NCBI GenBank assembly: GCA_019694955.1 | Contig: JAIBAX010000007.1 | Span: 1 to 64,000, forward strand | Length of the DNA stretch: 64,000 nucleotides | Source of the DNA: Chitinophagales bacterium | GTDB taxonomy: Bacteria > Bacteroidota > Bacteroidia > Chitinophagales > JADIYW01 | Direction: 5' to 3' | Shown here: in pieces, positions 1 to 64,000 of the stretch | How the letters are laid out: every line of letters begins with the position of its first letter | Numbering within the stretch: position 1 is the stretch's first letter | Translations under genes and position numbers: made by a program | The notes under the pieces: model-generated | Database searches by the model: none | Told to the model about the DNA's origin: nothing | What the model saw: only the letters and a program-made list of their open reading frames with translations

Positions 1-111
1 TTATTCACAATTAAAAACACTTATTAACAAAAAAGAAAAAAGTAGCAAAAAAGAAAAAATCTTATAATAATAACTATTATAACTAAAGTTATTATTATTT
101 TGGTCTATGAA

Positions 112-2532
112 TTAGGGAGTATTACAGTCTGATATGTTCGTTGAAATAATTCCCGACTCAGGTTTGTAAACAATGGTCTTAACAATTCTTCCCAAATTAT
201 CAGATATATTTAATACAACCGGATTCTGGCTAGTGGGGAGTTTTATATCAAAATTCACAGTGGTATTTGTTGGATTAGGATAAACGGCAAATAATGTGGG
301 ATCTTTCACAAACCTTCCTGTTGAACCTCCGCCACCACAACCATTACCCGATGGACCATGATCTATGATGACAAATTTGTAATATCCTGCTGAATACTTT
401 CTTACCATTAAGGAATTCATATTTTGATTATCTACAGGCACTGCATCTTCTACTTGAACCGTCTTATTCAAATCTATAGCATTGCCGTTGGTTCCATCAT
501 AGATTACATCTGTATTATCCATGCAATCTATCGTCCCATTTCTATTAAAATCTGTCCTACCACGAGATGCCGACAATTTATTGGCATAAATCTGTGATCT
601 AGTTATTGACAATGTATGGTTTGAAGGAACTGCAATAAACCCTGTAGCATCTAAAGTATAATCACTTCCTGATTTATTATTAAAGTATACATAGAACGTT
701 TTAATACCACAATGCTGTCCACTAACCGCTGATGTATATTCATAAAAACTTCTAAAATAAAGATCATTAATATTCTCGTTAATTCCGCCATTATTTAAAT
801 TGATGACTTGCACATTTTCTTTCATTATTGGCAACAATAACTTATTGGCATAATAAAGTGTACGATAGTTAAGTCCATTAGTAGTTGTATTATAATTTAA
901 AGTAAATAGACTCGTATTTACCTGATCTCCTGACCATAGAATCTGATGGTTTGCCAACTTGATAATATCCTTTTTTGTAAAAGAAGGTACAGTAAGGTTG
1001 AGATTTGCATTTAAATCTATGTAATTGACAATCTCATCCATATAAACCATACCATGTAATAATGTATTCTTCATTGTGCCTTCTACTCCATCACCAATTT
1101 CCCATTCCGTTACCCATATATTATTTACATTTGCCCTAGTTGTTGCCAGTTCATTGGGGAGGCTAGTTTTGAAAAGTGTATTAAACCTGTTTACATAAGA
1201 TGTCTTTAATAGATTAAAATTATTATCCAGATCTGTTGAAGTACATCCCGTGCTTAAGGCTGTTCCAGAGTATGTGGAATATGGGTGTATTACAACTGCA
1301 TTAATTCCATAGTTGGCCATATTATTATACAAGTATTGGCTCCATGCATTTGTTCCGCTATTTCCCAAAGCATTGAATCCAAATGGCACACCAAACTTAA
1401 TATTATTCTTCATATCTAAATAAATGGGGTTTTGTGTTTGGTCATAGGATTCTTGTAAACGCTCCTTTATTAGTTTTACATACAGCTGACAAAGTGTAAG
1501 ATATGCTGTAATAGAGTTTTGGGTATAAGTATGATTTTGATTGGCACATGCACCGTTATAAACTCTATACCACAATTGTTGATCAGAAGAAATTTTCCAA
1601 TTGAATATATTAAATACATATTCTTTATCAGTAAACTGCGTATATAAAGGATTGGGTGTAGATCCTGTACATGAATAGTTATCCGTAAGTCTAGTTCCTT
1701 TCGTAATATTACCAGGTTGATTAGCTAATTCATTACCCATCTCCACATGGTAAACTTTAACATTGTTTCTCACAATAGTTGTAAATGCATCCAAATTCTG
1801 TTTTACAATATCTTTGAAATGATCAGATAAAGGAGCTGCTAAAAGTCCTTGGTATGTTTGGATACCAGCAATAATAGATACATTATCAAAGACATCTTTT
1901 CGAGGAAAATATCCGGAAGGGTTTATGACCCCATTCAATGCTGCCAATGAATTTATTGACCCACCAATTGGTCCACTACAGTTAGCAACCGTGCTTCTAA
2001 AATCTCTATAATGCTCTAAGATATTTACAACAAAGTTTGCATATGCAACACTATTATTATTGTTTGTCGCAATATTTATATAAGGAAATAAGATATTTCC
2101 TTTATAGTTAGTAGAGCCAGAACTCACCTGATAAGTAGTAGTAGGGTTTAAATTAGAATAATTATAATATTGACTATAGATTCCATCACGTGTAGCATTG
2201 GAAGTTGGATACCCAGACATATTATTGCGAAACACGCCACCTACAGACCCCCAACCTGCATACCAGAAATTGTAGTACATTCCGGCCTCACCAGCAGGCA
2301 TTCGATACATAATCTTGTTACCAATATTTGGTACAATTTGTTGCTGATATAGTTGATTTACCTGCGCAGTGGTGACATCAAAAGGCTTTTCTAAATACCC
2401 TTGACCTGCATTAAATCCAATTAAGTCTGATTTAAAAACACTTACTGCATTATTTTGATCAAAACCTCCGGTTATTTGCGCAGATAAATTCATAAGAACC
2501 AGCATAAATAAGGATAAAAAAATCTTTTTCAT
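112..2532 (-). CDS. Secreted clan GH-A-like glycoside hydrolase with shortened type IX C-terminal domain
   Basis: An 806-residue exported protein. I start it at the ATG giving MKKIFLSLFMLVLMNLSAQ, a clear signal peptide; frames further upstream add a poor leader. The body has two motifs expected of retaining clan GH-A glycosidases: a GNE triplet (Glu268, HVEMGNELANQ), the usual acid/base position, and a TEW triplet (Glu476, IWVTEWEIGDG), the usual nucleophile position, about 208 residues apart, with VVIHPYS between them. The exact GH family and substrate cannot be told by eye. A CGGGG linker leads to a type IX sorting domain starting FAVYPNPTNTTVNFDI, but this stops after about 62 residues at SDCNTP, without the final GxYxxxI strands. 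A frame check downstream of the stop shows no continuation, so the secretion signal may be damaged. A 447-base spacer precedes the next gene. Confidence 0.6.
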   Translation of the reverse strand: MKKIFLSLFMLVLMNLSAQITGGFDQNNAVSVFKSDLIGFNAGQGYLEKPFDVTTAQVNQLYQQQIVPNIGNKIMYRMPAGEAGMYYNFWYAGWGSVGGVFRNNMSGYPTSNATRDGIYSQYYNYSNLNPTTTYQVSSGSTNYKGNILFPYINIATNNNNSVAYANFVVNILEHYRDFRSTVANCSGPIGGSINSLAALNGVINPSGYFPRKDVFDNVSIIAGIQTYQGLLAAPLSDHFKDIVKQNLDAFTTIVRNNVKVYHVEMGNELANQPGNITKGTRLTDNYSCTGSTPNPLYTQFTDKEYVFNIFNWKISSDQQLWYRVYNGACANQNHTYTQNSITAYLTLCQLYVKLIKERLQESYDQTQNPIYLDMKNNIKFGVPFGFNALGNSGTNAWSQYLYNNMANYGINAVVIHPYSTYSGTALSTGCTSTDLDNNFNLLKTSYVNRFNTLFKTSLPNELATTRANVNNIWVTEWEIGDGVEGTMKNTLLHGMVYMDEIVNYIDLNANLNLTVPSFTKKDIIKLANHQILWSGDQVNTSLFTLNYNTTTNGLNYRTLYYANKLLLPIMKENVQVINLNNGGINENINDLYFRSFYEYTSAVSGQHCGIKTFYVYFNNKSGSDYTLDATGFIAVPSNHTLSITRSQIYANKLSASRGRTDFNRNGTIDCMDNTDVIYDGTNGNAIDLNKTVQVEDAVPVDNQNMNSLMVRKYSAGYYKFVIIDHGPSGNGCGGGGSTGRFVKDPTLFAVYPNPTNTTVNFDIKLPTSQNPVVLNISDNLGRIVKTIVYKPESGIISTNISDCNTP

Positions 2533-2673
2533 ACAAAAAAATTTAAAAAATAAGCCTCCATTTACCGTAGTCGGCATCACGTTCAGGGGATTAATAAATA
2601 GCTTTATTGTCTTAGAAATGAATGAGGTAGGTTGTTTTCATAGGCTTTGTTTTAAGGTTTGAATAATGTCTAA

Positions 2674-2720
2674 TAATGGTATTTCCTGAAAATATTCATT
2701 ATTCAGGAAACCTACCATTA
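2674..2720. repeat. Long intergenic hairpin
   Basis: Two arms, 2674-2690 and 2702-2720, are complementary over 17 bp with only a two-base bulge (TAATGGTA then TTTCCTGAA). The loop is 11 nt. No T-run follows on either strand, so it is not a standard terminator. It lies in the 447-base spacer (2533-2979) between divergent genes; apart from this and the promoter at 2926-2955 I see nothing else there. Confidence 0.6.
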
Positions 2721-2925
2721 TCATTCTACGTTTTTGAATTCATGGTTATATGTTTCTATATTATACAAGTTTTGGAATTTAGTCATCTTGGAGAAGAACG
2801 TTTATACATTCAAGATTTACAGTTGAATTTGATCGAAGCATCCTCTTCCATTCATCCTTGAATTTACCTTACAAAGTTAAGCTATATAATACAATCCTGC
2901 TGAGAAAAAAATATGTTAAAATTAA

Positions 2926-2955
2926 TTGATTTTCTAAATCCATTTTGTATATTTG
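2926..2955 (+). promoter_or_regulatory. Bacteroidota-type promoter
   Basis: A -33 TTG (2926-2928) and a -7 TATATTTG (2948-2955) are separated by 19 nt, matching the TTTG/TAnnTTTG promoters known in this phylum. The -7 box overlaps a possible TTG start at 2953, which rules that start out and puts translation at the ATG at 2980. Confidence 0.6.
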
Positions 2956-2979
2956 TATGATTATCAAAAGATAATACGC

Positions 2980-4416
2980 ATGAATTCCGATAGATTAATT
3001 TATAAAAACCTCAGCAAACTTGACGCAACTACCCTCAAAAAGTTTGGATTTTTTTTGGCATCTCCCTATTTCAATCAGAATACGAAGGTAATTGCACTTT
3101 TTGAACGCATAGAAAAGTATCAACCTGACTTTGCATTGACTAAACAAGATGAAAACAAGATAAAAGATATGCTCTTTAAAGATAATGTCAACTACTTTGC
3201 CGTTGTCTTAAGTCAACTAAATCAATTGTTCGAAGAATTCCAAGTAATCGAACGGTTATGGTCGAAAGAAACATATCGCCAATATGCCAAGACAGAATTT
3301 TATCTTGAAACATTGGAAGACAGCAAATATTACGACAAACTGATATCCAAATCTAAAGAAGTTCATACCAATTTTGAATTATTAGAACTAAGCACAAAGG
3401 AGACATATCTCTTAATTAATTTTTCAGAGAATCACCTCAGCGATAAATCTAACATGATTTACGAATTATCTCATAAATATCTATCCTTGCTTACAGAAAC
3501 ATTTATTGGGAAGTACTTAGAAATTTACAATAATATATACTCCCTAAGCGAAGCTAAAAACATTGATATCCAACATATGGAAGGACATTTATCAGATGTT
3601 CTATCCTTATATGCTAAGAATCAACAAGATACACTTTCGCTTACCAATAATTATGTTCAGTTATTGAAGCTGTTTAAAAGCATGGATGATGAAGTTACCT
3701 TTAAATTTCATCTATCATCCCTACAAGAAGAGATTGGGCGCTTGCCCGTCCATCAATTAAACTTAAACCATAGACATATTCTGCTCTTAGCAAAGAATGC
3801 CTGTATTCTGAAAGCTTATGAACATCAGGGTTTATACAAAGAAGTATTTGATATCACCAAATTCCTCCTTGAGCGAAAACTCTATTTTAAAGGAGAGGCA
3901 GACGACCAATTTAGCAAAAGGTTTATTCTAAATATAAAAATCGGCATCATCAATAATGATATTCCTTGGGTAAAGCAATTTGCTGATGAATACTTATCTT
4001 ATTTCCCAGTTGCAATTAGAACCGAATTTAAGCGTTATGCAAATGGTCTTATAAACTTTCAAGAGAAGAACTATGAAGAATGCCTCAAATCACTCATCAA
4101 AGTCACCCTTTCAGACAATTACTTCCTTTTAGATTACAAACTCATCCTGCTAAAAGTATATTTTGAACTTAACGATTCCTTCGGATTTCAATACCTGTCA
4201 AAAACACATAAGAAATACCTACAGAAAGACAAATCTCTGAATGTAAATTATGTGAAGAATATTTTTGACATCATACTTTTTATAAAAATCCTGTTTCGTG
4301 GAAAAAAGCAAGATATCGATAATGAACTAAAGAAAAATAATATCACTTACCTGATAGAGAACTACAGAGACAAATGGTTTAGAGAAAAATATCAGCAACT
4401 TCTGAATCAAGGATAA
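2980..4416 (+). CDS. Helical protein of unknown function, paralogue of 7444-8850
   Basis: A 478-residue soluble protein with no signal peptide or membrane segment. It is rich in Leu, Glu and Lys and looks all-helical, perhaps a TPR-like solenoid. I start it at MNSDRLIYKNLSKL because the in-frame TTG at 2953 lies inside the -7 box. Its N-terminus (Y-K-x-L-S-K-L, then L-K-K-F, then SPYFNQ) matches that of the gene at 7444 (YKTLSKAELRLFKKW then SPFSNQ), and the two have nearly the same length, so they are diverged paralogues. They flank the large secreted protein at 4450-7338 on the other strand. I do not recognise the family. It ends 33 bases from the convergent cargo gene. Confidence 0.65.
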   Translation: MNSDRLIYKNLSKLDATTLKKFGFFLASPYFNQNTKVIALFERIEKYQPDFALTKQDENKIKDMLFKDNVNYFAVVLSQLNQLFEEFQVIERLWSKETYRQYAKTEFYLETLEDSKYYDKLISKSKEVHTNFELLELSTKETYLLINFSENHLSDKSNMIYELSHKYLSLLTETFIGKYLEIYNNIYSLSEAKNIDIQHMEGHLSDVLSLYAKNQQDTLSLTNNYVQLLKLFKSMDDEVTFKFHLSSLQEEIGRLPVHQLNLNHRHILLLAKNACILKAYEHQGLYKEVFDITKFLLERKLYFKGEADDQFSKRFILNIKIGIINNDIPWVKQFADEYLSYFPVAIRTEFKRYANGLINFQEKNYEECLKSLIKVTLSDNYFLLDYKLILLKVYFELNDSFGFQYLSKTHKKYLQKDKSLNVNYVKNIFDIILFIKILFRGKKQDIDNELKKNNITYLIENYRDKWFREKYQQLLNQG

Positions 4417-4449
4417 TGCCTACATGGCATTAAAAACCCAGAATCAGAA

Positions 4450-7338
4450 CTATTGTATGATCAACTTTGCAGTACCAACGATATCATCGCCTTCCAATAA
4501 TTGCAAGACATAAGTTCCAACGGCTAAGTCAGATTTTTCAATTACAAAACTATTTCCGGAAATTGGATAGGTGCGAATAGCTTTCCCAGACAAGTCATAT
4601 AAATGTGCTGCCGTTATTTGACCGGAATAATCTTCAATCTTAACCCAAGATCTATCAAGCGTAGGATTCGGGAATACCAAAACTTTTGCAGAGATATTAT
4701 TTCTTGGCACAAAACTTCCAATACGTATAAAATTCTCACCGATGGTATGGAAGGTTTGATTCGTTCTCACCGGATATTCGTAATCAAAATATACATCGGC
4801 TTGATTGTAAACCACCTCTCCAATTGCAACCTCCTCTTTAACCTTTATCCTAAATTTAAAGAATCCATTTGACGCCAATTCATTAGTGGTACTGTCCGGC
4901 AAGAAAATACTGTCAAAGATAACTTTTAACACGCCATCGTCATGCAACTCAAACACCAAGTCATCACTACTGGTACCCATAACAAAGGATTTAATATCCA
5001 GTTTATCTGACAATGAGTCAATTACTTCAACATGGTAAGCTGTATCTGTACCGATATTTTGGAAATGTATGGTATAATCGATATAAGTTCCTTTAGCAAT
5101 CAGGTGTTGCTCATCGTATCCTTCAGGGAGCGCTATTTTTTCATTGGGATCCAATGCCGAAACACTCTCCCTGCAATCGATAGATATAAAATCTACTTCA
5201 TCATCTTGAGAAAATATGGTTACATATCCCGTATTAAATCCTTGTGTTCTATCCTCCACACACCCTTCATACACAAAAGAAGCTACAGAATCGCCTAATA
5301 AGCTTGGAAGTTCTCCATCTTCAGTTACCTCCAACCGATATGTTTTTCCGGTATTCGCCTTTACCGGAATGATTATTTCTTCATTGGCTTCAAGCTGAAT
5401 ATTAAACGACCTTCCAATAACTTCATCTTCAATAATAATAGCAGGCTTTGGTGTGTTCAGTCTCCGTTGCCCAATATTTTTCACTTTGAAATAAACGGAG
5501 TCGCCATCACAGGTGGCATTTACTTCTAGATTTGGCCCATCATAAAATGATGGTAAGCAAACATCATCAGGAAAAATATGTGCGCTGACACAATGCGACT
5601 GACCAGTAAGTGTGGAGTCACATTTCACCAAAACTTGAATATTAAAAGAACTACATGCCAATGAGGCAACATCACCTATATCAAAAGAATACAAGTTGCC
5701 ATTCTGGCTTGAAAAGGGAATGCTGCTCCCCAAGTACTCTAAATAAGCATCCAATGCCACCTCTACTCGAACATTCGAGGTACTATGGGAGCTGTTGTTG
5801 CAATAGTTAACGGTATAGTTTGCAGGAAAACATCTCTTTAACTTAGGGACACCTACATCTACCCACATTTCATTACATGCATTCAAAGGCGTAATACCAA
5901 ATATGAAAGAGGTGTCTGCATATTTACCAGGAAAATTTATCGTTCTATTATTATCACAATTAATATTCCAACTGGGGTGTTTGTCCATGAGTACGCGCAC
6001 TTGATAGGTGCCGGAATCTACTAACATCTGGTAAAATCCCACGTCATTTGTTTCAGCATAGAAAGTGCCGTTAGCACCTTTCGCCTCAACTATCCACCCT
6101 TTTAGGTTTCTTTCTACGCCAGGCGTATGTGAACAGTTACCATCATTGTCCACAAATACCTTCCCAAAAATCTTATTGGTATATGTTACTCCATTGGCAT
6201 CCATCCTTAGAACGTACACATCTTTGACGCCTCTACTAAAAGTATTCGTAGAGCCTGAAATAATGAATCCATCATCAGGAAGTGATATAAAAGAAAGTCC
6301 TTCATCTAATAAATCGCCGCCATATTCTTTTTCCCAAACCTGATTTCCGGCAGGATCTGTTTTTATCATGAATATTTGGCTCTCATCATCCGGGTTATAC
6401 GTCCTTCCCCCAACCATATAGCCACCATCAGAGAGTGCTTCTGCATAATAACCGCTCGCCTTTCCTATTCCGGCGTATAATTTATGCCACAACTCTATCC
6501 CTGAAGACTCTGTCTTTAAAATAAATGCTTTAACATTCTGACCCGGTCTAGATTGCCCTGCGATCAGAAATCCACCATCCGGTGTCATCTTAACATCTCG
6601 AACGATACCAACATCAAAAGAATTGTAAAACCTAGACCAAACATAATCTCCATTTGGATCTATTTTACTTAAAAACAGGCTTACATTATTAGAGCTATCC
6701 ACCCTGCTGATACCGGTAATGATAAGGCTCTTATCCGGCAATGCTTCTACATCAGAACCAAAATTATAACTATTCGGGCCTCCGTATTGCTTCTCCCAGA
6801 TTTTATTTCCTTCAAAATCTACCTTTACAAGAATGATCTGGGAATCCGTTGTATCAATTAAGTTGGTGCCAATAATCACCAACCCATCTTCCATTTTGGT
6901 CATATTGAGGAAATCTCGCTCTGGACCAATGAAATCAAGGCTTTTTTCCCAAACAAACCCTCCGAAAGCGTCTACCTTAATTAAAATAGCCTTCTTAAAT
7001 ATTCCGGTATCTCTTGAGCCGAGTACTAGAAAGCCGCCATCATTGATTTCATAAACAGCATGCCCAATATCTTCAGATGCCCCACCGTAATTATTTTCCC
7101 AAAGCTTCTTTCCATACTGATCTATCCTCAACAGATAAATCTGCCTAGAATTCCCAAAACTATTGGTAACTCCAGACATGACAAATCCACCATCATGTGT
7201 TTGACGTATAAAATTCGAAAATTCAAGACTGTCACCGCCATAATTGCGTTCAAACTTCTGCCCATAGGATAGTTGCGCACATCCGAAAAAGATTGCACCC
7301 AACAGCAACAGCCTCCAAACCCCAATATTTAACCTCAT
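4450..7338 (-). CDS. Large secreted type IX cargo protein with beta-propeller-like repeats
   Basis: A 962-residue exported protein with signal peptide MRLNIGVWRLLLLGAIFFGCAQ. Residues about 30-385 hold seven or so repeats of about 50 residues with the pattern FxxxxxTxDGGFxxxGxT...LxKxDxxGxxxWxKxYGG, typical of propeller-type repeats in Bacteroidota cell-surface proteins. Next come an SdrD_B-like segment (GKVFVDNDGNCSHTPG), beta-rich domains with many Cys, and a domain beginning SALDPNEKIALPEGY with YIDYTIHFQNIGTD, which is common just before type IX signals. The C-terminus is a complete type A sorting domain (VLVFPNPTLDRSWVKI to VGTYVLQLLEGDD). The likely role is a surface-attached or released structural or adhesive protein; no catalytic motif was seen. 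Confidence 0.8.
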   Translation of the reverse strand: MRLNIGVWRLLLLGAIFFGCAQLSYGQKFERNYGGDSLEFSNFIRQTHDGGFVMSGVTNSFGNSRQIYLLRIDQYGKKLWENNYGGASEDIGHAVYEINDGGFLVLGSRDTGIFKKAILIKVDAFGGFVWEKSLDFIGPERDFLNMTKMEDGLVIIGTNLIDTTDSQIILVKVDFEGNKIWEKQYGGPNSYNFGSDVEALPDKSLIITGISRVDSSNNVSLFLSKIDPNGDYVWSRFYNSFDVGIVRDVKMTPDGGFLIAGQSRPGQNVKAFILKTESSGIELWHKLYAGIGKASGYYAEALSDGGYMVGGRTYNPDDESQIFMIKTDPAGNQVWEKEYGGDLLDEGLSFISLPDDGFIISGSTNTFSRGVKDVYVLRMDANGVTYTNKIFGKVFVDNDGNCSHTPGVERNLKGWIVEAKGANGTFYAETNDVGFYQMLVDSGTYQVRVLMDKHPSWNINCDNNRTINFPGKYADTSFIFGITPLNACNEMWVDVGVPKLKRCFPANYTVNYCNNSSHSTSNVRVEVALDAYLEYLGSSIPFSSQNGNLYSFDIGDVASLACSSFNIQVLVKCDSTLTGQSHCVSAHIFPDDVCLPSFYDGPNLEVNATCDGDSVYFKVKNIGQRRLNTPKPAIIIEDEVIGRSFNIQLEANEEIIIPVKANTGKTYRLEVTEDGELPSLLGDSVASFVYEGCVEDRTQGFNTGYVTIFSQDDEVDFISIDCRESVSALDPNEKIALPEGYDEQHLIAKGTYIDYTIHFQNIGTDTAYHVEVIDSLSDKLDIKSFVMGTSSDDLVFELHDDGVLKVIFDSIFLPDSTTNELASNGFFKFRIKVKEEVAIGEVVYNQADVYFDYEYPVRTNQTFHTIGENFIRIGSFVPRNNISAKVLVFPNPTLDRSWVKIEDYSGQITAAHLYDLSGKAIRTYPISGNSFVIEKSDLAVGTYVLQLLEGDDIVGTAKLIIQ

Positions 7339-7443
7339 AATTTACCTAAATTAAATCTTTTACAAAAATAAATCAAAAAAAATGGAAAGTCTCAGACATT
7401 TTTTTTAATTTGTCGGAAAATTTCAACCAGTTTAATCTTTCGC

Positions 7444-8850
7444 ATGTATAGAAGTAAGTTAATACAATTATATAAGACGCTCAGTAAGGCAGAGTTGCGA
7501 TTATTCAAAAAATGGGTACATTCTCCTTTCTCCAATCAACACAAAGATGTAGAAAAATTATATGATTTTCTTATGTCTCGTTCAGACATAACCCCTGTAA
7601 CCACTAATAGGGAGAGAGCGTATAATTATATGTTTCCGAATGAGGCTGTTGATGACGCAAAACTCAGGCATATCATGTCGTATAGCTTAGATGTTTTAGA
7701 AGAATTCGTCGCCTATCAGGCATTCCATAAAAATAGAACACAATTCAACCTTTATTTAGCTAAAGAATATAGAGATAGAAAACTATCCTATTTTGCCAAC
7801 GATGCGCTAGAAAGTTTCAAGAAAGAACTTGAGAATCATCCATTAAGAGACAGTGATTATTTATTTCAAGAATTCCAATATGAACTGGAGTATTTAGAAC
7901 AGCTAGGCTATCAGAATAGAGATATGGAGTTCAATTACAATGAATTATCCTTTTCCTTACATGCCTTCTTTATGGCAGAAATACTTAAGCATTCCTGCAC
8001 CATTATTGCACACGAAGCCGTCAGCAATAAGCATTACGAAATTCCACTGATTGATGAAATCCTAAAAGAAGTAGCATCCGGAAAATTCAAAAACCATGTC
8101 GCAGTTATGGTGTATTTCTACATCTATAAGTGCCTAAAAAATCCAGCAGAGCTAGCGCCATTCGACAGCCTTAACGAGATAATGAATCGGGATGAAAAGC
8201 TATTTACACCTCGCGAATGGAAGGATGTATATATTGCTGCAATAAACTATTGTATAAAAAGAGCAAATTCTATCGATGGCGATTATGCCAGGCTATACAA
8301 CCTTTATAAAACGGCATTAGCCAAAGGATTCTTATTTGAGAACAATGAAATATCTCGCTTTACCTATAAAAACATTGTAACAGTTGGATTAATTTTAAAA
8401 GATCATCAATGGGTGTATAGTTTTATCGAATACTATAGCCAATTCTTGAATTTTGAGATAAGAGATGATGTACATCGAATCAATCTGGCAAAATACTATT
8501 TTGCTATGAAGGATTTTGAAAAAACAATGCACCTCATCTTAACAGTAGAGTTTCACGATGTCCTTCACACCATTGATGCTAAGGTGATGTTGCTAAAGAT
8601 TTATTATGAAACCAATGAAATAGAAGCTTTAGAATCTTTTTTAGAAAGCTTTGCCATGTTCTTGAGAAGAAAGAAAAGACTGGGATACCACAAAGGGGTT
8701 TTTGCCAACATTATCCATATGGCAAAAAAACTAATAAAAATTATGCCTAAAGATCATAAAGCCATTGACTCCTTAACCAAAGAACTGGAAAAAACAAAAC
8801 CCATTGGTGAGAAGAACTGGTTTTTAGAACAATTGGAAAAACTAAAATAA
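7444..8850 (+). CDS. Helical protein of unknown function, paralogue of 2980-4416
   Basis: A 468-residue soluble protein beginning MYRSKLIQLYKTLSKAEL, predicted almost wholly helical with no signal peptide. The N-terminal LRLFKKWVHSPFSNQ block is shared with the gene at 2980-4416. It runs divergently from the cargo gene at 4450-7338 and ends four bases before the MaoC-like gene at 8855, so those two may be co-transcribed. No enzymatic motif seen; function unknown. Confidence 0.7.
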   Translation: MYRSKLIQLYKTLSKAELRLFKKWVHSPFSNQHKDVEKLYDFLMSRSDITPVTTNRERAYNYMFPNEAVDDAKLRHIMSYSLDVLEEFVAYQAFHKNRTQFNLYLAKEYRDRKLSYFANDALESFKKELENHPLRDSDYLFQEFQYELEYLEQLGYQNRDMEFNYNELSFSLHAFFMAEILKHSCTIIAHEAVSNKHYEIPLIDEILKEVASGKFKNHVAVMVYFYIYKCLKNPAELAPFDSLNEIMNRDEKLFTPREWKDVYIAAINYCIKRANSIDGDYARLYNLYKTALAKGFLFENNEISRFTYKNIVTVGLILKDHQWVYSFIEYYSQFLNFEIRDDVHRINLAKYYFAMKDFEKTMHLILTVEFHDVLHTIDAKVMLLKIYYETNEIEALESFLESFAMFLRRKKRLGYHKGVFANIIHMAKKLIKIMPKDHKAIDSLTKELEKTKPIGEKNWFLEQLEKLK

Positions 8851-8854
8851 CATC

Positions 8855-9703
8855 ATGAATATCCTTATCAACAAAGAAACGAAATGGTACCATCAATACC
8901 CAAAGATTATCAGCACCTTTGGCAAAAAAGGAGAAGGCGTTCTCCCGGATACAAAAGTATGTCAGGAAAAAATGATGATTGACAAAAGCCATTTAAAGGC
9001 TTATAATGACCTGATTGGGTTTCAAGAAGATTATATCAGCCCTACCTATCTGCACATTCTTGCCATGCCGGCACATCTCGCCTTGCTCACAAATAAAGAT
9101 TGTCCCTATCCATTAATGGGAGCGATACACCTCAACAACCAAATTAAACAATATAGAAGCCTTCATGCAGAAGAACCTTTTAACATCATCGTTGCCTTTG
9201 GTGCACAAAAAGCCCACGATAAGGGTCAAGCGTATGAAGTCATCACTAAAATTCATGTTGGAGAAGAAAAAATATGGGAAGAAGTTTCCACCTTCTTGCA
9301 TAAAGGGAAACCCGGTATTGGCACAGCCATGGATATCATTCCGGAAGCAACGCATCCCACCTTTGAAGAGCTATGGCAGTTGAATAGCAGTTTGGGCATG
9401 CAATATGCGCGGGTTTCGGGAGATTTCAACCCCATTCACCTCAATATTATAACGGCAAAAGTCATGGGTATGAACCGTCATATTATACACGGGATGTATT
9501 CTAAGGCCAGAGCCCTTCGTTACTTTTTAGAAACAAATCCGCACGAGGCTATCGAAATAGGTGCATCCTTCAAAGTTCCTATCTCGCTTCCTTCCACAGT
9601 AAGGTTGCGCTCCGAGCGTACAACGGATAAGCAAATTCTATTTGACATCATGGACAATGCGAGCATTAAGCCACACCTCAGGGGTTATATATCCATTTTA
9701 TAG
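8855..9703 (+). CDS. MaoC-like hot-dog domain protein
   Basis: A 282-residue protein whose C-terminal half holds the MaoC/hydratase 2 signature ARVSGDFNPIHLN with a downstream HIIHGMYSKA helix. The Asp and His of SGDxNPIH are the catalytic pair in (R)-specific enoyl-CoA hydratases. The N-terminal half (about residues 40-150) fits a second, degenerate hot-dog fold, as in double hot-dog dehydratases. It probably hydrates or dehydrates an acyl-CoA or acyl-ACP; the substrate is unknown. It starts four bases after the preceding gene. Confidence 0.75.
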   Translation: MNILINKETKWYHQYPKIISTFGKKGEGVLPDTKVCQEKMMIDKSHLKAYNDLIGFQEDYISPTYLHILAMPAHLALLTNKDCPYPLMGAIHLNNQIKQYRSLHAEEPFNIIVAFGAQKAHDKGQAYEVITKIHVGEEKIWEEVSTFLHKGKPGIGTAMDIIPEATHPTFEELWQLNSSLGMQYARVSGDFNPIHLNIITAKVMGMNRHIIHGMYSKARALRYFLETNPHEAIEIGASFKVPISLPSTVRLRSERTTDKQILFDIMDNASIKPHLRGYISIL

Positions 9704-9734
9704 CATTTTCTTAATCATACCCTTCAATTTTCTA

Positions 9735-9764
9735 TTGTTGAAAAGAAAAATAAACGTATCTTTG
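9735..9764 (+). promoter_or_regulatory. Promoter of the DUF177-rpmF operon
   Basis: TTG at 9735-9737 and TATCTTTG at 9757-9764 with a 19-nt spacer fit the Bacteroidota -33/-7 consensus. It lies 28 bases before the GTG start of the DUF177 gene. Confidence 0.6.
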
Positions 9765-9791
9765 CAGTCCGTTTAGCAAAAGTAGGAAAAG

Positions 9792-10334
9792 GTGGATAAG
9801 TTCAAAGCATACAAAATATCGCATATTGGGCTAAAAAGAGAAGTTCACCGATTCTCTTTTGACTTAAACGAAACGTTCTTTTCCAATTTTGAATCTTCCC
9901 TGATTCAACAATCAGATATCAAGGTTTATGTCACCTTAGACAAGTCACATGAGCCCTATTTAATTGAATTTGATGTTCAAGGAACATTTGAAACAGAATG
10001 TGACAAATGTGCAGCAACAGTTCCTGTTGAGATGGAAGGTAGTTTCGAGATATTTGTAAAATTCACAGAAAATCCTGAGTTAATTGGCAGTGATGATCCG
10101 GAGATTTTATACATGCACCGCGACCAACCTGACATAGATCTCACCAAGTATCTGTATGAATTTGCTCATTTATCCATTCCTATGCATAAAATCTGCAAAG
10201 AGCCTTTTAAAACGGCCTATTGCGATATGAGCATAGCCCAGAAACTGGAAAATCTGAACGAAACGAAAGAAAAGAAAGAAGAAATTGACCCAAGATGGTC
10301 GCAATTATTTGATTTAAAGAATAAAAAATTATAA
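9792..10334 (+). CDS. DUF177 / YceD family protein
   Basis: A 180-residue protein with a GTG start preceded by an AGGAAAAGG purine stretch. It contains the CDKCAATVPVEMEG block of the DUF177 (YceD) family, then an acidic segment and a short second Cys cluster (CKEPFKTAYCDMS). Members are nearly always encoded just upstream of rpmF, as here (three bases apart), and have been linked to 23S rRNA accumulation and ribosome assembly in other bacteria and plastids. The family call is firm; the molecular role is inferred. Confidence 0.85.
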   Translation: MDKFKAYKISHIGLKREVHRFSFDLNETFFSNFESSLIQQSDIKVYVTLDKSHEPYLIEFDVQGTFETECDKCAATVPVEMEGSFEIFVKFTENPELIGSDDPEILYMHRDQPDIDLTKYLYEFAHLSIPMHKICKEPFKTAYCDMSIAQKLENLNETKEKKEEIDPRWSQLFDLKNKKL

Positions 10335-10337
10335 GTC

Positions 10338-10526
10338 ATGCCAAATCCGAAGCGCAAACACTCCAAACAAAGGAGAGACAAAAGAAGGACACATGATAAG
10401 GCTGCTTTGCCGAATGTTGTAACGGATAAAACTACAGGTGAATACCATCTGTTCCACCGTGCCTTCCAAATTGAAGGAGACCTATACTATAAAGGAAAGC
10501 TTTTTATTCAGGATTTTAAAGGTTAA
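10338..10526 (+). CDS. rpmF: 50S ribosomal protein bL32
   Basis: A 62-residue basic protein starting [19 protein letters not shown], the standard bL32 N-terminus. It lacks the zinc-ribbon cysteines of some bL32 proteins, so it is the zinc-free form. It follows the DUF177 gene by three bases and is followed by a terminator-like hairpin. Confidence 0.97.
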
Positions 10527-10547
10527 TCCGAAAGAATACACTATATG

Positions 10548-10585
10548 TACCCGGTTCTAAATATTGCGCCGGGTATTTGTTTTTG
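10548..10585 (+). terminator. Rho-independent terminator after rpmF
   Basis: TACCCGG (10548-10554) pairs with CCGGGTA (10569-10575), followed by TTTGTTTTTG. It separates rpmF from efp. Confidence 0.55.
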
Positions 10586-10608
10586 AAATAACTTATAATC
10601 AACTAAAA

Positions 10609-11172
10609 ATGGCTTCAACTTCAGACTTTAGAAACGGCTTTTGTTTCGAATACAATAACGATATTTACACCATCGTTGAATTCTTACACGTGAAACCCGG
10701 AAAAGGTGCCGCCTTCGTAAGAACAAAAATCAAAAGTCTTACCTCCGGAAGGGTATTAGAAAACAACTTCCCATCTGGTGCGAAAGTAACAGATGTTCGC
10801 GTAGAAAGAAGACAATATCAATTCTTGTACAATGAAGGCGACAACTACAACTTCATGAACAATGAAACTTATGACCAAGTAATCATTCCTAAGCCGCTTA
10901 TCAATAATCCAGATTTGCTTAAGGAAGGAGATATCTGTGAAATCCTCTTTCATGCAGAAAAGGAATTGGCGCTTACTTGTGATATTCCTGCAACAGTAGT
11001 TTTAGAAGTTACTTACACCGAACCAGGTCTTAAAGGAGATACGGCAACAAATGCCATGAAACCGGCAACCGTTGAAACCGGTGCGACGATTCGCGTGCCA
11101 TTGTTTGTAAATACTGGCGACAAAATCAAAATAAATACCGTAGATAATTCGTATATTGAGCGTGCAAAATAG
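10609..11172 (+). CDS. efp: Translation elongation factor P
   Basis: A 187-residue EF-P starting MASTSDFRNGFCFEYNND; an in-frame TTG upstream lies in the terminator hairpin and is not the start. The domain I loop VKPGKGAAFVRTK carries the Lys that is modified in many EF-Ps. The KOW-like N-domain and two OB domains, ending TGDKIKINTVDNSYIERA, are complete. EF-P relieves ribosome stalling at polyproline. It sits seven bases before accB, an arrangement often seen in bacteria. Confidence 0.97.
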   Translation: MASTSDFRNGFCFEYNNDIYTIVEFLHVKPGKGAAFVRTKIKSLTSGRVLENNFPSGAKVTDVRVERRQYQFLYNEGDNYNFMNNETYDQVIIPKPLINNPDLLKEGDICEILFHAEKELALTCDIPATVVLEVTYTEPGLKGDTATNAMKPATVETGATIRVPLFVNTGDKIKINTVDNSYIERAK

Positions 11173-11178
11173 CGTATC

Positions 11179-11673
11179 ATGGATCAAAATCAAATCAAAG
11201 AGTTGATTAAACTCATCAATCAAACTGAAATTGGTGAGGTAAAGATTGAAAAAGGTGATTTCAAAATCACCATTCGCAGAAAAGATTATGCAAAGAAAAG
11301 TGTAATAGCACCTGTTTCTTCCGGATACATGCCTACACCAACTGTAGCATCAGTAGTGACTAGTGCAGTCACACAACAAGAAAAATCTGAGGAAAAGCCA
11401 AAAGAAGAAACTGCCCCACCATCCGGTAAGGATTATTACACCATGAAATCTCCTATGATTGGCACCTTCTATCGTTCTCCGGGTCCTGAAAAAGAACCAT
11501 TTGTAAAAGTCGGCGATACGATTGAAAAAGGTCAAGTGCTATGCATTGTTGAGGCCATGAAGCTCTTCAATGAAATAGAATCTGAGATTTCAGGTACCAT
11601 CATCAAAGTATTAGTGGATAACCACTCTCCTGTTGAATACGACCAACCATTATTCTTGATCGACCCACAATAG
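11179..11673 (+). CDS. accB: Acetyl-CoA carboxylase biotin carboxyl carrier protein
   Basis: A 164-residue BCCP: an N-terminal helical segment ([19 protein letters not shown]), a Pro/Ala/Glu-rich linker, and a C-terminal biotinyl domain with [12 protein letters not shown], where the Lys is biotinylated. [15 protein letters not shown] is the typical first strand. The product carries biotin between the carboxylase and transcarboxylase in fatty acid synthesis. It lies between efp and accC with gaps under 10 bases. Confidence 0.97.
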
Positions 11674-11678
11674 TTATT

Positions 11679-13034
11679 ATGTTTAAGAAGATACTGATTG
11701 CGAATCGTGGAGAAATTGCCATGCGTATTATACGCACGTGTAAAGAAATGAATATTGCAACGGTAGCCGTATATTCTACTGCTGACAGAGAATCCATGCA
11801 TGTGCGCTTTGCTGATGAGGCCGTGTGTATCGGACCTCCTCCTGGAAAAGAATCGTATCTCAATATCCCCAATATCATGGCTGCAGCGGAAATTACCAAT
11901 GCAGATGCTATCCATCCCGGATATGGTTTTCTTGCTGAGAATGCCGCATTTGCAGAAATCTGTGGAGAATATGGCATAAAATTCATCGGCCCTACGCCTG
12001 ACATGATACGTTCTATGGGCGACAAGATTACCGCCAAAGAAACCGTCATAAAAGCAAATGTCCCCGTTGTTCCAGGTAGCGAAGGACTTATTTCAGATCC
12101 TTTAGATGCTGTTGCATTAGCCAAAGAAATTGGTTTTCCTGTCATCCTCAAAGCTACCGCTGGTGGCGGTGGAAAAGGAATGCGCATCGTATGGAAAGAA
12201 GAAGATTTTGTAGGTGCTTATGAAACAGCTTCCACAGAAGCCATGGCAGCATTCGGCAATGGTGGCATGTATTTAGAAAAATTTATCGAAGAACCCAGAC
12301 ATATAGAAATACAAATTGCTGGCGACCAATATGGCAATGTCTGCCATCTTTCAGAGAGAGATTGCTCCATACAAAGAAGACATCAAAAACTGGTGGAAGA
12401 ATGTCCTTCTCCTTTTGTAGACCCTGAACTCAGGGACAGACTAGGCGAGGCGGCTATGAATGCTGCAAAAGCCATCAATTATGAAGGACTAGGAACAGTA
12501 GAATTTCTGGTTGACAAACACAAGAATTTCTACTTCATGGAGATGAACACCCGTATTCAAGTGGAACATCCTGTAACTGAAGAAGTAATGGACTGGGATT
12601 TAGTCAAGGAGCAAATAAAAATTGCCGCAGGAGAAAAACTGTCCGGCAAAAACTACTACCCGAATTTACATGCTATTGAATGTAGAATCAATGCGGAAGA
12701 TCCCTTTAAGAATTTCATGCCCTGCCCCGGCAAGATTACTTTCCTACATATTCCCAAAGGGCATGGCGTCCGTGTAGATACACATGTTACCGCCGGTTAC
12801 ACAATACCTCCTTACTATGATTCTATGATTGCCAAAGTCATTTGTAGGGCACAAACCAGGGAAGAAGCCATCAACAAAATGCGTCGAGCCTTAGATGAAT
12901 TCTATATCGAAGGCGTAAAAACAACGATACCCTTTCATAAAGTGCTCATGAAAGATGAAAATTTTAAAAATGGCAATTTTACCACCAAGTTTCTCGAAGA
13001 CTTCGACTTCTCATTAATGGTAGAAGAATCTTAA
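11679..13034 (+). CDS. accC: Acetyl-CoA carboxylase biotin carboxylase subunit
   Basis: A 451-residue ATP-grasp enzyme: [21 protein letters not shown] at the N-terminus, the glycine-rich [15 protein letters not shown] loop, the metal-binding [14 protein letters not shown] motif and the C-terminal domain, all of normal length. It carboxylates biotin on AccB with ATP and bicarbonate. It is the last gene of the efp-accB-accC cluster; the next gene converges 27 bases away. Confidence 0.97.
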
Positions 13035-13061
13035 TTGGCGTCTTAGTTTCAAATACAGACT

Positions 13062-13445
13062 TTAATTTACCTTTACTTTGCCTAACAACATTGTAAGCCA
13101 TACTTCTACTGTCAAAAAAGCGATGAACCAAACGATGGAAGGCATTGCTGCCAAGGTAGAGATTTCTTTATGTTTATGCAGATATAATATTGCGAAGAGT
13201 ACACGCAAAAAGAACTTCACCCACATTGCGCCCATGGTCATCGCAAATGCTTGTACTGGCGGCACATGAAGGCTCACCTTGATTATCTGAAAATAGATTA
13301 GCCCTAAAAACCCATAACTTATTGTAAAAAAAAGGGTACTCGCTTTCAAATCATGGTCACCTAAGTAGGTAGATAAAAATGAAAGTATGAACAAAACGCC
13401 CCAACTAATAAGAAATGGTGCTAAGATGCCCTTATAAAAATTCAT
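13062..13445 (-). CDS. Four-helix membrane protein, ATP synthase accessory-like
   Basis: A 127-residue protein with four predicted membrane helices (about residues 9-27, 36-55, 69-90 and 99-120). Its start overlaps the end of the AtpZ/AtpI-like gene in an ATGA, indicating translational coupling. In Bacteroidota a protein of this size often lies between atpZ/atpI and atpB, which suggests an ATP synthase accessory role, but atpB is not next here and no motif proves this. Confidence 0.55.
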   Translation of the reverse strand: MNFYKGILAPFLISWGVLFILSFLSTYLGDHDLKASTLFFTISYGFLGLIYFQIIKVSLHVPPVQAFAMTMGAMWVKFFLRVLFAILYLHKHKEISTLAAMPSIVWFIAFLTVEVWLTMLLGKVKVN

Positions 13446-13678
13446 TTGGTTTGTAGACTTTTAACAATCCGAAACATGGAAAGCGCTAAAAACAACAACC
13501 CTAAAATAATTGTACATGCAGGAAATTTCAGGTTCAGCCATTTATCTAGCTTAACACCAATAAAGACGCCCAAACCGATAACTGCCAACATCTCAAAAGC
13601 CAAACCACTGTATTGCAAATAGGATGTCGTTTGTTTGTTAACCTCTTTAGGAATATCTTCTTTCTTATTTGGCAACAT
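13442..13678 (-). CDS. AtpZ/AtpI family F0F1 accessory protein
   Basis: A 78-residue protein with two membrane helices around a short loop: LQYSGLAFEMLAVIGLGVFIG, then DKWLNLKFPACTIILGLLFLAL. The GLGVFIGVKLDKWL pattern is typical of AtpZ/AtpI-type proteins, which assist assembly or ion supply of the ATP synthase. I start it at MLPNKKEDIPK, overlapping the bactofilin gene by 14 bases; a longer start would overlap by about 60. Confidence 0.75.
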   Translation of the reverse strand: MLPNKKEDIPKEVNKQTTSYLQYSGLAFEMLAVIGLGVFIGVKLDKWLNLKFPACTIILGLLFLALSMFRIVKSLQTK

Positions 13679-14078
13679 CGAGTTTGATTGGTTCTTTCTC
13701 TTTGGAAATATTCTCATCAACAATGAGCGATCCTTTAATGAGGGCGCCTTCCTCCACTACTAATTTTTTATAAATCAAGTCGCCTTCTATTTTGGCAGAA
13801 CCTTTGATTATCAAGAGTGTTTTAGCATAAACATTGCCTTGCAATTTTCCTTCTACGGTACACTCGCCGGCATAAATATTGCCGACAATTTCACCTGTCT
13901 GTCCGACAACTACTTTACCATTGGCATGAATTTCCCCTTTGACAACGCCTTCAATTCTTAGATCAGTCTCAGTTCTAATATCTCCGGTAAGAATTGTACC
14001 ACGATTCAAGCGGTTGGCAACAGCGGTATCTGCTATCGTTTTGGGTATTTCATTTTTTTGGCTGGAGAACATACTCAT
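13665..14078 (-). CDS. Bactofilin
   Basis: A 137-residue protein dominated by one bactofilin domain (about residues 25-118): the beta-helix repeats ILTGDIRTETDLRIEGVVKGEI, VVGQTGEIVGNIYAGE and LLIIKGSAKIEGDLIY are plain. Bactofilins polymerise into membrane-linked filaments that position cell-wall enzymes and shape cells. It lies ten bases after a LytM-type gene, the classic bactofilin partner. Confidence 0.95.
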   Translation of the reverse strand: MSMFSSQKNEIPKTIADTAVANRLNRGTILTGDIRTETDLRIEGVVKGEIHANGKVVVGQTGEIVGNIYAGECTVEGKLQGNVYAKTLLIIKGSAKIEGDLIYKKLVVEEGALIKGSLIVDENISKEKEPIKLDVAK

Positions 14079-14087
14079 AAAAAAAAT

Positions 14088-14966
14088 TTATTCAAAGTTA
14101 ATATATTCTGTTGGATTTGATGCCTTTCCCTTATACCAAATTTCAAAATGCAAAGTAGGTGCGTTGCTCAATGTTGGAGAACTCCCAACTACACCAATTA
14201 CCTCTCCGGCTTTCACGGGATCTCCCTCTTTCTTGAAGCATTGTGCAGCCATTTTATAAAAGGAAATCAGGTGATTCTCATGTTGTATGGAGATGGTATA
14301 CCCGGCATTTAGGGTAAATCCTGTAAAAATCACGGTGCCGTCTAGTACGGATTTGATGGGCATATCTTTTTCAGTAATCACATCAATGCCGTAGCGACCT
14401 TCTTTGGGTTTATACCCTAAGCTAATCAACCCTTTTACAGGAGGAAAAAAATAAACACTCTCTAAACCTTGCTTTTGTTGGTTTGCATTAGACTCCTGTA
14501 ACGCATATTGCTGTCTGTTTTCTACATCACTTCGTAGCTTGAGGATGCTTTTTGAATTCTTCTCCAAGGTATTGGTATCCACCTCATTCGCCTGTATCGG
14601 TTTTCGTTTTTTTCCGGACAACCCATTTCCTCCTTTGCTGATATTGAGCAGATTGGCGATATACTTATCTTGCTTCTCCATTTCTTCTGCCAATTCTTCT
14701 GCTTTGACTTTCAGCTTTATCATCTCACGTCTTTCGCCAGCTTTGCCAAATCCGGGAAGGTATTGCTTAATAGGAGTATAAGCAATCAGACAGAACATAA
14801 AAATAAATAGTATGACAAAAATGGTGCTTATTAACGCAAACACATTCAATCTGCTCAGGATAAATACCAACTTTACATGGTGGTCTTCTTCGTCCACTAC
14901 TTGAAAACGGTATCTGCTCTTGACCTTTTCCCACCATTCATCAAATCTTAACTTCTTTTTACTCAT
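14088..14966 (-). CDS. Membrane-anchored degenerate LytM/M23 protein
   Basis: A 292-residue protein with a cytosolic basic start, one membrane helix (VFALISTIFVILFIFMFCLI), a coiled coil (about residues 75-140) and a C-terminal M23 fold (LISLGYKPKEGRYGIDV to TLHFEIWYKG). The fold is complete but the zinc site is not: the His of HxxxD is Tyr (RYGID) and the first His of HxH is Thr (TLHFE). Such dLytM proteins usually activate or scaffold other wall enzymes. Coupling with bactofilin suggests a shape-control module. It is divergent from porW/sprE. Confidence 0.85.
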   Translation of the reverse strand: MSKKKLRFDEWWEKVKSRYRFQVVDEEDHHVKLVFILSRLNVFALISTIFVILFIFMFCLIAYTPIKQYLPGFGKAGERREMIKLKVKAEELAEEMEKQDKYIANLLNISKGGNGLSGKKRKPIQANEVDTNTLEKNSKSILKLRSDVENRQQYALQESNANQQKQGLESVYFFPPVKGLISLGYKPKEGRYGIDVITEKDMPIKSVLDGTVIFTGFTLNAGYTISIQHENHLISFYKMAAQCFKKEGDPVKAGEVIGVVGSSPTLSNAPTLHFEIWYKGKASNPTEYINFE

Positions 14967-15047
14967 TTTTAACTTCTAATTGCGAAAAATACGCTGAAAA
15001 GTGAAATAATTTTCAGAAATTGCGTTGTTTTATGTATCTACAAAAAA

Positions 15048-18000
15048 ATGACAACAAAACACTTCACTAAGGTACTTCTAATTTCCGTATTTTTTTTACT
15101 GGGAATGCAAAATTCTTTGTTTGCCCAGAAAAAGAAAAATAAAGGAAATGGAGAGAAAGTAAATATCGTAAAGCGTGCCTATTACGATATCACCACAAGA
15201 AATAATTTCTATTTTAATGCCAATGAGATATATAAAGAAGTCCTTCGCACACATGGTGAAACCAGAAAGATAGATTATAAACAGTTTTATCCCATTTTCT
15301 TTCACGACCAGAACCAAGATTTTTCTGCTTATAGTGGGCAGTTGGATGAGGTGATTAAAAAAACGGGTATCGTCTTACAGTTGCATGACAATGGTCGATG
15401 GAAAGACAATACCTATCTACTGTTAGGAAAGGCGCATTTCATGAAAGGAGAATATGCACAAGCACTGGCCATCTTTCAATACATCTCCACAACAATGAAA
15501 GGCAATATCGGTAGAGAAGCCCCGGAGATTTCCCAAAAGGAGAAAATGAAAATCCTAAAACAAAAGGAAAAGGAGGCAAAGAAAAAAATTGCCGACAAAA
15601 AAAAGCAAATCCAAGATGCTGCCAAAGCCAAAGAAAAAGAACTGGAGGATAAAAACGATGCTGCTAAAGACAAATTAGAAACCAGTCAAAAAAATAAGCA
15701 GAAAATTATTGAAGAAAAAATAGCACTGAAGAAAAAAATCATTGAACTCAAATCAAAAGGAAAGGACGTTACCAAATTAGAAGAAAAACTAAAATCTTTG
15801 GGTCAAGAGTCTGTTCAGGAAAAGAAAAAAGAAGAAGAAGCAAAGAAAGAAAAAGCCGAAGTTCAGGCACTAGAAGATGGTGACACTATAATCGATTATG
15901 CTAAGGATTTCAACTATGAATTCTCTTTGAAAAAGAAAGAAGAAAAACTAAGTGCTTTAGACAGAAACAATGACAAACCTATCGATGAACTATTAACAGA
16001 TAAGGAAAAAGCGAAACTGGAGAAAGAATACGATGAGCGTTCTTTCTGGGAAAAAATAAAACACCAAAGCAGTCGACCAGAAGCATTGGTGTGGATGTCA
16101 AAATCTTTGGTGGAGTTAGGAAGATATGCTGACGCCAAAAGCATTCTCACTTATTCAAAATCACTGAGGAAATTATCTAAATCGCAAAGAAAGGAAATAT
16201 ACCTCGGTGAGGCATGGTACAATATTCGCAGAGAAAACTATGCAACTGCTATTGATGACATTGAAGTAGCAATTAAGTTAGAAAAAAGCAAAAAAAGAAA
16301 ATCTGAACTCAACTTCCTTTTGGGACAATTACAAGAAGCGATAAAGGATCCGCAACAGGCCATCAATACTTATCAGCTGGCGCTAAAAAAGTCTAAAGAT
16401 TTTGACTTAGAATTCTATACGCAAATGAATATTGCCAGGTTAGCAGCATCTACCAACCCTGAATCACAGGACGAGGTAAAAAAAATGTTGGCAAAGCTGA
16501 TAAAAGGTGGTAAGAATAAAGAGTATGCCGATCAGGTGTATTATGCAATGGCGAAAATTGAAGAAAATCGCGGCGATATCGCTACTGCTAAAATTGACTT
16601 AGAAAAATCAATAGAGAAATCTATCAATAATAACGAACAAAAATCGCTGAGTTGGCAGATGTTAGGAGCGTTAAACCTACAAGAGAATAATATCCCACAG
16701 GCTAAAATCGCTTATGACAGTACCGTAGCATATCTTCCTGCGGATCATAAAAACTATAATGAACTCAAGGAATTACAACAAATCATCGCGGAACTCAATA
16801 CACACTACACGACCATCTACGAACAAGATAGCATGATTCGTTTGGGCAAGATGACGAAGGTAGAATTAGAAAATTTCCTTGCTGAACTTGAGCAACAACA
16901 AAATGCACTAGAAAAGCAGGAAAAACGCAAAAGCAGAAATTCAGGTGGCACTAGCGATGCTGCAGCCCTTTTGAATAACAACACACCCACTACTTCAAAT
17001 GGTCTTTGGTATTTCTACAATCCCGAATTGAAATCTGTTGGGTATAATGACTTCAAAAACATATGGGGAGGAGATATTCAAAATACCGACAACTGGAGAA
17101 GAAGCCAAAAAAAGAAAGGAGAAATAGAAGAAGTAATTACCGAAGAGACACAGCAAAATACAAACAATAATACTACCAATAATGGCAATAATAAACCTGT
17201 CTTAACTATTCCTTCCACGCCTGAAGATTTTGAAGTAGCGTATCAAAAAATCCAAACTGCCTATTATAATATGGGGGTGATTTATAAAAACAAACTCTCC
17301 AAAAATGACAAGGCAAAGTATAATTTCGAAACCCTCTTAAAGTTATACCCTAACAATAAATATGAAGGACAAAGCTTATATTATCTATACCTTATTTATT
17401 CAGACGAAGGCAACTTAGCAAAAGCCAATGAGATAAAAAGTATTATCCTCTCTAAATATCCGGATACAGAATATGCTAAAAACATCTTAAATCCCGTACA
17501 GTATGAAGTAACAAATAAAATTGCTTCCACTGAAGAGGATTTATTATATGCCTCTATTTATGACTTATTCAATACAGACAAGTTTAGCCAATATATTGAA
17601 CGCAAGAAACAAATAGAAGGCAAACTATCTTCCATTCCTGTAAGATCAAAGGCCGATTTTATGGAGGCACTCTCCTATGGAAAATTAAATAATATTCAGG
17701 AATTGAAAAATAAACTCAACGAAGTAATACAAAAGTACCCAGGTACAGAAGTTCAACAAAAAGCAACCGAATACCTAAATACCATAGCCCGGATGGAAGG
17801 AAATCCTGTGGTAGTTGCGCCTGAAAAACCAACCGAAACACCACAAGTTCCTGATCAAAATCCAGCCGCTGAAGACAAAAGCATGAACGGGTTTGTTTAT
17901 GATGAAGCGCAAAGTCAGTTTATCTTTATTTTAGTGAGAGACAAAAGCATTAACCTTAGTGGTATAAAGGAAAAAATTTCATCTTTCAACGACAATAGCT

Positions 18001-18257
18001 TTAACGAACAGAAATTAAGGACGAATATTACCTTCCTCCAAGACAATCTTCCAGCTTACCTTATCAAGAAATTTGACAATGTTGATGCTGCAAAGAAATA
18101 TGTTGACAAACTTCAGAGCAAATTACCACAACTGGCGGGAGAAAATGAGGCTACAAAGTTAGATGTAGTAATTATCTCGCAAGAAAACTACAAGACACTT
18201 TTTAACAATAAAGACTTCGACGGATATAAAGCGTTTTATCAAAAAAATTACAAATAG
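15048..18257 (+). CDS. Type IX secretion/gliding TPR protein, PorW/SprE-like
   Basis: A 1069-residue exported protein. The signal peptide VLLISVFFLLGMQNSLFAQ is followed by VNIVKRAYYDITTRNNFYFNANE, characteristic of the PorW/SprE family, and by TPR-like repeats (WKDNTYLLLGKAHFMKGEYAQALAIFQ; ALVWMSKSLVELGRYADAK). Residues about 165-285 are an unusually Lys/Glu-rich coiled coil. A second TPR block (about 730-930) and a C-terminal domain ending DGYKAFYQKNYK follow. PorW/SprE proteins link the outer-membrane and periplasmic parts of the machine. No lipobox Cys is visible. Eleven bases separate it from the PBP gene. Confidence 0.8.
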   Translation: MTTKHFTKVLLISVFFLLGMQNSLFAQKKKNKGNGEKVNIVKRAYYDITTRNNFYFNANEIYKEVLRTHGETRKIDYKQFYPIFFHDQNQDFSAYSGQLDEVIKKTGIVLQLHDNGRWKDNTYLLLGKAHFMKGEYAQALAIFQYISTTMKGNIGREAPEISQKEKMKILKQKEKEAKKKIADKKKQIQDAAKAKEKELEDKNDAAKDKLETSQKNKQKIIEEKIALKKKIIELKSKGKDVTKLEEKLKSLGQESVQEKKKEEEAKKEKAEVQALEDGDTIIDYAKDFNYEFSLKKKEEKLSALDRNNDKPIDELLTDKEKAKLEKEYDERSFWEKIKHQSSRPEALVWMSKSLVELGRYADAKSILTYSKSLRKLSKSQRKEIYLGEAWYNIRRENYATAIDDIEVAIKLEKSKKRKSELNFLLGQLQEAIKDPQQAINTYQLALKKSKDFDLEFYTQMNIARLAASTNPESQDEVKKMLAKLIKGGKNKEYADQVYYAMAKIEENRGDIATAKIDLEKSIEKSINNNEQKSLSWQMLGALNLQENNIPQAKIAYDSTVAYLPADHKNYNELKELQQIIAELNTHYTTIYEQDSMIRLGKMTKVELENFLAELEQQQNALEKQEKRKSRNSGGTSDAAALLNNNTPTTSNGLWYFYNPELKSVGYNDFKNIWGGDIQNTDNWRRSQKKKGEIEEVITEETQQNTNNNTTNNGNNKPVLTIPSTPEDFEVAYQKIQTAYYNMGVIYKNKLSKNDKAKYNFETLLKLYPNNKYEGQSLYYLYLIYSDEGNLAKANEIKSIILSKYPDTEYAKNILNPVQYEVTNKIASTEEDLLYASIYDLFNTDKFSQYIERKKQIEGKLSSIPVRSKADFMEALSYGKLNNIQELKNKLNEVIQKYPGTEVQQKATEYLNTIARMEGNPVVVAPEKPTETPQVPDQNPAAEDKSMNGFVYDEAQSQFIFILVRDKSINLSGIKEKISSFNDNSFNEQKLRTNITFLQDNLPAYLIKKFDNVDAAKKYVDKLQSKLPQLAGENEATKLDVVIISQENYKTLFNNKDFDGYKAFYQKNYK

Positions 18258-18268
18258 TCATAAGAAAA

Positions 18269-20551
18269 ATGGGCATCTTTAATCTTAAACAAGCATACAA
18301 AACCTCTAAAGTGAAGTTTTTATGGCAACTTTTCTTTCTAGGCTTTCTATCATTGTTTGTCTTTTTTCTCTTAGTAAGAATAGGCATCTTTGGAAAACTA
18401 CCGGATATAGAAGAAATTGAGAATCCGCAAAACAAACTTGCTACCGAAATCTATTCCGCCGACAGCGTGTTGATTGGAAAGTACTATTTTGAAAACAGAA
18501 CCCCGGTAGAATACAAAGACATCTCTCCCGATTTGATAAAAGTATTGATTGCCTCAGAAGATGCACGTTTCTACCAACACAGTGGGATAGATATAAAAGC
18601 AATTATTCGTGCCGTCGCATTCATGGGAAAACGTGGCGGTGGAAGTACCATTACACAACAGGCAGCGCATAACCTCTTTATTGAACCTAGGTCGAGAAAC
18701 ATTGTATTGAGGATTGTACAAAAAGCTAAAGAATGGGTTATTGCCGTTATAATGGAGCGCAAGTTTACAAAAGAAGAAATTTTAACCTTGTACCTGAACA
18801 CCTTCGACTTCCTTTACAACGCGAAGGGTATTCACTCTGCATCATATACCTATTTCAACAAAAGCCCGAAAGAGCTCACTATTGAAGAATCTGCTGTCTT
18901 AGTAGGTATGCTACAAAACCCTGCTGCATTTAATCCAAGGATGAATCCCAACGATTCCAAAGAAAAGAGGAATATTGTTTACAGAGAATTGCTCGAACAA
19001 GGTGTAATAGACCAAGCAAAATATGACCAATTATGTAAAAAAGATATCCCGCTTCAATTTTCTCGTATCGACCATGTTGAAGGAATGGCACCTTATTTCC
19101 GTATGGTATTAGCAGAAGAACTCAAAAAATGGGGCAAACAAACAAAAAAATTAGACGGTTCCAATTACGACATTTATAAGGATGGATTAAAAATCTATAC
19201 CACCATAGATTCAAGGATGCAAAAGTATGCTGAAGAAGCGGTACATGAACATTTAGCAGCTTACCAGAAAGTGTTTGATGGGCAATTTAAGTATGTAACA
19301 TCATGGAAACCTTGGGAAACCAAAGAAGGAAAGAAAACCTTAGAGACGGCCATCAAAAGCTCCGAACCTTATCGAATACTGAAAGAAGATGGAAAATCTT
19401 TTGACGCCATAAAAAAAGCGATGTCCGTACCACATAAGATGATTGTCTTCACACACAAGGGGCCAAAAGATACGGTCATGACATCTATAGATAGCATCAT
19501 TTACCACCGCCAATTCTTACAATCGGGTTTCATGGTGATGGAAAAAGAAACCGGACATATCAAAGCGTGGGTGGGTGGTATTGATTTTGAATATTTTAAA
19601 TACGACCACGCCAATCGCCACACCAAGCGTCAGGTAGGCTCTACATTTAAGCCCATACTATACTCCTTAGCCGTTGACAATGGATGGTCGCCATGTCTGA
19701 ATATCCCTGGTGGAACATCAATTTATTTGGGGAATGGAAAATATTGGCGTCCTAAAGGCGGTGGCGGCGGTTCTTTGCAGGGATGCTTAAAAGTATCCAG
19801 CAATGTTTGCGCTGCATATATTATAAAACAACTTGGCACAGAAGCCGTTTATCAAATGGCCAAAAAAATGGGCGTCACTTCCGATATCCCAAAGGTACCT
19901 TCCATAGCATTAGGTGCCTGTGAAATTTCTCTGGAAGAGATGATGGAAGTGTATAGTGTATTCTTAAACGAAGGTGTAAGAACAAGTCCGGTTTTAGTGA
20001 CCAAAATTGAAGATAAGAACGGAAATATCATTCAAGCATTTTTCACAGAAAGAAAAGAGGTATATAGCAATAATACCGCCTATATCATGGCAAAAATGTT
20101 ACAAGGCCCTACGAGCACGGGTGGTACTGCAGCGAGATTAAAGAATGCATATAAAGTTCCGGGTGAAGTAGCCGGAAAAACAGGTACAACACAAAAACAA
20201 GCCGATGGTTGGTTTATTGGTTTCACTCCTCAATACCTTGCAGGTGCCTGGGTAGGTTGTGACGATCCAATACTTCACTTCTTGAGTACTGGCAACGGTC
20301 AAGGTGCTGCAATGGCACTGCCGATTTGGGCAAAATTTTTCAATAAGTGCTTTGCAGACAAGAAGTTAAACTTTGATCCACAGGCAAAATTTGCACCTCC
20401 CAGCGACTCTACTTTGGTAAAAAACATCTGTCGGGATCCACTTCGCGATAAGATAAAACTGCTGCAACAGCAAGGTGGACAAGTAATTACCGACCATGGT
20501 GTGAGCAATATTAACGATGGTGTAAATCCGGAGAATCAGTTTGAGAATTAA
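18269..20551 (+). CDS. Class A penicillin-binding protein (PBP1A type)
   Basis: A 760-residue bifunctional peptidoglycan synthase. One membrane helix (FLGFLSLFVFFLLVRIGIF) is followed by a GT51 domain with EDARFYQHSGID (catalytic Glu97) and GGGSTITQQ, then a transpeptidase with SxxK (Ser458-Thr-Phe-Lys461), an SSN motif (KVSSNVCAAY) and KTG (Lys637). All key residues are present. It polymerises lipid II and cross-links the wall at the inner membrane. The next gene is a decayed copy of it. Confidence 0.95.
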   Translation: MGIFNLKQAYKTSKVKFLWQLFFLGFLSLFVFFLLVRIGIFGKLPDIEEIENPQNKLATEIYSADSVLIGKYYFENRTPVEYKDISPDLIKVLIASEDARFYQHSGIDIKAIIRAVAFMGKRGGGSTITQQAAHNLFIEPRSRNIVLRIVQKAKEWVIAVIMERKFTKEEILTLYLNTFDFLYNAKGIHSASYTYFNKSPKELTIEESAVLVGMLQNPAAFNPRMNPNDSKEKRNIVYRELLEQGVIDQAKYDQLCKKDIPLQFSRIDHVEGMAPYFRMVLAEELKKWGKQTKKLDGSNYDIYKDGLKIYTTIDSRMQKYAEEAVHEHLAAYQKVFDGQFKYVTSWKPWETKEGKKTLETAIKSSEPYRILKEDGKSFDAIKKAMSVPHKMIVFTHKGPKDTVMTSIDSIIYHRQFLQSGFMVMEKETGHIKAWVGGIDFEYFKYDHANRHTKRQVGSTFKPILYSLAVDNGWSPCLNIPGGTSIYLGNGKYWRPKGGGGGSLQGCLKVSSNVCAAYIIKQLGTEAVYQMAKKMGVTSDIPKVPSIALGACEISLEEMMEVYSVFLNEGVRTSPVLVTKIEDKNGNIIQAFFTERKEVYSNNTAYIMAKMLQGPTSTGGTAARLKNAYKVPGEVAGKTGTTQKQADGWFIGFTPQYLAGAWVGCDDPILHFLSTGNGQGAAMALPIWAKFFNKCFADKKLNFDPQAKFAPPSDSTLVKNICRDPLRDKIKLLQQQGGQVITDHGVSNINDGVNPENQFEN

Positions 20552-20599
20552 GACTGCAATTTCTAGGTGCTTGTTTTCTATTGAAAGTAAACATCCAAT

Positions 20600-22708
20600 A
20601 TGGAAGGTCTGAAAAAAGTTTTACATTCGTTATTTCTGCGAATGCTGAAATTAGCTATAAAGGCAGGCGTCGCTGGTTTGCTCTTCTTTTTACTATTATT
20701 ACTTTTTATTGAAATAGGTGTTTTTGGCAAATTACCAACCATAAACCACCATCTTTTAGCATTAGAACATGATACTAACATAGTTTATGCCGATGGCAAA
20801 ACAACGCATTTTTTAAATGACGGTAGAAGGGATGTTGCCTATAGTGAAATTTCTCCATTTTTAGTAAAAGTTTTATTATCGCCGTCTATCAACAAGAAGG
20901 CTTGCAAGTTTTTTTTTCCTTTTAAGATATTCTACACCTCTAAACTGCCCTTTGACTTTGTTGATCAGTTAGAATATAATAGATCTAGGAATATCTTTGA
21001 ACGATTTATAAATACCATCAAAAAGCACCTATTGGTCAAAAAAGTTAGCCGTAAATTTTCGCAAGAAGAAATTATCACTTATAATTTAAACCACTTTGAA
21101 TTCTTATTTAACGCAAAGGGCATTTATAATGCCAGTCAAACATATTTCTCAAAGAAACCTTCTGAATTGAACTTTGAAGAAGCGGTTGTTTTGGTAAGCA
21201 TGATGGACAACCCCGAATATTTTAATCCAAAGCTTCACCCAGAAAATGCCATTAGAAAAAGAAATGCAACTTATCATGAGCTCTTATATGACAACCTCAT
21301 CACCCAAGAAGCACACGATAGTTTGTGTATAAAACCAATTCTACTAAATTTCCAACAGTTCTGCTCAAAAATTCCCAAAAAACATGTAAATAATAGGATT
21401 GTAGATCAAGCACAAGAGATATTAAACACATTGGATAAGTCTTACCAATTACAAAAGGACGGCTTAAATATATATACCTCGATACACCCCATTCTACAAG
21501 AACATGCTGAATCAGCCGTAAAAGAACATTTGTCTGCTCACCAGAAAATTTTGGATGCACAATATAAAAGTATAAACGTTGATCCATGGCAAACCAAAAA
21601 TGGCCGTAAGGCACTCGATCAGATTATTCATGAAGCACCTATCTATCTTTTATTAAAAAAAAGTGGGATGCATGAAAGTAAAATCACTAAAATACTAACG
21701 CAAAAGCATGCCACACATCTCTTTGTAAATGGCAGAGAAATCGACACCATTATCAGCACTATCGACAGCATCAAAATAGCTTACCAGCAACTCACTGCAG
21801 GAATGATCGTTCTTGAAAATGGAACAGGTAATATTGTAGCATATGTCGGTGGTACAGATTTTCAAAAAGATTCCTTTGATAATTGCTGTATAAAAAACAA
21901 AAAAACCGCTGGGTCTATCATTAAAACCATGTCGGCCACCATTCTGATAGAAAAAGGCTATTCACCCTGTGAACAAATTAAACTTCAAAACAAAATTTAC
22001 TTGGGAAATGGTCAATATTGGACAAGTCAAGGCGGCAGTAGTCGATCAATCATAAATCAAATAAGTAGTCCTTCCTCTTCAGGTATTTCAATATTGAACG
22101 AAATAAAAACAACAGAAATGATTGCTCTTCTAAGAAGAATGGGTGTATCTTCTTCTTTGCCAAATGTTCCATCAATAAATCTCGGTGCGTGCGATATCTC
22201 ACTTTGGGAATTAACGAAGGCATATAGTATCTTCCCAAACCATGGTGCATTAATTGAGCCAACACTGATAACAAAGATAGAAGACAGAAATGGCAAGGTC
22301 ATTTGGGCATATTCACCTGAGAAACAACAAGTTCTCAATGATACAATAGCCTATATTATGACGAATGTTCTAAAGGCGCCCATATCTTTGCATCGAATTA
22401 AAAGCACTTACCAAGTGCCGGGTGAAATAGCCGGAAAAACCGGCTCTACGCAAAATCAAGCAAATGGTTGGTTCATTGGATTTACCCCTCAATACACCTG
22501 CGGTGTTTGGGTCGGCACAAAGAATGAGACAATACATTTCCTTTCAGCAGGATATGGACAAGGAGCCGCTATGGCATTGCCTGTATGGGCAATTTTCTTC
22601 AACAAATGTTATGCAGATCGATCCTTGCATTTGAGTACGATTGAACACTTCCCACCTCCAAATAATAAACCATACGACTTCTGTAAGGGCAAAAAAGCAC
22701 CATTATAG
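20600..22708 (+). CDS. Degenerate class A PBP paralogue
   Basis: A 702-residue protein clearly homologous over its whole length to the preceding PBP (shared IGVFGKLP, FLFNAKGIYNASQTYFSKKP, KTGSTQNQANGWFIGFTPQY). The GT51 active site is gone: EDARFYQHSG is replaced by SPSINKKACKFFF, and the GGGSTITQQ region is deleted. In the transpeptidase, SxxK (Ser439/Lys442) and KTG (Lys613) remain, but the SSN motif is replaced by SSPSSSG. The frame is open and the ends intact, so this looks like a maintained pseudo-enzyme or one early in decay, born by tandem duplication 48 bases downstream. Confidence 0.85.
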   Translation: MEGLKKVLHSLFLRMLKLAIKAGVAGLLFFLLLLLFIEIGVFGKLPTINHHLLALEHDTNIVYADGKTTHFLNDGRRDVAYSEISPFLVKVLLSPSINKKACKFFFPFKIFYTSKLPFDFVDQLEYNRSRNIFERFINTIKKHLLVKKVSRKFSQEEIITYNLNHFEFLFNAKGIYNASQTYFSKKPSELNFEEAVVLVSMMDNPEYFNPKLHPENAIRKRNATYHELLYDNLITQEAHDSLCIKPILLNFQQFCSKIPKKHVNNRIVDQAQEILNTLDKSYQLQKDGLNIYTSIHPILQEHAESAVKEHLSAHQKILDAQYKSINVDPWQTKNGRKALDQIIHEAPIYLLLKKSGMHESKITKILTQKHATHLFVNGREIDTIISTIDSIKIAYQQLTAGMIVLENGTGNIVAYVGGTDFQKDSFDNCCIKNKKTAGSIIKTMSATILIEKGYSPCEQIKLQNKIYLGNGQYWTSQGGSSRSIINQISSPSSSGISILNEIKTTEMIALLRRMGVSSSLPNVPSINLGACDISLWELTKAYSIFPNHGALIEPTLITKIEDRNGKVIWAYSPEKQQVLNDTIAYIMTNVLKAPISLHRIKSTYQVPGEIAGKTGSTQNQANGWFIGFTPQYTCGVWVGTKNETIHFLSAGYGQGAAMALPVWAIFFNKCYADRSLHLSTIEHFPPPNNKPYDFCKGKKAPL

Positions 22709-22804
22709 AGCATTTCAGCTTCCTCATGGCACTTCGTCCTTATCCTAGAAACAAAATAATAGCACCAAATGGACAAAAAAGCCTGCCATAATCACGATTT
22801 CGCT

Positions 22805-22812
22805 TATTTTTG
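22805..22812 (+). promoter_or_regulatory. -7 element upstream of uvrC
   Basis: TATTTTTG matches TAnnTTTG and ends five bases before the uvrC ATG, implying a very short or leaderless transcript. No good -33 box was found. Confidence 0.4.
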
Positions 22813-22817
22813 TTGAT

Positions 22818-24626
22818 ATGGAGATATTGCCTGCTATTCGCGAACAAATTAGCCAACTCCCAAATCAGCCGGGTGTATATAGATATTATGACAAGAATGG
22901 GCTACTCCTTTATATTGGCAAGGCCATCAACCTAAAAAAACGAGTATCCTCCTATTTTGTAGAAAAACAACAGGTGGGCGCTCGATTAAAGATGTTAGTA
23001 AGAAGCATCTATCGGATTGAATTTACCGTTGTTGCCACAGAAAAAGATGCCTTTCTATTAGAAAATGCCCTCATTAAAGAACACCAACCCAAGTTCAATG
23101 TATCCCTCAAAGATGACAAAACATATCCCTACATAAAGATTGTCGATGAGCCTATCCCCAGAATCTTCTTCACCCGAAACAAACAAAATGACGGATCAGA
23201 ATATTTTGGTCCGTATACTTCTGTGCATAATGTCCGCTATGTCTTCGATATCATCAAACGTATATACCCAATTCGTACTTGCCATCTACATTTAAGTCAG
23301 GAAAATATCAAAAAGAAGAAATTTAAGGTATGTTTGGAATACCATATTGGCAACTGTCTGGGACCATGCGCAGCGCATCAGACAAAAGAAGATTATGATA
23401 GCAATGTCCAACAAATACGGAAAATGCTAAAAGGTAAACTTAGCGAGGTACATTCGATATTAAAATCACAACTAGACGAGGCCGTGGAACAACTGGCATT
23501 CGAGCGAGCAGATGTCTTACACAAGCGAATACTACACCTCAGAGAATATATATCGCAATCTACCATTGTAAATGATAAGCTTGGCGACATGGAAGTCTTT
23601 GGTATATATGATACAGAAGAAAAAGTATATGTTAACCACCTCAGCGTTTCCGAAGGAACTATTATTGCTACGAAAACAATATTTATTCGCAAGAATTTGG
23701 AAACTGAGACAACGGAAGAACTTCTAGCGCAAGCCATCTACAGCCTCATCGGTGATAGAATGGAAGAAATTGAAATTGTATTGCCCTTAGAAATACATCT
23801 GGAAGGGTCAAGCATTAAACAAACCATCCCTTCCATCGGCGATAAGAAAAAATTACTCGATTTGGCTATCCAAAATGCACATCAGTACTACGTTAAAGAC
23901 TTAGGGAAACCTACCAAAAAAGAGCCTTATTTAGTTATTTTGGAGAAGATGAAAGAAGAACTTCGTCTGATTGACTTGCCCTATCATATAGAGTGTTTTG
24001 ACAACTCTAATTTTCAAGGCGCCTTTCCCGTATCTTCTATGTCTGTTTTTAAGAATGCAAAACCTTCAACTAAAGATTATCGGCATTATAAGGTAGAAAC
24101 AGTAGTTGGTCCGGATGATTTTGCCACCATGAAAGAGGTGATCTTCAGAAGATATCGGCGACTGTTAGAAGAAAACAAACCATTACCGCAACTTATCGTC
24201 ATTGATGGTGGCAAAGGTCAGCTAGGTGCAGCTATTGAAAGCCTTAAAACGCTGGGCATTTATGAGAAAGTTCAAGTGATATCTATTGCTAAAAAGTTAG
24301 AGGAAATCTATTACCCTGAAGATACCCATCCATTGCTCATCAGCAAGAAATCTACTACATTAAAAGTACTACAGCACATCAGAAATGAGGCGCATCGCTT
24401 TGGTATCACTTTCCACCGTGAACAAAGATCCAAAGGAACCATTAAAACTACCCTAACAGAAATCCCGGGCATCGGAAAAACCACCTCCGAAAAGCTGCTT
24501 AAGCACTTTAAATCCGTAAAAAAATTAAAAGAAGCCCAACTATCGGAAATCCAGGCTATTATGGGAACAAAAAGAGGAGCAGGTATTTTTCACCTGCTGC
24601 ATCCGGAACAGCAAAAGCTATTCTGA
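22818..24626 (+). CDS. uvrC: Excinuclease ABC subunit C
   Basis: A 602-residue UvrC of normal length: N-terminal GIY-YIG nuclease (QPGVYRYYDKNGLLLYIGKA), Cys cluster (CHLHLSQENIKKKKFKVCLEY), UVR motif near residue 225 (VEQLAFERADVLHKRI), RNase H-like endonuclease domain (IECFDNSNFQGAFPVSSMSVF and VIDGGKGQL), and a C-terminal helix-hairpin-helix pair (IPGIGKTTSEKLLKHF). It makes both incisions in nucleotide excision repair. Confidence 0.97.
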   Translation: MEILPAIREQISQLPNQPGVYRYYDKNGLLLYIGKAINLKKRVSSYFVEKQQVGARLKMLVRSIYRIEFTVVATEKDAFLLENALIKEHQPKFNVSLKDDKTYPYIKIVDEPIPRIFFTRNKQNDGSEYFGPYTSVHNVRYVFDIIKRIYPIRTCHLHLSQENIKKKKFKVCLEYHIGNCLGPCAAHQTKEDYDSNVQQIRKMLKGKLSEVHSILKSQLDEAVEQLAFERADVLHKRILHLREYISQSTIVNDKLGDMEVFGIYDTEEKVYVNHLSVSEGTIIATKTIFIRKNLETETTEELLAQAIYSLIGDRMEEIEIVLPLEIHLEGSSIKQTIPSIGDKKKLLDLAIQNAHQYYVKDLGKPTKKEPYLVILEKMKEELRLIDLPYHIECFDNSNFQGAFPVSSMSVFKNAKPSTKDYRHYKVETVVGPDDFATMKEVIFRRYRRLLEENKPLPQLIVIDGGKGQLGAAIESLKTLGIYEKVQVISIAKKLEEIYYPEDTHPLLISKKSTTLKVLQHIRNEAHRFGITFHREQRSKGTIKTTLTEIPGIGKTTSEKLLKHFKSVKKLKEAQLSEIQAIMGTKRGAGIFHLLHPEQQKLF

Positions 24627-24651
24627 AAATGAGAAGTAAGCTTGGTTTTCT

Positions 24652-24689
24652 AAAAAAGACGACCGACGAAAATAAATCCATCGGTCGCC
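24652..24689 (-). terminator. Terminator downstream of the second gldM
   Basis: On the minus strand GGCGACCGA (24689-24681) pairs with TCGGTCGTC (24666-24658) and is followed by six Ts. It lies about 90 bases past the stop of the second gldM and between convergent genes. Confidence 0.6.
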
Positions 24690-24781
24690 AAAGTCAACCT
24701 ACAATGCTACATTCTAAAAATTAGCATTCATTTACAGCACTTTACAAAAAATATATTTCAAAAATGCCGCAACCCTCGAGG

Positions 24782-26332
24782 TTAAAACGGGTCAAATAAA
24801 ATACTGGAAACTTGCCTTACACTTCCACCCGGCGTACGTACATTTACCTTTTCAAAATAAACAGGGTCACCCTTCCTCACCTTTTGCAAATCTTCGAGTA
24901 TTGCTTGATTGAATTTAGCACCATCGCAAGCAATCTGTATTATATTTCCCGACCGCTTATCGACACGTGTATAAACAAAATTAATAACTTGAAAATTTAC
25001 CTCCATCACAAAATCCTTAGAATCTAGAACCATAACCTTTTGTACTATTAAGTTCTGAAGAGGAATCCTGCCTCCATTCAAATTTGCAACCTTCACCAAT
25101 GGGTTTGGTATAGATTTCACCCTGAAACGCACCCTATTCAATTCTTTGCCATTCGTAGAAATCGTAACGAAAGTTTCTCCAGGAGTATTTGTCCGCACAA
25201 TATAATTGCCACCACTGCCGATGATAGTACCATTCGAAATAGCCACATCCAAATCTCCGGCACCCACGCCGGCAGCAGATACGCTCACAGGATTATCGAT
25301 CTCCGCCCATATCACATTCATTTGCGTTGCCGATGCAACAGCAAATGGTGCGGCTACCGTATATTTAAAGGGTGGCAGTTTATACACCTCCGTCCTGTTG
25401 TCTTTCTTATTAAAGAAAGAAATCTGACCATTAATAGCATGTTCCCCTACTTCCTGCGTGCCAGCGGTATAATGCGCAATTCCTTCTTCATCTGCCATTA
25501 AATTGCGTCCATTTGCAGTAATATTTACCGTACCCGCCTTCGAACTATTCGCCGTCAGAAAGATCTCCGCTTCAAAAGGCTCCCCTTTCATAACATACGA
25601 TGGCGCCAACACCTTTGCCGAAAACTGATCAGGAATGATAGGTGTCGAATAAACAATTACATCCGTAGTTGCCAACAATGCCGAATTGATCTGCGCTTCC
25701 GTAGCCTTAACATCTACCAACAGTTTAGTAAGCAATGTTTGCGTAGCAATCGCCGGCATCTGGTAGAAATTCTCCCGCACCCAATCACCGCCCGGCTGAT
25801 GTGCCGCGGTTTTCAACGGCAACATCTTCTGCAATTGCGCACGCACCGTGTCATGCTCTACTAATGACAGCATGGCCATCAAATCCTTATGGATGCGCTT
25901 TTGAAGTTCATAGCCCTTTCCGTTGCGTTGACCCTTCTTTCCTTCCACCATAAACCGTGTCGAAACATCAATGTCATCTCTTCGTTTCAACTCACCCGTC
26001 GCTTGATCCAATCCGCCCGCTTCCTCAATAAAAGAGCTATTGATCATTTCAATATAACCTACTAATTTCTTTGATATGGCACTTACCTTTTCCGCATTTT
26101 TCATTGCCAGCGGCAACTTTGCATTACCGGGATTCTCCTTTATCCGCATTAAAAATGCCTCAAATCTCCCTTTGTTATTCTGATCCAACGAAACGCCGGA
26201 CTCTGCCAAACTCTTGTTGATTACTGTAAACGCATTCAAAATCTCCGAAGAAACATTCAATGCCAATAGTGCTGTCAACACAAGATACATCATGTTGATC
26301 ATCTGCTGCCTGTTTTCCTTTGGTATAGACAT
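24782..26332 (-). CDS. GldM paralogue (second copy), type IX secretion motor
   Basis: A 516-residue protein with the GldM N-terminus MSIPKENRQQMINMMYLVLTALLALNVSSEILNAF, including Arg8 and the single membrane helix that GldM contributes to the GldLM proton-driven motor. The periplasmic part follows the GldM layout: a helical first domain (LKRRDDIDVSTRFMVEGKKG), then beta domains with VYSTPIIPDQFSAKVLAPSYVMKGEPF and a C-terminal domain. Its length is identical to the gldM at 28736-30286. It lies 275 bases after the second gldL, outside the main operon. Probably a functional alternative stator or rotor shaft for a second motor; its partner is inferred from position. Confidence 0.88.
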   Translation of the reverse strand: MSIPKENRQQMINMMYLVLTALLALNVSSEILNAFTVINKSLAESGVSLDQNNKGRFEAFLMRIKENPGNAKLPLAMKNAEKVSAISKKLVGYIEMINSSFIEEAGGLDQATGELKRRDDIDVSTRFMVEGKKGQRNGKGYELQKRIHKDLMAMLSLVEHDTVRAQLQKMLPLKTAAHQPGGDWVRENFYQMPAIATQTLLTKLLVDVKATEAQINSALLATTDVIVYSTPIIPDQFSAKVLAPSYVMKGEPFEAEIFLTANSSKAGTVNITANGRNLMADEEGIAHYTAGTQEVGEHAINGQISFFNKKDNRTEVYKLPPFKYTVAAPFAVASATQMNVIWAEIDNPVSVSAAGVGAGDLDVAISNGTIIGSGGNYIVRTNTPGETFVTISTNGKELNRVRFRVKSIPNPLVKVANLNGGRIPLQNLIVQKVMVLDSKDFVMEVNFQVINFVYTRVDKRSGNIIQIACDGAKFNQAILEDLQKVRKGDPVYFEKVNVRTPGGSVRQVSSILFDPF

Positions 26333-26418
26333 AATTTTTAGTTTTAAGAATTAAAAAATAAGTCCAGTCTCTTTCAAAGAAAATTATAACAAGATGATTT
26401 ATAAAGCAATCCATCGGT

Positions 26419-26580
26419 GTTCTCGTGTAGACACGAGAACATGGAATTGTATTTTTAGTATTGGTCTACTCTATAAATCATATTGTAATTATTTGGGCGT
26501 ACCCCTGTCTTAGTTACTATCGTCACTAAGGCAGGGTCGGGCTATCCGCTTGTAGTCCTCTCCCGACTAAAGTCGGGATG
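26419..26580. repeat. Cluster of three dyads between the second gldL and gldM
   Basis: Three inverted repeats lie in the 275-base spacer: GTTCTCGTGT/ACACGAGAAC (26419-26440, perfect 10-bp arms), CCCTGTCTTAGT/ACTAAGGCAGGG (26503-26536, one mismatch) and TCCCGACT/AGTCGGGA (26561-26578, perfect). They could be a dispersed intergenic repeat or an attenuator between the two genes. Confidence 0.6.
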
Positions 26581-26607
26581 CGGGCTACCGCTACTATCCC
26601 TTACGCA

Positions 26608-27405
26608 TTAGGCACGCATTGCCACCAACATATTGTCATATACAGCATTCAGCTTCACCATATTCTGACTCAACTTTCTAATATTGGTTTGGTACGTCTC
26701 CACATCTTCAACAGAAGAAGACATTTTATCAAACGAATGCTTTACGGACGACATAAAGGTGTTCATGGATTTGATTTGAGATGCACAAGCTTGAAACTGC
26801 TCAGAATACATAACAGATAATTGCTTCAACCCGCTCTCCGCCGCCTCCAATTGCTGAGAATACCGTTGAACAGCATCGGTAGATTGAAGTAAGGCACCCA
26901 AGGAACTTCCCGCCGCCTCGTAGTTAGACTTAACCGATGATAAAGCCTCCGCCGCAGAGAGTGCACTACTATTAAAAGCATTAGTGGCATGAAAACTGTC
27001 CGTTAAGTCGGTCAACTTCTCAATAGAAAGGCCTAGTTTTTGAAAATTGTCACGAAAGAATTTTAGTTGTTCAGGGTTAAACTCATCAGCGTTCATAAAT
27101 TCTTGCAAACCCTGTTGTGCAGCATTCTTTTCCGGAAATTTTACGACTCCTGTAGCCAGCTGTCCATTGTATTTATCTAAACCGGGAAATAACTTTTCCC
27201 AATAGTAATCCGGCTCAGGAGGGATGATACCAGAAATGGCGAAGATAACGGCTTCTGTAATTAAACCTATCGTTAGTAATTGATTCGCCCAACTCCTATG
27301 TGTTAATTTGCCGAGCGCACCAATAATAACCACAGAAGCACCTACACCGAATAATAAATTTTTCACCTGCTTAAATCCAGATGATCTGAAAATAGTTTTC
27401 ATCAT
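26608..27405 (-). CDS. GldL paralogue (second copy), type IX secretion motor
   Basis: A 265-residue protein with two N-terminal membrane helices (LLFGVGASVVIIGALGKL and LLTIGLITEAVIFAISGII), the invariant PPEPDYYWEKLFPGLDKY segment and a long helical cytosolic tail. Residues linked to proton-motive function in GldL are kept: Lys33 and His36 in helix 1 and Glu51 in helix 2. It resembles the main GldL (30329-31129), most strongly in the first 80 residues. It is separated from gldN by a strong terminator, so it should have its own promoter. Either Met1 or Met2 could be the start. Confidence 0.88.
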   Translation of the reverse strand: MMKTIFRSSGFKQVKNLLFGVGASVVIIGALGKLTHRSWANQLLTIGLITEAVIFAISGIIPPEPDYYWEKLFPGLDKYNGQLATGVVKFPEKNAAQQGLQEFMNADEFNPEQLKFFRDNFQKLGLSIEKLTDLTDSFHATNAFNSSALSAAEALSSVKSNYEAAGSSLGALLQSTDAVQRYSQQLEAAESGLKQLSVMYSEQFQACASQIKSMNTFMSSVKHSFDKMSSSVEDVETYQTNIRKLSQNMVKLNAVYDNMLVAMRA

Positions 27406-27721
27406 TGTACATTTAGTTTGATTAAGTAATAATGTTAAAAATTCTACTTTAGCTAAAGTGTACAGATGGCATTTTAAGCATTAGCCGTACTCAAAACACC
27501 TCTGACTATTTCCGGAAATATATAATAGACTATCAATTACTTAACGAAAATATTACCAGAATATTATCACATTGAAATTTTTGCAAAAGTAACTTTAAAA
27601 CAGTTCATTAATAAAACCAAATTCAAGATTATCGTGTCCACACGCGAACACAAGCGGTCAGCTAAAAAATCATCCTGCCATTATAAATCACGCTCCGTTT
27701 CAGATAAAAGCATAGGTACAT
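27406..27721 (-). other. Intergenic region upstream of the second gldL
   Basis: No gene seen in these 316 bases. A minus-strand TACTTTTG (27591-27584) fits the -7 consensus, with no clear -33 box, and could drive the second gldL-gldM with a leader of about 170 nt. A CGTGT/ACACG dyad (27633-27644) resembles the palindrome at 26419-26440. Confidence 0.35.
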
Positions 27722-27755
27722 ATAAAAAAATAGCCTGTCAAAACTGACAGGCTAT
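27722..27755 (-). terminator. Strong terminator after gldN
   Basis: On the minus strand ATAGCCTGTCA (27755-27745) pairs perfectly with TGACAGGCTAT (27740-27730) around a 4-nt loop and is followed by seven Ts. It closes the gldKLMN operon 22 bases after the gldN stop. Confidence 0.85.
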
Positions 27756-27777
27756 TATAGCTTTTAAGAGTTAGAAT

Positions 27778-28725
27778 TTAATATGACCACAAATCGTGTT
27801 CGAAATTAAATATATTCTCTTTAATTCTTTCAGATTCGTATAATGCATCAATTCCTTGCGCATAATTTTGAATTCTATAATCTCTAACATTGTCTTCTTT
27901 GTATATGTAAGAAGAGAATAATCTCATAGAAAACATATCATCCCAAGTTAGACGAATACCATCAGGAAAAGGGTTGAAAGCTTCCGTTTTCACGAAAATG
28001 TCCCTCATTTCCGGGAAATACACCCAAAATAAAGGCAACGTTCCCCTAACATTTCCCCATTCATCACGGCTATCAATAATTGGACATAAACCCATGATAC
28101 GTACTTGCATGGTGGATGTTTGCTTATTGAAATACCAAATTTCCTTTAACCTGAATTGCTTAACGTCTTCAAAGTTAATTTCCTTCGGAGGAACAGGTAC
28201 TTTAACATAAGTTTCAGTAATGGGATCAAATACATCTAAACTATCTCCTACTCCACCACCACCAAGCACGGTGTTGATGTCCTTAGGGTCAATTGGAGAT
28301 TTGAAGGCATCGTCATTACCAGCATACACCGCTACTTCTCCACTTTGAGCAGCATCCATTAATACATCAATGAATGGCTTTTGCGGATAAGAGAAAGGAA
28401 GATTCATTTTTTCTCGTAAATCAATAACTCTCCAAATGGTTTTTGTCCAAAACACATCTGCTTCACGGATACTTTCATACTCCAATGGCGTTCTCTGACC
28501 AGTTATCTCCTGCTTCCAAGGCAATGGATTCACCTCAGTATTTACTGAACTTGCATTTGACAAGTTTAGCAGTACATTGGTACCAGGTTCTTCGTTGTTG
28601 GAACTGGTAGTTGTCTCAACCTGAGATTCTACCGTGCCATTTGTTGTTCCGGCAGGATCTTGTCCGTATACAGACAAACCACTGAAGAGCAACAGACCAC
28701 CAAAAATTTGAATCTTCTTTATCAT
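27778..28725 (-). CDS. gldN: Type IX secretion/gliding protein GldN
   Basis: A 315-residue periplasmic protein. The start is the ATG giving MIKKIQIFGGLLLFSGLSVYGQ, a signal peptide; longer frames run into gldM. The mature part contains the GldN/PorN hallmarks READVFWTKTIWRVIDLREKMN, EIWYFNKQTSTMQVRIMGLCP and DDMFSMRLFSSYIYKEDN. GldN binds GldK in rings linking the motor to the outer membrane. It follows gldM by ten bases and ends just before a strong terminator. Confidence 0.95.
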   Translation of the reverse strand: MIKKIQIFGGLLLFSGLSVYGQDPAGTTNGTVESQVETTTSSNNEEPGTNVLLNLSNASSVNTEVNPLPWKQEITGQRTPLEYESIREADVFWTKTIWRVIDLREKMNLPFSYPQKPFIDVLMDAAQSGEVAVYAGNDDAFKSPIDPKDINTVLGGGGVGDSLDVFDPITETYVKVPVPPKEINFEDVKQFRLKEIWYFNKQTSTMQVRIMGLCPIIDSRDEWGNVRGTLPLFWVYFPEMRDIFVKTEAFNPFPDGIRLTWDDMFSMRLFSSYIYKEDNVRDYRIQNYAQGIDALYESERIKENIFNFEHDLWSY

Positions 28726-28735
28726 GATTCTATGA

Positions 28736-30286
28736 TTAAACGATTTTAAATACAATACTTGGAATCTTCCTAGTAGTTCCATCAGGACCTTGCACACGAA
28801 TTTCTTCAAAGTATACAACATCACCTGGCTTAACTTTAGATAAAGCATTTTTCACTGAACCACTAAACAAGGCACCATTATTTGGAAGAATAACAGGATC
28901 TTCACGCTTAGGGAAGTGTGCAAATTGATAGCTTAATACTGAGAATTTAGCATCAAAGTCAAAATTCTCTAATACAGCAGCCAAGCCCAATTGCACTTTC
29001 ATTTCACCTGCGCCCATTGCGCCACCATCTTTGTTACCAACTTTAGCCTTTGGATCAGGAATATTCTTCACACGGAAAGGAAATGTTCCCATTGTTTTAC
29101 CATTTGCAGTGATGGTAACATTAGCTGCACCAGGAGAAGAAACCCTCACATTATACTTTCCGCCACCACCAGTAATTGAACCAGAAGAAATGCTTGCAGA
29201 AACTTTACTTGCACTAACACCTGCGGCAGAAACTGTAACCGGATTATCTACACCAATATAGAAAACATTCATTTTATCAGCAGAAACATTGCCAAAAGGT
29301 GCTGCAACTGTATACTTAAACGGTTCGAACTCGTAAACTTCGTTTTTGCCGGTTTGTTTGTTTTTCAAGGTGATGCTACCTGAGATTGTTTTTTCACCAA
29401 TACCAGATGCTGTATTGTTGATAACACCCACTCCGTCCTCATTAGTTGGAATAGTACTACCATTAGCGACTATGGTAACCGCTCCAGCTTCGGAAGAAGC
29501 TGCGGAAAGGAATAATTCAGCCTTAAATGGATCTCCTTGCATAACATAAGTTGGACCGATGATTTTTGCACCGAATTTATTCAATTTAACAGGTGCATTA
29601 ATAACGATGTTTTCCCTCTTTTGTTGTAACCTAGCAATTACCTCACCAGTTGTAGATTTAACGTCATTTTTCAACTTCAACAACAATGTTTTAGCGGCAA
29701 CGGCAGGCATTTGATAAAATTGCTCAACAACCCAATCTCCACCGGGTTTTATTGGATCAAATTTCAACTGCAACTCTTTGTCTAGTGCATCAGCTTCTTC
29801 TTTCGTAAAGAATGACAATAATTGCTTACGACCATCAGTCAGCGTTTTAACTAACGCATATCCTTTTCCTTGATTAGTCTTTTTAGCATCATCGCCATGT
29901 ACCAATAATCTTGTGGCAATTTCTATATCATCTCTCTTTTTTAGCTCGCCTGTTTCTTCGTCAATGCCACCTGCTTTGCTTTCAATCTCACTTAATAAGG
30001 CATCAATTTCAGCTGACATATTATCGGCAATTTGCATGGCCTCTTCAGCCTTCTTTTTATTACCAGCTAATAAAATATTATCAGGATCTGTCTTCATCAA
30101 TTGATCAAACGCTGCAAAGCGACCTTTATTGTTCTGGTCAAGTGCAACATTGGATGTTTTCAAACTTTTATTTACTACTGTAAACGCATTTAATATTTCA
30201 GATGATACGTTTAATGCAAGCATTGCCGTTAAGACAAGGTACATCATATTAATCATCTGTTGTCGGTTCTCCTTAGGAATTGCCAT
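28736..30286 (-). CDS. gldM: Type IX secretion/gliding motor protein GldM
   Basis: A 516-residue protein starting MAIPKENRQQMINMMYLVLTAM, with the single membrane helix and Arg8 of GldM. The helical D1 domain carries KKRDDIEIATRLLVHG; beta domains D2-D4 follow, with FGAKIIGPTYVMQGDPFKAELFLSAAS and a C-terminal KPGDVVYFEEIRVQGPDG. With GldL it forms the proton-driven motor that powers secretion and gliding. It sits in the standard gldK-L-M-N order, 42 bases after gldL. Confidence 0.96.
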   Translation of the reverse strand: MAIPKENRQQMINMMYLVLTAMLALNVSSEILNAFTVVNKSLKTSNVALDQNNKGRFAAFDQLMKTDPDNILLAGNKKKAEEAMQIADNMSAEIDALLSEIESKAGGIDEETGELKKRDDIEIATRLLVHGDDAKKTNQGKGYALVKTLTDGRKQLLSFFTKEEADALDKELQLKFDPIKPGGDWVVEQFYQMPAVAAKTLLLKLKNDVKSTTGEVIARLQQKRENIVINAPVKLNKFGAKIIGPTYVMQGDPFKAELFLSAASSEAGAVTIVANGSTIPTNEDGVGVINNTASGIGEKTISGSITLKNKQTGKNEVYEFEPFKYTVAAPFGNVSADKMNVFYIGVDNPVTVSAAGVSASKVSASISSGSITGGGGKYNVRVSSPGAANVTITANGKTMGTFPFRVKNIPDPKAKVGNKDGGAMGAGEMKVQLGLAAVLENFDFDAKFSVLSYQFAHFPKREDPVILPNNGALFSGSVKNALSKVKPGDVVYFEEIRVQGPDGTTRKIPSIVFKIV

Positions 30287-30328
30287 TACTTTTCTTTTTA
30301 ATGTGGTTAAAAAATAATATCCCTAATA

Positions 30329-31129
30329 TTATGAACGCATAGCTGCTAACATGTTACCGTAAACACCATTTAATTTATCTAGGTTAGAAGCAAGCTTAGA
30401 CATACTATCTTTGTATTTTGCTGAATCTTCAATAGAACCCTCTAAGTGCCCCATAGCAGCAGAAAGGTTGCCAATGAATTTGTTCATTGCTTTCAAGTGT
30501 GTGTTGGTATCTTGTAACTCTAATTCGTAAACAGCATTCAAAGCAGCCAAGTTTTTAGTAACTGCCTGTACTTGTTCGTGATATTTTCCAGTTGCTTCTG
30601 AAGCATTGGCCATCAATCCCATGGCATTTGCAGCACCTTCGTAAGAAGTCTTTACTTTGCTTAAAGCCGCAGCAGCTTCTTTAGCATTGTTTGAAAACTC
30701 ATTTGTTGATAAAGCTGTATCTGCCACAGATGTTAACTTACTAATATTTGAACTTAAACCGCCTAAGTTTTCACCAAGCCTGTTGATAGCACCTTGGTCG
30801 ATTTTTGCCTTTTCTAACATCTTGTCTAACTCATCTGTCATACTTTTTTTATCTCCAGCGGCAACACCTAGCGCAGCAGCTTTTACTGTACCATCATACT
30901 CATCCAATCCTGGATAGATTTTTTCCCAATAATAATCTGGTTCTGGTGGGATAATCCCTGAGAATGCAAAGATGATAGCCTCTACTGACATACCAATAAT
31001 TAAAGCCCAATTAGCCCAAGGGTGGTGCAAAATTTTCAATAATGCTCCGATAATTACTACAGCTGCTCCAACGCCGAATACAAAGTTTTTACCTGCTTTG
31101 AAGCCTTTTGATTTAAAAAAAGATGCCAT
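30329..31129 (-). CDS. gldL: Type IX secretion/gliding motor protein GldL
   Basis: A 266-residue inner-membrane protein with two helices (FVFGVGAAVVIIGALLKIL and ALIIGMSVEAIIFAFSGII), motor residues Lys32, His35 and Glu50, the PPEPDYYWEKIYPGLDEYDG segment, and a long helical cytosolic tail. The GldL ring surrounds the GldM dimer. It is the main copy, in the operon with gldK, gldM and gldN. Confidence 0.96.
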   Translation of the reverse strand: MASFFKSKGFKAGKNFVFGVGAAVVIIGALLKILHHPWANWALIIGMSVEAIIFAFSGIIPPEPDYYWEKIYPGLDEYDGTVKAAALGVAAGDKKSMTDELDKMLEKAKIDQGAINRLGENLGGLSSNISKLTSVADTALSTNEFSNNAKEAAAALSKVKTSYEGAANAMGLMANASEATGKYHEQVQAVTKNLAALNAVYELELQDTNTHLKAMNKFIGNLSAAMGHLEGSIEDSAKYKDSMSKLASNLDKLNGVYGNMLAAMRS

Positions 31130-31183
31130 GACAAATAGTTTTTGTTTAGTTTAGTTTGTTATTTAAAAATATTTAAGCCAATA

Positions 31184-32458
31184 TTAATTAAAGTCATTCA
31201 TTGATCTTCCCAAGAATGGTAAGATACAACGGAAACCGACATAAGATTTACAAGAATCTTGATATTCCCATGACCTTGTACTTGTTTGTAGGAAATATCC
31301 TATATCTTTCCACGAACCACCTCTGATAACTTTACGCTTTAATGAGGTCGGATCATCGTCTTTTGCATCATAACGAACATCCGGGTTCTTATCATGAATA
31401 AAGTTATAAGCATTTTCGTAGAAAGCTGTTGATGTCCATTCTGAGACATTACCAGCCATATTATATAAACCATAGTCATTTGGCCAGTAAGCGGTTGCTT
31501 TTACTGTATAGAAACCACCATCTTCAGGATAGTTACCACGACCGGGTTTAAAGTTTGCCAAGAGACAACCTTTTGTATTTCTCAAATAAGGACCACCCCA
31601 AGGGTATGGAGAAACATTGCGACCGCCACGTGCTGCATATTCCCATTCGTGTTCGATAGGCAATCTGAACTCATCTACTGGCGCTTCACCATTGTTGTGA
31701 CGTGAGTCATTCCATAATCTGGTTCTCCAAGCACAGAAGGCATTCGCTTGATCCCAAGTAACACCCACTACAGGATACTCATCATAAGCCGGGTGGCTGA
31801 AATATGAACGTGTCATTGGTTCATTGTAGGAATAAGTAAAATCACGAATCCAACACAATGTATCTGGATAAATTTGAACTTTTTTCTTTTTGATAAAAGT
31901 TGACCTTGGTTTGTTTTTGTTTTCCCATAATGCTGCATCTTTCCATAAGAACCATGAGAATTCATATTCCAATTTTCTAGGGTCTACGTCTTTTACACCA
32001 TATAATCTATCCGCTTCTGAGTAATACATGCTCTCTAGTGCGCCGGCATCTTCACTTCCCGCTGACCAATCGATTGGCATTTCCCAATTAATGGCCTGTG
32101 TTCCATCTTCGCCTTCTAGCAAGTGGTCACCACCAATCATCATATGTGCGATGGAATCCCTCACCCAGTAAACGAATTGGCGATACTCATTATTGGTAAT
32201 TTCTGTTTCATCCATATAAAAACCAACAATAGATATTGATTTACTTTTTGCATTAAATGAGTAATTAATGTCTGCATCCGACGGACCCGTGTGAAACGTA
32301 CCAGAAGGGATGTACACCATACCGTAGGGAAGTAGGTTATTATCCCATTCAGGACGATCTTCAACTCCAACGAGTTGTCCATCTCCGCCACCACTTTTAC
32401 AACCTGCCAGATAAAACATCAAGAAGGCCGCGATAACTCCCAGTCTGTATTTGTTCAT
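31184..32458 (-). CDS. gldK: Type IX secretion/gliding lipoprotein GldK
   Basis: A 424-residue lipoprotein (signal MFYLAGCKSGGG, lipid Cys about residue 20) with a formylglycine-generating-enzyme-like domain: MVYIPSGTFHTGPSD, ITNNEYRQFVYWV, EWEYAARGG, GNVSEWTST and RKVIRGGSWKD. GldK forms rings with GldN at the outer membrane and is not thought to act as an FGE. It is the first gld gene of the operon, with 91 bases to the upstream porP/sprF gene. Confidence 0.95.
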   Translation of the reverse strand: MNKYRLGVIAAFLMFYLAGCKSGGGDGQLVGVEDRPEWDNNLLPYGMVYIPSGTFHTGPSDADINYSFNAKSKSISIVGFYMDETEITNNEYRQFVYWVRDSIAHMMIGGDHLLEGEDGTQAINWEMPIDWSAGSEDAGALESMYYSEADRLYGVKDVDPRKLEYEFSWFLWKDAALWENKNKPRSTFIKKKKVQIYPDTLCWIRDFTYSYNEPMTRSYFSHPAYDEYPVVGVTWDQANAFCAWRTRLWNDSRHNNGEAPVDEFRLPIEHEWEYAARGGRNVSPYPWGGPYLRNTKGCLLANFKPGRGNYPEDGGFYTVKATAYWPNDYGLYNMAGNVSEWTSTAFYENAYNFIHDKNPDVRYDAKDDDPTSLKRKVIRGGSWKDIGYFLQTSTRSWEYQDSCKSYVGFRCILPFLGRSMNDFN

Positions 32459-32549
32459 ACTAAAAACCTATTTTAAGTTTAATTAAGCTTCCAAAGTTAT
32501 ATATTTTTTTTATAAAAACAATACAATGACTTAAAAATCATATTGCTTT

Positions 32550-33551
32550 TTACAAAAATCTTGGATTATTTACTATTTTTTCTCCTTTAAAGAACTTTTT
32601 CGATGGGATATAATAACCCAAAGACACTTCGTGAGAACCTTTATTAGCAACTTTCAGATCATTTAGGTTTACATCATAAGAATAAAACAATGTTAAATCC
32701 TTCCATAATCGCCCTCCAACTATCGGTATTAACGACTCAAAAGAGTTTTTATTGTAACCTCTTGCTGAAACACCTAAGTAAACAGTCTTTTGCCATGAAG
32801 CCAACGCACTAATCTCTGTTTGCCAATTCTTAAAATCTGTTAAAACTGAGACTGAAGGTTGTATATCAAAATTTGTGCCTAAGTTAACTTTCCCTCTAAG
32901 AAAAATATGTAGTGGTCTTTCATAATTAACATTCAGTTCTTTTTCCAAGCCAGTAAACTTATCAGAAAAATCAACGAGGTTCATGGTAGCGATGGCTGCA
33001 TCAAAATACGCATGTTGCAACAAAACACCGACACTCAAAGAGGGCTTAACGGAATTTACTTTAGATGCCGGTAAAATAGGGTCTTCGTGGTTCACGCCTC
33101 CATTCTCGTAAACACCGTTTGGGGTAATCAGCTTGGCGCCATCTAGTGTACTAAATACCGCCCCCAATTCGACACCTACTGACAGTTTTAAATTCCCAAT
33201 AGGTTGTATATAAGCATAATTGGCATTAACACTATTGATATTTTGTACACCAATTTTTTCACTCCACATACTCACGCCAATGCCGCTTCTAAATCTTGGG
33301 AGGGTTAAGTCGCCGTTTACATAAAACCCTTTTGGAGCGCCTTCCAAACCTGTCCATTGGTTTCTATATCCTGCTATTAGGTTCAATCCATCCGATGAAC
33401 CAGCAAAAGCGGGGTTAAAACTCAAGGTATTGCGAAATGTATGGCTGGATATCGGAAATATTTGTGCTGAGAGTTTATAGAAATTAAAGACCTGAACAAA
33501 TATCAGGGCAAGCATGCATTTTAATTTCCAATATTTTATTTTTGAAAACAT
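32550..33551 (-). CDS. PorP/SprF family outer-membrane protein
   Basis: A 333-residue beta-barrel protein with a hydrophobic leader (KCMLALIFVQVFNFYKLSAQ) and the PorP/SprF signature SSHTFRNTLSFNPAFAGSSDGLNLIAGYRNQWTG, followed by barrel strands. Such proteins anchor or help export specific type IX cargo and often precede gldK, as here. It is probably the first gene of the transcription unit running through gldN. Confidence 0.9.
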   Translation of the reverse strand: MFSKIKYWKLKCMLALIFVQVFNFYKLSAQIFPISSHTFRNTLSFNPAFAGSSDGLNLIAGYRNQWTGLEGAPKGFYVNGDLTLPRFRSGIGVSMWSEKIGVQNINSVNANYAYIQPIGNLKLSVGVELGAVFSTLDGAKLITPNGVYENGGVNHEDPILPASKVNSVKPSLSVGVLLQHAYFDAAIATMNLVDFSDKFTGLEKELNVNYERPLHIFLRGKVNLGTNFDIQPSVSVLTDFKNWQTEISALASWQKTVYLGVSARGYNKNSFESLIPIVGGRLWKDLTLFYSYDVNLNDLKVANKGSHEVSLGYYIPSKKFFKGEKIVNNPRFL

Positions 33552-33608
33552 GGTTCAAGATACTCAAAAAATGTGAACGGCAAATACTTTAACGGTATTT
33601 ATTTAACT

Positions 33609-34388
33609 TTATTTTTGATTGGCTTCCTGTACATACTTTTTAATAGCCATTGCAAGGGAAGGAAATTCAGGGGTTGGCGCCATAACATCAATCCTAAGTC
33701 CCATTTCTTTAGCTGTTTCCAGCGTAGAATTTCCAAATACTGCTATACGTGTTTCCTCTTGAACGAAGTCGGGGAAATTCTTATATAAAGAATGAAAACC
33801 GGAAGGATTAAAGAATACAATCATATCGTACTTGACATCACTCAGGTCAGACAAATCGCTGGCAACGGTTTTAAACATAACGGCTTCTCTAAAGTTTATA
33901 TTATGCTGTTGCAAAGCATTATCTAAAGTAGAGTCGTGTACATCGCTACAAGGAAGCAGGAAATTATTATCTGTTTTTTCTTTGTGCTTATTGATAACTT
34001 CGATAAGTTTAGGAATTTTACCATCTCCAAAGAACACTTTGCGTTTCCGGTATTGTATAAATTTCTGCAAGTAGAGCGCAATAGCTTCGCTTATACAAAA
34101 GTACTTAGTCTCTGGGCTGATTTTCACGCGCATTTCTTCGGATAGGCGAAAATAATTCTCAATAGCATTTCTACTGGTCATTATGACTGCAGAATATTGC
34201 TCCAAATAAACCTTATCCTTTCTAAAGTCTTTTGCGCTAACACCCTCCACATGGGTAAAAGGGCGATAATCTACTTTTATGCCAAACTCATTGCCTAAAT
34301 CAAGATACGGAGATTTACCGTTCTCAGGGCTTGGCTGTGAAATCAAAATAGATTTTACTGACTTTAATACAGCTGTTTTATTACTCAT
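33609..34388 (-). CDS. hemD: Uroporphyrinogen-III synthase
   Basis: A 259-residue protein starting MSNKTAVLKSVKSILISQP; a longer frame would overlap the upstream gene. Two-domain HemD pattern: AVIMTSRNAIENYF, LLPCSDVHDSTLDNAL, MIVFFNPSGFHSL and IAVFGNSTLETAKEMGL. It cyclises hydroxymethylbilane for haem and sirohaem synthesis. It follows the DUF4271 gene by 14 bases, a pairing common in Bacteroidota. Confidence 0.9.
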   Translation of the reverse strand: MSNKTAVLKSVKSILISQPSPENGKSPYLDLGNEFGIKVDYRPFTHVEGVSAKDFRKDKVYLEQYSAVIMTSRNAIENYFRLSEEMRVKISPETKYFCISEAIALYLQKFIQYRKRKVFFGDGKIPKLIEVINKHKEKTDNNFLLPCSDVHDSTLDNALQQHNINFREAVMFKTVASDLSDLSDVKYDMIVFFNPSGFHSLYKNFPDFVQEETRIAVFGNSTLETAKEMGLRIDVMAPTPEFPSLAMAIKKYVQEANQK

Positions 34389-34402
34389 AGATGGCTGTTT
34401 AA

Positions 34403-35302
34403 TTAAAGATGTTGATAATAATTCATCAAAAATTTTACCAATATCAATAACGGTAACATTTTCAAGGCGCAAAAATAAATAAAAAAATAGAATTTAAAGC
34501 CTACTTCTCTCAAAACTCCTGTGTATAACAGGCGACCTATGTTGAAAATCTGAAAAAATGCGTATAATCCTAATATAATATAGATAAAAAGATTCGGTTG
34601 TTGTATCCCTGTAAAGTAAAAAAACAACAATATCGGCAGCAATAATAAGGAGAACAATCCCATTACCATTTGGTTTTGTATCTGATAATAAGTAAAAGGT
34701 CCATCGAGGCGTGTTATGATGGCAAGAATCATCTCTACGCCTATCTTTCCTATTACATATACGGTATAGGCAATAAAGACTGCTAAAAAGACGACCATGA
34801 TATCTGTAGTTCCTTGATTTTTCAACAAGCTAAATAAAACAGCCATGCCGAAAGAGAATACAATTATCCGAAACAATACTATACCTAATAATGCCGGAAG
34901 TTGGAGGAGCGATCTATCGCGAATTCTTTGATTAAAGAGATTTGGGTTGGATAGGCTTTCTCTTGTGGACAGAAAGAATTCAGGATAGAAGGATCTTACT
35001 AATACCAATAAAAATCCCAAGAAGAGAAATATCAGAAACACCATATCATTGGCAGACCTAGCTTTTACTAGACGAATAGGCTGAAAGTCAGTTTTCCGGA
35101 AACGATGTCCTGAGCGATCAATTGCAATCATCTGTGCCAAGCTATCCAAATCTGAAGGGGTAGATTTAGCTTTTATGATAGAATCAATAAAATGCGGATT
35201 ATAAATTTTTACTACCTCCGTTTTTTTGACAGGAGGTTTTGGCTTCCCCATCAGTGAGGATGCCAAAAAAAATATCATTGAAAATGCCAGGAAAGCCCTC
35301 AT
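34403..35302 (-). CDS. DUF4271 integral membrane protein
   Basis: A 299-residue protein with a signal-like N-terminus (MRAFLAFSMIFFLASSLMG) and about six membrane helices after residue 90 (FLIFLFLGFLLVLV; LLGIVLFRIIVFSFGMAVLF; ILLFFYFTGI). This layout, with FYPEFFLS and TYYQIQNQMVMG, matches DUF4271. The true start is the ATG at 35302, because the upstream TTG lies inside a -7 box. Function unknown; linkage to hemD may hint at a role in haem or membrane physiology. Confidence 0.8.
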   Translation of the reverse strand: MRAFLAFSMIFFLASSLMGKPKPPVKKTEVVKIYNPHFIDSIIKAKSTPSDLDSLAQMIAIDRSGHRFRKTDFQPIRLVKARSANDMVFLIFLFLGFLLVLVRSFYPEFFLSTRESLSNPNLFNQRIRDRSLLQLPALLGIVLFRIIVFSFGMAVLFSLLKNQGTTDIMVVFLAVFIAYTVYVIGKIGVEMILAIITRLDGPFTYYQIQNQMVMGLFSLLLLPILLFFYFTGIQQPNLFIYIILGLYAFFQIFNIGRLLYTGVLREVGFKFYFFIYFCALKMLPLLILVKFLMNYYQHL

Positions 35303-35311
35303 AATCGAACG

Positions 35312-35319
35312 CAAAAGTA
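35312..35319 (-). promoter_or_regulatory. -7 element of the DUF4271-hemD operon
   Basis: On the minus strand TACTTTTG fits TAnnTTTG, ten bases before the ATG at 35302. No clear -33 box at the expected spacing. Confidence 0.45.
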
Positions 35320-35479
35320 CAAGGAATAAAATTTAAAATTTACGATTTAAAAATTTAAAATTCTGAGCTTCCGTCTTTTGTTTTGGGCTTGTGGGGAAAA
35401 TTCACATTTTTTTACAGAAAAAACCAATACTTTTAACGCCGACATTTTTTTGTGGCATATTACTTGGAGATTGTATTAT

Positions 35480-38434
35480 ATGAAGAGGTTATGGATATGG
35501 CTGGTGATTTTAAGTATTCCAATATTGGAAGGGAATAGACCTTTAGAAACAACTTCTACTGGTAACCGTATCGATCCACCCTATTTATCTATACAAGACC
35601 CATGGATAGACTCATTAATGCAATCGATGACTTTAGAAGAAAAGATTGGACAACTGTTCATGATTTCCGCTTATTCTAATAAGGATGACGCACATTACAA
35701 TCAAATTGAAAAATACATAAAAAAATACAAGATTGGTGGACTTATTTTTATGCAAGGTACACCTGACAAGCAAATCGAACTATTAAATAGATATCAGGGT
35801 GCTTCTCAGATTCCGCTGATGATAGGCTTTGACGGCGAATGGGGGCTATCTATGCGGTTGAAAAACACAACACCATTCCCACGACAACTGATGTTGGGTG
35901 CTATAAAAGATGATTCCGTTATTTATCAGATGGGTTATGAATTTGGCTTACAAATGAAACGTGTGGGCATCAACATTAATTTCGCTCCCGATATTGATGT
36001 GAATAATAATAGAAATAATCCCGTAATTAACGACCGATCATTTGGAGAAAATAAATATAATGTCGCCAGAAAAGGTTTGCTGTACATGCAAGGTCTTCAA
36101 GATGCCGGTATTTTGGCTTGTGGCAAACATTTCCCCGGACATGGAGACACGGATGCCGACTCTCATTTAGATCTGCCCATTATCCGCCACACCAAAGCAC
36201 GCTTAGACACTATAGAACTTTACCCTTTCAAGGCGCTTATCCCACATGGCATAGGAAGTGTTATGGTAGCACATCTCAGCATTCCTTCGCTCGATTCTAC
36301 CCCGAATATTCCTTCTACCCTTTCCAAAAAAATTGTAACAGGCTTATTGCGTGAAGAACTTGGATTTAAAGGACTCATATTTACGGATGCCATGAATATG
36401 AAAGGTGCAACAAAATATTTTGGACCAGGGAAAGCAGAGTTGGAGGCTTTGAAAGCGGGCAACGACATATTGCTATTTCCGGAAAACGTCGACTCCGCCG
36501 TACATGTTATCAGCAGGGCGGTTAATAACGGTGTCATTGGCGTAGATATTATCAATGAAAAAGTAAGAAAGATATTGCAAGCGAAAGTGTGGATGAACCT
36601 GAAAACATATGCACCTATTTCCGGTTATCACCTCGACAGCGATATTAACAACCCTTGGTCCAGCTATCTTAAGGAGAAGATAATTGCCAACGCCATCACC
36701 TTAGTAGACGACAAAGACCATATCTTCCCTATAAAAAACCTTGCGGAAGAACGCATTGTAAACATTACCGTTGGCAGCACCACCGCTACACCATTTTCTC
36801 AGATGATGGACAAATATGGGCTAGTCATTCACCACTTTATCTCAAAAGATGCTCCCCAAAAAGATTTCGATGCCTTATTGCAGAAAGTTAAGGATGCTAC
36901 CTACGTGGTTTTGGATATTCAAGACATGAGTGCCTTTTCTTCCAAAAACTTTGGACTTACTAACCCTACCATCGCTTTGGCAGGAAAACTTCAAAATACC
37001 AAGAAAACAATACTCGTATTATTTGGAACACCTTATGCACTAGAGAAATTTGAATTCAACAGAAATATTCTCGTTGCATACAATCAGGACAGCGTTACAC
37101 AAAGGATGGCGGCGCAGATGGTTTTTGGTGCCAGACAAGCAAAAGGAAGACTGCCAGTTTCTGCCGGTATTCATCCATATGGCGATGGACAAACGTCAGA
37201 GTTATTGCAAAGACTGCGCTATGGTAGCCCTTGGGAAGTGGGTATAGATCCCAATTTACTTCGCGGTGTTGACTCAATTGCCAATTATGCGATCAATATT
37301 GGTGCTACTCCGGGTTGTCAGATTTTGGTAGCTAAGGATGGATTGGTACTTTATGAGAAAGGATTTGGAAAACACACCTATGATGCAGATGCGCGAAAAG
37401 TACAAACTTCTGACATGTACGACATTGCCTCTCTTACAAAAGTGACGGCGACATTGCCTTTGGTTATGAAATTAGTAGAAGATTCCGTGGTAAGCCTGAA
37501 TGGAAAATTGGGTCAATATGTGCGTTTGCCGGATACATCTAATAAAAAGGACCTTATCATCAAAGACATCCTATTGCATCAGGCAGGTCTGGCGGCATGG
37601 ATACCTTTCTATAAATATACGTTAGATGGTAACCACAAACCGGATAAGACGTATTATAAAACCACCAAGGACAGCGATTTCGACTTACGGGTCTGTGATG
37701 GATTATATGGTTGCTATGCTTTAGAAGATACCGTTTGGAACACCATTTATAATACCGCTTTAGGATCTAAGACTTATAGATACAGCGATTTTGGGTTCTT
37801 ATTGATGCAAAAGATGGTGGAAGAGCAATATAAGAAGCCTTTGGAAGAACTTGACCAAAGGTATTTTTATAAGTCTTTGGGAATGAATTATACGTTATTC
37901 AATCCGCGATTGAAAGGGTATAGCCTTACCAATATTCCACCTACAGAAATAGACAATTATTATAGATATACGAAAGTACAAGGAGATGTGCACGATATGG
38001 CGGCGGCGATGTTAGGAGGTGTTGCGGGTCACGCAGGATTATTTGCGAATGCGAATGACTTGGCGAAGTATTTCCAGATGTTGTTAAATCAGGGAACTTA
38101 TGGCGGGCAACGTTATTTTAAACCGCAAACGATATCACTCTTCACAAAAAGGCAGAGTGCTGACTCTCGCCGAGGGCTTGGTTTTGATAAACCGGAAATG
38201 GAAAAAGACAATGGCCCGACTTGTAAGAGTGCCAGTTCGGCTACTTTTGGTCATACCGGTTTTACGGGAACAGGCGTTTGGGTAGACCCAGAATACAACC
38301 TTCTATATGTTTTTCTCAGCAACAGAACCTATCCAACACAGGACAACAAATTATTGATCAACAAAGATATACGCCCCAAAATCCAACAGGAAATTTACAA
38401 TGCAGTGTTAAAAGCCGGGAAGGTGAATCCTTGA
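35480..38434 (+). CDS. GH3 glycosidase fused to a class C beta-lactamase-like domain
   Basis: A 984-residue exported protein starting MKRLWIWLVILSIPIL. Residues about 35-400 are a GH3 domain (beta-N-acetylglucosaminidase type) with GKHFPGHGDTDADSH and the nucleophile Asp303 in GLIFTDAMNMKGA. A Rossmann-like GH3 C-terminal domain follows (about 400-590). Residues about 600-980 are a serine beta-lactamase/transpeptidase-like domain with Ser651-Leu-Thr-Lys654, Tyr-Ser-Asp (YSDFGF) and HTGFTGTG. This fusion is known in Bacteroidota and is thought to act in cell-wall recycling; the activity of the second domain is unproven. Confidence 0.92.
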   Translation: MKRLWIWLVILSIPILEGNRPLETTSTGNRIDPPYLSIQDPWIDSLMQSMTLEEKIGQLFMISAYSNKDDAHYNQIEKYIKKYKIGGLIFMQGTPDKQIELLNRYQGASQIPLMIGFDGEWGLSMRLKNTTPFPRQLMLGAIKDDSVIYQMGYEFGLQMKRVGININFAPDIDVNNNRNNPVINDRSFGENKYNVARKGLLYMQGLQDAGILACGKHFPGHGDTDADSHLDLPIIRHTKARLDTIELYPFKALIPHGIGSVMVAHLSIPSLDSTPNIPSTLSKKIVTGLLREELGFKGLIFTDAMNMKGATKYFGPGKAELEALKAGNDILLFPENVDSAVHVISRAVNNGVIGVDIINEKVRKILQAKVWMNLKTYAPISGYHLDSDINNPWSSYLKEKIIANAITLVDDKDHIFPIKNLAEERIVNITVGSTTATPFSQMMDKYGLVIHHFISKDAPQKDFDALLQKVKDATYVVLDIQDMSAFSSKNFGLTNPTIALAGKLQNTKKTILVLFGTPYALEKFEFNRNILVAYNQDSVTQRMAAQMVFGARQAKGRLPVSAGIHPYGDGQTSELLQRLRYGSPWEVGIDPNLLRGVDSIANYAINIGATPGCQILVAKDGLVLYEKGFGKHTYDADARKVQTSDMYDIASLTKVTATLPLVMKLVEDSVVSLNGKLGQYVRLPDTSNKKDLIIKDILLHQAGLAAWIPFYKYTLDGNHKPDKTYYKTTKDSDFDLRVCDGLYGCYALEDTVWNTIYNTALGSKTYRYSDFGFLLMQKMVEEQYKKPLEELDQRYFYKSLGMNYTLFNPRLKGYSLTNIPPTEIDNYYRYTKVQGDVHDMAAAMLGGVAGHAGLFANANDLAKYFQMLLNQGTYGGQRYFKPQTISLFTKRQSADSRRGLGFDKPEMEKDNGPTCKSASSATFGHTGFTGTGVWVDPEYNLLYVFLSNRTYPTQDNKLLINKDIRPKIQQEIYNAVLKAGKVNP

Positions 38435-38506
38435 TGGTGGGTGATTTTTGATGATGTTGAATGATGGATGTTAAATGATAGATAGGAGCAATTAATTGGT
38501 TGTAAG

Positions 38507-38537
38507 ACTCATCTTTTATTAAAATGAGTATTTTTTA
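38507..38537 (+). terminator. Possible weak terminator after the GH3 gene
   Basis: ACTCAT (38507-38512) pairs with ATGAGT (38524-38529), followed by ATTTTTTATT. Short and AT-rich, so only tentative. Confidence 0.35.
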
Positions 38538-38538
38538 T

Positions 38539-39225
38539 TCATCGGTTTTTCGGTTCTCTAACCATTACACCAAATATGATTAGATCTTCCTCTGTGAGAT
38601 AAATCTTCTGATTTACAAAATCATAATCCTCACTAATTATCAAAGTAGCCGTTTCATAACCAAGATAACTAAAATCTACTTGCTGATTATTTTTCCAATA
38701 CGCTTCGGGAATTTCCAAATAAAATCTTCCATCCTCATCCGCAACAGTGCTAATACTTGTACCAACTAAAATTATACTGGCGCCTATTAACGGTTCTTTT
38801 GTGGTTGAATCCAACAGAATTCCTTTAATATAATGCTTAGTATGAGTAGTATCGGACACTACCTGTTTATCTTCAGAAGCAGTTTCGGTTGGTTGAACGA
38901 TTTCCCTTTCCCGCACTTCATTGGCCTGAATTTCATTGGCTATCGGCAATAACAGCATAGCAGCCGCTAAACGATATGGCTGAATCCGTCTATTATTTCC
39001 GCTGATTAACTCAATTGGGCGATTCAGCTGACTGGTTCTAAATCTTCCGCAAAGATGATCCTTTTGTTCCATCATCTGAATGATTTCGCCATCTGTTAGT
39101 TGGGTAAAATCAATAACCTTCTTTTGACAGCTCAGGCAAAATCTTCCTTGCTCTACCGGAAGCATTTCGTACCACTTTTCTTGACAGGATGTTGGTATTT
39201 GTATTGTATATGACTTTGTGGACAT
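38539..39225 (-). CDS. CarboxypepD_reg-like domain protein with N-terminal Cys motif
   Basis: A 228-residue protein. The N-terminal 70 residues carry CQEKW, GRFCLSCQKKVIDFTQLTDGEI and DHLCGRF, a pattern common in Bacteroidota proteins ahead of a single hydrophobic stretch (YRLAAAMLLLPIANEI). The C-terminal 90 residues (IKGILLDSTTKEPLIGASIILVGTS, DEDGRFYLEIP) are a carboxypeptidase-regulatory-like beta sandwich. Probably membrane-anchored with an external domain; function unknown. Start is one of two adjacent ATGs. Confidence 0.75.
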   Translation of the reverse strand: MSTKSYTIQIPTSCQEKWYEMLPVEQGRFCLSCQKKVIDFTQLTDGEIIQMMEQKDHLCGRFRTSQLNRPIELISGNNRRIQPYRLAAAMLLLPIANEIQANEVREREIVQPTETASEDKQVVSDTTHTKHYIKGILLDSTTKEPLIGASIILVGTSISTVADEDGRFYLEIPEAYWKNNQQVDFSYLGYETATLIISEDYDFVNQKIYLTEEDLIIFGVMVREPKNR

Positions 39226-39263
39226 CATCAAAAATAGCAATTTTTTATCGATGCAATTATTTT

Positions 39264-39294
39264 TCAGGATAAAATGACTGCGTTACTACTATTT
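39264..39294. repeat. Direct repeat, copy 1 (remnant of a gene 3' end)
   Basis: Identical to 39597-39621 over 25 bases, and 30 of 31 when extended. On the minus strand it encodes VTQSFYPEK-stop, the last codons of the gene at 39590-39937, with synonymous changes at the end (GAA AAA TAA versus GAG AAG TGA). Confidence 0.8.
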
Positions 39295-39561
39295 AGAATT
39301 CCACCATTTGACTATTGCATCAGCTATAATTGTTTCATCAAATTCAGTACTATACAAACCGTAGGTTACTATTAACTCACTTTGAAGGATATTACCAATC
39401 TTTTTTTCGTTTGCTCCATTATCTAAATGACTCAATATTTTATGATTAAGTTTATCAAATTCATCAATAGGTGCATTTGGTATCAGTTGAAATGATTTCA
39501 TAATATTTCTTAATTCAGAAAGATTACCATTGTATTTCATCAAAAGTTCTCTTCTATCCAT
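39289..39561 (-). CDS. Small protein of unknown function within a 333-bp repeat-bounded segment
   Basis: A 90-residue protein starting MDRRELLMKYNGNLSEL and ending VKWWNSK. Helical, acidic, no signal peptide, not recognised. It occupies the segment between two copies of the 3' end of the neighbouring gene, so it was probably inserted there together with a duplicate of that 3' end. Confidence 0.55.
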   Translation of the reverse strand: MDRRELLMKYNGNLSELRNIMKSFQLIPNAPIDEFDKLNHKILSHLDNGANEKKIGNILQSELIVTYGLYSTEFDETIIADAIVKWWNSK

Positions 39562-39589
39562 AATACTATATATCATTCATTTATACGAG

Positions 39590-39937
39590 TCACTTCTCAG
39601 GATAAAATGACTGCGTTACTAATATTTCCCCTACAATATGGGCATTAAATTCTTCCAATTCTTCAGCGGGTACCCAAAGCTCATTGTGCATGAATCCGCC
39701 CACATTTTGGATTTCAAACTTACCTACATAATCTGCATCTACCTCAAATTTTGTAACAAAACCCGAACCAGAAGCAGGTACATTCCAATCCTTGGCAATT
39801 TGAATAGCATAGGCTTCATTCGTGACCGGATAGAAAATAGGTTGCTCCGGCAAACGAGGTGGAAATTTTGTCCATCCAGATGCTTCAATAAGTGCTAACT
39901 CCTGAGGACCAACAGGTCTGTATAGTGTTGTAGTCAT
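39590..39937 (-). CDS. Conserved small protein annotated elsewhere as ADP-ribosylation/crystallin J1
   Basis: A 115-residue protein: MTTTLYRPVGPQELALIEASG, FPPRLPEQPIFYPVTNEAYAIQIAKDWNV, and GFVTKFEVDADYV to ELWVPAEELEEFN. This pattern recurs in many bacteria under the label ADP-ribosylation/crystallin J1; the label is historical and the activity is not established. It has its own -7 element and its 3' end is duplicated 333 bases downstream. Confidence 0.75.
   Translation of the reverse strand: MTTTLYRPVGPQELALIEASGWTKFPPRLPEQPIFYPVTNEAYAIQIAKDWNVPASGSGFVTKFEVDADYVGKFEIQNVGGFMHNELWVPAEELEEFNAHIVGEILVTQSFYPEK
39597..39627. repeat. Direct repeat, copy 2 (3' end of the 39590-39937 gene)
   Basis: The in-gene copy of the repeat at 39264-39294, offset by 333 bases. 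It encodes the last residues of the gene. Confidence 0.8.
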
Positions 39938-39960
39938 TTAGTTTAATTTAATTTATTTGG

Positions 39961-39968
39961 CAAATATA
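39961..39968 (-). promoter_or_regulatory. -7 element
   Basis: Minus-strand TATATTTG, 23 bases before the start of the 39590-39937 gene; no convincing -33 box. Confidence 0.45.
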
Positions 39969-40060
39969 GCGGGATCTGCGCAAGTTGCTTATTCATCTTA
40001 CATTTTTAGGGTGAATTTGTGAACGATTCAGCTGTTGGTGTTTGGCTTTACCATTTGTCG

Positions 40061-40222
40061 TTATAAGAATTGTCTTAAAAGTAGTTCAATAGATGCATAC
40101 TTTCCTCTTGCTGTACGAACATTTATCAAAGCCTTTTCTTTTCGAGCTTTTTCATTCCACCAATATGAAAAAATACTCGGTTTGGATAAACTCTTCCAAT
40201 ATTTCTTATGCCTTGCAGTAAT
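40061..40222 (-). pseudogene. Out-of-frame C-terminal extension after the lipoprotein gene
   Basis: Just past the stop of the lipoprotein at 40206, another frame stays open for about 53 codons, reading ARHKKYWKSLSKPSIFSYW, then basic sequence to LLLRQFL-stop. Its composition (Trp, Tyr, Lys, Arg) looks like real protein. It has no start of its own, so it may be the former C-terminus of the lipoprotein displaced by a frameshift, or a separate gene remnant. Confidence 0.35.
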
Positions 40223-40889
40223 TTCTTATATTGATTTTCTTAACGCTATTTTGTGAATATTCAATTATCAAGAAATCGCCCTTCCTATAAATTTCGTGAT
40301 ACCATGGATAACATAATGAATTCTTCCCTATTCTAATTTGGAATGTTGTTGATTTGCCCGTTAACAAATTTTGAATAATCCAAGTTACGTTCCCTTCTGC
40401 TGAGTTTGGAGGAAATTTTATGCAACATACAAAATTGTCTGTGGAGTCTGTATATTCTATGTCGTCCTCAAAGAATATCGGTTTTAACTGCTCTTTCAAA
40501 GGAAGAAATAAATGCTGGGAATATGATCCGGTGTAATTCGTCATTAAACAAATAAAATTATCATTATGCCATAAAACTGTAGGTGGCATGCGATAACCCT
40601 GATTATTCGTTAGTGTCATCAAGTTCTCCGACCATGATGCAATTTTGTTACCCCATTCAATCTGATAGATCCCCTCTTTATCTATGGTGGTTAATTTCAC
40701 AAATGGATATTTACTTTTTGATGTATCTGTTATAAAAAAAGTAATAGGAGTCCATTTTTCATTTTCTAAAACGGTTTTAGCGCTCGTTTTGGTGTCGGAT
40801 TTATTGTCTTTCACTAAGTCAGTTTTATTTGATTTGCAACCAACAAAGAATAAAATTAGATACGTTAATATATAAAATTTAGTTTTCAT
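40206..40889 (-). CDS. Lipoprotein of unknown function
   Basis: A 227-residue lipoprotein with signal MKTKFYILTYLILFFVGCKSNK (lipid Cys18), a Lys/Asp/Thr-rich linker and a beta-rich body (YPFVKLTTIDKEGIYQIEWGN). No family recognised. It may be shortened by a frameshift. The spacer before it (40890-41206) holds a direct repeat and a possible barrel-protein remnant. Confidence 0.6.
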   Translation of the reverse strand: MKTKFYILTYLILFFVGCKSNKTDLVKDNKSDTKTSAKTVLENEKWTPITFFITDTSKSKYPFVKLTTIDKEGIYQIEWGNKIASWSENLMTLTNNQGYRMPPTVLWHNDNFICLMTNYTGSYSQHLFLPLKEQLKPIFFEDDIEYTDSTDNFVCCIKFPPNSAEGNVTWIIQNLLTGKSTTFQIRIGKNSLCYPWYHEIYRKGDFLIIEYSQNSVKKINIRNYCKA

Positions 40890-40924
40890 AACAAGACTAA
40901 GGTCAGACTGCCTACAATCCTTTA

Positions 40925-40942
40925 GTAAAAATAGGATAAATC
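40925..40942. repeat. 18-bp direct repeat, copy 1
   Basis: GTAAAAATAGGATAAATC, identical to 42193-42210. An ACAATC a few bases upstream is also shared. The second copy abuts the core of the attC-like site at 42138-42194. Confidence 0.75.
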
Positions 40943-40945
40943 ATC

Positions 40946-41075
40946 TTAATATTTTCCTATCTTAAAAGAAAAAGAGACATGCATTTTATTACCAAGTATG
41001 ACTGCCATACCTCCAAATTCTATCCTAAACATTATTATTTGCTTTACCTCCAAAATACTCAAGTCCGAATCTCAT
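40946..41075 (-). pseudogene. Possible remnant of an outer-membrane beta-barrel gene
   Basis: Two overlapping short frames read MRFGLEYFGGKANNN and then FRIEFGGMAVILGNKMHV followed by SFSFKIGKY-stop, the typical alternating end of a barrel with a terminal aromatic. One frame change joins them. No upstream part remains. Weak evidence based on composition only. Confidence 0.25.
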
Positions 41076-41206
41076 CACTCCTATTTTTATGACAAACACC
41101 TAAAAATTGCATAGGCAAATTTTGAATCCAAAAAACTAAAGTTTTATACCAGTCGCCACCACGCCGCTATGTACCGATTTTTTAGTGAAAATTGGGTTTT
41201 TTCAGA

Positions 41207-41342
41207 AGCTGACGGTTTCGGGATTGCCGAAGGGCGGGACTTAAACCACAAAACTTGATTTGAAAAACTAATGTTTCTTGAACCACAAAACTGTCTTTGG
41301 AACAAGAAAACCCGCCATTTGGGTAGGTGCTGTTTTAGCTAC
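41207..41342 (-). repeat. attC-like site 3 (end of DUF4272 cassette)
   Basis: About 136 nt. Outer cores are AGCTGAC (41207-41213) and GTTTTAGCTAC (41332-41342) as read on the plus strand. Arms are GC-rich and imperfectly complementary (GGGCGGGACTT versus AAAACCCGCC), with a loop holding two copies of AACCACAAAACT. Nearly the same size and layout as the site at 42729-42865. Confidence 0.6.
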
Positions 41343-41347
41343 AGTTT

Positions 41348-42109
41348 TTATGTGCTTAAATCTGTTTCATCCCATTCAATTCCATTAGAAAGCATCCAAG
41401 TTAAGGATTGTCTTCTTTCGTGTATGACACCACCATTTCCAATTGGGTCAAATGAAGGTGGAACAGTTTGTCTTCCCAATTGTGCACTTCTTACTGCATT
41501 ATGAAGGCAATAAAATAAGTCTTCCTTCTTGATTAATTCCTCTTCTGATATTGTTTCTTTTGTTTCAAGCCAATCCCCTATTTTTCCTTCAAGTGGACAG
41601 GTAAAATTGATTAAAATTTCTTGCATTTGCTCACCTGTCATCATTTCTCCAGTTATGTCAGGAGTATTATAACCAAAGTACCAAGCTAAAGACCAAGCAT
41701 TCTCAAATTTCCAACCAATGGCGTTTCTTAATTGCTCATCATTTCTTGATGAATTTAAAATTCCCTTTTCATTATCTGCTAAAAATAAATCTAATCCATT
41801 AGTCGAAACAAAGTTTAAAATCCTTTCACTAGATAATTCATTTTCAGGTACCATAAGCCAAAGGACAATTGCCTTTATTGCATTTAATCTTTTGGCAATT
41901 TCGATCTTAGGTCTAATTTTTCTTTCAAATTCAGTTGGCAAGGAAGTAGCTGGTTTGAAACCTGAATTTAGACATATTTTAATATTGTCAAGCCTTAAAT
42001 CTGTCATCCAAGGGATACTTTTGTATGTTTCCAATATATCATCTTGGTTCGTTTGTTTTGGTTGGTCATTAATTTTTGATGAACCAAATATTTTCTTGAA
42101 AAAACTCAT
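41348..42109 (-). CDS. DUF4272 family protein (cassette 3)
   Basis: A 253-residue cytosolic protein starting MSFFKKIFGSSK. DUF4272 features: RLNAIKAIVLWLMVPENE, AWSLAWYFGY, LFYCLHNAVRSAQLG and VPPSFDPIGNGGVIHERRQSL. Function unknown for the family. The start is the ATG 29 bases after the cassette core GTTAGCTAC; a longer TTG frame would run through the attC-like site. It is the only gene of its cassette. Confidence 0.85.
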   Translation of the reverse strand: MSFFKKIFGSSKINDQPKQTNQDDILETYKSIPWMTDLRLDNIKICLNSGFKPATSLPTEFERKIRPKIEIAKRLNAIKAIVLWLMVPENELSSERILNFVSTNGLDLFLADNEKGILNSSRNDEQLRNAIGWKFENAWSLAWYFGYNTPDITGEMMTGEQMQEILINFTCPLEGKIGDWLETKETISEEELIKKEDLFYCLHNAVRSAQLGRQTVPPSFDPIGNGGVIHERRQSLTWMLSNGIEWDETDLST

Positions 42110-42137
42110 ATTTCTCTGATGTTGTTTGTTTAAAATT

Positions 42138-42194
42138 GTAGCTAACGTTAAGGCTGATTTGCGATGTGAAAATAACTCCCACAATCTGTTGGGT
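42138..42194 (-). repeat. attC-like site 2 (end of toxin-antitoxin cassette)
   Basis: About 57 nt. Plus-strand cores: GTAGCTAAC (42138-42146) and GTTGGGT (42188-42194); the second is RYYYAAC (ACCCAAC) on the minus strand, complementary to the start of the same cassette at 42729-42735. The interior is a short imperfect dyad. Confidence 0.6.
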
Positions 42195-42437
42195 AAAAAT
42201 AGGATAAATCGTGTACCTCATAAAATAATAGATAGTCTCTAATAATTTTTATCTTGACATTTTCTATATCAGAATTTCTACCGCTATTTGGATTTAAGGA
42301 AATATTCTTAAAGTTTCAACTATTAACTTATTTAGTTTTATACTAAAATTTCTAGATTTATTTCTATTTATCCAATATTCTAAGATTTCCTTTCTTTCTA
42401 AGTTTGCTTTTTGTGTCCAGATTATTTTCTTAGCCAT
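42190..42437 (-). pseudogene. Broken RelE/ParE-type toxin gene
   Basis: The ATG at 42437 overlaps the antitoxin end by 16 bases. The frame reads MAKKIIWTQKANLERKEIL, EYWINRNKSRNFSIKLNKLI and VETLRIFP, then stops at 42294. A shift of one base restores LNPNSGRNSDIENVKIKIIRDYLLFYEVHDLSY, the typical second half of a ParE/RelE toxin. The expected last strand (such as IWDTRQ) is missing because the frame runs into the attC-like site. So it carries both a frameshift and a C-terminal loss, and the toxin is probably inactive. Confidence 0.7.
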
Positions 42438-42655
42438 TCCTCAATTTCAGCGTTTGCAGATAATTCAGACAATATATTTCCATTTTTATATTCGAGTCTT
42501 GATTCTTCAATTCTTAATTTTTGTACGTCATTTGTTACATAATTCAATTCTGATAATTCAAAGTCAATAAGGTTTTGTAATTCTTCAATTATGTAATTTT
42601 CTCGTACTTGAGAAATCTTATTTATTAAGTCTAATTTTAATTCTGCAATACTCAT
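42422..42655 (-). CDS. Antitoxin of a RelE/ParE-type toxin-antitoxin pair
   Basis: A 77-residue acidic helical protein: MSIAELKLDLINKISQVREN, LQNLIDFELSELN, then a charged tail ending NAEIEEWLRK. This is a common small antitoxin type of Bacteroidota paired with ParE/RelE toxins. The downstream overlapping frame is the toxin, now broken. Toxin-antitoxin pairs are frequent cargo of integron cassettes. The 94 bases upstream hold only the cassette core and leader. Confidence 0.75.
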   Translation of the reverse strand: MSIAELKLDLINKISQVRENYIIEELQNLIDFELSELNYVTNDVQKLRIEESRLEYKNGNILSELSANAEIEEWLRK

Positions 42656-42728
42656 AATAGAATTGTTCTTGCATCAAACATATAGAAATTAATTGAAAAA
42701 TGCAACAGATAGTCTACATTTAGTTGAC

Positions 42729-42865
42729 ACCCAACGGCAGACTCCCGCTTTGGGTCGGGCGGGGATTTTCAGCACTAAACTTCATTAGATGCACAAAGCT
42801 TGAATTTAGCACTTCACTGTCATAGAAGCACAAAACCCCCGCTTTTGCAAAGCGGCTGTTATCGG
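42729..42865 (-). repeat. attC-like site 1 (end of ParB-PRTase cassette)
   Basis: About 137 nt. Plus-strand cores: ACCCAAC (42729-42735) and GTTATCGG (42858-42865). Arms CCCGCTTTGGG..GCGGGGATTTT and AAAACCCCCGCTTTTGCAAAGCGG are imperfectly complementary; the loop has short GCACAAA/AGCACTT repeats. Same size class and layout as the site at 41207-41342. Confidence 0.6.
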
Positions 42866-42874
42866 TTGTTTTTT

Positions 42875-43684
42875 TCAAAATCGTCTTGGAAGTAATGCGT
42901 TCCATTGTTTCTTTTGCCCTTTATTGTCGGAATAACTGTATCCATCTTTCCAAAAAATCGGCATACTGTTATTAGGTATTGTAAAATAAAACGCTAACAT
43001 TAATCCGAGATCAAAATCAAACGAACCACTATTTTTTAGCATATCGTTTACTGATTTTATTTTTTCTTTTTCTTTCGCAGAAAAAACTTTTGATTGTTCA
43101 GTATAATGTTGATGTTCTTCCCCTAAAATAATACCTGGCAGAACAGTAAAATGAGTGTTTTCAGTCACATTTTCAATCCCTTTTGTAGTGGCACAAAGGC
43201 TTAATAAGTAGGGGATATGGCTTGGTTTAATGATTTGATTAACTTTATTATGAATGAAATCAACTGATTGCGTACCTGTACCAATAATATCTTCTACAAA
43301 AATTATTGTACTGCCTTCTGGTAATGAATTCAGCTCCCAAGTCTTTTTTATCTTAGATTGATTTACTTCAATTGTGTGAGAAAAGTCATATAAAATTATA
43401 TCTCCACTTTTACCTGCGTTACCAAACCCTGTTATAAAACAGTTTTCTTTTGAGAAAATATCTTCATTATCATATACTATCTGTCTTATTGTTGATCTAA
43501 TCTTTGGGGCTGTGTAGATCTCAAAATTTGACAATATTTTGAATATCAAACTCCAAGGCAAACCAGTCTGATTTTTCCATTGAATAATAGAATTGTGCTT
43601 ATACCCTTGATAGGAAGCAAATTTTGCTTCTAAACTCTTTCCGTCCTTCCAGAGGAAATAAATTTTGTCAATAAGTTCTCTCAT
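42875..43684 (-). CDS. PRTase-like protein (conflict-system PRTase type), cassette 1
   Basis: A 269-residue cytosolic protein starting MRELIDKIYFLWKDG, two codons after the ParB-like gene. The core has a type I phosphoribosyltransferase PRPP loop, STIIFVEDIIGTGTQSVDF, preceded by GDIILYDFSHTIE. Flanking helical regions and the C-terminal FWKDGYSYSDN and WNALLPRR segments resemble the PRTase-like proteins found in predicted nucleotide-centred conflict systems. The usual second acidic residue of the PRPP loop is Glu-Asp (VED). Substrate unknown. It is tightly coupled to the ParB-like gene and ends ten bases before the cassette's attC-like site. Confidence 0.7.
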   Translation of the reverse strand: MRELIDKIYFLWKDGKSLEAKFASYQGYKHNSIIQWKNQTGLPWSLIFKILSNFEIYTAPKIRSTIRQIVYDNEDIFSKENCFITGFGNAGKSGDIILYDFSHTIEVNQSKIKKTWELNSLPEGSTIIFVEDIIGTGTQSVDFIHNKVNQIIKPSHIPYLLSLCATTKGIENVTENTHFTVLPGIILGEEHQHYTEQSKVFSAKEKEKIKSVNDMLKNSGSFDFDLGLMLAFYFTIPNNSMPIFWKDGYSYSDNKGQKKQWNALLPRRF

Positions 43685-43685
43685 A

Positions 43686-44642
43686 TTAGTCGATATCTTC
43701 AAGTAATTCACTAATAGTTTTTTGTAATAGTTGTAACTGAATTACATATGAATAATCGCTAATTAAATCTGAATTAATATCTTTAAGAGTTGTGTTTAAA
43801 TAGCTAACATACTTTATAACATTATTTCTTGTTCGATCATCTTCAATTTCAGGAGTTACGAAAACTTCGAGACCTTTATTGTTGTTTTCAATAAACTCAC
43901 TTACTTTCGATGAAAAGTCTGTTAATTGTCCACTCTTCTCAAAGTAGCCCATTGACTTTCTGATCTCTCTAAATTCCTTTACATCATAAAAAGTTTTTTG
44001 CTCTAAAAACTTATCTATCATCTTATCAACTAATCGTTCAGTACCTTCTGGAAATGAGAATTCTGGCAGACTACTTAATTTATGAACAATAGGATAGAGT
44101 TCAATAAAAAAATCAGTTGAGATTTTACCGCCTTTTTCCATTAAAATGTCTCTATACTTTTTAGGATACCACAAAAGAGTTTTGCACCTTCTAATCATAG
44201 ACCGACTTACGCCTGTAAAATCTGATAGAATACTTTCTTGATCTGTTCCTATTTTGTCTATAACCGTTTCCAATTTCAATGCAGTTGGAAATAGTGCCCA
44301 TTCTTTTCTAAAATGATGAATATTGAACATATATAAAATGTTCTGAGTGTCATCCGAAGGTTCGTCTATAATGTTGGCTGGAATTATGTCCAAATTTAAT
44401 TCTTGAGCACAACGCCAACGTCTTTCCCCATCTAAAAGAATGTATGGTGTTTTAGGGTGATTTTTTGTGTTTCTGTATACAGTCACAGGAACAAGAATAC
44501 CAACCTTGCTTATAGATTTTTTTAGTTCGTTCAAATCTTCCGGATCAAAAATTAATCTCGGGTTAAATGGATTTGGTGAAATGTCAGAAACATTTATATT
44601 AAATAGGGTTCTGTTTTCACTTGGTTTTATGTTGTCATTCAT
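43686..44642 (-). CDS. ParB-like domain and HTH protein, cassette 1
   Basis: A 318-residue protein. Residues about 15-100 form a ParB/Srx-like domain (ISPNPFNPRLIFDPEDLNELKKS, then PYILLDGERRWRCAQEL, where GERR is the nucleotide-binding box). A HTH follows (about 130-165: ESILSDFTGVSRSMIRRCKTLLWYP). The C-terminal 150 residues are helical and unrecognised. There is no ParA partner, so it is not a chromosome-partition gene; pairing with a PRTase-like protein suggests a regulatory or sensing role. Symmetric motifs upstream could be its binding sites. Confidence 0.8.
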   Translation of the reverse strand: MNDNIKPSENRTLFNINVSDISPNPFNPRLIFDPEDLNELKKSISKVGILVPVTVYRNTKNHPKTPYILLDGERRWRCAQELNLDIIPANIIDEPSDDTQNILYMFNIHHFRKEWALFPTALKLETVIDKIGTDQESILSDFTGVSRSMIRRCKTLLWYPKKYRDILMEKGGKISTDFFIELYPIVHKLSSLPEFSFPEGTERLVDKMIDKFLEQKTFYDVKEFREIRKSMGYFEKSGQLTDFSSKVSEFIENNNKGLEVFVTPEIEDDRTRNNVIKYVSYLNTTLKDINSDLISDYSYVIQLQLLQKTISELLEDID

Positions 44643-44667
44643 TGTTAGTTGTTTGTCGTTTTAAAAT

Positions 44668-44734
44668 AACCGATAACTCGTTTATATGTCTGCAAAAAAC
44701 AGACATATCTCCAACCGTATGTCATATATGTCTG
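44668..44734 (-). promoter_or_regulatory. Cassette 1 start core and possible operator repeats
   Basis: AACCGATAAC (44668-44677, plus strand) is the inverse of GTTATCGGTT at 42858-42867, the end of the same cassette. Just upstream of the operon, ATATGTCTG (44684-44692) and CAGACATAT (44700-44708) form a perfect 9-bp dyad with a 7-nt spacer, and a third ATATGTCTG lies at 44726-44734. These may bind the ParB-like/HTH protein or be the remains of an attachment site. Confidence 0.5.
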
Positions 44735-44833
44735 CAAAACATGCTTCCAATCTCAAAATTAACCATAAGCCATTAAATATCCAAATTAGCAAAATGGCTA
44801 AAGTATTGCATTTTCATTTGAACTTAGGACAAC

Positions 44834-45376
44834 TCATTTATCTAAAAATGATTGTACCGAATGGTTTGTCGACGAAAGATAGGCGTCTTTCCAAGGACCG
44901 GACTTCATCTTGAAATAAATGTCATTTTTACATGCCAAAATCACTAATTCTTCCCTTTCATCATGTATTATTTGCTTAGTAATTTTTGTCGGTGACAATG
45001 TATCGCTCTCAACTTCTAACTCCAATAGAATGGTAAGGATGGTATCAAAGCTTAATGTTAATTGCTTATTGTCGGTAACATATCTCCCTGTATAATAATA
45101 TTTTGAAGCAAAATACCCACTATCTCCTGAGCAACATGTGTGAATAATTTTTATAAATGTTGTATCATCTAAAAACAATAATATCGGGAAAAAGTCTGTT
45201 TCAATGGGTGAACTGTTACAGGTAGTGGTATCGAAATCATCACTCAGTTGGTACGCCGTATTTGCCAATCTATATCGTGGAAAAACTTCCTTACCGCTTT
45301 TTTCCCTATTTGAACAAGATGAACAAAGTAAGCCCAATGCAAAAAGAATAATAAAGAAATCCTTCCTTCCCATCAT
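44834..45376 (-). CDS. Lipoprotein of unknown function at the end of the kynurenine operon
   Basis: A 180-residue lipoprotein (MMGRKDFFIILFALGLLCSSCSNRE) with a Cys-containing beta-rich body (FDTTTCNSS, HTCCSGDSGYF). It starts nine bases after the stop of the kynurenine monooxygenase gene, so it is probably co-transcribed, but nothing links it to tryptophan breakdown. Family unknown. The accessory cassettes begin about 160 bases downstream. Confidence 0.6.
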   Translation of the reverse strand: MMGRKDFFIILFALGLLCSSCSNREKSGKEVFPRYRLANTAYQLSDDFDTTTCNSSPIETDFFPILLFLDDTTFIKIIHTCCSGDSGYFASKYYYTGRYVTDNKQLTLSFDTILTILLELEVESDTLSPTKITKQIIHDEREELVILACKNDIYFKMKSGPWKDAYLSSTNHSVQSFLDK

Positions 45377-45385
45377 CTTTCACAT

Positions 45386-46744
45386 TTATTGACCAAGCTT
45401 CTCCCACTCCATTCGAATCTTTTCCATTGCTGCTGCCGGGTTAAAATCTTCTATCGTCGATATTTTGCCACATATCTCCATCAACACCTTGTCTTGAGTG
45501 CGTCCTCTCTTCAAGGCTGTTGCGTATGGAAGCCTGTGGAATGTTACCATTGCGTATTTGGAGATAAACGCTCCCGCATATTGCTCTTCCAAAATGGCTT
45601 CTGCCTGCTTCTTTAGGATGAAATCTTTCTGCGCCACTAAATCGCGCATTTCCACAAAATTTTCTACCGCCAAATCGGCGATTGCGTCTGTATTTTCTTT
45701 TCGGAGGTTACCAAAAGCTTCAAAAATCTGCGCCCAATCATCACCGAAATCATCCATTAGTTGGTCGAAATAATAGCAATCTTCAAAGCAGCAGTTCATC
45801 CCTTGTCCAAAAAATGGTACTATGGCATGTGCTGCATCACCCATTAATAACACCTTCCCTTTTACATGCCAAGGAAAACATTTTACAGTCAACAAGTTTC
45901 CGGTAGGGTTATTGAAAAAGTCCTCCACGAGGGTGGGCATATGTTGGCATGCATCCGGCATTACTTCCTGAAAGAAACGGACGACATCCTGCTCTGTCTT
46001 TAGCTGACTCAAGTTGCGTTCCGACTGATGATGCGGCATAAATAATGTACAGGTAAAATCGCCTTCTGCATTGGGGAGGGCAATCATCATATAAGAACCT
46101 CGTGGCCATATGTGCAAGGCATTTTTTTCTATCCTAAACCCTCCATTCGAAGAAGCGGGAATGGTGAGTTCCTTATAGCCGTAGTTTTCATACGTCTGAG
46201 AGAAATTAAAAAATCCTGATTTTAACATTTCCATACGGATGGCAGAGGCGGAACCATCTGTACCGATTACCGTATCTCCACTTGCCGTTAAGGTGTTTCC
46301 GGTGCTTTCATCTATAAAATATGCTGCTCCATTTTCCAAATTCATGCCTGTGCAACGATGGTTGAAAAAGAACTTTACCGAAGGGAATTTTTCTGCTTCA
46401 TCCATGAGGTTCACATTTAGCGTCCTTCGCGATATCGAGTTAATATATTCATTCGCTTGAATGCTATAAGGTTGGAAGGAAGTGTTGCCAGATATCGGAT
46501 GAATGAGTCGACCTTTCATGGGAATGGCATCTTGCAGGATTTTTTCTGCTAGTCCCACCTGCTCTAGGGCGTGAATTCCACGGGTGGAGAGTGCTAGATT
46601 AATAGATTTTCCGGCACTAATGGCAACTTTCCGCATATCCGGTCGGCGTTCGTAAATATCTACCTGAAAACCTCTTCGTGCAAGATATATCGCCAAAAGA
46701 GACCCTGTAAGTCCCGCTCCAACGATGATTATTTTTTGACTCAT
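45386..46744 (-). CDS. kmo: Kynurenine 3-monooxygenase
   Basis: A 452-residue flavoprotein hydroxylase: FAD-binding KIIIVGAGLTGSLLAIYLAR, ERRPDMRK, DTVIGTDGSASAIR and KVLLMGDAAHAIVPFFGQGMN. The C-terminal helical region is of normal KMO length. It hydroxylates L-kynurenine to 3-hydroxykynurenine with NADPH and O2. Its ATG overlaps the kynureninase stop by one base. It is the last pathway gene of the operon. Confidence 0.95.
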   Translation of the reverse strand: MSQKIIIVGAGLTGSLLAIYLARRGFQVDIYERRPDMRKVAISAGKSINLALSTRGIHALEQVGLAEKILQDAIPMKGRLIHPISGNTSFQPYSIQANEYINSISRRTLNVNLMDEAEKFPSVKFFFNHRCTGMNLENGAAYFIDESTGNTLTASGDTVIGTDGSASAIRMEMLKSGFFNFSQTYENYGYKELTIPASSNGGFRIEKNALHIWPRGSYMMIALPNAEGDFTCTLFMPHHQSERNLSQLKTEQDVVRFFQEVMPDACQHMPTLVEDFFNNPTGNLLTVKCFPWHVKGKVLLMGDAAHAIVPFFGQGMNCCFEDCYYFDQLMDDFGDDWAQIFEAFGNLRKENTDAIADLAVENFVEMRDLVAQKDFILKKQAEAILEEQYAGAFISKYAMVTFHRLPYATALKRGRTQDKVLMEICGKISTIEDFNPAAAMEKIRMEWEKLGQ

Positions 46745-48003
46745 TACAGCACAGATTTTAGTCGTTGAACAAAGGTGTAAACATCCACAAAGGAATTATA
46801 TAACGGAACGGGTGCCAACCGGATAACATCTGGTTCCCGCCAGTCGCAGATAACGCCCGTTTGGATAAGTTGGTTGAAAAGGGCTTTATTGCTATTCTTA
46901 ATTCTTATCGAAAGTTGTGCGCCACGTTCGTCTTTAGGCGTGATGATTTGTATGCGGTCATTTTTCATCTCCAACAGTAAAAATTCAAGGTACCCTGTCA
47001 GCAATTTGCTCTTTTGTACCAGTTGTTGCATCCCGGCTTCCTCAAAAATATCTAATGATGCGCGTAAGCTTGCCAACGGCAAAATGGGTGGGTTGCTCAG
47101 TTGCCACCCTTCCGCTCCGGAAATGGGATAAAACTCCGATCCCATTAGAAATCTGGTCTTTTTATCATGTCCCCACCATCCGGCAAACCTCGGCAACGAA
47201 GTATCATCGGCGTATTTTTCATGCACAAAACATCCGGAAATTCCTCCCGGACCGCTGTTCAGGTATTTATAACTACACCAAACGGCAAAGTCCACTTGCC
47301 AGTCATGCAACTGCAACTCAATATTGCCTGCCGCATGTGCGAGATCAAAACCTGCCAGACAATTATTTTTGTGTGCTGCCATTGTAATGCGTTCAATATC
47401 AAAAGCTTGTCCTGTATAATAATTTACGCCACCCAAAAGAACCAATGCGATGGCATGTCCTTCTTCTTCCAATAATTGTTCGATATCTTCTTTTCGCAAC
47501 ATATCTTCTCCTTGGCGTGGAGAAACTTCTATCAATGCCTCTTCCGGATTGAATCCGTGAAAGGCTATTTGTGATTTGACGGCATATTGGTCAGAAGGGA
47601 AGGCATTTTTTTCTATGACGATTTTGTATTTTTCATTTGTAGGTCGATAGAAGGAAACCATCATGAGGTGCAGGTTAACAGTCAGAGAATTCATTACTAC
47701 TGTTTCCAGCGGTTTTGCCCCTACAATATTTGCCATTTTTTCGGTTAGGAATTCATGGTAGGGCATCCAGGGATTTTTCGCCTGAAAATGTCCTTCTACG
47801 CCCAGATGTTCCCAATCTGATAATTCTTGTTCGATATATGCCCGAACGGTTTTAGGTTGTAATCCTAAAGAATTACCACAAAAATATAAGAGTGTGTTGC
47901 CGGAAGGGTCTTTAGGAAAATGAAATCTTTCTCTAAAATGGGCAAGTGGGTCTTTTTTATCCATGCTTACCGCAAAATCATGACTATTACTGAACGCTAC
48001 CAT
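46744..48003 (-). CDS. kynU: Kynureninase
   Basis: A 419-residue PLP enzyme: YFCGNSLGLQPKTV, NSLTVNLHLMMVSFY, FDLAHAAGN and the PLP lysine in WCSYKYLNSGPGGISG, followed by FAGWWGH. It cleaves 3-hydroxykynurenine to 3-hydroxyanthranilate and alanine. It lies between the ACMSD and KMO genes in an unbroken operon. Confidence 0.96.
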   Translation of the reverse strand: MVAFSNSHDFAVSMDKKDPLAHFRERFHFPKDPSGNTLLYFCGNSLGLQPKTVRAYIEQELSDWEHLGVEGHFQAKNPWMPYHEFLTEKMANIVGAKPLETVVMNSLTVNLHLMMVSFYRPTNEKYKIVIEKNAFPSDQYAVKSQIAFHGFNPEEALIEVSPRQGEDMLRKEDIEQLLEEEGHAIALVLLGGVNYYTGQAFDIERITMAAHKNNCLAGFDLAHAAGNIELQLHDWQVDFAVWCSYKYLNSGPGGISGCFVHEKYADDTSLPRFAGWWGHDKKTRFLMGSEFYPISGAEGWQLSNPPILPLASLRASLDIFEEAGMQQLVQKSKLLTGYLEFLLLEMKNDRIQIITPKDERGAQLSIRIKNSNKALFNQLIQTGVICDWREPDVIRLAPVPLYNSFVDVYTFVQRLKSVL

Positions 48004-48016
48004 TCATCCAACGTTT

Positions 48017-49033
48017 TTATATGTAAAATGATTTTTCCAAATTCAACCAGTCGAGAGCTGTTCCGGAGAGAAGCCTTTCTGTTGTTTTCAGGTCTGTTTG
48101 TAGAGATTCTATTAATGCTCCGGGTTGCAGTTCCCCTAAGGGAAACGGATAGTCTGTCCCCAATGCAATTCTTTCCGCTCCGACCAATTCCAATAAAAAT
48201 TTAAGCATTAAAGGTTCGTGTACCAAAGAGTCATAATAGATTCTCTTGAGGTATTCTTTGGGTGCAACTGGGTTATCGATGGCACACAAGTCTGGGCGTG
48301 CATGAAAGCCATGATCTATTCTGCCAATAGTAGATGGGAAAGAACCTCCACCGTGTGCGCATGCAATCCTCAGGTGTGGTAGTTTTTCTAAAACCCCGGA
48401 AAAAATTAAGGAGCAAATAGCACGAGACATTTCCGCAGGCATGCCTACCAACCACGGCAACCAGTATTTTTGTAGGTGTTGCTCGCCCATCATTTCCCAA
48501 GGATGAATAAATACAGCCATCCCTAATTTCTCGCAGGCAGCGAAAAAATCAAAAAATTTGGGTTCGCCAAGGTTCTCTTGATTCACATTGGAGCCTATTT
48601 GCACTCCTTTCAGACCGATAGCCTTACACCTTTCCAATTCTCGGATGGCAAATTCCGGAGATTGCATGGGGACAGTTCCTAAACCAATGAATCTTTTCGG
48701 ATATTTTAAGACGATTTCGGCAATATGGTCATTGAGGAATCTGGCAATTTCTAAGCCGTCAAGGGGTTTTGCCCAATAGCTGAACATTACGGGCACGGTA
48801 GACAACACTTGTACATGAACATGATGGTGGTTGCAATCCTGTAAACGTGCTTCCGGCAACCAACAGTTCTCTTCTATCTCTCTGAAAAATTTGCCATCAT
48901 CGCGAAGCATTCTGGCGCAACAAGGTTGATGGTGTTCTAATTGAATAAATCCGCCATAACCGAATTTGTCCTTCCACTTGGGGATATTTTTTGGAAGAAT
49001 ATGGGTATGAATATCTATTTTCAGGAATTCCAT
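48017..49033 (-). CDS. 2-amino-3-carboxymuconate-6-semialdehyde decarboxylase
   Basis: A 338-residue amidohydrolase-fold enzyme: IDIHTHILPKNIPKW (HxH metal ligands), VFIHPWEMMG, IACAHGGGSFPSTIGRI and GTDYPFPLGE. It decarboxylates ACMS, made by the dioxygenase gene five bases upstream, to 2-aminomuconate semialdehyde, and so diverts flow from quinolinate and NAD to catabolism. Confidence 0.95.
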   Translation of the reverse strand: MEFLKIDIHTHILPKNIPKWKDKFGYGGFIQLEHHQPCCARMLRDDGKFFREIEENCWLPEARLQDCNHHHVHVQVLSTVPVMFSYWAKPLDGLEIARFLNDHIAEIVLKYPKRFIGLGTVPMQSPEFAIRELERCKAIGLKGVQIGSNVNQENLGEPKFFDFFAACEKLGMAVFIHPWEMMGEQHLQKYWLPWLVGMPAEMSRAICSLIFSGVLEKLPHLRIACAHGGGSFPSTIGRIDHGFHARPDLCAIDNPVAPKEYLKRIYYDSLVHEPLMLKFLLELVGAERIALGTDYPFPLGELQPGALIESLQTDLKTTERLLSGTALDWLNLEKSFYI

Positions 49034-49038
49034 TCTAC

Positions 49039-49554
49039 TTATTTAGGAGGTTCCATTAAATGTCCGCACTGCTTGCATGTTCTTAAATCCTCACTTCCAT
49101 AAAATGTTTTGAAGACGGTCTGAAACTGGGTCATAATATTGGTCAGTGGGAAATAGGCCTCATACAGTTTGTGGTTACATTGCTCGCAAAACCATAGCAG
49201 TCCGTCTTGTTGCCCATGCTTTCGCTTATATTCAACGACTAATCCGATGGTGTTGGCACCTCTAACGGGATTATGTGGAACCTTTGGTGGCAACAGGAAT
49301 ATTTCTCCTTCCCGAATGGGTACTTCTACCATCTTACCCTCGTCTTGAACTTTGACAAGGATATCTCCTTCTATTTGGTAAAAGAATTCCTCCGTTTCAT
49401 TATAGTGATAGTCTTTTCTTGAATTTGGTCCGCCCACTACCATAATAATAAAATCGGTATCTTCCCATACGACTTTATTGCCAACAGGTGGCTTCAGCAG
49501 ATGCCTGTTTTCATCAATCCATTGTTTGAAGTTGATTGTTTTTCTAATGGCCAT
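49039..49554 (-). CDS. 3-hydroxyanthranilate 3,4-dioxygenase
   Basis: A 171-residue cupin: [18 protein letters not shown] carries the iron His/Glu ligands, [12 protein letters not shown] the third His, and a C-terminal rubredoxin-like site has CEQC and CKQC. This is the bacterial HAAO type. It opens the 3-hydroxyanthranilate ring to ACMS. Gaps to its neighbours are under 20 bases. Confidence 0.96.
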
Positions 49555-49572
49555 ATTCTTTTATTATTTCGG

Positions 49573-49992
49573 TTAATCAATAGTAGCGATGACTTTAAGT
49601 TCTATTGCAATGGGTGTAGGCAGGCTGAGGATTTCAACGGTTGTTCTACAGGGTTGATTTTCTTTAAAATATGCTGCATAGATGCTGTTATATGTTTTAA
49701 AGTCATCCTTCATATTAGTAAGAAAAACTGTTACGTCAACTATTTTACTCCAATCTGAGCCGCTGTCTTCAAGGATATGGCGGATGTTTTGGAAAACGGC
49801 ATGGCATTGTTTCTCTATGTCATAAGAAAGGATATTGCCATTTTCGTCCAGTTCTACGCCCGGGATTTTTTTAGTGCCTTTTTCTCTGGGACCCACGCCG
49901 GAGAGGAACAAGAGATTGCCGACTCTTCTGGCGTGTGGATAGGCGCCAACGGGTTCTGGTGCTTGCGACGAATGAATGATATTCTTATCCAT
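49573..49992 (-). CDS. RidA-family 2-aminomuconate deaminase
   Basis: A 139-residue RidA/YjgF protein: HARRVGNLLFLSGVGPREKG, VDVTVFLTNMKDDF and the conserved Arg in PCRTTVEI. In kynurenine operons such proteins act as 2-aminomuconate deaminase giving 4-oxalocrotonate; general RidA enamine deaminase activity is the alternative. It overlaps the dehydrogenase gene by eight bases. Confidence 0.88.
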   Translation of the reverse strand: MDKNIIHSSQAPEPVGAYPHARRVGNLLFLSGVGPREKGTKKIPGVELDENGNILSYDIEKQCHAVFQNIRHILEDSGSDWSKIVDVTVFLTNMKDDFKTYNSIYAAYFKENQPCRTTVEILSLPTPIAIELKVIATID

Positions 49993-51436
49993 ATTTTATG
50001 CATACATTTTTAGGTTCTGTAAAAAATCGCAGTGCTTCCCAGCCGCCTTCGCGACCTACACCGGATTGCTTCATACCACCAAATGGTGTTCTCAAGTCCC
50101 GCACCATCCAACAATTGACCCAGACGATACCCGTTTGGATGCAATCGCTCATTTGATGCGCCCGGCTCAGGTTATTTGTCCAGAGGCTACAAGCTAATCC
50201 GTAAGGTGTGCTATTTGCCCATTGCACCACTTCTTCTTCTGTATCAAAAGGAGCTATGGTTACAACCGGACCAAATATTTCTTCCTGATTGGTACGGCAA
50301 TGGTATGGGAGGCCTTCAATAACCGTAGGTGCTAAAAACCAACCTGATATACAACGACCATCGAGTTGTATTCGATTGCCGCCTGTCAGTACCTTGCCGC
50401 CTTCTTCCTTGGCCAAATTTATATAGGAAATCACCTTATTCAGGTGTTGCTCCGATACCAAAGCGCCGACTTGGCTGGTTTCTTCCAAAGGGTCTCCAAC
50501 TTTCAGTTGTGCTACTTTTTGGATGAAGTCATGCTTAAATTTTTCGTACAAGGGTCGCTCTATAAAGATACGTGAACCACATAAACAAATCTGCCCTTGA
50601 TTAGAAAATGCAGATTTTACTACTGTATTCAACATATTTTCATAATCACAATCATCAAAGATGATGGTAGCATTTTTTCCACCTAACTCCAGAGAAAGTT
50701 TTTTAAACATAGGTGCCGCAACTTTGGCGATGTGTGCTCCGGTAGCAGTGCCTCCTGTAAAAGAGATCGCAGCTATTTTTGGGTGCTGAACGATGGCATT
50801 ACCTACTTTGGCACCCAATCCATGTACAATATTGAGCACTCCGGGTGGCAGACCCGCCTGCATGCATATTTCTGACAGCAAAAAAGCCGTCATGGGTGTT
50901 ATCTCACTGGGTTTTGCTACCACACAGTTTCCTGCCGCTAATGCAGGTGCTATTTTCCATGTAAACAAATATAATGGTAGATTCCACGGTGAGATGCATC
51001 CCACTACGCCGATGGGTTTACGAAGTGTATAATTGATTATGCCTTCTTCCATTGCATGAGATTCGCTGGCAAAATGGAGGATAGCCGTTGCAAAAAAACG
51101 GAAATTTGTGGCTGCTCTTGGAATATCTACTGTTTTTGAAAGCGATAGCGGTTTTCCGTTGTCCTTTGTTTCTGCTAAGGCCAGTTTCTCTAATTGTTGT
51201 TCAATGCCATTAGCAATATTGAGTAAGATATTTGAGCGCTCCTCCTTGGTGGTGGATGACCATAAAGGAAAAGCCTTTTCAGCAGCTTGATAAGCCTTTT
51301 CCACATCCTCTTCTTCAGCATCCGGCAATAAGCAATATGTATGACCTGTTGCAGGTTCAGAAACATCCAAGTACTTACCGGAAATAGGTGTTGCAAAATC
51401 GCCGTTGATATAATTATGTATTACTTGTTGGCGCAT
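49985..51436 (-). CDS. 2-aminomuconate-semialdehyde dehydrogenase (ALDH family)
   Basis: A 483-residue aldehyde dehydrogenase: ISPWNLPLYLFTWKIAPALAAGN, SFTGGTATGAHI, catalytic Glu in LELGGKNAT and catalytic Cys in NQGQICLCGSR. Operon position between the RidA gene and the rest of the pathway makes 2-aminomuconate 6-semialdehyde the likely substrate, giving 2-aminomuconate with NAD. Confidence 0.92.
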   Translation of the reverse strand: MRQQVIHNYINGDFATPISGKYLDVSEPATGHTYCLLPDAEEEDVEKAYQAAEKAFPLWSSTTKEERSNILLNIANGIEQQLEKLALAETKDNGKPLSLSKTVDIPRAATNFRFFATAILHFASESHAMEEGIINYTLRKPIGVVGCISPWNLPLYLFTWKIAPALAAGNCVVAKPSEITPMTAFLLSEICMQAGLPPGVLNIVHGLGAKVGNAIVQHPKIAAISFTGGTATGAHIAKVAAPMFKKLSLELGGKNATIIFDDCDYENMLNTVVKSAFSNQGQICLCGSRIFIERPLYEKFKHDFIQKVAQLKVGDPLEETSQVGALVSEQHLNKVISYINLAKEEGGKVLTGGNRIQLDGRCISGWFLAPTVIEGLPYHCRTNQEEIFGPVVTIAPFDTEEEVVQWANSTPYGLACSLWTNNLSRAHQMSDCIQTGIVWVNCWMVRDLRTPFGGMKQSGVGREGGWEALRFFTEPKNVCIKYG

Positions 51437-51439
51437 GAT

Positions 51440-52228
51440 TTATAGGCTTAAGGTTCTACCGCCGTCCACCGGGACATTGATACCATTGATATAGGCTGCT
51501 GCGGGAGTGGCAAGAAAGGCTACTGCGCTAGCAATTTCAGATGGGTCGGCAAAGCGTGCTGCCGGAATTTCCGCTAACATTTCTGCTTGCACTTCAGCCG
51601 TTGTTTTTCCTGTTTTTGTAGATTTATTTTCAAAAATTGCCTGTAAGCGAGCTGTGTTTGTTGCTCCGGGAAGTACGTTGTTGACCGTAATTCCATGAGG
51701 TGCTACTTCTGTTGCGAGCGTCTTTGCCCAATTTGCTACCGCACCACGGATGGTATTTGAAACGCCCAATCCGGGCAAGGGTTGTTTTACGGAAGTGGAA
51801 ATAATATTAATGATTCTTCCATAACACGCCTTTTTCATCCCCGGGACAACGGCTTGTGTCAAGATATGATTACAAATTAAATGGTTAGAAAATGCTTGCG
51901 TGAAGGCTTCCAAATTAGCCGTTAGAATAGGTCCAGCGGGAGGCCCTCCGGTATTATTGATTAAAATATGAATGGTGGGTTGGGTTGAGAGAAAGACTTC
52001 AATGCACTTTTTCAGGGATTCAGGTTCTGTAAAGTCTGCAACTATATACGAGTGGACTTGCCCTTGCTTATTTTCCAATGTTGCTAAAACTTCTTGTAGT
52101 TTTGCTTCATTCCTGGCTAGTAGGATAATGTTCGCTCCTAAAATGGCCAGTTCTTCTGCGATTGCTCTGCCAATTCCTTGTGTGCTGCCGCAAACCAACG
52201 CATATTTTCCCTGTATGTTTATGTTCAT
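51440..52228 (-). CDS. SDR-fold protein with altered catalytic motif
   Basis: A 262-residue short-chain dehydrogenase: cofactor motif CGSTQGIGRAIAEELA, NNTGG, RIINIIST and a C-terminal YINGINVPVDGG. The usual catalytic YxxxK is missing; the aligned stretch is GVSNTIRGAVANWAK, with Ser/Asn and Arg at those positions. It is inside the kynurenine operon but has no assigned step; the variant motif suggests a different reaction or a non-catalytic role. Confidence 0.85.
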   Translation of the reverse strand: MNINIQGKYALVCGSTQGIGRAIAEELAILGANIILLARNEAKLQEVLATLENKQGQVHSYIVADFTEPESLKKCIEVFLSTQPTIHILINNTGGPPAGPILTANLEAFTQAFSNHLICNHILTQAVVPGMKKACYGRIINIISTSVKQPLPGLGVSNTIRGAVANWAKTLATEVAPHGITVNNVLPGATNTARLQAIFENKSTKTGKTTAEVQAEMLAEIPAARFADPSEIASAVAFLATPAAAYINGINVPVDGGRTLSL

Positions 52229-52271
52229 TTTTTAATTGTGCTTTTTATTCCAGTAATAAGATAGATGCATA

Positions 52272-53009
52272 CTAAAATATTTTATATAAAATAGGTCTAG
52301 AAGGAGCGGCATCGTTTTCGAAGGCGGCCACTTGCAGATCCAAAAGATATGAACCATCATGAATACTATCGTCGACATAAATTAGTTCGGTTATGGTTTT
52401 CAGGACATTTGGCTGATTGGGATAATTCCAAAATGCATGGTGTGATTTTAGTGCGCCTCCATCCACTTCTTTATCAACGCTGGGGGTATCGATGAGTAAA
52501 TGGCTGACGCCAAGTTCTGACAGGTAATATATAGCTGCATCTTCCAAGAATGGTGGGTTTGTTTGCGAATAATTTTTGGTCATTTTATGCTTATCATTCG
52601 CCAAGGTGCGGATGACAATGGCTTCTGTAGGAACATCTACGAGTCGTTTAATTTGCTCTGATGTGATGATTTTATCATGACCAATATTTTGTGGCATGAC
52701 TGTTATAAGTTTGGCCATGAACATAAACTGCTTCATGCTATCGTTAACAGAATAAAATTCTTTGCTTATATGACCCACACATTCGGTATGTGTGCCATGA
52801 CCATGGGGATTAAAGAAGATATTTTTAAAATCTACGGATCCCCCTTGCCTAACCTCTCCTATCCAATCGCCCATGCTCACAGGTTCAAATGTAGGTTCAT
52901 TGACATACCAAGCTTTTACACCACCCGGCTTTACCGGCAAGGAGATATCTAGTGGTTTGGAAAAATCCACTTGAAAGACCTGATTATTGTATTGAATGGT
53001 GGCAGTCAT
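52272..53009 (-). CDS. Cyclase-family protein, predicted kynurenine formamidase
   Basis: A 245-residue member of the metal-dependent cyclase family: FFNPHGHGTHTECVGHI (the Zn motif, with Glu replacing the usual Asp in HxGTHxD), then VIRT and SHLLIDTPSVDKE. It lies directly between the tryptophan dioxygenase and later pathway genes, and the formamidase step is otherwise missing, so hydrolysis of N-formylkynurenine is the likely function. Confidence 0.85.
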   Translation of the reverse strand: MTATIQYNNQVFQVDFSKPLDISLPVKPGGVKAWYVNEPTFEPVSMGDWIGEVRQGGSVDFKNIFFNPHGHGTHTECVGHISKEFYSVNDSMKQFMFMAKLITVMPQNIGHDKIITSEQIKRLVDVPTEAIVIRTLANDKHKMTKNYSQTNPPFLEDAAIYYLSELGVSHLLIDTPSVDKEVDGGALKSHHAFWNYPNQPNVLKTITELIYVDDSIHDGSYLLDLQVAAFENDAAPSRPILYKIF

Positions 53010-53021
53010 CGGTGCATGGAG

Positions 53022-53942
53022 TTAGTATGTATCAATATTCGTGATGCCCCAACCTTTTAATTCTGCTTCTGACCATAACGCTGGAAAGAATATCCGCCTT
53101 TGATATCTGGGATGCATATATTTTTGCCAATTACTGCCTCCGGTTGCTTCGCTGTCACCGAGATATTTTTTGGCTGCATTTAAGTGCGACATTACCCATC
53201 TAATGTTTACCGTATGGTCATAATGCCTCATTGCTTGTCTTAATTCTTCATTCTGTTGATCTTCTTCCGGCAAAGACTTAAACTTTGTCCAAAGGTTTAA
53301 GGTGTTATAAGTTTCCATGAAAGTTATAAATTCCTTCTTGTACTTCTTTTCAAAATTTATTAGCAAAGTTGTTTTTCCTCCGGTTGTATAATCTTTTCCG
53401 GCTGCTTGCCAATATAAATGTTCAAAAGCATGTTCAAAAGGCGTATTTCTATCGATGGTTGCTCTGAAACGGTCATCGATTAAGTTAATGAGTTCGGTGG
53501 AAGCAAATTCTATCTTACGGTACTGCGCACTTTGAAAACCGCTTGCCGGAGTAAGGGTATTTCTGAACTTCATATACTGTTCGATTTCCATCCCATCTTT
53601 CATTATATTAAAAGATGTCGAAAGAATATCAAAGTATCTACTAATTCTTCCAAGATGCAAGGAGAACTTTTGTACGGTGATGGGTGATGTTTCTGCTACT
53701 TGCTTGATTTCCCAAAGAATCATCTTAAAAAGCAATTCATTTACTTGATGATACATAATAAAAACCATTTCATCAGGAAGTTGGGTTCTTTGAATCTGAA
53801 TACCCAACAAGGCATCAATGTTTATATAATCCCAATAAGTAATCGGTTCTGCATACAAGAGTCCTGCTAAGTGTGTATCCGAATCCTGACCAATTGCCTG
53901 ATATTTCTTATCAATGTCTGCTAAAAGTTCATTCTTCTTCAT
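53022..53942 (-). CDS. Tryptophan 2,3-dioxygenase
   Basis: A 306-residue haem enzyme starting MKKNELLADIDKKYQ. Motifs: HLAGLLYAEPITYWDYINID, FIMYHQVNELLFKMILWEI (active-site His), MKFRNTLTPASGFQSAQYR, and TGGSNWQKYMHPRYQRRI. It converts L-tryptophan to N-formylkynurenine and is the first gene of the nine-gene operon. A longer upstream start is less likely. Confidence 0.96.
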   Translation of the reverse strand: MKKNELLADIDKKYQAIGQDSDTHLAGLLYAEPITYWDYINIDALLGIQIQRTQLPDEMVFIMYHQVNELLFKMILWEIKQVAETSPITVQKFSLHLGRISRYFDILSTSFNIMKDGMEIEQYMKFRNTLTPASGFQSAQYRKIEFASTELINLIDDRFRATIDRNTPFEHAFEHLYWQAAGKDYTTGGKTTLLINFEKKYKKEFITFMETYNTLNLWTKFKSLPEEDQQNEELRQAMRHYDHTVNIRWVMSHLNAAKKYLGDSEATGGSNWQKYMHPRYQRRIFFPALWSEAELKGWGITNIDTY

Positions 53943-53978
53943 AATTTCTATAGTATAAGTATGGTCAGATTGGTGGCT

Positions 53979-53986
53979 CAAAATTA
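53979..53986 (-). promoter_or_regulatory. -7 element of the kynurenine operon
   Basis: Minus-strand TAATTTTG fits TAnnTTTG, 36 bases before the dioxygenase ATG. No clear -33 box. No regulator gene (Lrp/AsnC type) is adjacent. Confidence 0.4.
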
Positions 53987-54083
53987 ATCAAAATTGAATT
54001 AATTGTTAAACTATAATTAAGAAGAAAATTATCTAATTTTAGTACATCAAAAAAGATAAGCCTGCCAGCTTTGCAAATGGTTC

Positions 54084-54737
54084 TTAGTAACTATAACCAT
54101 CAAACTCACTACTTTCAAAAAGTTTTTTTACAAACTTTGCGTGGTTTTCAGGTCTACCCGAAGCATTCCAAATGGTAATTAAAGTATTTCCCTTTTTAGA
54201 TTGCTTTTTTTCTGAATATTTCAGGTTACATTTTTTCAGCAACTGTTCAATTCTTTCGACATTTTCAAGCTTCAAGGAAGATTCTATTTCATAGGTTCTT
54301 TCCTCTTGAATACTGTCAATGTAAGCTTCAATTCTTGAGAAAAGTATTAAAATAAGCATCACCAGCACAGAAGAAATCATCGCCATTTCATAGAGTCCAC
54401 AACCTATTGCCATACCTATTGCTGCTGTCATCCATATGGTTGCTGCGGTAGTAATTCCAGATACGGAACGCCCCTCTTTAAAAATCACGCCGGCACCGAG
54501 AAAACCTATTCCCGTAACAATATTTGCCATTATCCTGCTGGGGTCAGGATGATTCAATTCACTGGCAATGGAAGTCAGCAATGTTGACCCCATACATATC
54601 ATAATTATTGTTCTAAAACCTGCTGCTTTATTCTTATACTCTCTTTCGCCACCAATTATGGCACCCACCACTACTGCGAAACCTAGGCGCATCAAAATTT
54701 TGAGCATTAAATGTATATCCATTGCAACAAATTCCAT
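54084..54737 (-). CDS. MgtC/SapB family membrane protein
   Basis: A 217-residue protein with about five N-terminal membrane helices: LGFAVVVGAIIGGEREYKNKAAGFRT, ICMGSTLLTSIAS, ANIVTGIGFLGAGVIFKEG and GITTAATIWMTAAIGMAIG are the MgtC signature. A cytosolic C-terminal domain of about 85 residues follows. Family members act in magnesium or membrane-potential homeostasis; the exact role is open. I start it at the ATG at 54737. Confidence 0.9.
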   Translation of the reverse strand: MEFVAMDIHLMLKILMRLGFAVVVGAIIGGEREYKNKAAGFRTIIMICMGSTLLTSIASELNHPDPSRIMANIVTGIGFLGAGVIFKEGRSVSGITTAATIWMTAAIGMAIGCGLYEMAMISSVLVMLILILFSRIEAYIDSIQEERTYEIESSLKLENVERIEQLLKKCNLKYSEKKQSKKGNTLITIWNASGRPENHAKFVKKLFESSEFDGYSY

Positions 54738-54897
54738 GAATGATATTTTCACCAAAAGTAAGTAATTTATCCTTTCATATGCAAATTAATCTAAACGTAA
54801 TCTTTATAAATATATGAAAATCAGCATGTTGAAAAAAAATATGCTGCGATTATGTTTTGTCGACAATTCTATTCTCTACAATTTTAGTAGAATATTA

Positions 54898-54905
54898 TAT
54901 CTTTG
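54898..54905 (+). promoter_or_regulatory. -7 element of the cys operon
   Basis: TATCTTTG fits TAnnTTTG and ends ten bases before the cysC ATG at 54916, which argues against any upstream start. The -33 box is poor. Confidence 0.5.
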
Positions 54906-54915
54906 CACCCTGTTT

Positions 54916-55524
54916 ATGGAAAATAAAGCTACCAATATCCATCCCATTTTTGAAGGGATGCTCCAAAGGGCAGATAAAGAAGCGCTCCTTGGGCAAAAAG
55001 GATTGTGCATATGGATGACCGGATTAAGTGGTTCCGGAAAAAGCACACTTGCCAAAGGTTTAGAAAAAAGACTGCATGATGAAGGATTTCTAGTACAAAT
55101 CCTCGATGGCGACAATGTGAGAACCGGCATTAATAAGAACTTAGGCTTTTCTGAAGATGACCGCATCGAAAACATTCGTAGAATTGCTGAAGTAACTAAG
55201 CTATTTGTCAATTGTGGAATTATAACCATCAATAGTTTTGTAAGTCCAACAAGAGATATCAGAATACTGGCAGAACAAATTATTGGCAAAGACGATTTCT
55301 TCGAAGTATATATCAATGCTTCCTTTGAAGAATGTGAGCGTCGTGATGTAAAGGGTTTATATAAGAAAGCCAGAGCAGGTGAGTTGAAGAACTTTACGGG
55401 ATTGGACGCGCCATTCGAAGCACCCGAACATCCGGCATTGGAGATAAAAACTGCCGACCATACTATCGAAGCATCTATTGAAAGTATGTATCAATTCTTC
55501 ATTAAAAAGTTAAAAAACGAGTAA
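54916..55524 (+). CDS. cysC: Adenylyl-sulfate kinase
   Basis: A 202-residue APS kinase starting MENKATNIHPIFEGML: Walker A GLSGSGKSTLAKGLE, LDGDNVRTGINKNLGF, FVSPTRDIR, and NFTGLDAPFEAPEHP. It phosphorylates APS to PAPS with ATP. It lies seven bases before cysD, so the three genes form a sulfate-activation operon. Confidence 0.96.
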   Translation: MENKATNIHPIFEGMLQRADKEALLGQKGLCIWMTGLSGSGKSTLAKGLEKRLHDEGFLVQILDGDNVRTGINKNLGFSEDDRIENIRRIAEVTKLFVNCGIITINSFVSPTRDIRILAEQIIGKDDFFEVYINASFEECERRDVKGLYKKARAGELKNFTGLDAPFEAPEHPALEIKTADHTIEASIESMYQFFIKKLKNE

Positions 55525-55530
55525 TATTTT

Positions 55531-56445
55531 ATGGAAACTATCAAGGATTACAACCTGACACACTTGCGCGAATTGGAAGCAGAGTCCATATTCGTGTTGA
55601 GAGAAGTGGCTGCACAATTTGAAAATCCGGTGTTATTATTTTCTGGTGGCAAAGACTCTATTGTATGTCTGCACTTAGCCAGAAAAGCTTTTTATCCGGC
55701 TAATGTACCTTTTCCACTTTTAATGATTGACACGGGGCATAATTTCCCGGAAACAGTAGATTTTATTCATAAGACTGTTGAGACATTAGGCGTAAGGCTA
55801 ATCGTTGCTTCTGTTCAGGATGCAATAGACAGAGGATTGGTGACGGAAGAAAAAGGCATTAACGCCAGCAGAAATGCTTTGCAAACCGTACCCTTATTGG
55901 AAGCTATTGAAAAGAACAAATTTGATGCTGCTATCGGTGGTGCTCGTCGTGATGAGGAGAAAGCCAGAGCAAAAGAAAGATTTTTCTCCCATAGAGATGA
56001 ATTTGGACAATGGGATCCCAAAAATCAACGCCCAGAGTTATGGAACTTATTCAATGGAAAGAAAAGCTTTGGAGAACATTTTAGGGTATTCCCAATTTCC
56101 AACTGGACAGAAATGGATGTTTGGCAATACATTTTATTAGAAAAAATTGAATTGCCTTCATTGTATTTCTCTCATAAAAGAAATGTATTCGAACGCGATG
56201 GTTCATACCTGGCAGTATCAGAACATATACCGATGAAGCCGGAAGAAAAGGAAGAAGAACTCATCGTTCGCTTCCGCACCATTGGAGATATGAGTTGTAC
56301 TGGTGCTGTGTTATCAGAAGCAACTTCTATTGAAGATATTATTCAGGAAGTGGCCACCTCAAGGGTGACTGAACGCGGTACAAGAGCCGATGATAAGCGT
56401 TCAGAAGCAGCCATGGAAGACAGAAAAAAAGCAGGTTATTTTTAA
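55531..56445 (+). CDS. cysD: Sulfate adenylyltransferase subunit 2
   Basis: A 304-residue protein with the PP-loop FSGGKDSIVCLHLARKAF, FPLLMIDTGHNFPETVDF, IGGARRDEEKARAKER and a C-terminal RTIGDMSCTGAV to RGTRADDKRSEAAMEDRKK. Complete. With CysN it makes APS from sulfate and ATP. Confidence 0.97.
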   Translation: METIKDYNLTHLRELEAESIFVLREVAAQFENPVLLFSGGKDSIVCLHLARKAFYPANVPFPLLMIDTGHNFPETVDFIHKTVETLGVRLIVASVQDAIDRGLVTEEKGINASRNALQTVPLLEAIEKNKFDAAIGGARRDEEKARAKERFFSHRDEFGQWDPKNQRPELWNLFNGKKSFGEHFRVFPISNWTEMDVWQYILLEKIELPSLYFSHKRNVFERDGSYLAVSEHIPMKPEEKEEELIVRFRTIGDMSCTGAVLSEATSIEDIIQEVATSRVTERGTRADDKRSEAAMEDRKKAGYF

Positions 56446-56456
56446 ATTATGAATCA

Positions 56457-56491
56457 TTGCGCACTTTGCGTAGTCCTTTGCGCACTTTGCG
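56457..56491 (+). repeat. Tandem 14-bp repeat between cysD and cysN
   Basis: TTGCGCACTTTGCG occurs at 56457-56470 and 56478-56491, with a period of 21 bases. It fills most of the 63-base spacer and may be a dispersed intergenic repeat. Confidence 0.6.
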
Positions 56492-56508
56492 GTTAAATAA
56501 ATAAAACA

Positions 56509-57792
56509 ATGGAGAATCAAGAACAATTTGATAGTGGCGGATACTTAAACATGGAATTATTGCGCTTTACTACCGCCGGTAGCGTTGATGATGGAAAAAG
56601 CACACTCATTGGTCGCTTACTGTATGATTCAAAGTCCATCTTTGAAGATCAGTATGAAGCCATCAAGAAAACTTCAGAACAAAAAGGTGAGGAATATGTC
56701 AACCTAGCACTCTTAACCGACGGTCTCCGTGCGGAGAGAGAGCAAGGCATCACCATTGACGTAGCATATAGATATTTTTCTACGCCAAAAAGAAAATTCA
56801 TCATTGCCGATACCCCAGGTCATATCCAATATACCAGAAATATGGTGACGGGTGCTTCTACAGCTAACCTTGCCATTATTTTGGTAGATGCCCGAAAAGG
56901 TGTTGTCGAGCAAACTTTCCGCCATACATTCATCGCCACATTATTACAAATTCCGCACGTTTGTGTTTGTATCAATAAGATGGATTTGGTGGATTACAAA
57001 GAAGAAGTGTTTGAGAAAGTAAAACACGATTTCAAGGCCTTTGCTTCTAAATTAGATATTAAAGACCTTCATTTTATTCCTATCAGCGCATTGATGGGTG
57101 ATAATGTGGTGGATCGCTCAGAAAGAATGAGTTGGTATAATGGTCAAACCTTATTGTATCTTTTAGAAACTATACATATTGGCAACGACCATAACCATAT
57201 CGACTGTCGTTTTCCGGTACAGTATGTGGTTCGCCCACAAAAAACAGAATTCCACGACTATAGAGGCTTTGCCGGAAGAATAGCGGGTGGTATTTTCAAA
57301 AAAGGTGATAAGGTATTGGCATTGCCATCCGGGTTTGCCACCACAATTAAATCCATCAACACTTTTGATGGTGAAGTAGAGGAAGCATTCGCACCTATGT
57401 CGGTAACTATTACGTTGAATGACGAAATAGATATCAGCCGTGGCGATATGATTGTTCGTGAGAACAATGTGCCACACAATAGCCAAGATTTAGACATCAT
57501 GGTTTGTTGGATGAATGAGAAGAAAATGGTGAAAGGTGGAAAATACGCTTTGAAGCATACCACTAAAGACACCAGATGCATGATTAAAGACGTTAAGTAC
57601 AAGTTGAATATCAATACTCTACACAGGAATGAGGAAGATTTGGAAATAGGACTGAACGATATCGCCAGAATCAGCATACGCACCACGAGTCCGCTTTTCT
57701 TTGATTCATACAAGAGAAATAGGAATACCGGAAGCGTTATCCTCATCGATGAAGGTACGAATGAAACCTTAGCCGCTGGGATGATTATATAA
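56509..57792 (+). CDS. cysN: Sulfate adenylyltransferase subunit 1 (GTPase)
   Basis: A 427-residue EF-Tu-like GTPase: G1 TAGSVDDGKSTLIGRLLYDS, switch region REQGITIDVAYRYF, G3 IADTPGHIQYTRNM, G4 CINKMDLV, then the beta-barrel domains. It lacks a fused CysC domain, consistent with a separate cysC in the operon. GTP hydrolysis drives APS formation by CysD. Confidence 0.97.
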   Translation: MENQEQFDSGGYLNMELLRFTTAGSVDDGKSTLIGRLLYDSKSIFEDQYEAIKKTSEQKGEEYVNLALLTDGLRAEREQGITIDVAYRYFSTPKRKFIIADTPGHIQYTRNMVTGASTANLAIILVDARKGVVEQTFRHTFIATLLQIPHVCVCINKMDLVDYKEEVFEKVKHDFKAFASKLDIKDLHFIPISALMGDNVVDRSERMSWYNGQTLLYLLETIHIGNDHNHIDCRFPVQYVVRPQKTEFHDYRGFAGRIAGGIFKKGDKVLALPSGFATTIKSINTFDGEVEEAFAPMSVTITLNDEIDISRGDMIVRENNVPHNSQDLDIMVCWMNEKKMVKGGKYALKHTTKDTRCMIKDVKYKLNINTLHRNEEDLEIGLNDIARISIRTTSPLFFDSYKRNRNTGSVILIDEGTNETLAAGMII

Positions 57793-57806
57793 TTAAAATG
57801 TACTTT

Positions 57807-57828
57807 ATGTTTGTGGAGACACAAACAT
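57807..57828. repeat. Palindrome after cysN
   Basis: ATGTTTGTG (57807-57815) and CACAAACAT (57820-57828) form perfect 9-bp arms. The core GTGGAGACAC and the trailing CATGGAA resemble the palindrome at 26419-26440 (GTGTAGACAC, CATGGAA). Confidence 0.6.
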
Positions 57829-57853
57829 GGAAAAGTTGTAAGATTAACTGATA

Positions 57854-57882
57854 AAAAAGGCACTTAAAAGGTGCCTTTTTGT
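57854..57882 (+). terminator. Terminator after cysN
   Basis: AAAAAGGCAC (57854-57863) pairs with GTGCCTTTTT (57871-57880) around a 7-nt loop, giving a stem flanked by an A-run and a T-run. Confidence 0.8.
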
Positions 57883-57906
57883 TTACATTTATATCAAAAC
57901 AACAAG

Positions 57907-58089
57907 ATGAAGTTCAAGTATATTTTACCACTTATCTCATGGGTAGTGCCTACGGCAGTTATTTCTGCAATCATGTTTAAGCTAGATGCCCCACTTACAG
58001 ACACTCAGTTTGTAGGGTTTATTGCCTTGTTGGTTTCTGCGTGTATTACTTATGTTGTTGGGATTAGATTGGTATTGAAAGATAAGTAG
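57907..58089 (+). CDS. Small two-helix membrane protein
   Basis: A 60-residue protein starting MKFKYILPLISWVVPTAVI; an in-frame upstream start lies in the terminator and is rejected. Two membrane helices (residues 5-23 and 33-53) with a short acidic loop. Unknown function. Confidence 0.6.
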   Translation: MKFKYILPLISWVVPTAVISAIMFKLDAPLTDTQFVGFIALLVSACITYVVGIRLVLKDK

Positions 58090-58145
58090 ACGAACACTAC
58101 AGATGGTTTCTATCAAGATTCCAATTACTTTACAATGATAAACCT

Positions 58146-58183
58146 ACAAAAAAAGGAGTTCAGCATTGCTACTGAACTCCTTT
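58146..58183 (-). terminator. Terminator, stronger on the minus strand
   Basis: AAAGGAGTTCAG (58152-58163) pairs perfectly with CTGAACTCCTTT (58172-58183). On the minus strand the stem is followed by a run of Ts, so it serves the 58280-58540 gene and perhaps also the plus-strand small gene. Confidence 0.75.
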
Positions 58184-58279
58184 GACCAATATCAGGAAAA
58201 ATGGAGATGGAAAAATATACCTGTTTATCTTTGGTCTTTGTTTTATTTTGTGTCGTCAAAGAAACGACTTTGTATAAGC

Positions 58280-58540
58280 TTAGCTTTGAGATTTGATTTG
58301 GATGACTGTCTTACCATCTTCTTTCGTTGTTTCCGGTTCATTATTTTTGCTGAATTTCTCCACCAAATCAATACCGAAGTGTTTCAACGCTGCCAATAGC
58401 ATGGTTACTGCCAAGGCTTCGTCAAAATTTCCTAACACCGGAATATTATCGGGAATGAACTCGAAAATTCCTGCGGTAGGATTTAATAGGTATAATAGGG
58501 AAATCAACCCGACAAATACCATAGAAATGTTTTTCTTCAT
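58280..58540 (-). CDS. YkvA/DUF1232-type small membrane protein
   Basis: An 86-residue protein starting MKKNISMVFVGLISLLYLLN. PTAGIFEFIPDNIPVLGNFDEALAVTML is the DUF1232 (YkvA) pattern (short helix, P-D-x-IPxxGxxDE, second helix). A charged Lys/Glu/Thr tail follows. Function unknown. Confidence 0.75.
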   Translation of the reverse strand: MKKNISMVFVGLISLLYLLNPTAGIFEFIPDNIPVLGNFDEALAVTMLLAALKHFGIDLVEKFSKNNEPETTKEDGKTVIQIKSQS

Positions 58541-58698
58541 TTAATACTATACTTTTTGGTACAACTATATAACATAATCGTTGATGAGAAAATTCCATAC
58601 TTTTAGTTAATGAGTTGTTAAAATTATCATGACCACTCAGAATAAAATAATATTTCATATATTAGTAATTCTTAATTTATCAACAAAAAAAATAGTTT

Positions 58699-59733
58699 AT
58701 GAAAAGAGTATTATTGTATGTCTTTTTAAGCCTCTTCATCATTAGTTCGTGTAAAAAGGAGTCAATCCCTTCTCCGGAAAAGGTTGGTTCAAGCAGTGCC
58801 AAGGTTGCTGTTCCTTCGGTAAAGAATGGACGATTGGTTTTTGCCAGCAATGATGCATTACTTGGTTATATTAGAGGTCTTCAAAAAATGAGCAACAAAG
58901 AAATTCTTGCACTCAACACCTCCGCTAGATTTGTTTCGCACTATGATGTGATGAACAACATTCCACCAACTGAAGGTTATACGGAAGCCCAACTATCTGA
59001 AGCAAATGAAATTTATGACATGTATTTCGCCAATGCGTTAAACAAGGATCGCGAGGTACAGATTTCTAATTATATCTATCAGGCAGGAAATGACTATAAT
59101 TTCCTTTTCTTTGAGGCAGACAAGCCTTTGATTGACCAATTTCGCAGAGAAGTTGCCACGGGAACAATTTCATTAAAAGAAGGGCAGTATATCATCTACA
59201 AAGAAAAAATTCTTTGCCATAAGACGGTTTGGAGTTGTGATTTATATAATAGAATTTCTTCCGAATACAGCGGTGAGAAAGTCGTTGACGCTACCGATAA
59301 TTTCAACAACACCAAGCGAATGAAATCTAAGTTCTGGGAAACCAACTGGTTAGTATATGCTTCTAATGGTGCTGAAACGAAAACACAAAAGAAAGAATGT
59401 GCTTGGTTTATTTGTATTTGGAATGCCCTTTCTTCTACTACGGTTGAAGTGAAGTATAATGTTAATTTTGCCAGTTGTATGTATGGAGGACAGCCTTGTT
59501 TCTTAGCTGCCACACAAAATATTACGGGCACTAAAACCAAGAGCAATGACAACAATGCATCTCAGATCTTCTTTAATACAACGGGTCAAATTGGCATCAC
59601 CACTAATGGAACAGGATCTGGCACTAGTCCTACCGGCTCAGGAGCTTCGTTGCCCATGCTAGTATGGAATGGCAAAACTGATCATAAAGCAGTATGGAAT
59701 GGAAATACAAAAACGAAGTCTTTGACTTGGTAG
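58699..59733 (+). CDS. Lipoprotein of unknown function
   Basis: A 344-residue lipoprotein: MKRVLLYVFLSLFIISSCKKES (lipid Cys18), a Ser/Pro/Lys linker, a helical part (LLGYIRGLQKMSNKEILALNT, TEAQLSEANEIYDMYFAN), then a Cys-containing beta region (CHKTVWSCDLYN; CAWFICIWNALSSTT; CMYGGQPCF) and a Gly/Thr/Ser-rich end. Not recognised. A terminator follows closely, so it is probably a single-gene unit. Confidence 0.65.
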   Translation: MKRVLLYVFLSLFIISSCKKESIPSPEKVGSSSAKVAVPSVKNGRLVFASNDALLGYIRGLQKMSNKEILALNTSARFVSHYDVMNNIPPTEGYTEAQLSEANEIYDMYFANALNKDREVQISNYIYQAGNDYNFLFFEADKPLIDQFRREVATGTISLKEGQYIIYKEKILCHKTVWSCDLYNRISSEYSGEKVVDATDNFNNTKRMKSKFWETNWLVYASNGAETKTQKKECAWFICIWNALSSTTVEVKYNVNFASCMYGGQPCFLAATQNITGTKTKSNDNNASQIFFNTTGQIGITTNGTGSGTSPTGSGASLPMLVWNGKTDHKAVWNGNTKTKSLTW

Positions 59734-59762
59734 ATACCACAAACTACTAAAATTGTTAAAAA

Positions 59763-59791
59763 GGAGTTGCATTTAGCGACTCCATTTTTAT
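59763..59791 (+). terminator. Terminator after the 58699-59733 gene
   Basis: GGAGTTGC (59763-59770) pairs with GCGACTCC (59776-59783), with one G-T pair, followed by ATTTTTATTTT. Confidence 0.7.
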
Positions 59792-60148
59792 TTTATTTCT
59801 TCATCTAATTTTTGCTTCATCCCTTACCTGACTAAAATATTATGGCATTATTTTTTGGCCTATGGATTTTATATTTTTATATTATACCAAATACTCCTGC
59901 AAGCTCCATGGCAGAAACTACTTCGAAAGAAATAGAAATATCTTTTCTAACACTTATACTTAGTTCTGTAGAATTATTATAATAATACTGCAAATAAAAA
60001 ACCCATGTTTTTAAAATGGCTTATACATAGTAAACCCTTTTTATATGAAAAATTACCAAATACTCAATAAAACTACTGAATACTCAATGAAAAACCCACA
60101 TTGGAATTAATTCAGTAGTTTAGTAGTTACTATATCAAACATCATTTT
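59792..60148 (+). other. AT-rich intergenic region with inverted repeat
   Basis: No gene seen. AAACTACTGAAT (60070-60081) and ATTCAGTAGTTT (60110-60121) are a perfect 12-bp inverted repeat with a 28-nt spacer, 28 bases before the next ATG. It could be an operator pair or a leader hairpin. Confidence 0.55.
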
Positions 60149-61033
60149 ATGCATAAAATAAAACGAATACTCACCATCTTGATTTTCGCTGTTTCATTTA
60201 AAACATATGCAGACGACGTCAAAATCATCAGCTATATAAGTGTAGAAACCGACTATGAAAAAGATGGTGCGAAAGGCATCAATATTTCTTATAAATACAA
60301 CTTTTTATCCTTAGAAGAATACGATCACAATGATACTATTTTAAAGAATTGTACTTTTCAACTAAAAACAACATTGCTTTCTAATAATGAACCCGTAGAA
60401 CCGGCAATCGGTTATATGGCGAATACCAACAACAACGGCGATTTGGAATACAGCATAACTTTAACGGGTAAAGATATTGAAGCCACTAAGTTTGACCAAC
60501 AAACAACACAGTTCATACCATATGCAGCCATGAACTTAAAAGAGGGTGAAAACAATATCACTATTCAGGCAGAAATGAGCGGCAAGGATGCTACAGGATA
60601 TTTATATCAAGATATTAAGGAGAAATTAGGCATTACCTTTAATAAACCTCCTACAAAATTATTTACGATGAACATTGATTATATAGAAGTAAATGTGCAA
60701 AATACAAATGGCAATGCTTGGGATTATGCTTACTTTAAAACAGATGCGCCTGATGTTAGTGTAACAATATTGGTAGGTAATACTAGCGTATATAAAGCCA
60801 ATGTAAATGACACCTATATGTTCGCTGTCGGTCCGAACAGTAAAAATATTACGTTCACAATTTCAGAAAAAGATAAAGTTGGTGTGCTAATACAAGATAT
60901 AGATGTACTGTTTCATGATTTTATTGCTAAATGGAATTTTACCACTCACGATAAAAAAGACGGACAACTTTATACATACGATAAGGCAAAAGGCAATATA
61001 AAATCCTGCAGTCTAAATTTCAAAATTAACTAA
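60149..61033 (+). CDS. Exported protein of unknown function
   Basis: A 294-residue protein with signal peptide MHKIKRILTILIFAVSFKTYA. The mature part is beta-rich with two sub-domains (about 25-170 and 180-294), the second containing FTMNIDYIEVN and NSKNITFTISEKDKVGVLIQDID, faintly like C2-type sandwiches. No motif recognised. Its TAA abuts the ATG of the next gene, so the two are coupled. Confidence 0.65.
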   Translation: MHKIKRILTILIFAVSFKTYADDVKIISYISVETDYEKDGAKGINISYKYNFLSLEEYDHNDTILKNCTFQLKTTLLSNNEPVEPAIGYMANTNNNGDLEYSITLTGKDIEATKFDQQTTQFIPYAAMNLKEGENNITIQAEMSGKDATGYLYQDIKEKLGITFNKPPTKLFTMNIDYIEVNVQNTNGNAWDYAYFKTDAPDVSVTILVGNTSVYKANVNDTYMFAVGPNSKNITFTISEKDKVGVLIQDIDVLFHDFIAKWNFTTHDKKDGQLYTYDKAKGNIKSCSLNFKIN

Positions 61034-62086
61034 ATGAAAAAGAAATTATTAAAACTAGATACCATACAAAACATCTATAAATTATTCTTTCTTGCAAGCA
61101 TATTATTATTCTTTTCTTGTAAAAAAGAAATACCTGATACTCCAGCTGATGTATATATAGCCGGCACCGAATTGTACGATAATTCAGGTGCTCACTTTAG
61201 AGCAGTATATTGGAAAAACAGCAACATTAATTTTTTATCTGATGGAACAAAAGATGCGTTTGCAACAGATATACAAGTGGTAGATAATGATATTTATATC
61301 TGTGGTTACGAATTAAATGGACTATCATCTAATGCAGTATACTGGAAAAACGGTGTGCCAACTTATTTAACAAATTACATAGATGATTCAACAAAATCAA
61401 GCACAGCAACATCTATAAAAATTATAGGAAACGATATATATATTGGTGGTACAGACAGGCAAAATGCACGTACAACAAAGCGTGCAACCTACTGGAAAAA
61501 TAGAGTGCCGACTACCATATCAGACGTTCAGGCAGATTTAAAAGATATGGATGTAAGTAACAATAATGTACATACTGTAATACAAAACGAAGTGAAATTT
61601 TTAAATCCATTTGACGATTATAATTATTGGATAAACACTACTGGATATTATAGAGGCCCTGATAGTTCAGCATCTACGCTTAATAGTGTGAAGATAAATA
61701 ATAACGATGTGTACATTGCTGGCGAAGATGGCAACTATCCGATTTATGCTAAAAATGGTTCTTTTACGTTGCTATCTACTTTTGGCAATGGAACAGGAGC
61801 TGTAGATGATATATTTATAAACGGTACGGATGAATATTTTGCAGGGGTACTTAATGACCAAGCAACCTATTGGAAAAATGGTGAGAAGAAAACAAACCAT
61901 ATAGAAAGTTTTTCCAGAAATACTGGAATTTTTGTTTTAGAAACAGACGTACACACTGCTGGTTTTTGTATAAGCAATACGGGAAAATACAATGCTATAT
62001 ATATTTTAAATGGGAGTTTCTCTTACTTACACAATTTACAAGCGTATTATTCCGTAGCCAATGCCATTTATGTAGTAAAAAAATAA
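61034..62086 (+). CDS. Lipoprotein with YWKNG-repeat propeller
   Basis: A 350-residue lipoprotein (LLFFSCKKEIPDTP, lipid Cys29). The body is a set of about six repeats of 45-50 residues with the pattern DIYIxGxE...xAxYWKNGxxxxL (AVYWKNSN; AVYWKNGVP; ATYWKNRVP; ATYWKNGEK), best explained as a beta propeller. Ligand and role unknown. It starts right after the stop of the preceding exported protein. Confidence 0.7.
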   Translation: MKKKLLKLDTIQNIYKLFFLASILLFFSCKKEIPDTPADVYIAGTELYDNSGAHFRAVYWKNSNINFLSDGTKDAFATDIQVVDNDIYICGYELNGLSSNAVYWKNGVPTYLTNYIDDSTKSSTATSIKIIGNDIYIGGTDRQNARTTKRATYWKNRVPTTISDVQADLKDMDVSNNNVHTVIQNEVKFLNPFDDYNYWINTTGYYRGPDSSASTLNSVKINNNDVYIAGEDGNYPIYAKNGSFTLLSTFGNGTGAVDDIFINGTDEYFAGVLNDQATYWKNGEKKTNHIESFSRNTGIFVLETDVHTAGFCISNTGKYNAIYILNGSFSYLHNLQAYYSVANAIYVVKK

Positions 62087-62093
62087 TCATAAA

Positions 62094-62618
62094 ATGATGA
62101 ACAATCCATCAGAAATAAAACGAACCGCACAGCATTATATTCTACAACCTTTTCAATTGAAAAATGCAACATCTGCTACCACCAGAAAAATTGCAGGTGG
62201 CATTTTAGCGGCATTTTTCGTCTTTTTAGGTATTGGAATTTTTATGTCTGGTTTCAAAGCAGAAGAAAATCAAACTGCATACTACGCCGGTGGTTTGGTA
62301 TTTTTTGCATTTCCGGCTTTCGTAATATTATTAGTTTACAATACCAATCAGAAAATAATTAAAGAAGTAAATCAAGAAGGTGTACTGGTAAGCAGTGGCA
62401 AATTATACAATTGGGAAACGTTGAAAAGTATAACTTTCCATACAACAGTAAGTCAATTTAATACCGATAACCTCAACCATGTTTACCTAATTGATTTTCA
62501 TTTTGCCGGTGGCAATGCAAGAAGCACTTATGCATACAGTAATTTTAAAAATATAGAATATCTCGCGGATAAATTACAGGTAACAAAAAACATCAAGCAA
62601 AATGCGTACCATCGGTAA
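62094..62618 (+). CDS. Two-helix membrane protein with a PH-like C-terminal domain
   Basis: A 174-residue protein with two membrane helices (KIAGGILAAFFVFLGIGIF and YYAGGLVFFAFPAFVILLV) and a C-terminal part (VLVSSGKLYNWETLKSI, VYLIDFHFAGGN) resembling bacterial PH-like domains. Eight bases follow the upstream gene. The frame stays open past the stop into a remnant (62619-62786). Function unknown. Confidence 0.6.
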   Translation: MMNNPSEIKRTAQHYILQPFQLKNATSATTRKIAGGILAAFFVFLGIGIFMSGFKAEENQTAYYAGGLVFFAFPAFVILLVYNTNQKIIKEVNQEGVLVSSGKLYNWETLKSITFHTTVSQFNTDNLNHVYLIDFHFAGGNARSTYAYSNFKNIEYLADKLQVTKNIKQNAYHR

Positions 62619-62786
62619 GAGAATGATATTGGCGACCAATACATCGCTTTTAGAAAGAAAAATCCAGGTGGTGGTTATCATTACGGTTGGATGCTGGTAA
62701 ATGTAGAAAATGGTGAAAAACTTAGTATTAAAGAATATGCCATTCGGCAAACTGCGGATACACCTATTAAAGCTGGTGAAAAATAA
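62619..62786 (+). pseudogene. Orphan C-terminal fragment, in frame after the stop of the upstream gene
   Basis: After the TAA at 62616-62618 the same frame reads 55 sense codons: ENDIGDQYIAFRKKNPGGG, YHYGWMLVNVENGEKL, SIKEYAIRQTADTPIKAGEK-stop. The YIAFR..YHYGWMxV pattern is typical of the ends of secreted Bacteroidota proteins. There is no start or signal, so it is a gene remnant or is read only by stop suppression. Confidence 0.55.
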
Positions 62787-62820
62787 AACACAATTATAAA
62801 TCAATACAAACAAATCACGC

Positions 62821-63372
62821 ATGTACATAATCATATTATTTATCGTCTTGCCGCTTGTCAGCATATTATTGGCCATCTTCTCTGATAAAATAAGAGACAA
62901 GTTTGTATTTGAGAAACAACCTAATGAAGAAATTATGGAAGTTGAAGTCGATGTTGAACTCATTCAGAATAATAATGAAAGAAACTACAAAAAAGGAATA
63001 CTGTATTTAACAAATCAACGCTTAATTTTCTTTAAGTATAAATTTGGCTGGTTAGAATTAATACCTATTTTAGGATCGAGTTTGGCTGCAATTTTTATCG
63101 ATAAAAATAATTACTGGCAATTACCTTTATTTGAATTGCTAACGTATCAATTTGAAGGAAAAATAGTACAAAACCATAACAAAACAACGCTTGCCGCACA
63201 CGGTTATACATCTATCATTACTAAATCAAATGCATTGCACAGATTTGATATCCCATTAAACTGGCAGACACAACAGAAATCAAATCTGCTGCTTAAGTTA
63301 GATAAATTCATTTCTCAAAAATCGAATCCAAATATTTCAGAACCTACAATTAGCTACAAAATACATAGTTGA
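62821..63372 (+). CDS. Membrane-anchored GRAM/PH-like protein of unknown function
   Basis: A 183-residue protein with one N-terminal membrane helix (MYIIILFIVLPLVSILLAIF) and a cytosolic GRAM-like domain: NYKKGILYLTNQRLIFFKYKFG followed by ELIPILGSSLAAIF. GRAM-like domains often bind lipids, but that is inference. Unknown role. Confidence 0.6.
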   Translation: MYIIILFIVLPLVSILLAIFSDKIRDKFVFEKQPNEEIMEVEVDVELIQNNNERNYKKGILYLTNQRLIFFKYKFGWLELIPILGSSLAAIFIDKNNYWQLPLFELLTYQFEGKIVQNHNKTTLAAHGYTSIITKSNALHRFDIPLNWQTQQKSNLLLKLDKFISQKSNPNISEPTISYKIHS

Positions 63373-63411
63373 ATTTGTTAACATATAACTTAACTACAAA
63401 ATTATTTTCTT

Positions 63412-64000
63412 ATGAAATCTAATATTTTAATTTTAGCACTATTTACATTATTATTTGGATGTTTGTCTTGCAAAAAAGAAAAAACAGACGATACAAACAC
63501 CGCAGATTACCAAATAGAAACGGCTCGTTCATCTACATTTATTATAAAACCAGATCATACCCTTTGGGCTACTGGATATAACAGTTATGGGATGTTGGGT
63601 AATGGAACAAATATTTCCCAAAATGCGCTCGTAAAAATAATGGATAATGTTTCAATGGTTTCAACTGCCAAATATTCAGGTAGATATACTATGATTTTGC
63701 AAAAAGATAATAGTTTATGGACAGTTGGTTATAATGACGATGGCCAATTTGGAAATGGCACTACAGAAACAGAAACATATTCTATTATTAAAGTTATGGA
63801 CAATGTAAAAAATGTATCTGTAGGAAATAATCATACAATGATTATTAAAACAGACAACACACTTTGGGCAACAGGAAATAATAACAACGGCAAATTAGGC
63901 GACGGTACTATAACAAATAGAAGCAGTTTTGTAAAAGTAATGGAAAACGTAAAAAGTGTATCCGCTGGTGTATTCCATACTTTAGTCTTAAAAACAGATA
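63412..64000 (+). CDS. RCC1-repeat lipoprotein, cut by the window end
   Basis: Starts MKSNILILALFTLLFGCLSCKKEK (lipobox Cys). At least three RCC1-like repeats follow: HTLWATGYNSYGMLGNGT, NSLWTVGYNDDGQFGNGT and NTLWATGNNNNGKLGDGT, about 50 residues apart, as in seven-bladed RCC1 propellers. No stop before base 64000, so the gene is partial. Lipoproteins with RCC1 repeats are usually surface or periplasmic; ligand unknown. Confidence 0.75.
   Translation, partial: MKSNILILALFTLLFGCLSCKKEKTDDTNTADYQIETARSSTFIIKPDHTLWATGYNSYGMLGNGTNISQNALVKIMDNVSMVSTAKYSGRYTMILQKDNSLWTVGYNDDGQFGNGTTETETYSIIKVMDNVKNVSVGNNHTMIIKTDNTLWATGNNNNGKLGDGTITNRSSFVKVMENVKSVSAGVFHTLVLKTD

Follow-up and report, generated by a model that had tools for sequence, protein, structure and literature searches.

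Two gene cassettes of a Chitinophagales genome as a probable remnant of a Bacteroidota-type integron

Results

Features of the locus

The window, which is the whole 64-kb stretch of DNA analysed here, carries an attI-like block, two gene cassettes and an intervening segment on its minus strand (Table 1). An initial annotation had described this region of a Bacteroidota genome as three consecutive cassettes lacking an integrase, and all of the sequences that it named were found where it had placed them. Cassette 1 starts at 44677 with GTTATCGGTT, which matched its end arm AACCGATAAC (42867-42858) with the single annotated mismatch, located at position 11; the same A/G mismatch recurs in many cassettes elsewhere. 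The start of cassette 3, GTTAGCTACA, matched its end arm TGTAGCTAaaAC with two extra bases, again as annotated. Such matches had been considered unlikely by chance, and the control scans agreed, as a start matched a foreign end at 6/7 or better in ~3% of cases.

Table 1. Positions and properties of the features identified in the window.
Feature	Position	Strand	Description
attI-like block	44678..44737	-	Directly before cassette 1; repeat layout
Cassette 1	42858..44677	-	GTTATCGG...CCGATAAC; start is the reverse complement of its own attC arm over 10 nt, one mismatch and 3 further nt
318-aa ORF, protein with a ParB N-terminal domain	43686..44642	-	PF02195 E 4.8e-18; TIGR00180 70.2 bits
ORF, phosphoribosyltransferase, PRTase-CE family	42875..43684	-	PF24390 E 4.8e-33
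attC site W1	42728..42868	-	Terminal sequence GTTGGGTG; R1 model 69.4 bits, site excluded from seed; genome-wide E 3.3e-12
Segment 2	42147..42735	-	ORF 42422-42655 (antitoxin-like, 77 aa), then frameshifted ParE/RelE-like frame; without its own attC
Repeat copy, annotated as "site 2"	42147..42210	-	Directly adjoins the GTT that opens cassette 3
Cassette 3	41332..42146	-	GTTAGCTAC...GTAGCTAaaAC; DUF4272 gene 41348-42109, PF14094 E 5.1e-23
attC site W3	41206..41342	-	R1 model 67.3 bits, site excluded from seed; genome-wide E 9.9e-12
Repeated non-cassette stretch	40895..41205	-	Ends in a second repeat copy (core at 40942), before ORF 40206-40889

The two attC sites, spaced ~1.4 kb apart, were detected using a covariance model (R1) whose seed was drawn from other contigs only, with both sites held out. 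No Rfam family matched the window at gathering scores, nor the best attC sites at E ≤ 1. As judged from these sequence features, both unit 1 and unit 3 are genuine cassettes of the integron type. The window holds a CALIN, with two or more attC sites less than 4 kb apart in a genome that lacks an integrase; this call was made with our own covariance model.

The dyad annotated as a third attC site was rejected: "site 2" had no covariance model match, its fold z-score was -0.11 and its arm match was only 7 nt. The window therefore has two attC sites rather than three, and the third junction differs in kind. "Site 2" overlaps a repeat, GATTTATSCTATTTTTACC..., which gave 12 core matches in 16 loci of the same genome and often ends at the GTT start of a unit; a matching downstream arm was present in only three of the eight testable copies (control 20%). 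This repeat is possibly attI-like. The non-cassette stretch beyond W3 also has copies, 82-88% identical, after other arrays of the same genome.

The antitoxin-like ORF of segment 2 had no Pfam or NCBIfam match, and the frame that follows it appears ParE/RelE-like in our reading of the translation. The toxin-antitoxin cargo of the initial annotation was recovered as an antitoxin-like ORF with a frameshifted toxin. The W3 junction triplet is GTC in place of GTT, which is decay from GTT. The best explanation is that the cassettes of the window have become fixed and have decayed in part, as seen in the GTC at W3 and the broken toxin.

The attI-like block consists, in order, of a direct repeat GCAGACATATA, an inverted copy (ATATGTCTG), a T-run and a second direct repeat GCAGACATATAAACGA, followed by the G|TT of cassette 1. 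This was the sole place in the window with such a layout, which occurred in none of 20 shuffles, and in several relatives the first cassette next to an integrase is preceded by a comparable layout. A sequence matrix derived from the attI sites of relatives failed to single out the block, which ranked only 41 among 2181 GTT positions, whereas the architecture test did so. Given this rank, the block is assigned by architecture alone and is described here as attI-like.

The attC family and cassette logic across Bacteroidia

The attC family of W1 and W3 was found in 253 of 395 Bacteroidia genomes. Its members are folding imperfect palindromes with AAC/GTT ends, as expected of an integron (117 sites). 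Double (compensatory) changes were observed in 17 of the 20 stem pairs of these 117 sites, and 90.9% of the alignment cells were paired, versus 65.8% in shuffled and at most 43% in slid alignments. The covariation is consistent with attC folding, and recombination would presumably involve the bottom strand. The cassette start matched its own attC arm in 104 of 129 cassettes (control 3%). In a test of 14 loci the start of the first cassette matched its own attC at every one, and arms matching within one dyad were seen at only 3/100 sites.

No cassette was shared by two genomes among the fetched arrays beyond overlapping loci. The DUF4272 gene of cassette 3 was present in only 2 of the 389 other Bacteroidia genomes (E ≤ 1e-20), in both outside cassettes and without attC, which shows patchiness and not movement.

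A tyrosine recombinase beside the arrays

The attC arrays lie beside a tyrosine recombinase that differs from IntI and was found in 199 of the 395 genomes, as counted with an HMM that also takes in members without the N-terminal domain. These attC sites were present in 170 of the 199 integrase genomes (odds ratio 8) and in 96 of the 99 strongest carriers; 29 genomes had the integrase without attC, and 83 had attC without an integrase at the cut-off. The probable gene-capture system to which the window's cassettes belong occurs in roughly one half to two thirds of the sampled Bacteroidia genomes and would be missed by current search tools. The system was also seen on a plasmid of a fish isolate, and none of the phage records carried the integrase.

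Across 39 named loci in relatives, 94/94 attC sites read away from the integrase gene; the distance between this gene and the first cassette was mostly 0.1-0.25 kb. Homology runs through the integrase and attI and breaks at GTT, with different cassettes beyond, in five pairs of relatives; one pair consists of Chryseobacterium plasmids and another of Parapedobacter genomes, and two of the five are ~90% identical. The insertion point at attI is base-exact in these pairs, and the window offers an architecture match. The precise unit boundaries anticipated in related genomes were seen in the arrays of the relatives, not for the window's own units. Rather than recombination sites, the dyads could alternatively be repeats dispersed between genes, or intergenic hairpin elements of the terminator, REP or MITE type, as other repeated sequences are scattered in the window's genome and some arrays are single sites. 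We consider this extremely unlikely given the constant polarity to the integrase, the exact GTT boundaries and the finding that each dyad arm matches the opposite end of its own unit and not its own partner arm.

No integrase gene was found in the window's genome, and tblastn gave no integrase remnants adjoining the arrays fetched from it; the integrase gene adjoining an array was a finding from the relatives. Xer-type tyrosine recombinases were present in all genomes of the window's family. Another recombinase, for example XerC/XerD in trans, might thus have moved the cassettes, with the adjacent gene as a passenger, which would also suit the 83 genomes mentioned above. This is highly improbable, as attC sites lay within 1.5 kb of only 1/21 Xer loci compared with 10/30 integrase loci, the strongest integrase carriers nearly always had attC, and relatives conserve attI along with the adjacent gene.

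The origin in a classical array was likewise not upheld. Canonical IntI was absent from the window's genome and its family, and the window's sites belong to a Bacteroidia-wide family with a different integrase. CALINs are common in bacteria (PMC8618304) and one sampled relative does have a canonical IntI, so a canonical integron, lost or elsewhere, might have delivered the cassettes, with the Bacteroidota recombinase being incidental. This already disfavoured explanation is very unlikely: that relative was the only one of the 395 Bacteroidia genomes with IntI and has none of these attC sites, and it is the other recombinase that flanks the arrays with constant polarity and adjoins the attI at which array-side homology breaks.

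Relationship of the integrase to IntI

The phylogenetic tree grouped IntI and the Bacteroidota integrases against Xer with a support of 100/98, in a tree holding only three IntI sequences and with 94/98 for the new integrase clade alone. In this tree, the Bacteroidota integrases branch as sister to IntI. The IntI-specific insertion (around patch III) was missing in 44/44 integrases aligned, the interval being 39-41 residues versus 62. Scores against TIGR02249 were 178.5 and 184.9 bits, below the curated cut-off of 265 bits, compared with 428.5 bits for a control IntI (genome G154), and the scores against NF040815 ("XerA/integron integrase") were 210-224 bits. The best structural match was IntI4 (2a3v).

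The Bacteroidota integrase has an extra N-terminal domain of ~75 residues. Weak matches to DUF5710 were obtained for 16 of 22 such domains (best E 1.6e-5; the single member displayed scored under the gathering threshold). The fold search of this domain gave nothing significant; HARP (4o66) was second in the list with a Foldseek E of 0.65 and was absent from the listed rows of the second look.

Discussion

The window very probably holds the remnant of a Bacteroidota-type integron that was served by a tyrosine recombinase sister to IntI. Genes, each closed by a folding attC, would be inserted by the recombinase at the G|TT of attI. The cassette circle would join the attC arms R'' and R', and the folded attC strand would recombine between G and TT, its partner being attI or a second attC. 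The integrase lineage would once have served the window's genome, and its gene would have been lost since; the present lack of an integrase makes the array a remnant (CALIN). On a broader scale, we think it reasonably likely that this is a second widespread integron lineage and the main gene-cassette system of Bacteroidia, whose integrase recognises folded attC without the IntI insertion, probably helped by the new N-terminal domain.

Surveys have found integrons to be nearly absent from Bacteroidetes, reporting In0 alone at first and later a single complete integron, in Salinibacter (PMC9024848). As the integrase searches in such surveys rely on the IntI-specific domain (PMC9668308), a lineage without that domain is invisible by design. 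From its sequence features, the system works like an integron but falls outside the IntI-domain definition of current tools. No published description of this lineage was found in the literature searched, which omitted preprints and most subscription journals. If the proposal is true, roughly half of the sampled genomes of a phylum that dominates in gut, soil and water carry a cassette system particular to that phylum, and the integrase of this system offers a natural way to test why IntI needs its insertion.

Comparison with known systems

The Bacteroidota system shares with canonical integrons (IntI: class 1, Vibrio IntI4) a tyrosine integrase beside attI, cassettes that open with GTT and end in a folding attC, the arm logic and exact insertion at G|TT. 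The two integrases also share the C-terminal SPLD motif along with their apparent position as sister branches. The Bacteroidota integrase differs from IntI in the missing insertion and the extra N-terminal domain; it is often co-oriented with the array, and the system has its own attC and attI sequence families. The array in the window resembles other CALINs in its site density and lack of an integrase, but belongs to the Bacteroidota integrase lineage and was detected with our own model. Archaeal XerA and bacterial XerC/XerD likewise lack the IntI insertion and share the architecture of catalytic and SAM-like domains; however, the Bacteroidota integrases lie on a separate branch, and Xer genes have almost no nearby attC and lack the extra N-terminal domain. 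The likeness of that domain to DUF5710 and to the HARP domain of SMARCAL1 consists of weak matches, all under accepted thresholds, and is only a lead.

Cassette recombination sites in the window

In the initial DNA searches, dyads 1 and 3 matched further contigs of the genome. A covariance model was seeded with 11 aligned sites from these other contigs, both W1 and W3 (the sites that end cassettes 1 and 3) being excluded, and was run over the whole 4.1-Mb genome. The held-out model recovered W1 at 69.4 bits (E 3.3e-12) and W3 at 67.3 bits (E 9.9e-12), which bears out the reading of these two dyads as attC in the initial annotation; its third candidate, site 2 (42147-42210), was missed by the model and does not fold, and is no longer read as attC. 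The same model returned ∼20 attC sites in total, distributed over 8-9 contigs. W1 and W3 are almost certainly cassette recombination sites.

An alignment of 117 attC sites, which was fitted to the model and is biased toward the modelled structure, showed standard pairs in 90.9% of cells (shuffled partners 65.8%, slid partners at most 43%), both-sided change in 17 of 20 stem pairs, and a covariation score of 0.54 vs 0.14 in shuffles, judged a large gap. Compensatory changes were already present in 11 of 13 predicted pairs with a structure-free MAFFT alignment. Two sites of the genome, G000:C6:36734-36870 (L035) and C6:42192-42327 (L059), lie ∼5.4 kb apart, and both are followed by the near-identical sequence AAAATGCCAAAACCGCACCCTCCTCAACGTT.

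Features of the cassette region in reading order
Feature	Position	Strand	Content
attI-like repeat block	44737-44678	-	First in reading order, before cassette 1
Cassette 1	Starts GTTATCGG at 44677	-	Two genes at 42875-44642: ParB-domain protein and PRTase-CE phosphoribosyltransferase
attC site W1	42728-42868	-	After cassette 1; covariance model match
Short segment	After W1	-	77-aa antitoxin-like gene and frameshifted ParE/RelE-like frame
Repeat copy, maybe attI-like	Between short segment and cassette 3	-	
Cassette 3		-	DUF4272 gene, then W3
attC site W3	41206-41342	-	
Repeated stretch	Beyond W3	-	Ends with second copy of the maybe-attI-like repeat

The attI-like layout of repeats at 44678-44737 is the sole instance within the 64-kb window. 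The ParB-domain and PRTase-CE genes could form a candidate defence pair. Behind the antitoxin-like ORF, frameshifts break the toxin frame (42180-42435), and the W3 junction reads GTC; both fit decay.

Cassette starts and attC arms

In an integron-type cassette, the start would be complementary to an arm of its own attC. At least 6 of the 7 bases after the opening GTT matched the reverse complement of that arm in 104 of 129 cassettes (two of the 129 being double counts from overlapping loci), while cassette starts compared with foreign ends reached this level in 3%. The two arms of one inserted site matched each other in only 3 of 100. The start/arm match resumes beyond a one- or two-base mismatch, and the match of about 15 bases with one mismatch described initially follows the same pattern as other cassettes.

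Integrase status of the window's genome

The genome encodes six tyrosine recombinases, none of which is of the integrase type found beside attC arrays in relatives (E <= 1e-60), and tblastn beside its arrays detected no integrase remnant. Its absence would more probably reflect loss than an assembly gap, because the assembly (103 contigs) was judged 100% complete.

The repeat behind site 2, GATTTATSCTATTTTTACCAACRGATTGTGGGAGG...CTGCC, has at least 12 copies in this genome (L031-L037, L097-L098; window 40942 and 42210) and often lies directly against the GTT that opens a unit. Linked to it is a stretch, AGCGGCGTGGTGGC..., that comes after terminal attC sites. The repeat is possibly a second attI type that multiplied in this genome; since downstream arm matches were seen for 3 of 8 copies vs 20% in the control, this role stays a suggestion.

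Distribution of attC and the integrase in Bacteroidia

A refined model matched attC in 11 of the family's 13 genomes, with up to 38 sites in G011. Across the class it matched 253 of 395 genomes, representing 138 of 197 genera; counts per genome are lower bounds there (at most eight candidates scored each). Among the family's tyrosine recombinases, one type of ∼340-375 aa was encoded either close to attC sites or where a contig ends. A profile built from seven such proteins detected it in 199 of the 395 genomes at E <= 1e-60: 170 genomes carried integrase and attC, 83 attC only, 29 integrase only and 113 neither, and attC was present in 96 of the 99 genomes with the strongest integrase matches. 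The co-occurrence p-value of 1e-19 is not literal, because the counts treat genomes as unrelated. The neighbourhood evidence is independent of these statistics.

Neighbourhood, polarity and boundaries of the arrays

Eighty named integrase loci were surveyed, nearly all titled Bacteroidota and one a Phycisphaerales-titled MAG. All 94 attC sites, spread over 39 of these loci, read away from the integrase gene; by hand count, they lay downstream in the same direction as the integrase in 20 loci and were divergent in 19. Around Xer genes, attC was found at 1 of 21 loci. In all 14 loci read closely, a first cassette start was recognised by agreement with the arm of its own attC at 6 or 7 of 7 bases. 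Mostly this start lay ∼0.1-0.25 kb away from the integrase, with boxes like CTTCCTCTATAAGCAA|GTT or TGCGTATATTTGAGA|GTT in front of it; at L182, where the start was detected further in, the first cassette may have been missed.

In five related locus pairs (Parapedobacter soli/defluvii, 90.5% identity; two Chryseobacterium plasmids, 89.7%; L230/L249, L232/L239 and L254/L271), homology spans the integrase and attI and stops at the GTT, beyond which the cassettes differ. Of all the observations, these breakpoints would come nearest to a direct view of insertion. The arrays and their neighbouring integrase very likely constitute a working integron-type system in relatives.

One of the two Chryseobacterium plasmids comes from a rainbow trout isolate and has five attC sites lined up in array order behind its integrase; the system can therefore travel on plasmids. 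The plasmid of Chryseobacterium sp. SNU WT5 (L281, NZ_CP041688) bears this lineage's integron in complete form; an IS110 element and a group II intron interrupt the array. Two arrays of G011 (L083:8899-9117 and L085:17097-17312) are preceded by only the last ∼70 integrase codons, 82-84% identical to the intact gene of L146, which sits where a contig ends.

Comparison with canonical integrons

Canonical IntI (TIGR02249 above its cut-off) was found in 1 of 395 Bacteroidia genomes (G154:C40:3592-4530, L081), which served as positive control of the search and at this threshold had no attC site of the present family. The IntegronFinder 2.0 paper counts a single complete integron for Bacteroidetes, located in Salinibacter (PMC9024848), an archaeal integron paper sets out detection by the IntI-specific domain (PMC9668308), and a review names Bacteroidota among integron-bearing phyla (PMC8618304). 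As far as the available text of the literature searched extends, preprints aside, no account of the present lineage was met.

The IntI-specific insertion was absent from all 44 integrases aligned, the same interval being 39-41 residues long vs 62 in IntI and 38-47 in Xer proteins. When the present integrases were placed in a tree alongside three IntI and 13 Xer proteins, a branch supported at 100/98 set them and IntI apart from Xer; the IntI group is well supported in its own right. Relatives lacking the N-terminal domain (Acinetobacter TnpF, L140) group beside or among the present integrases. The tyrosine recombinase on Acinetobacter plasmid pJAT2044 (L280:1552-2217), beside tet(X3) and ISVsa3, lacks this domain; it is related to the Bacteroidota integrase (47% over residues 118-351), and its grouping is weak (83/64).

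For the N-terminal domain, the predicted order of elements is beta-beta-alpha-beta-beta-alpha; DUF5710 and the HARP domain of SMARCAL1 offer no more than weak leads to its identity. As a guess, this domain might stand in for the IntI insertion in hairpin recognition. The best solved match of the AlphaFold2 model of the integrase (pLDDT 84) is IntI4 bound to attC (2a3v).
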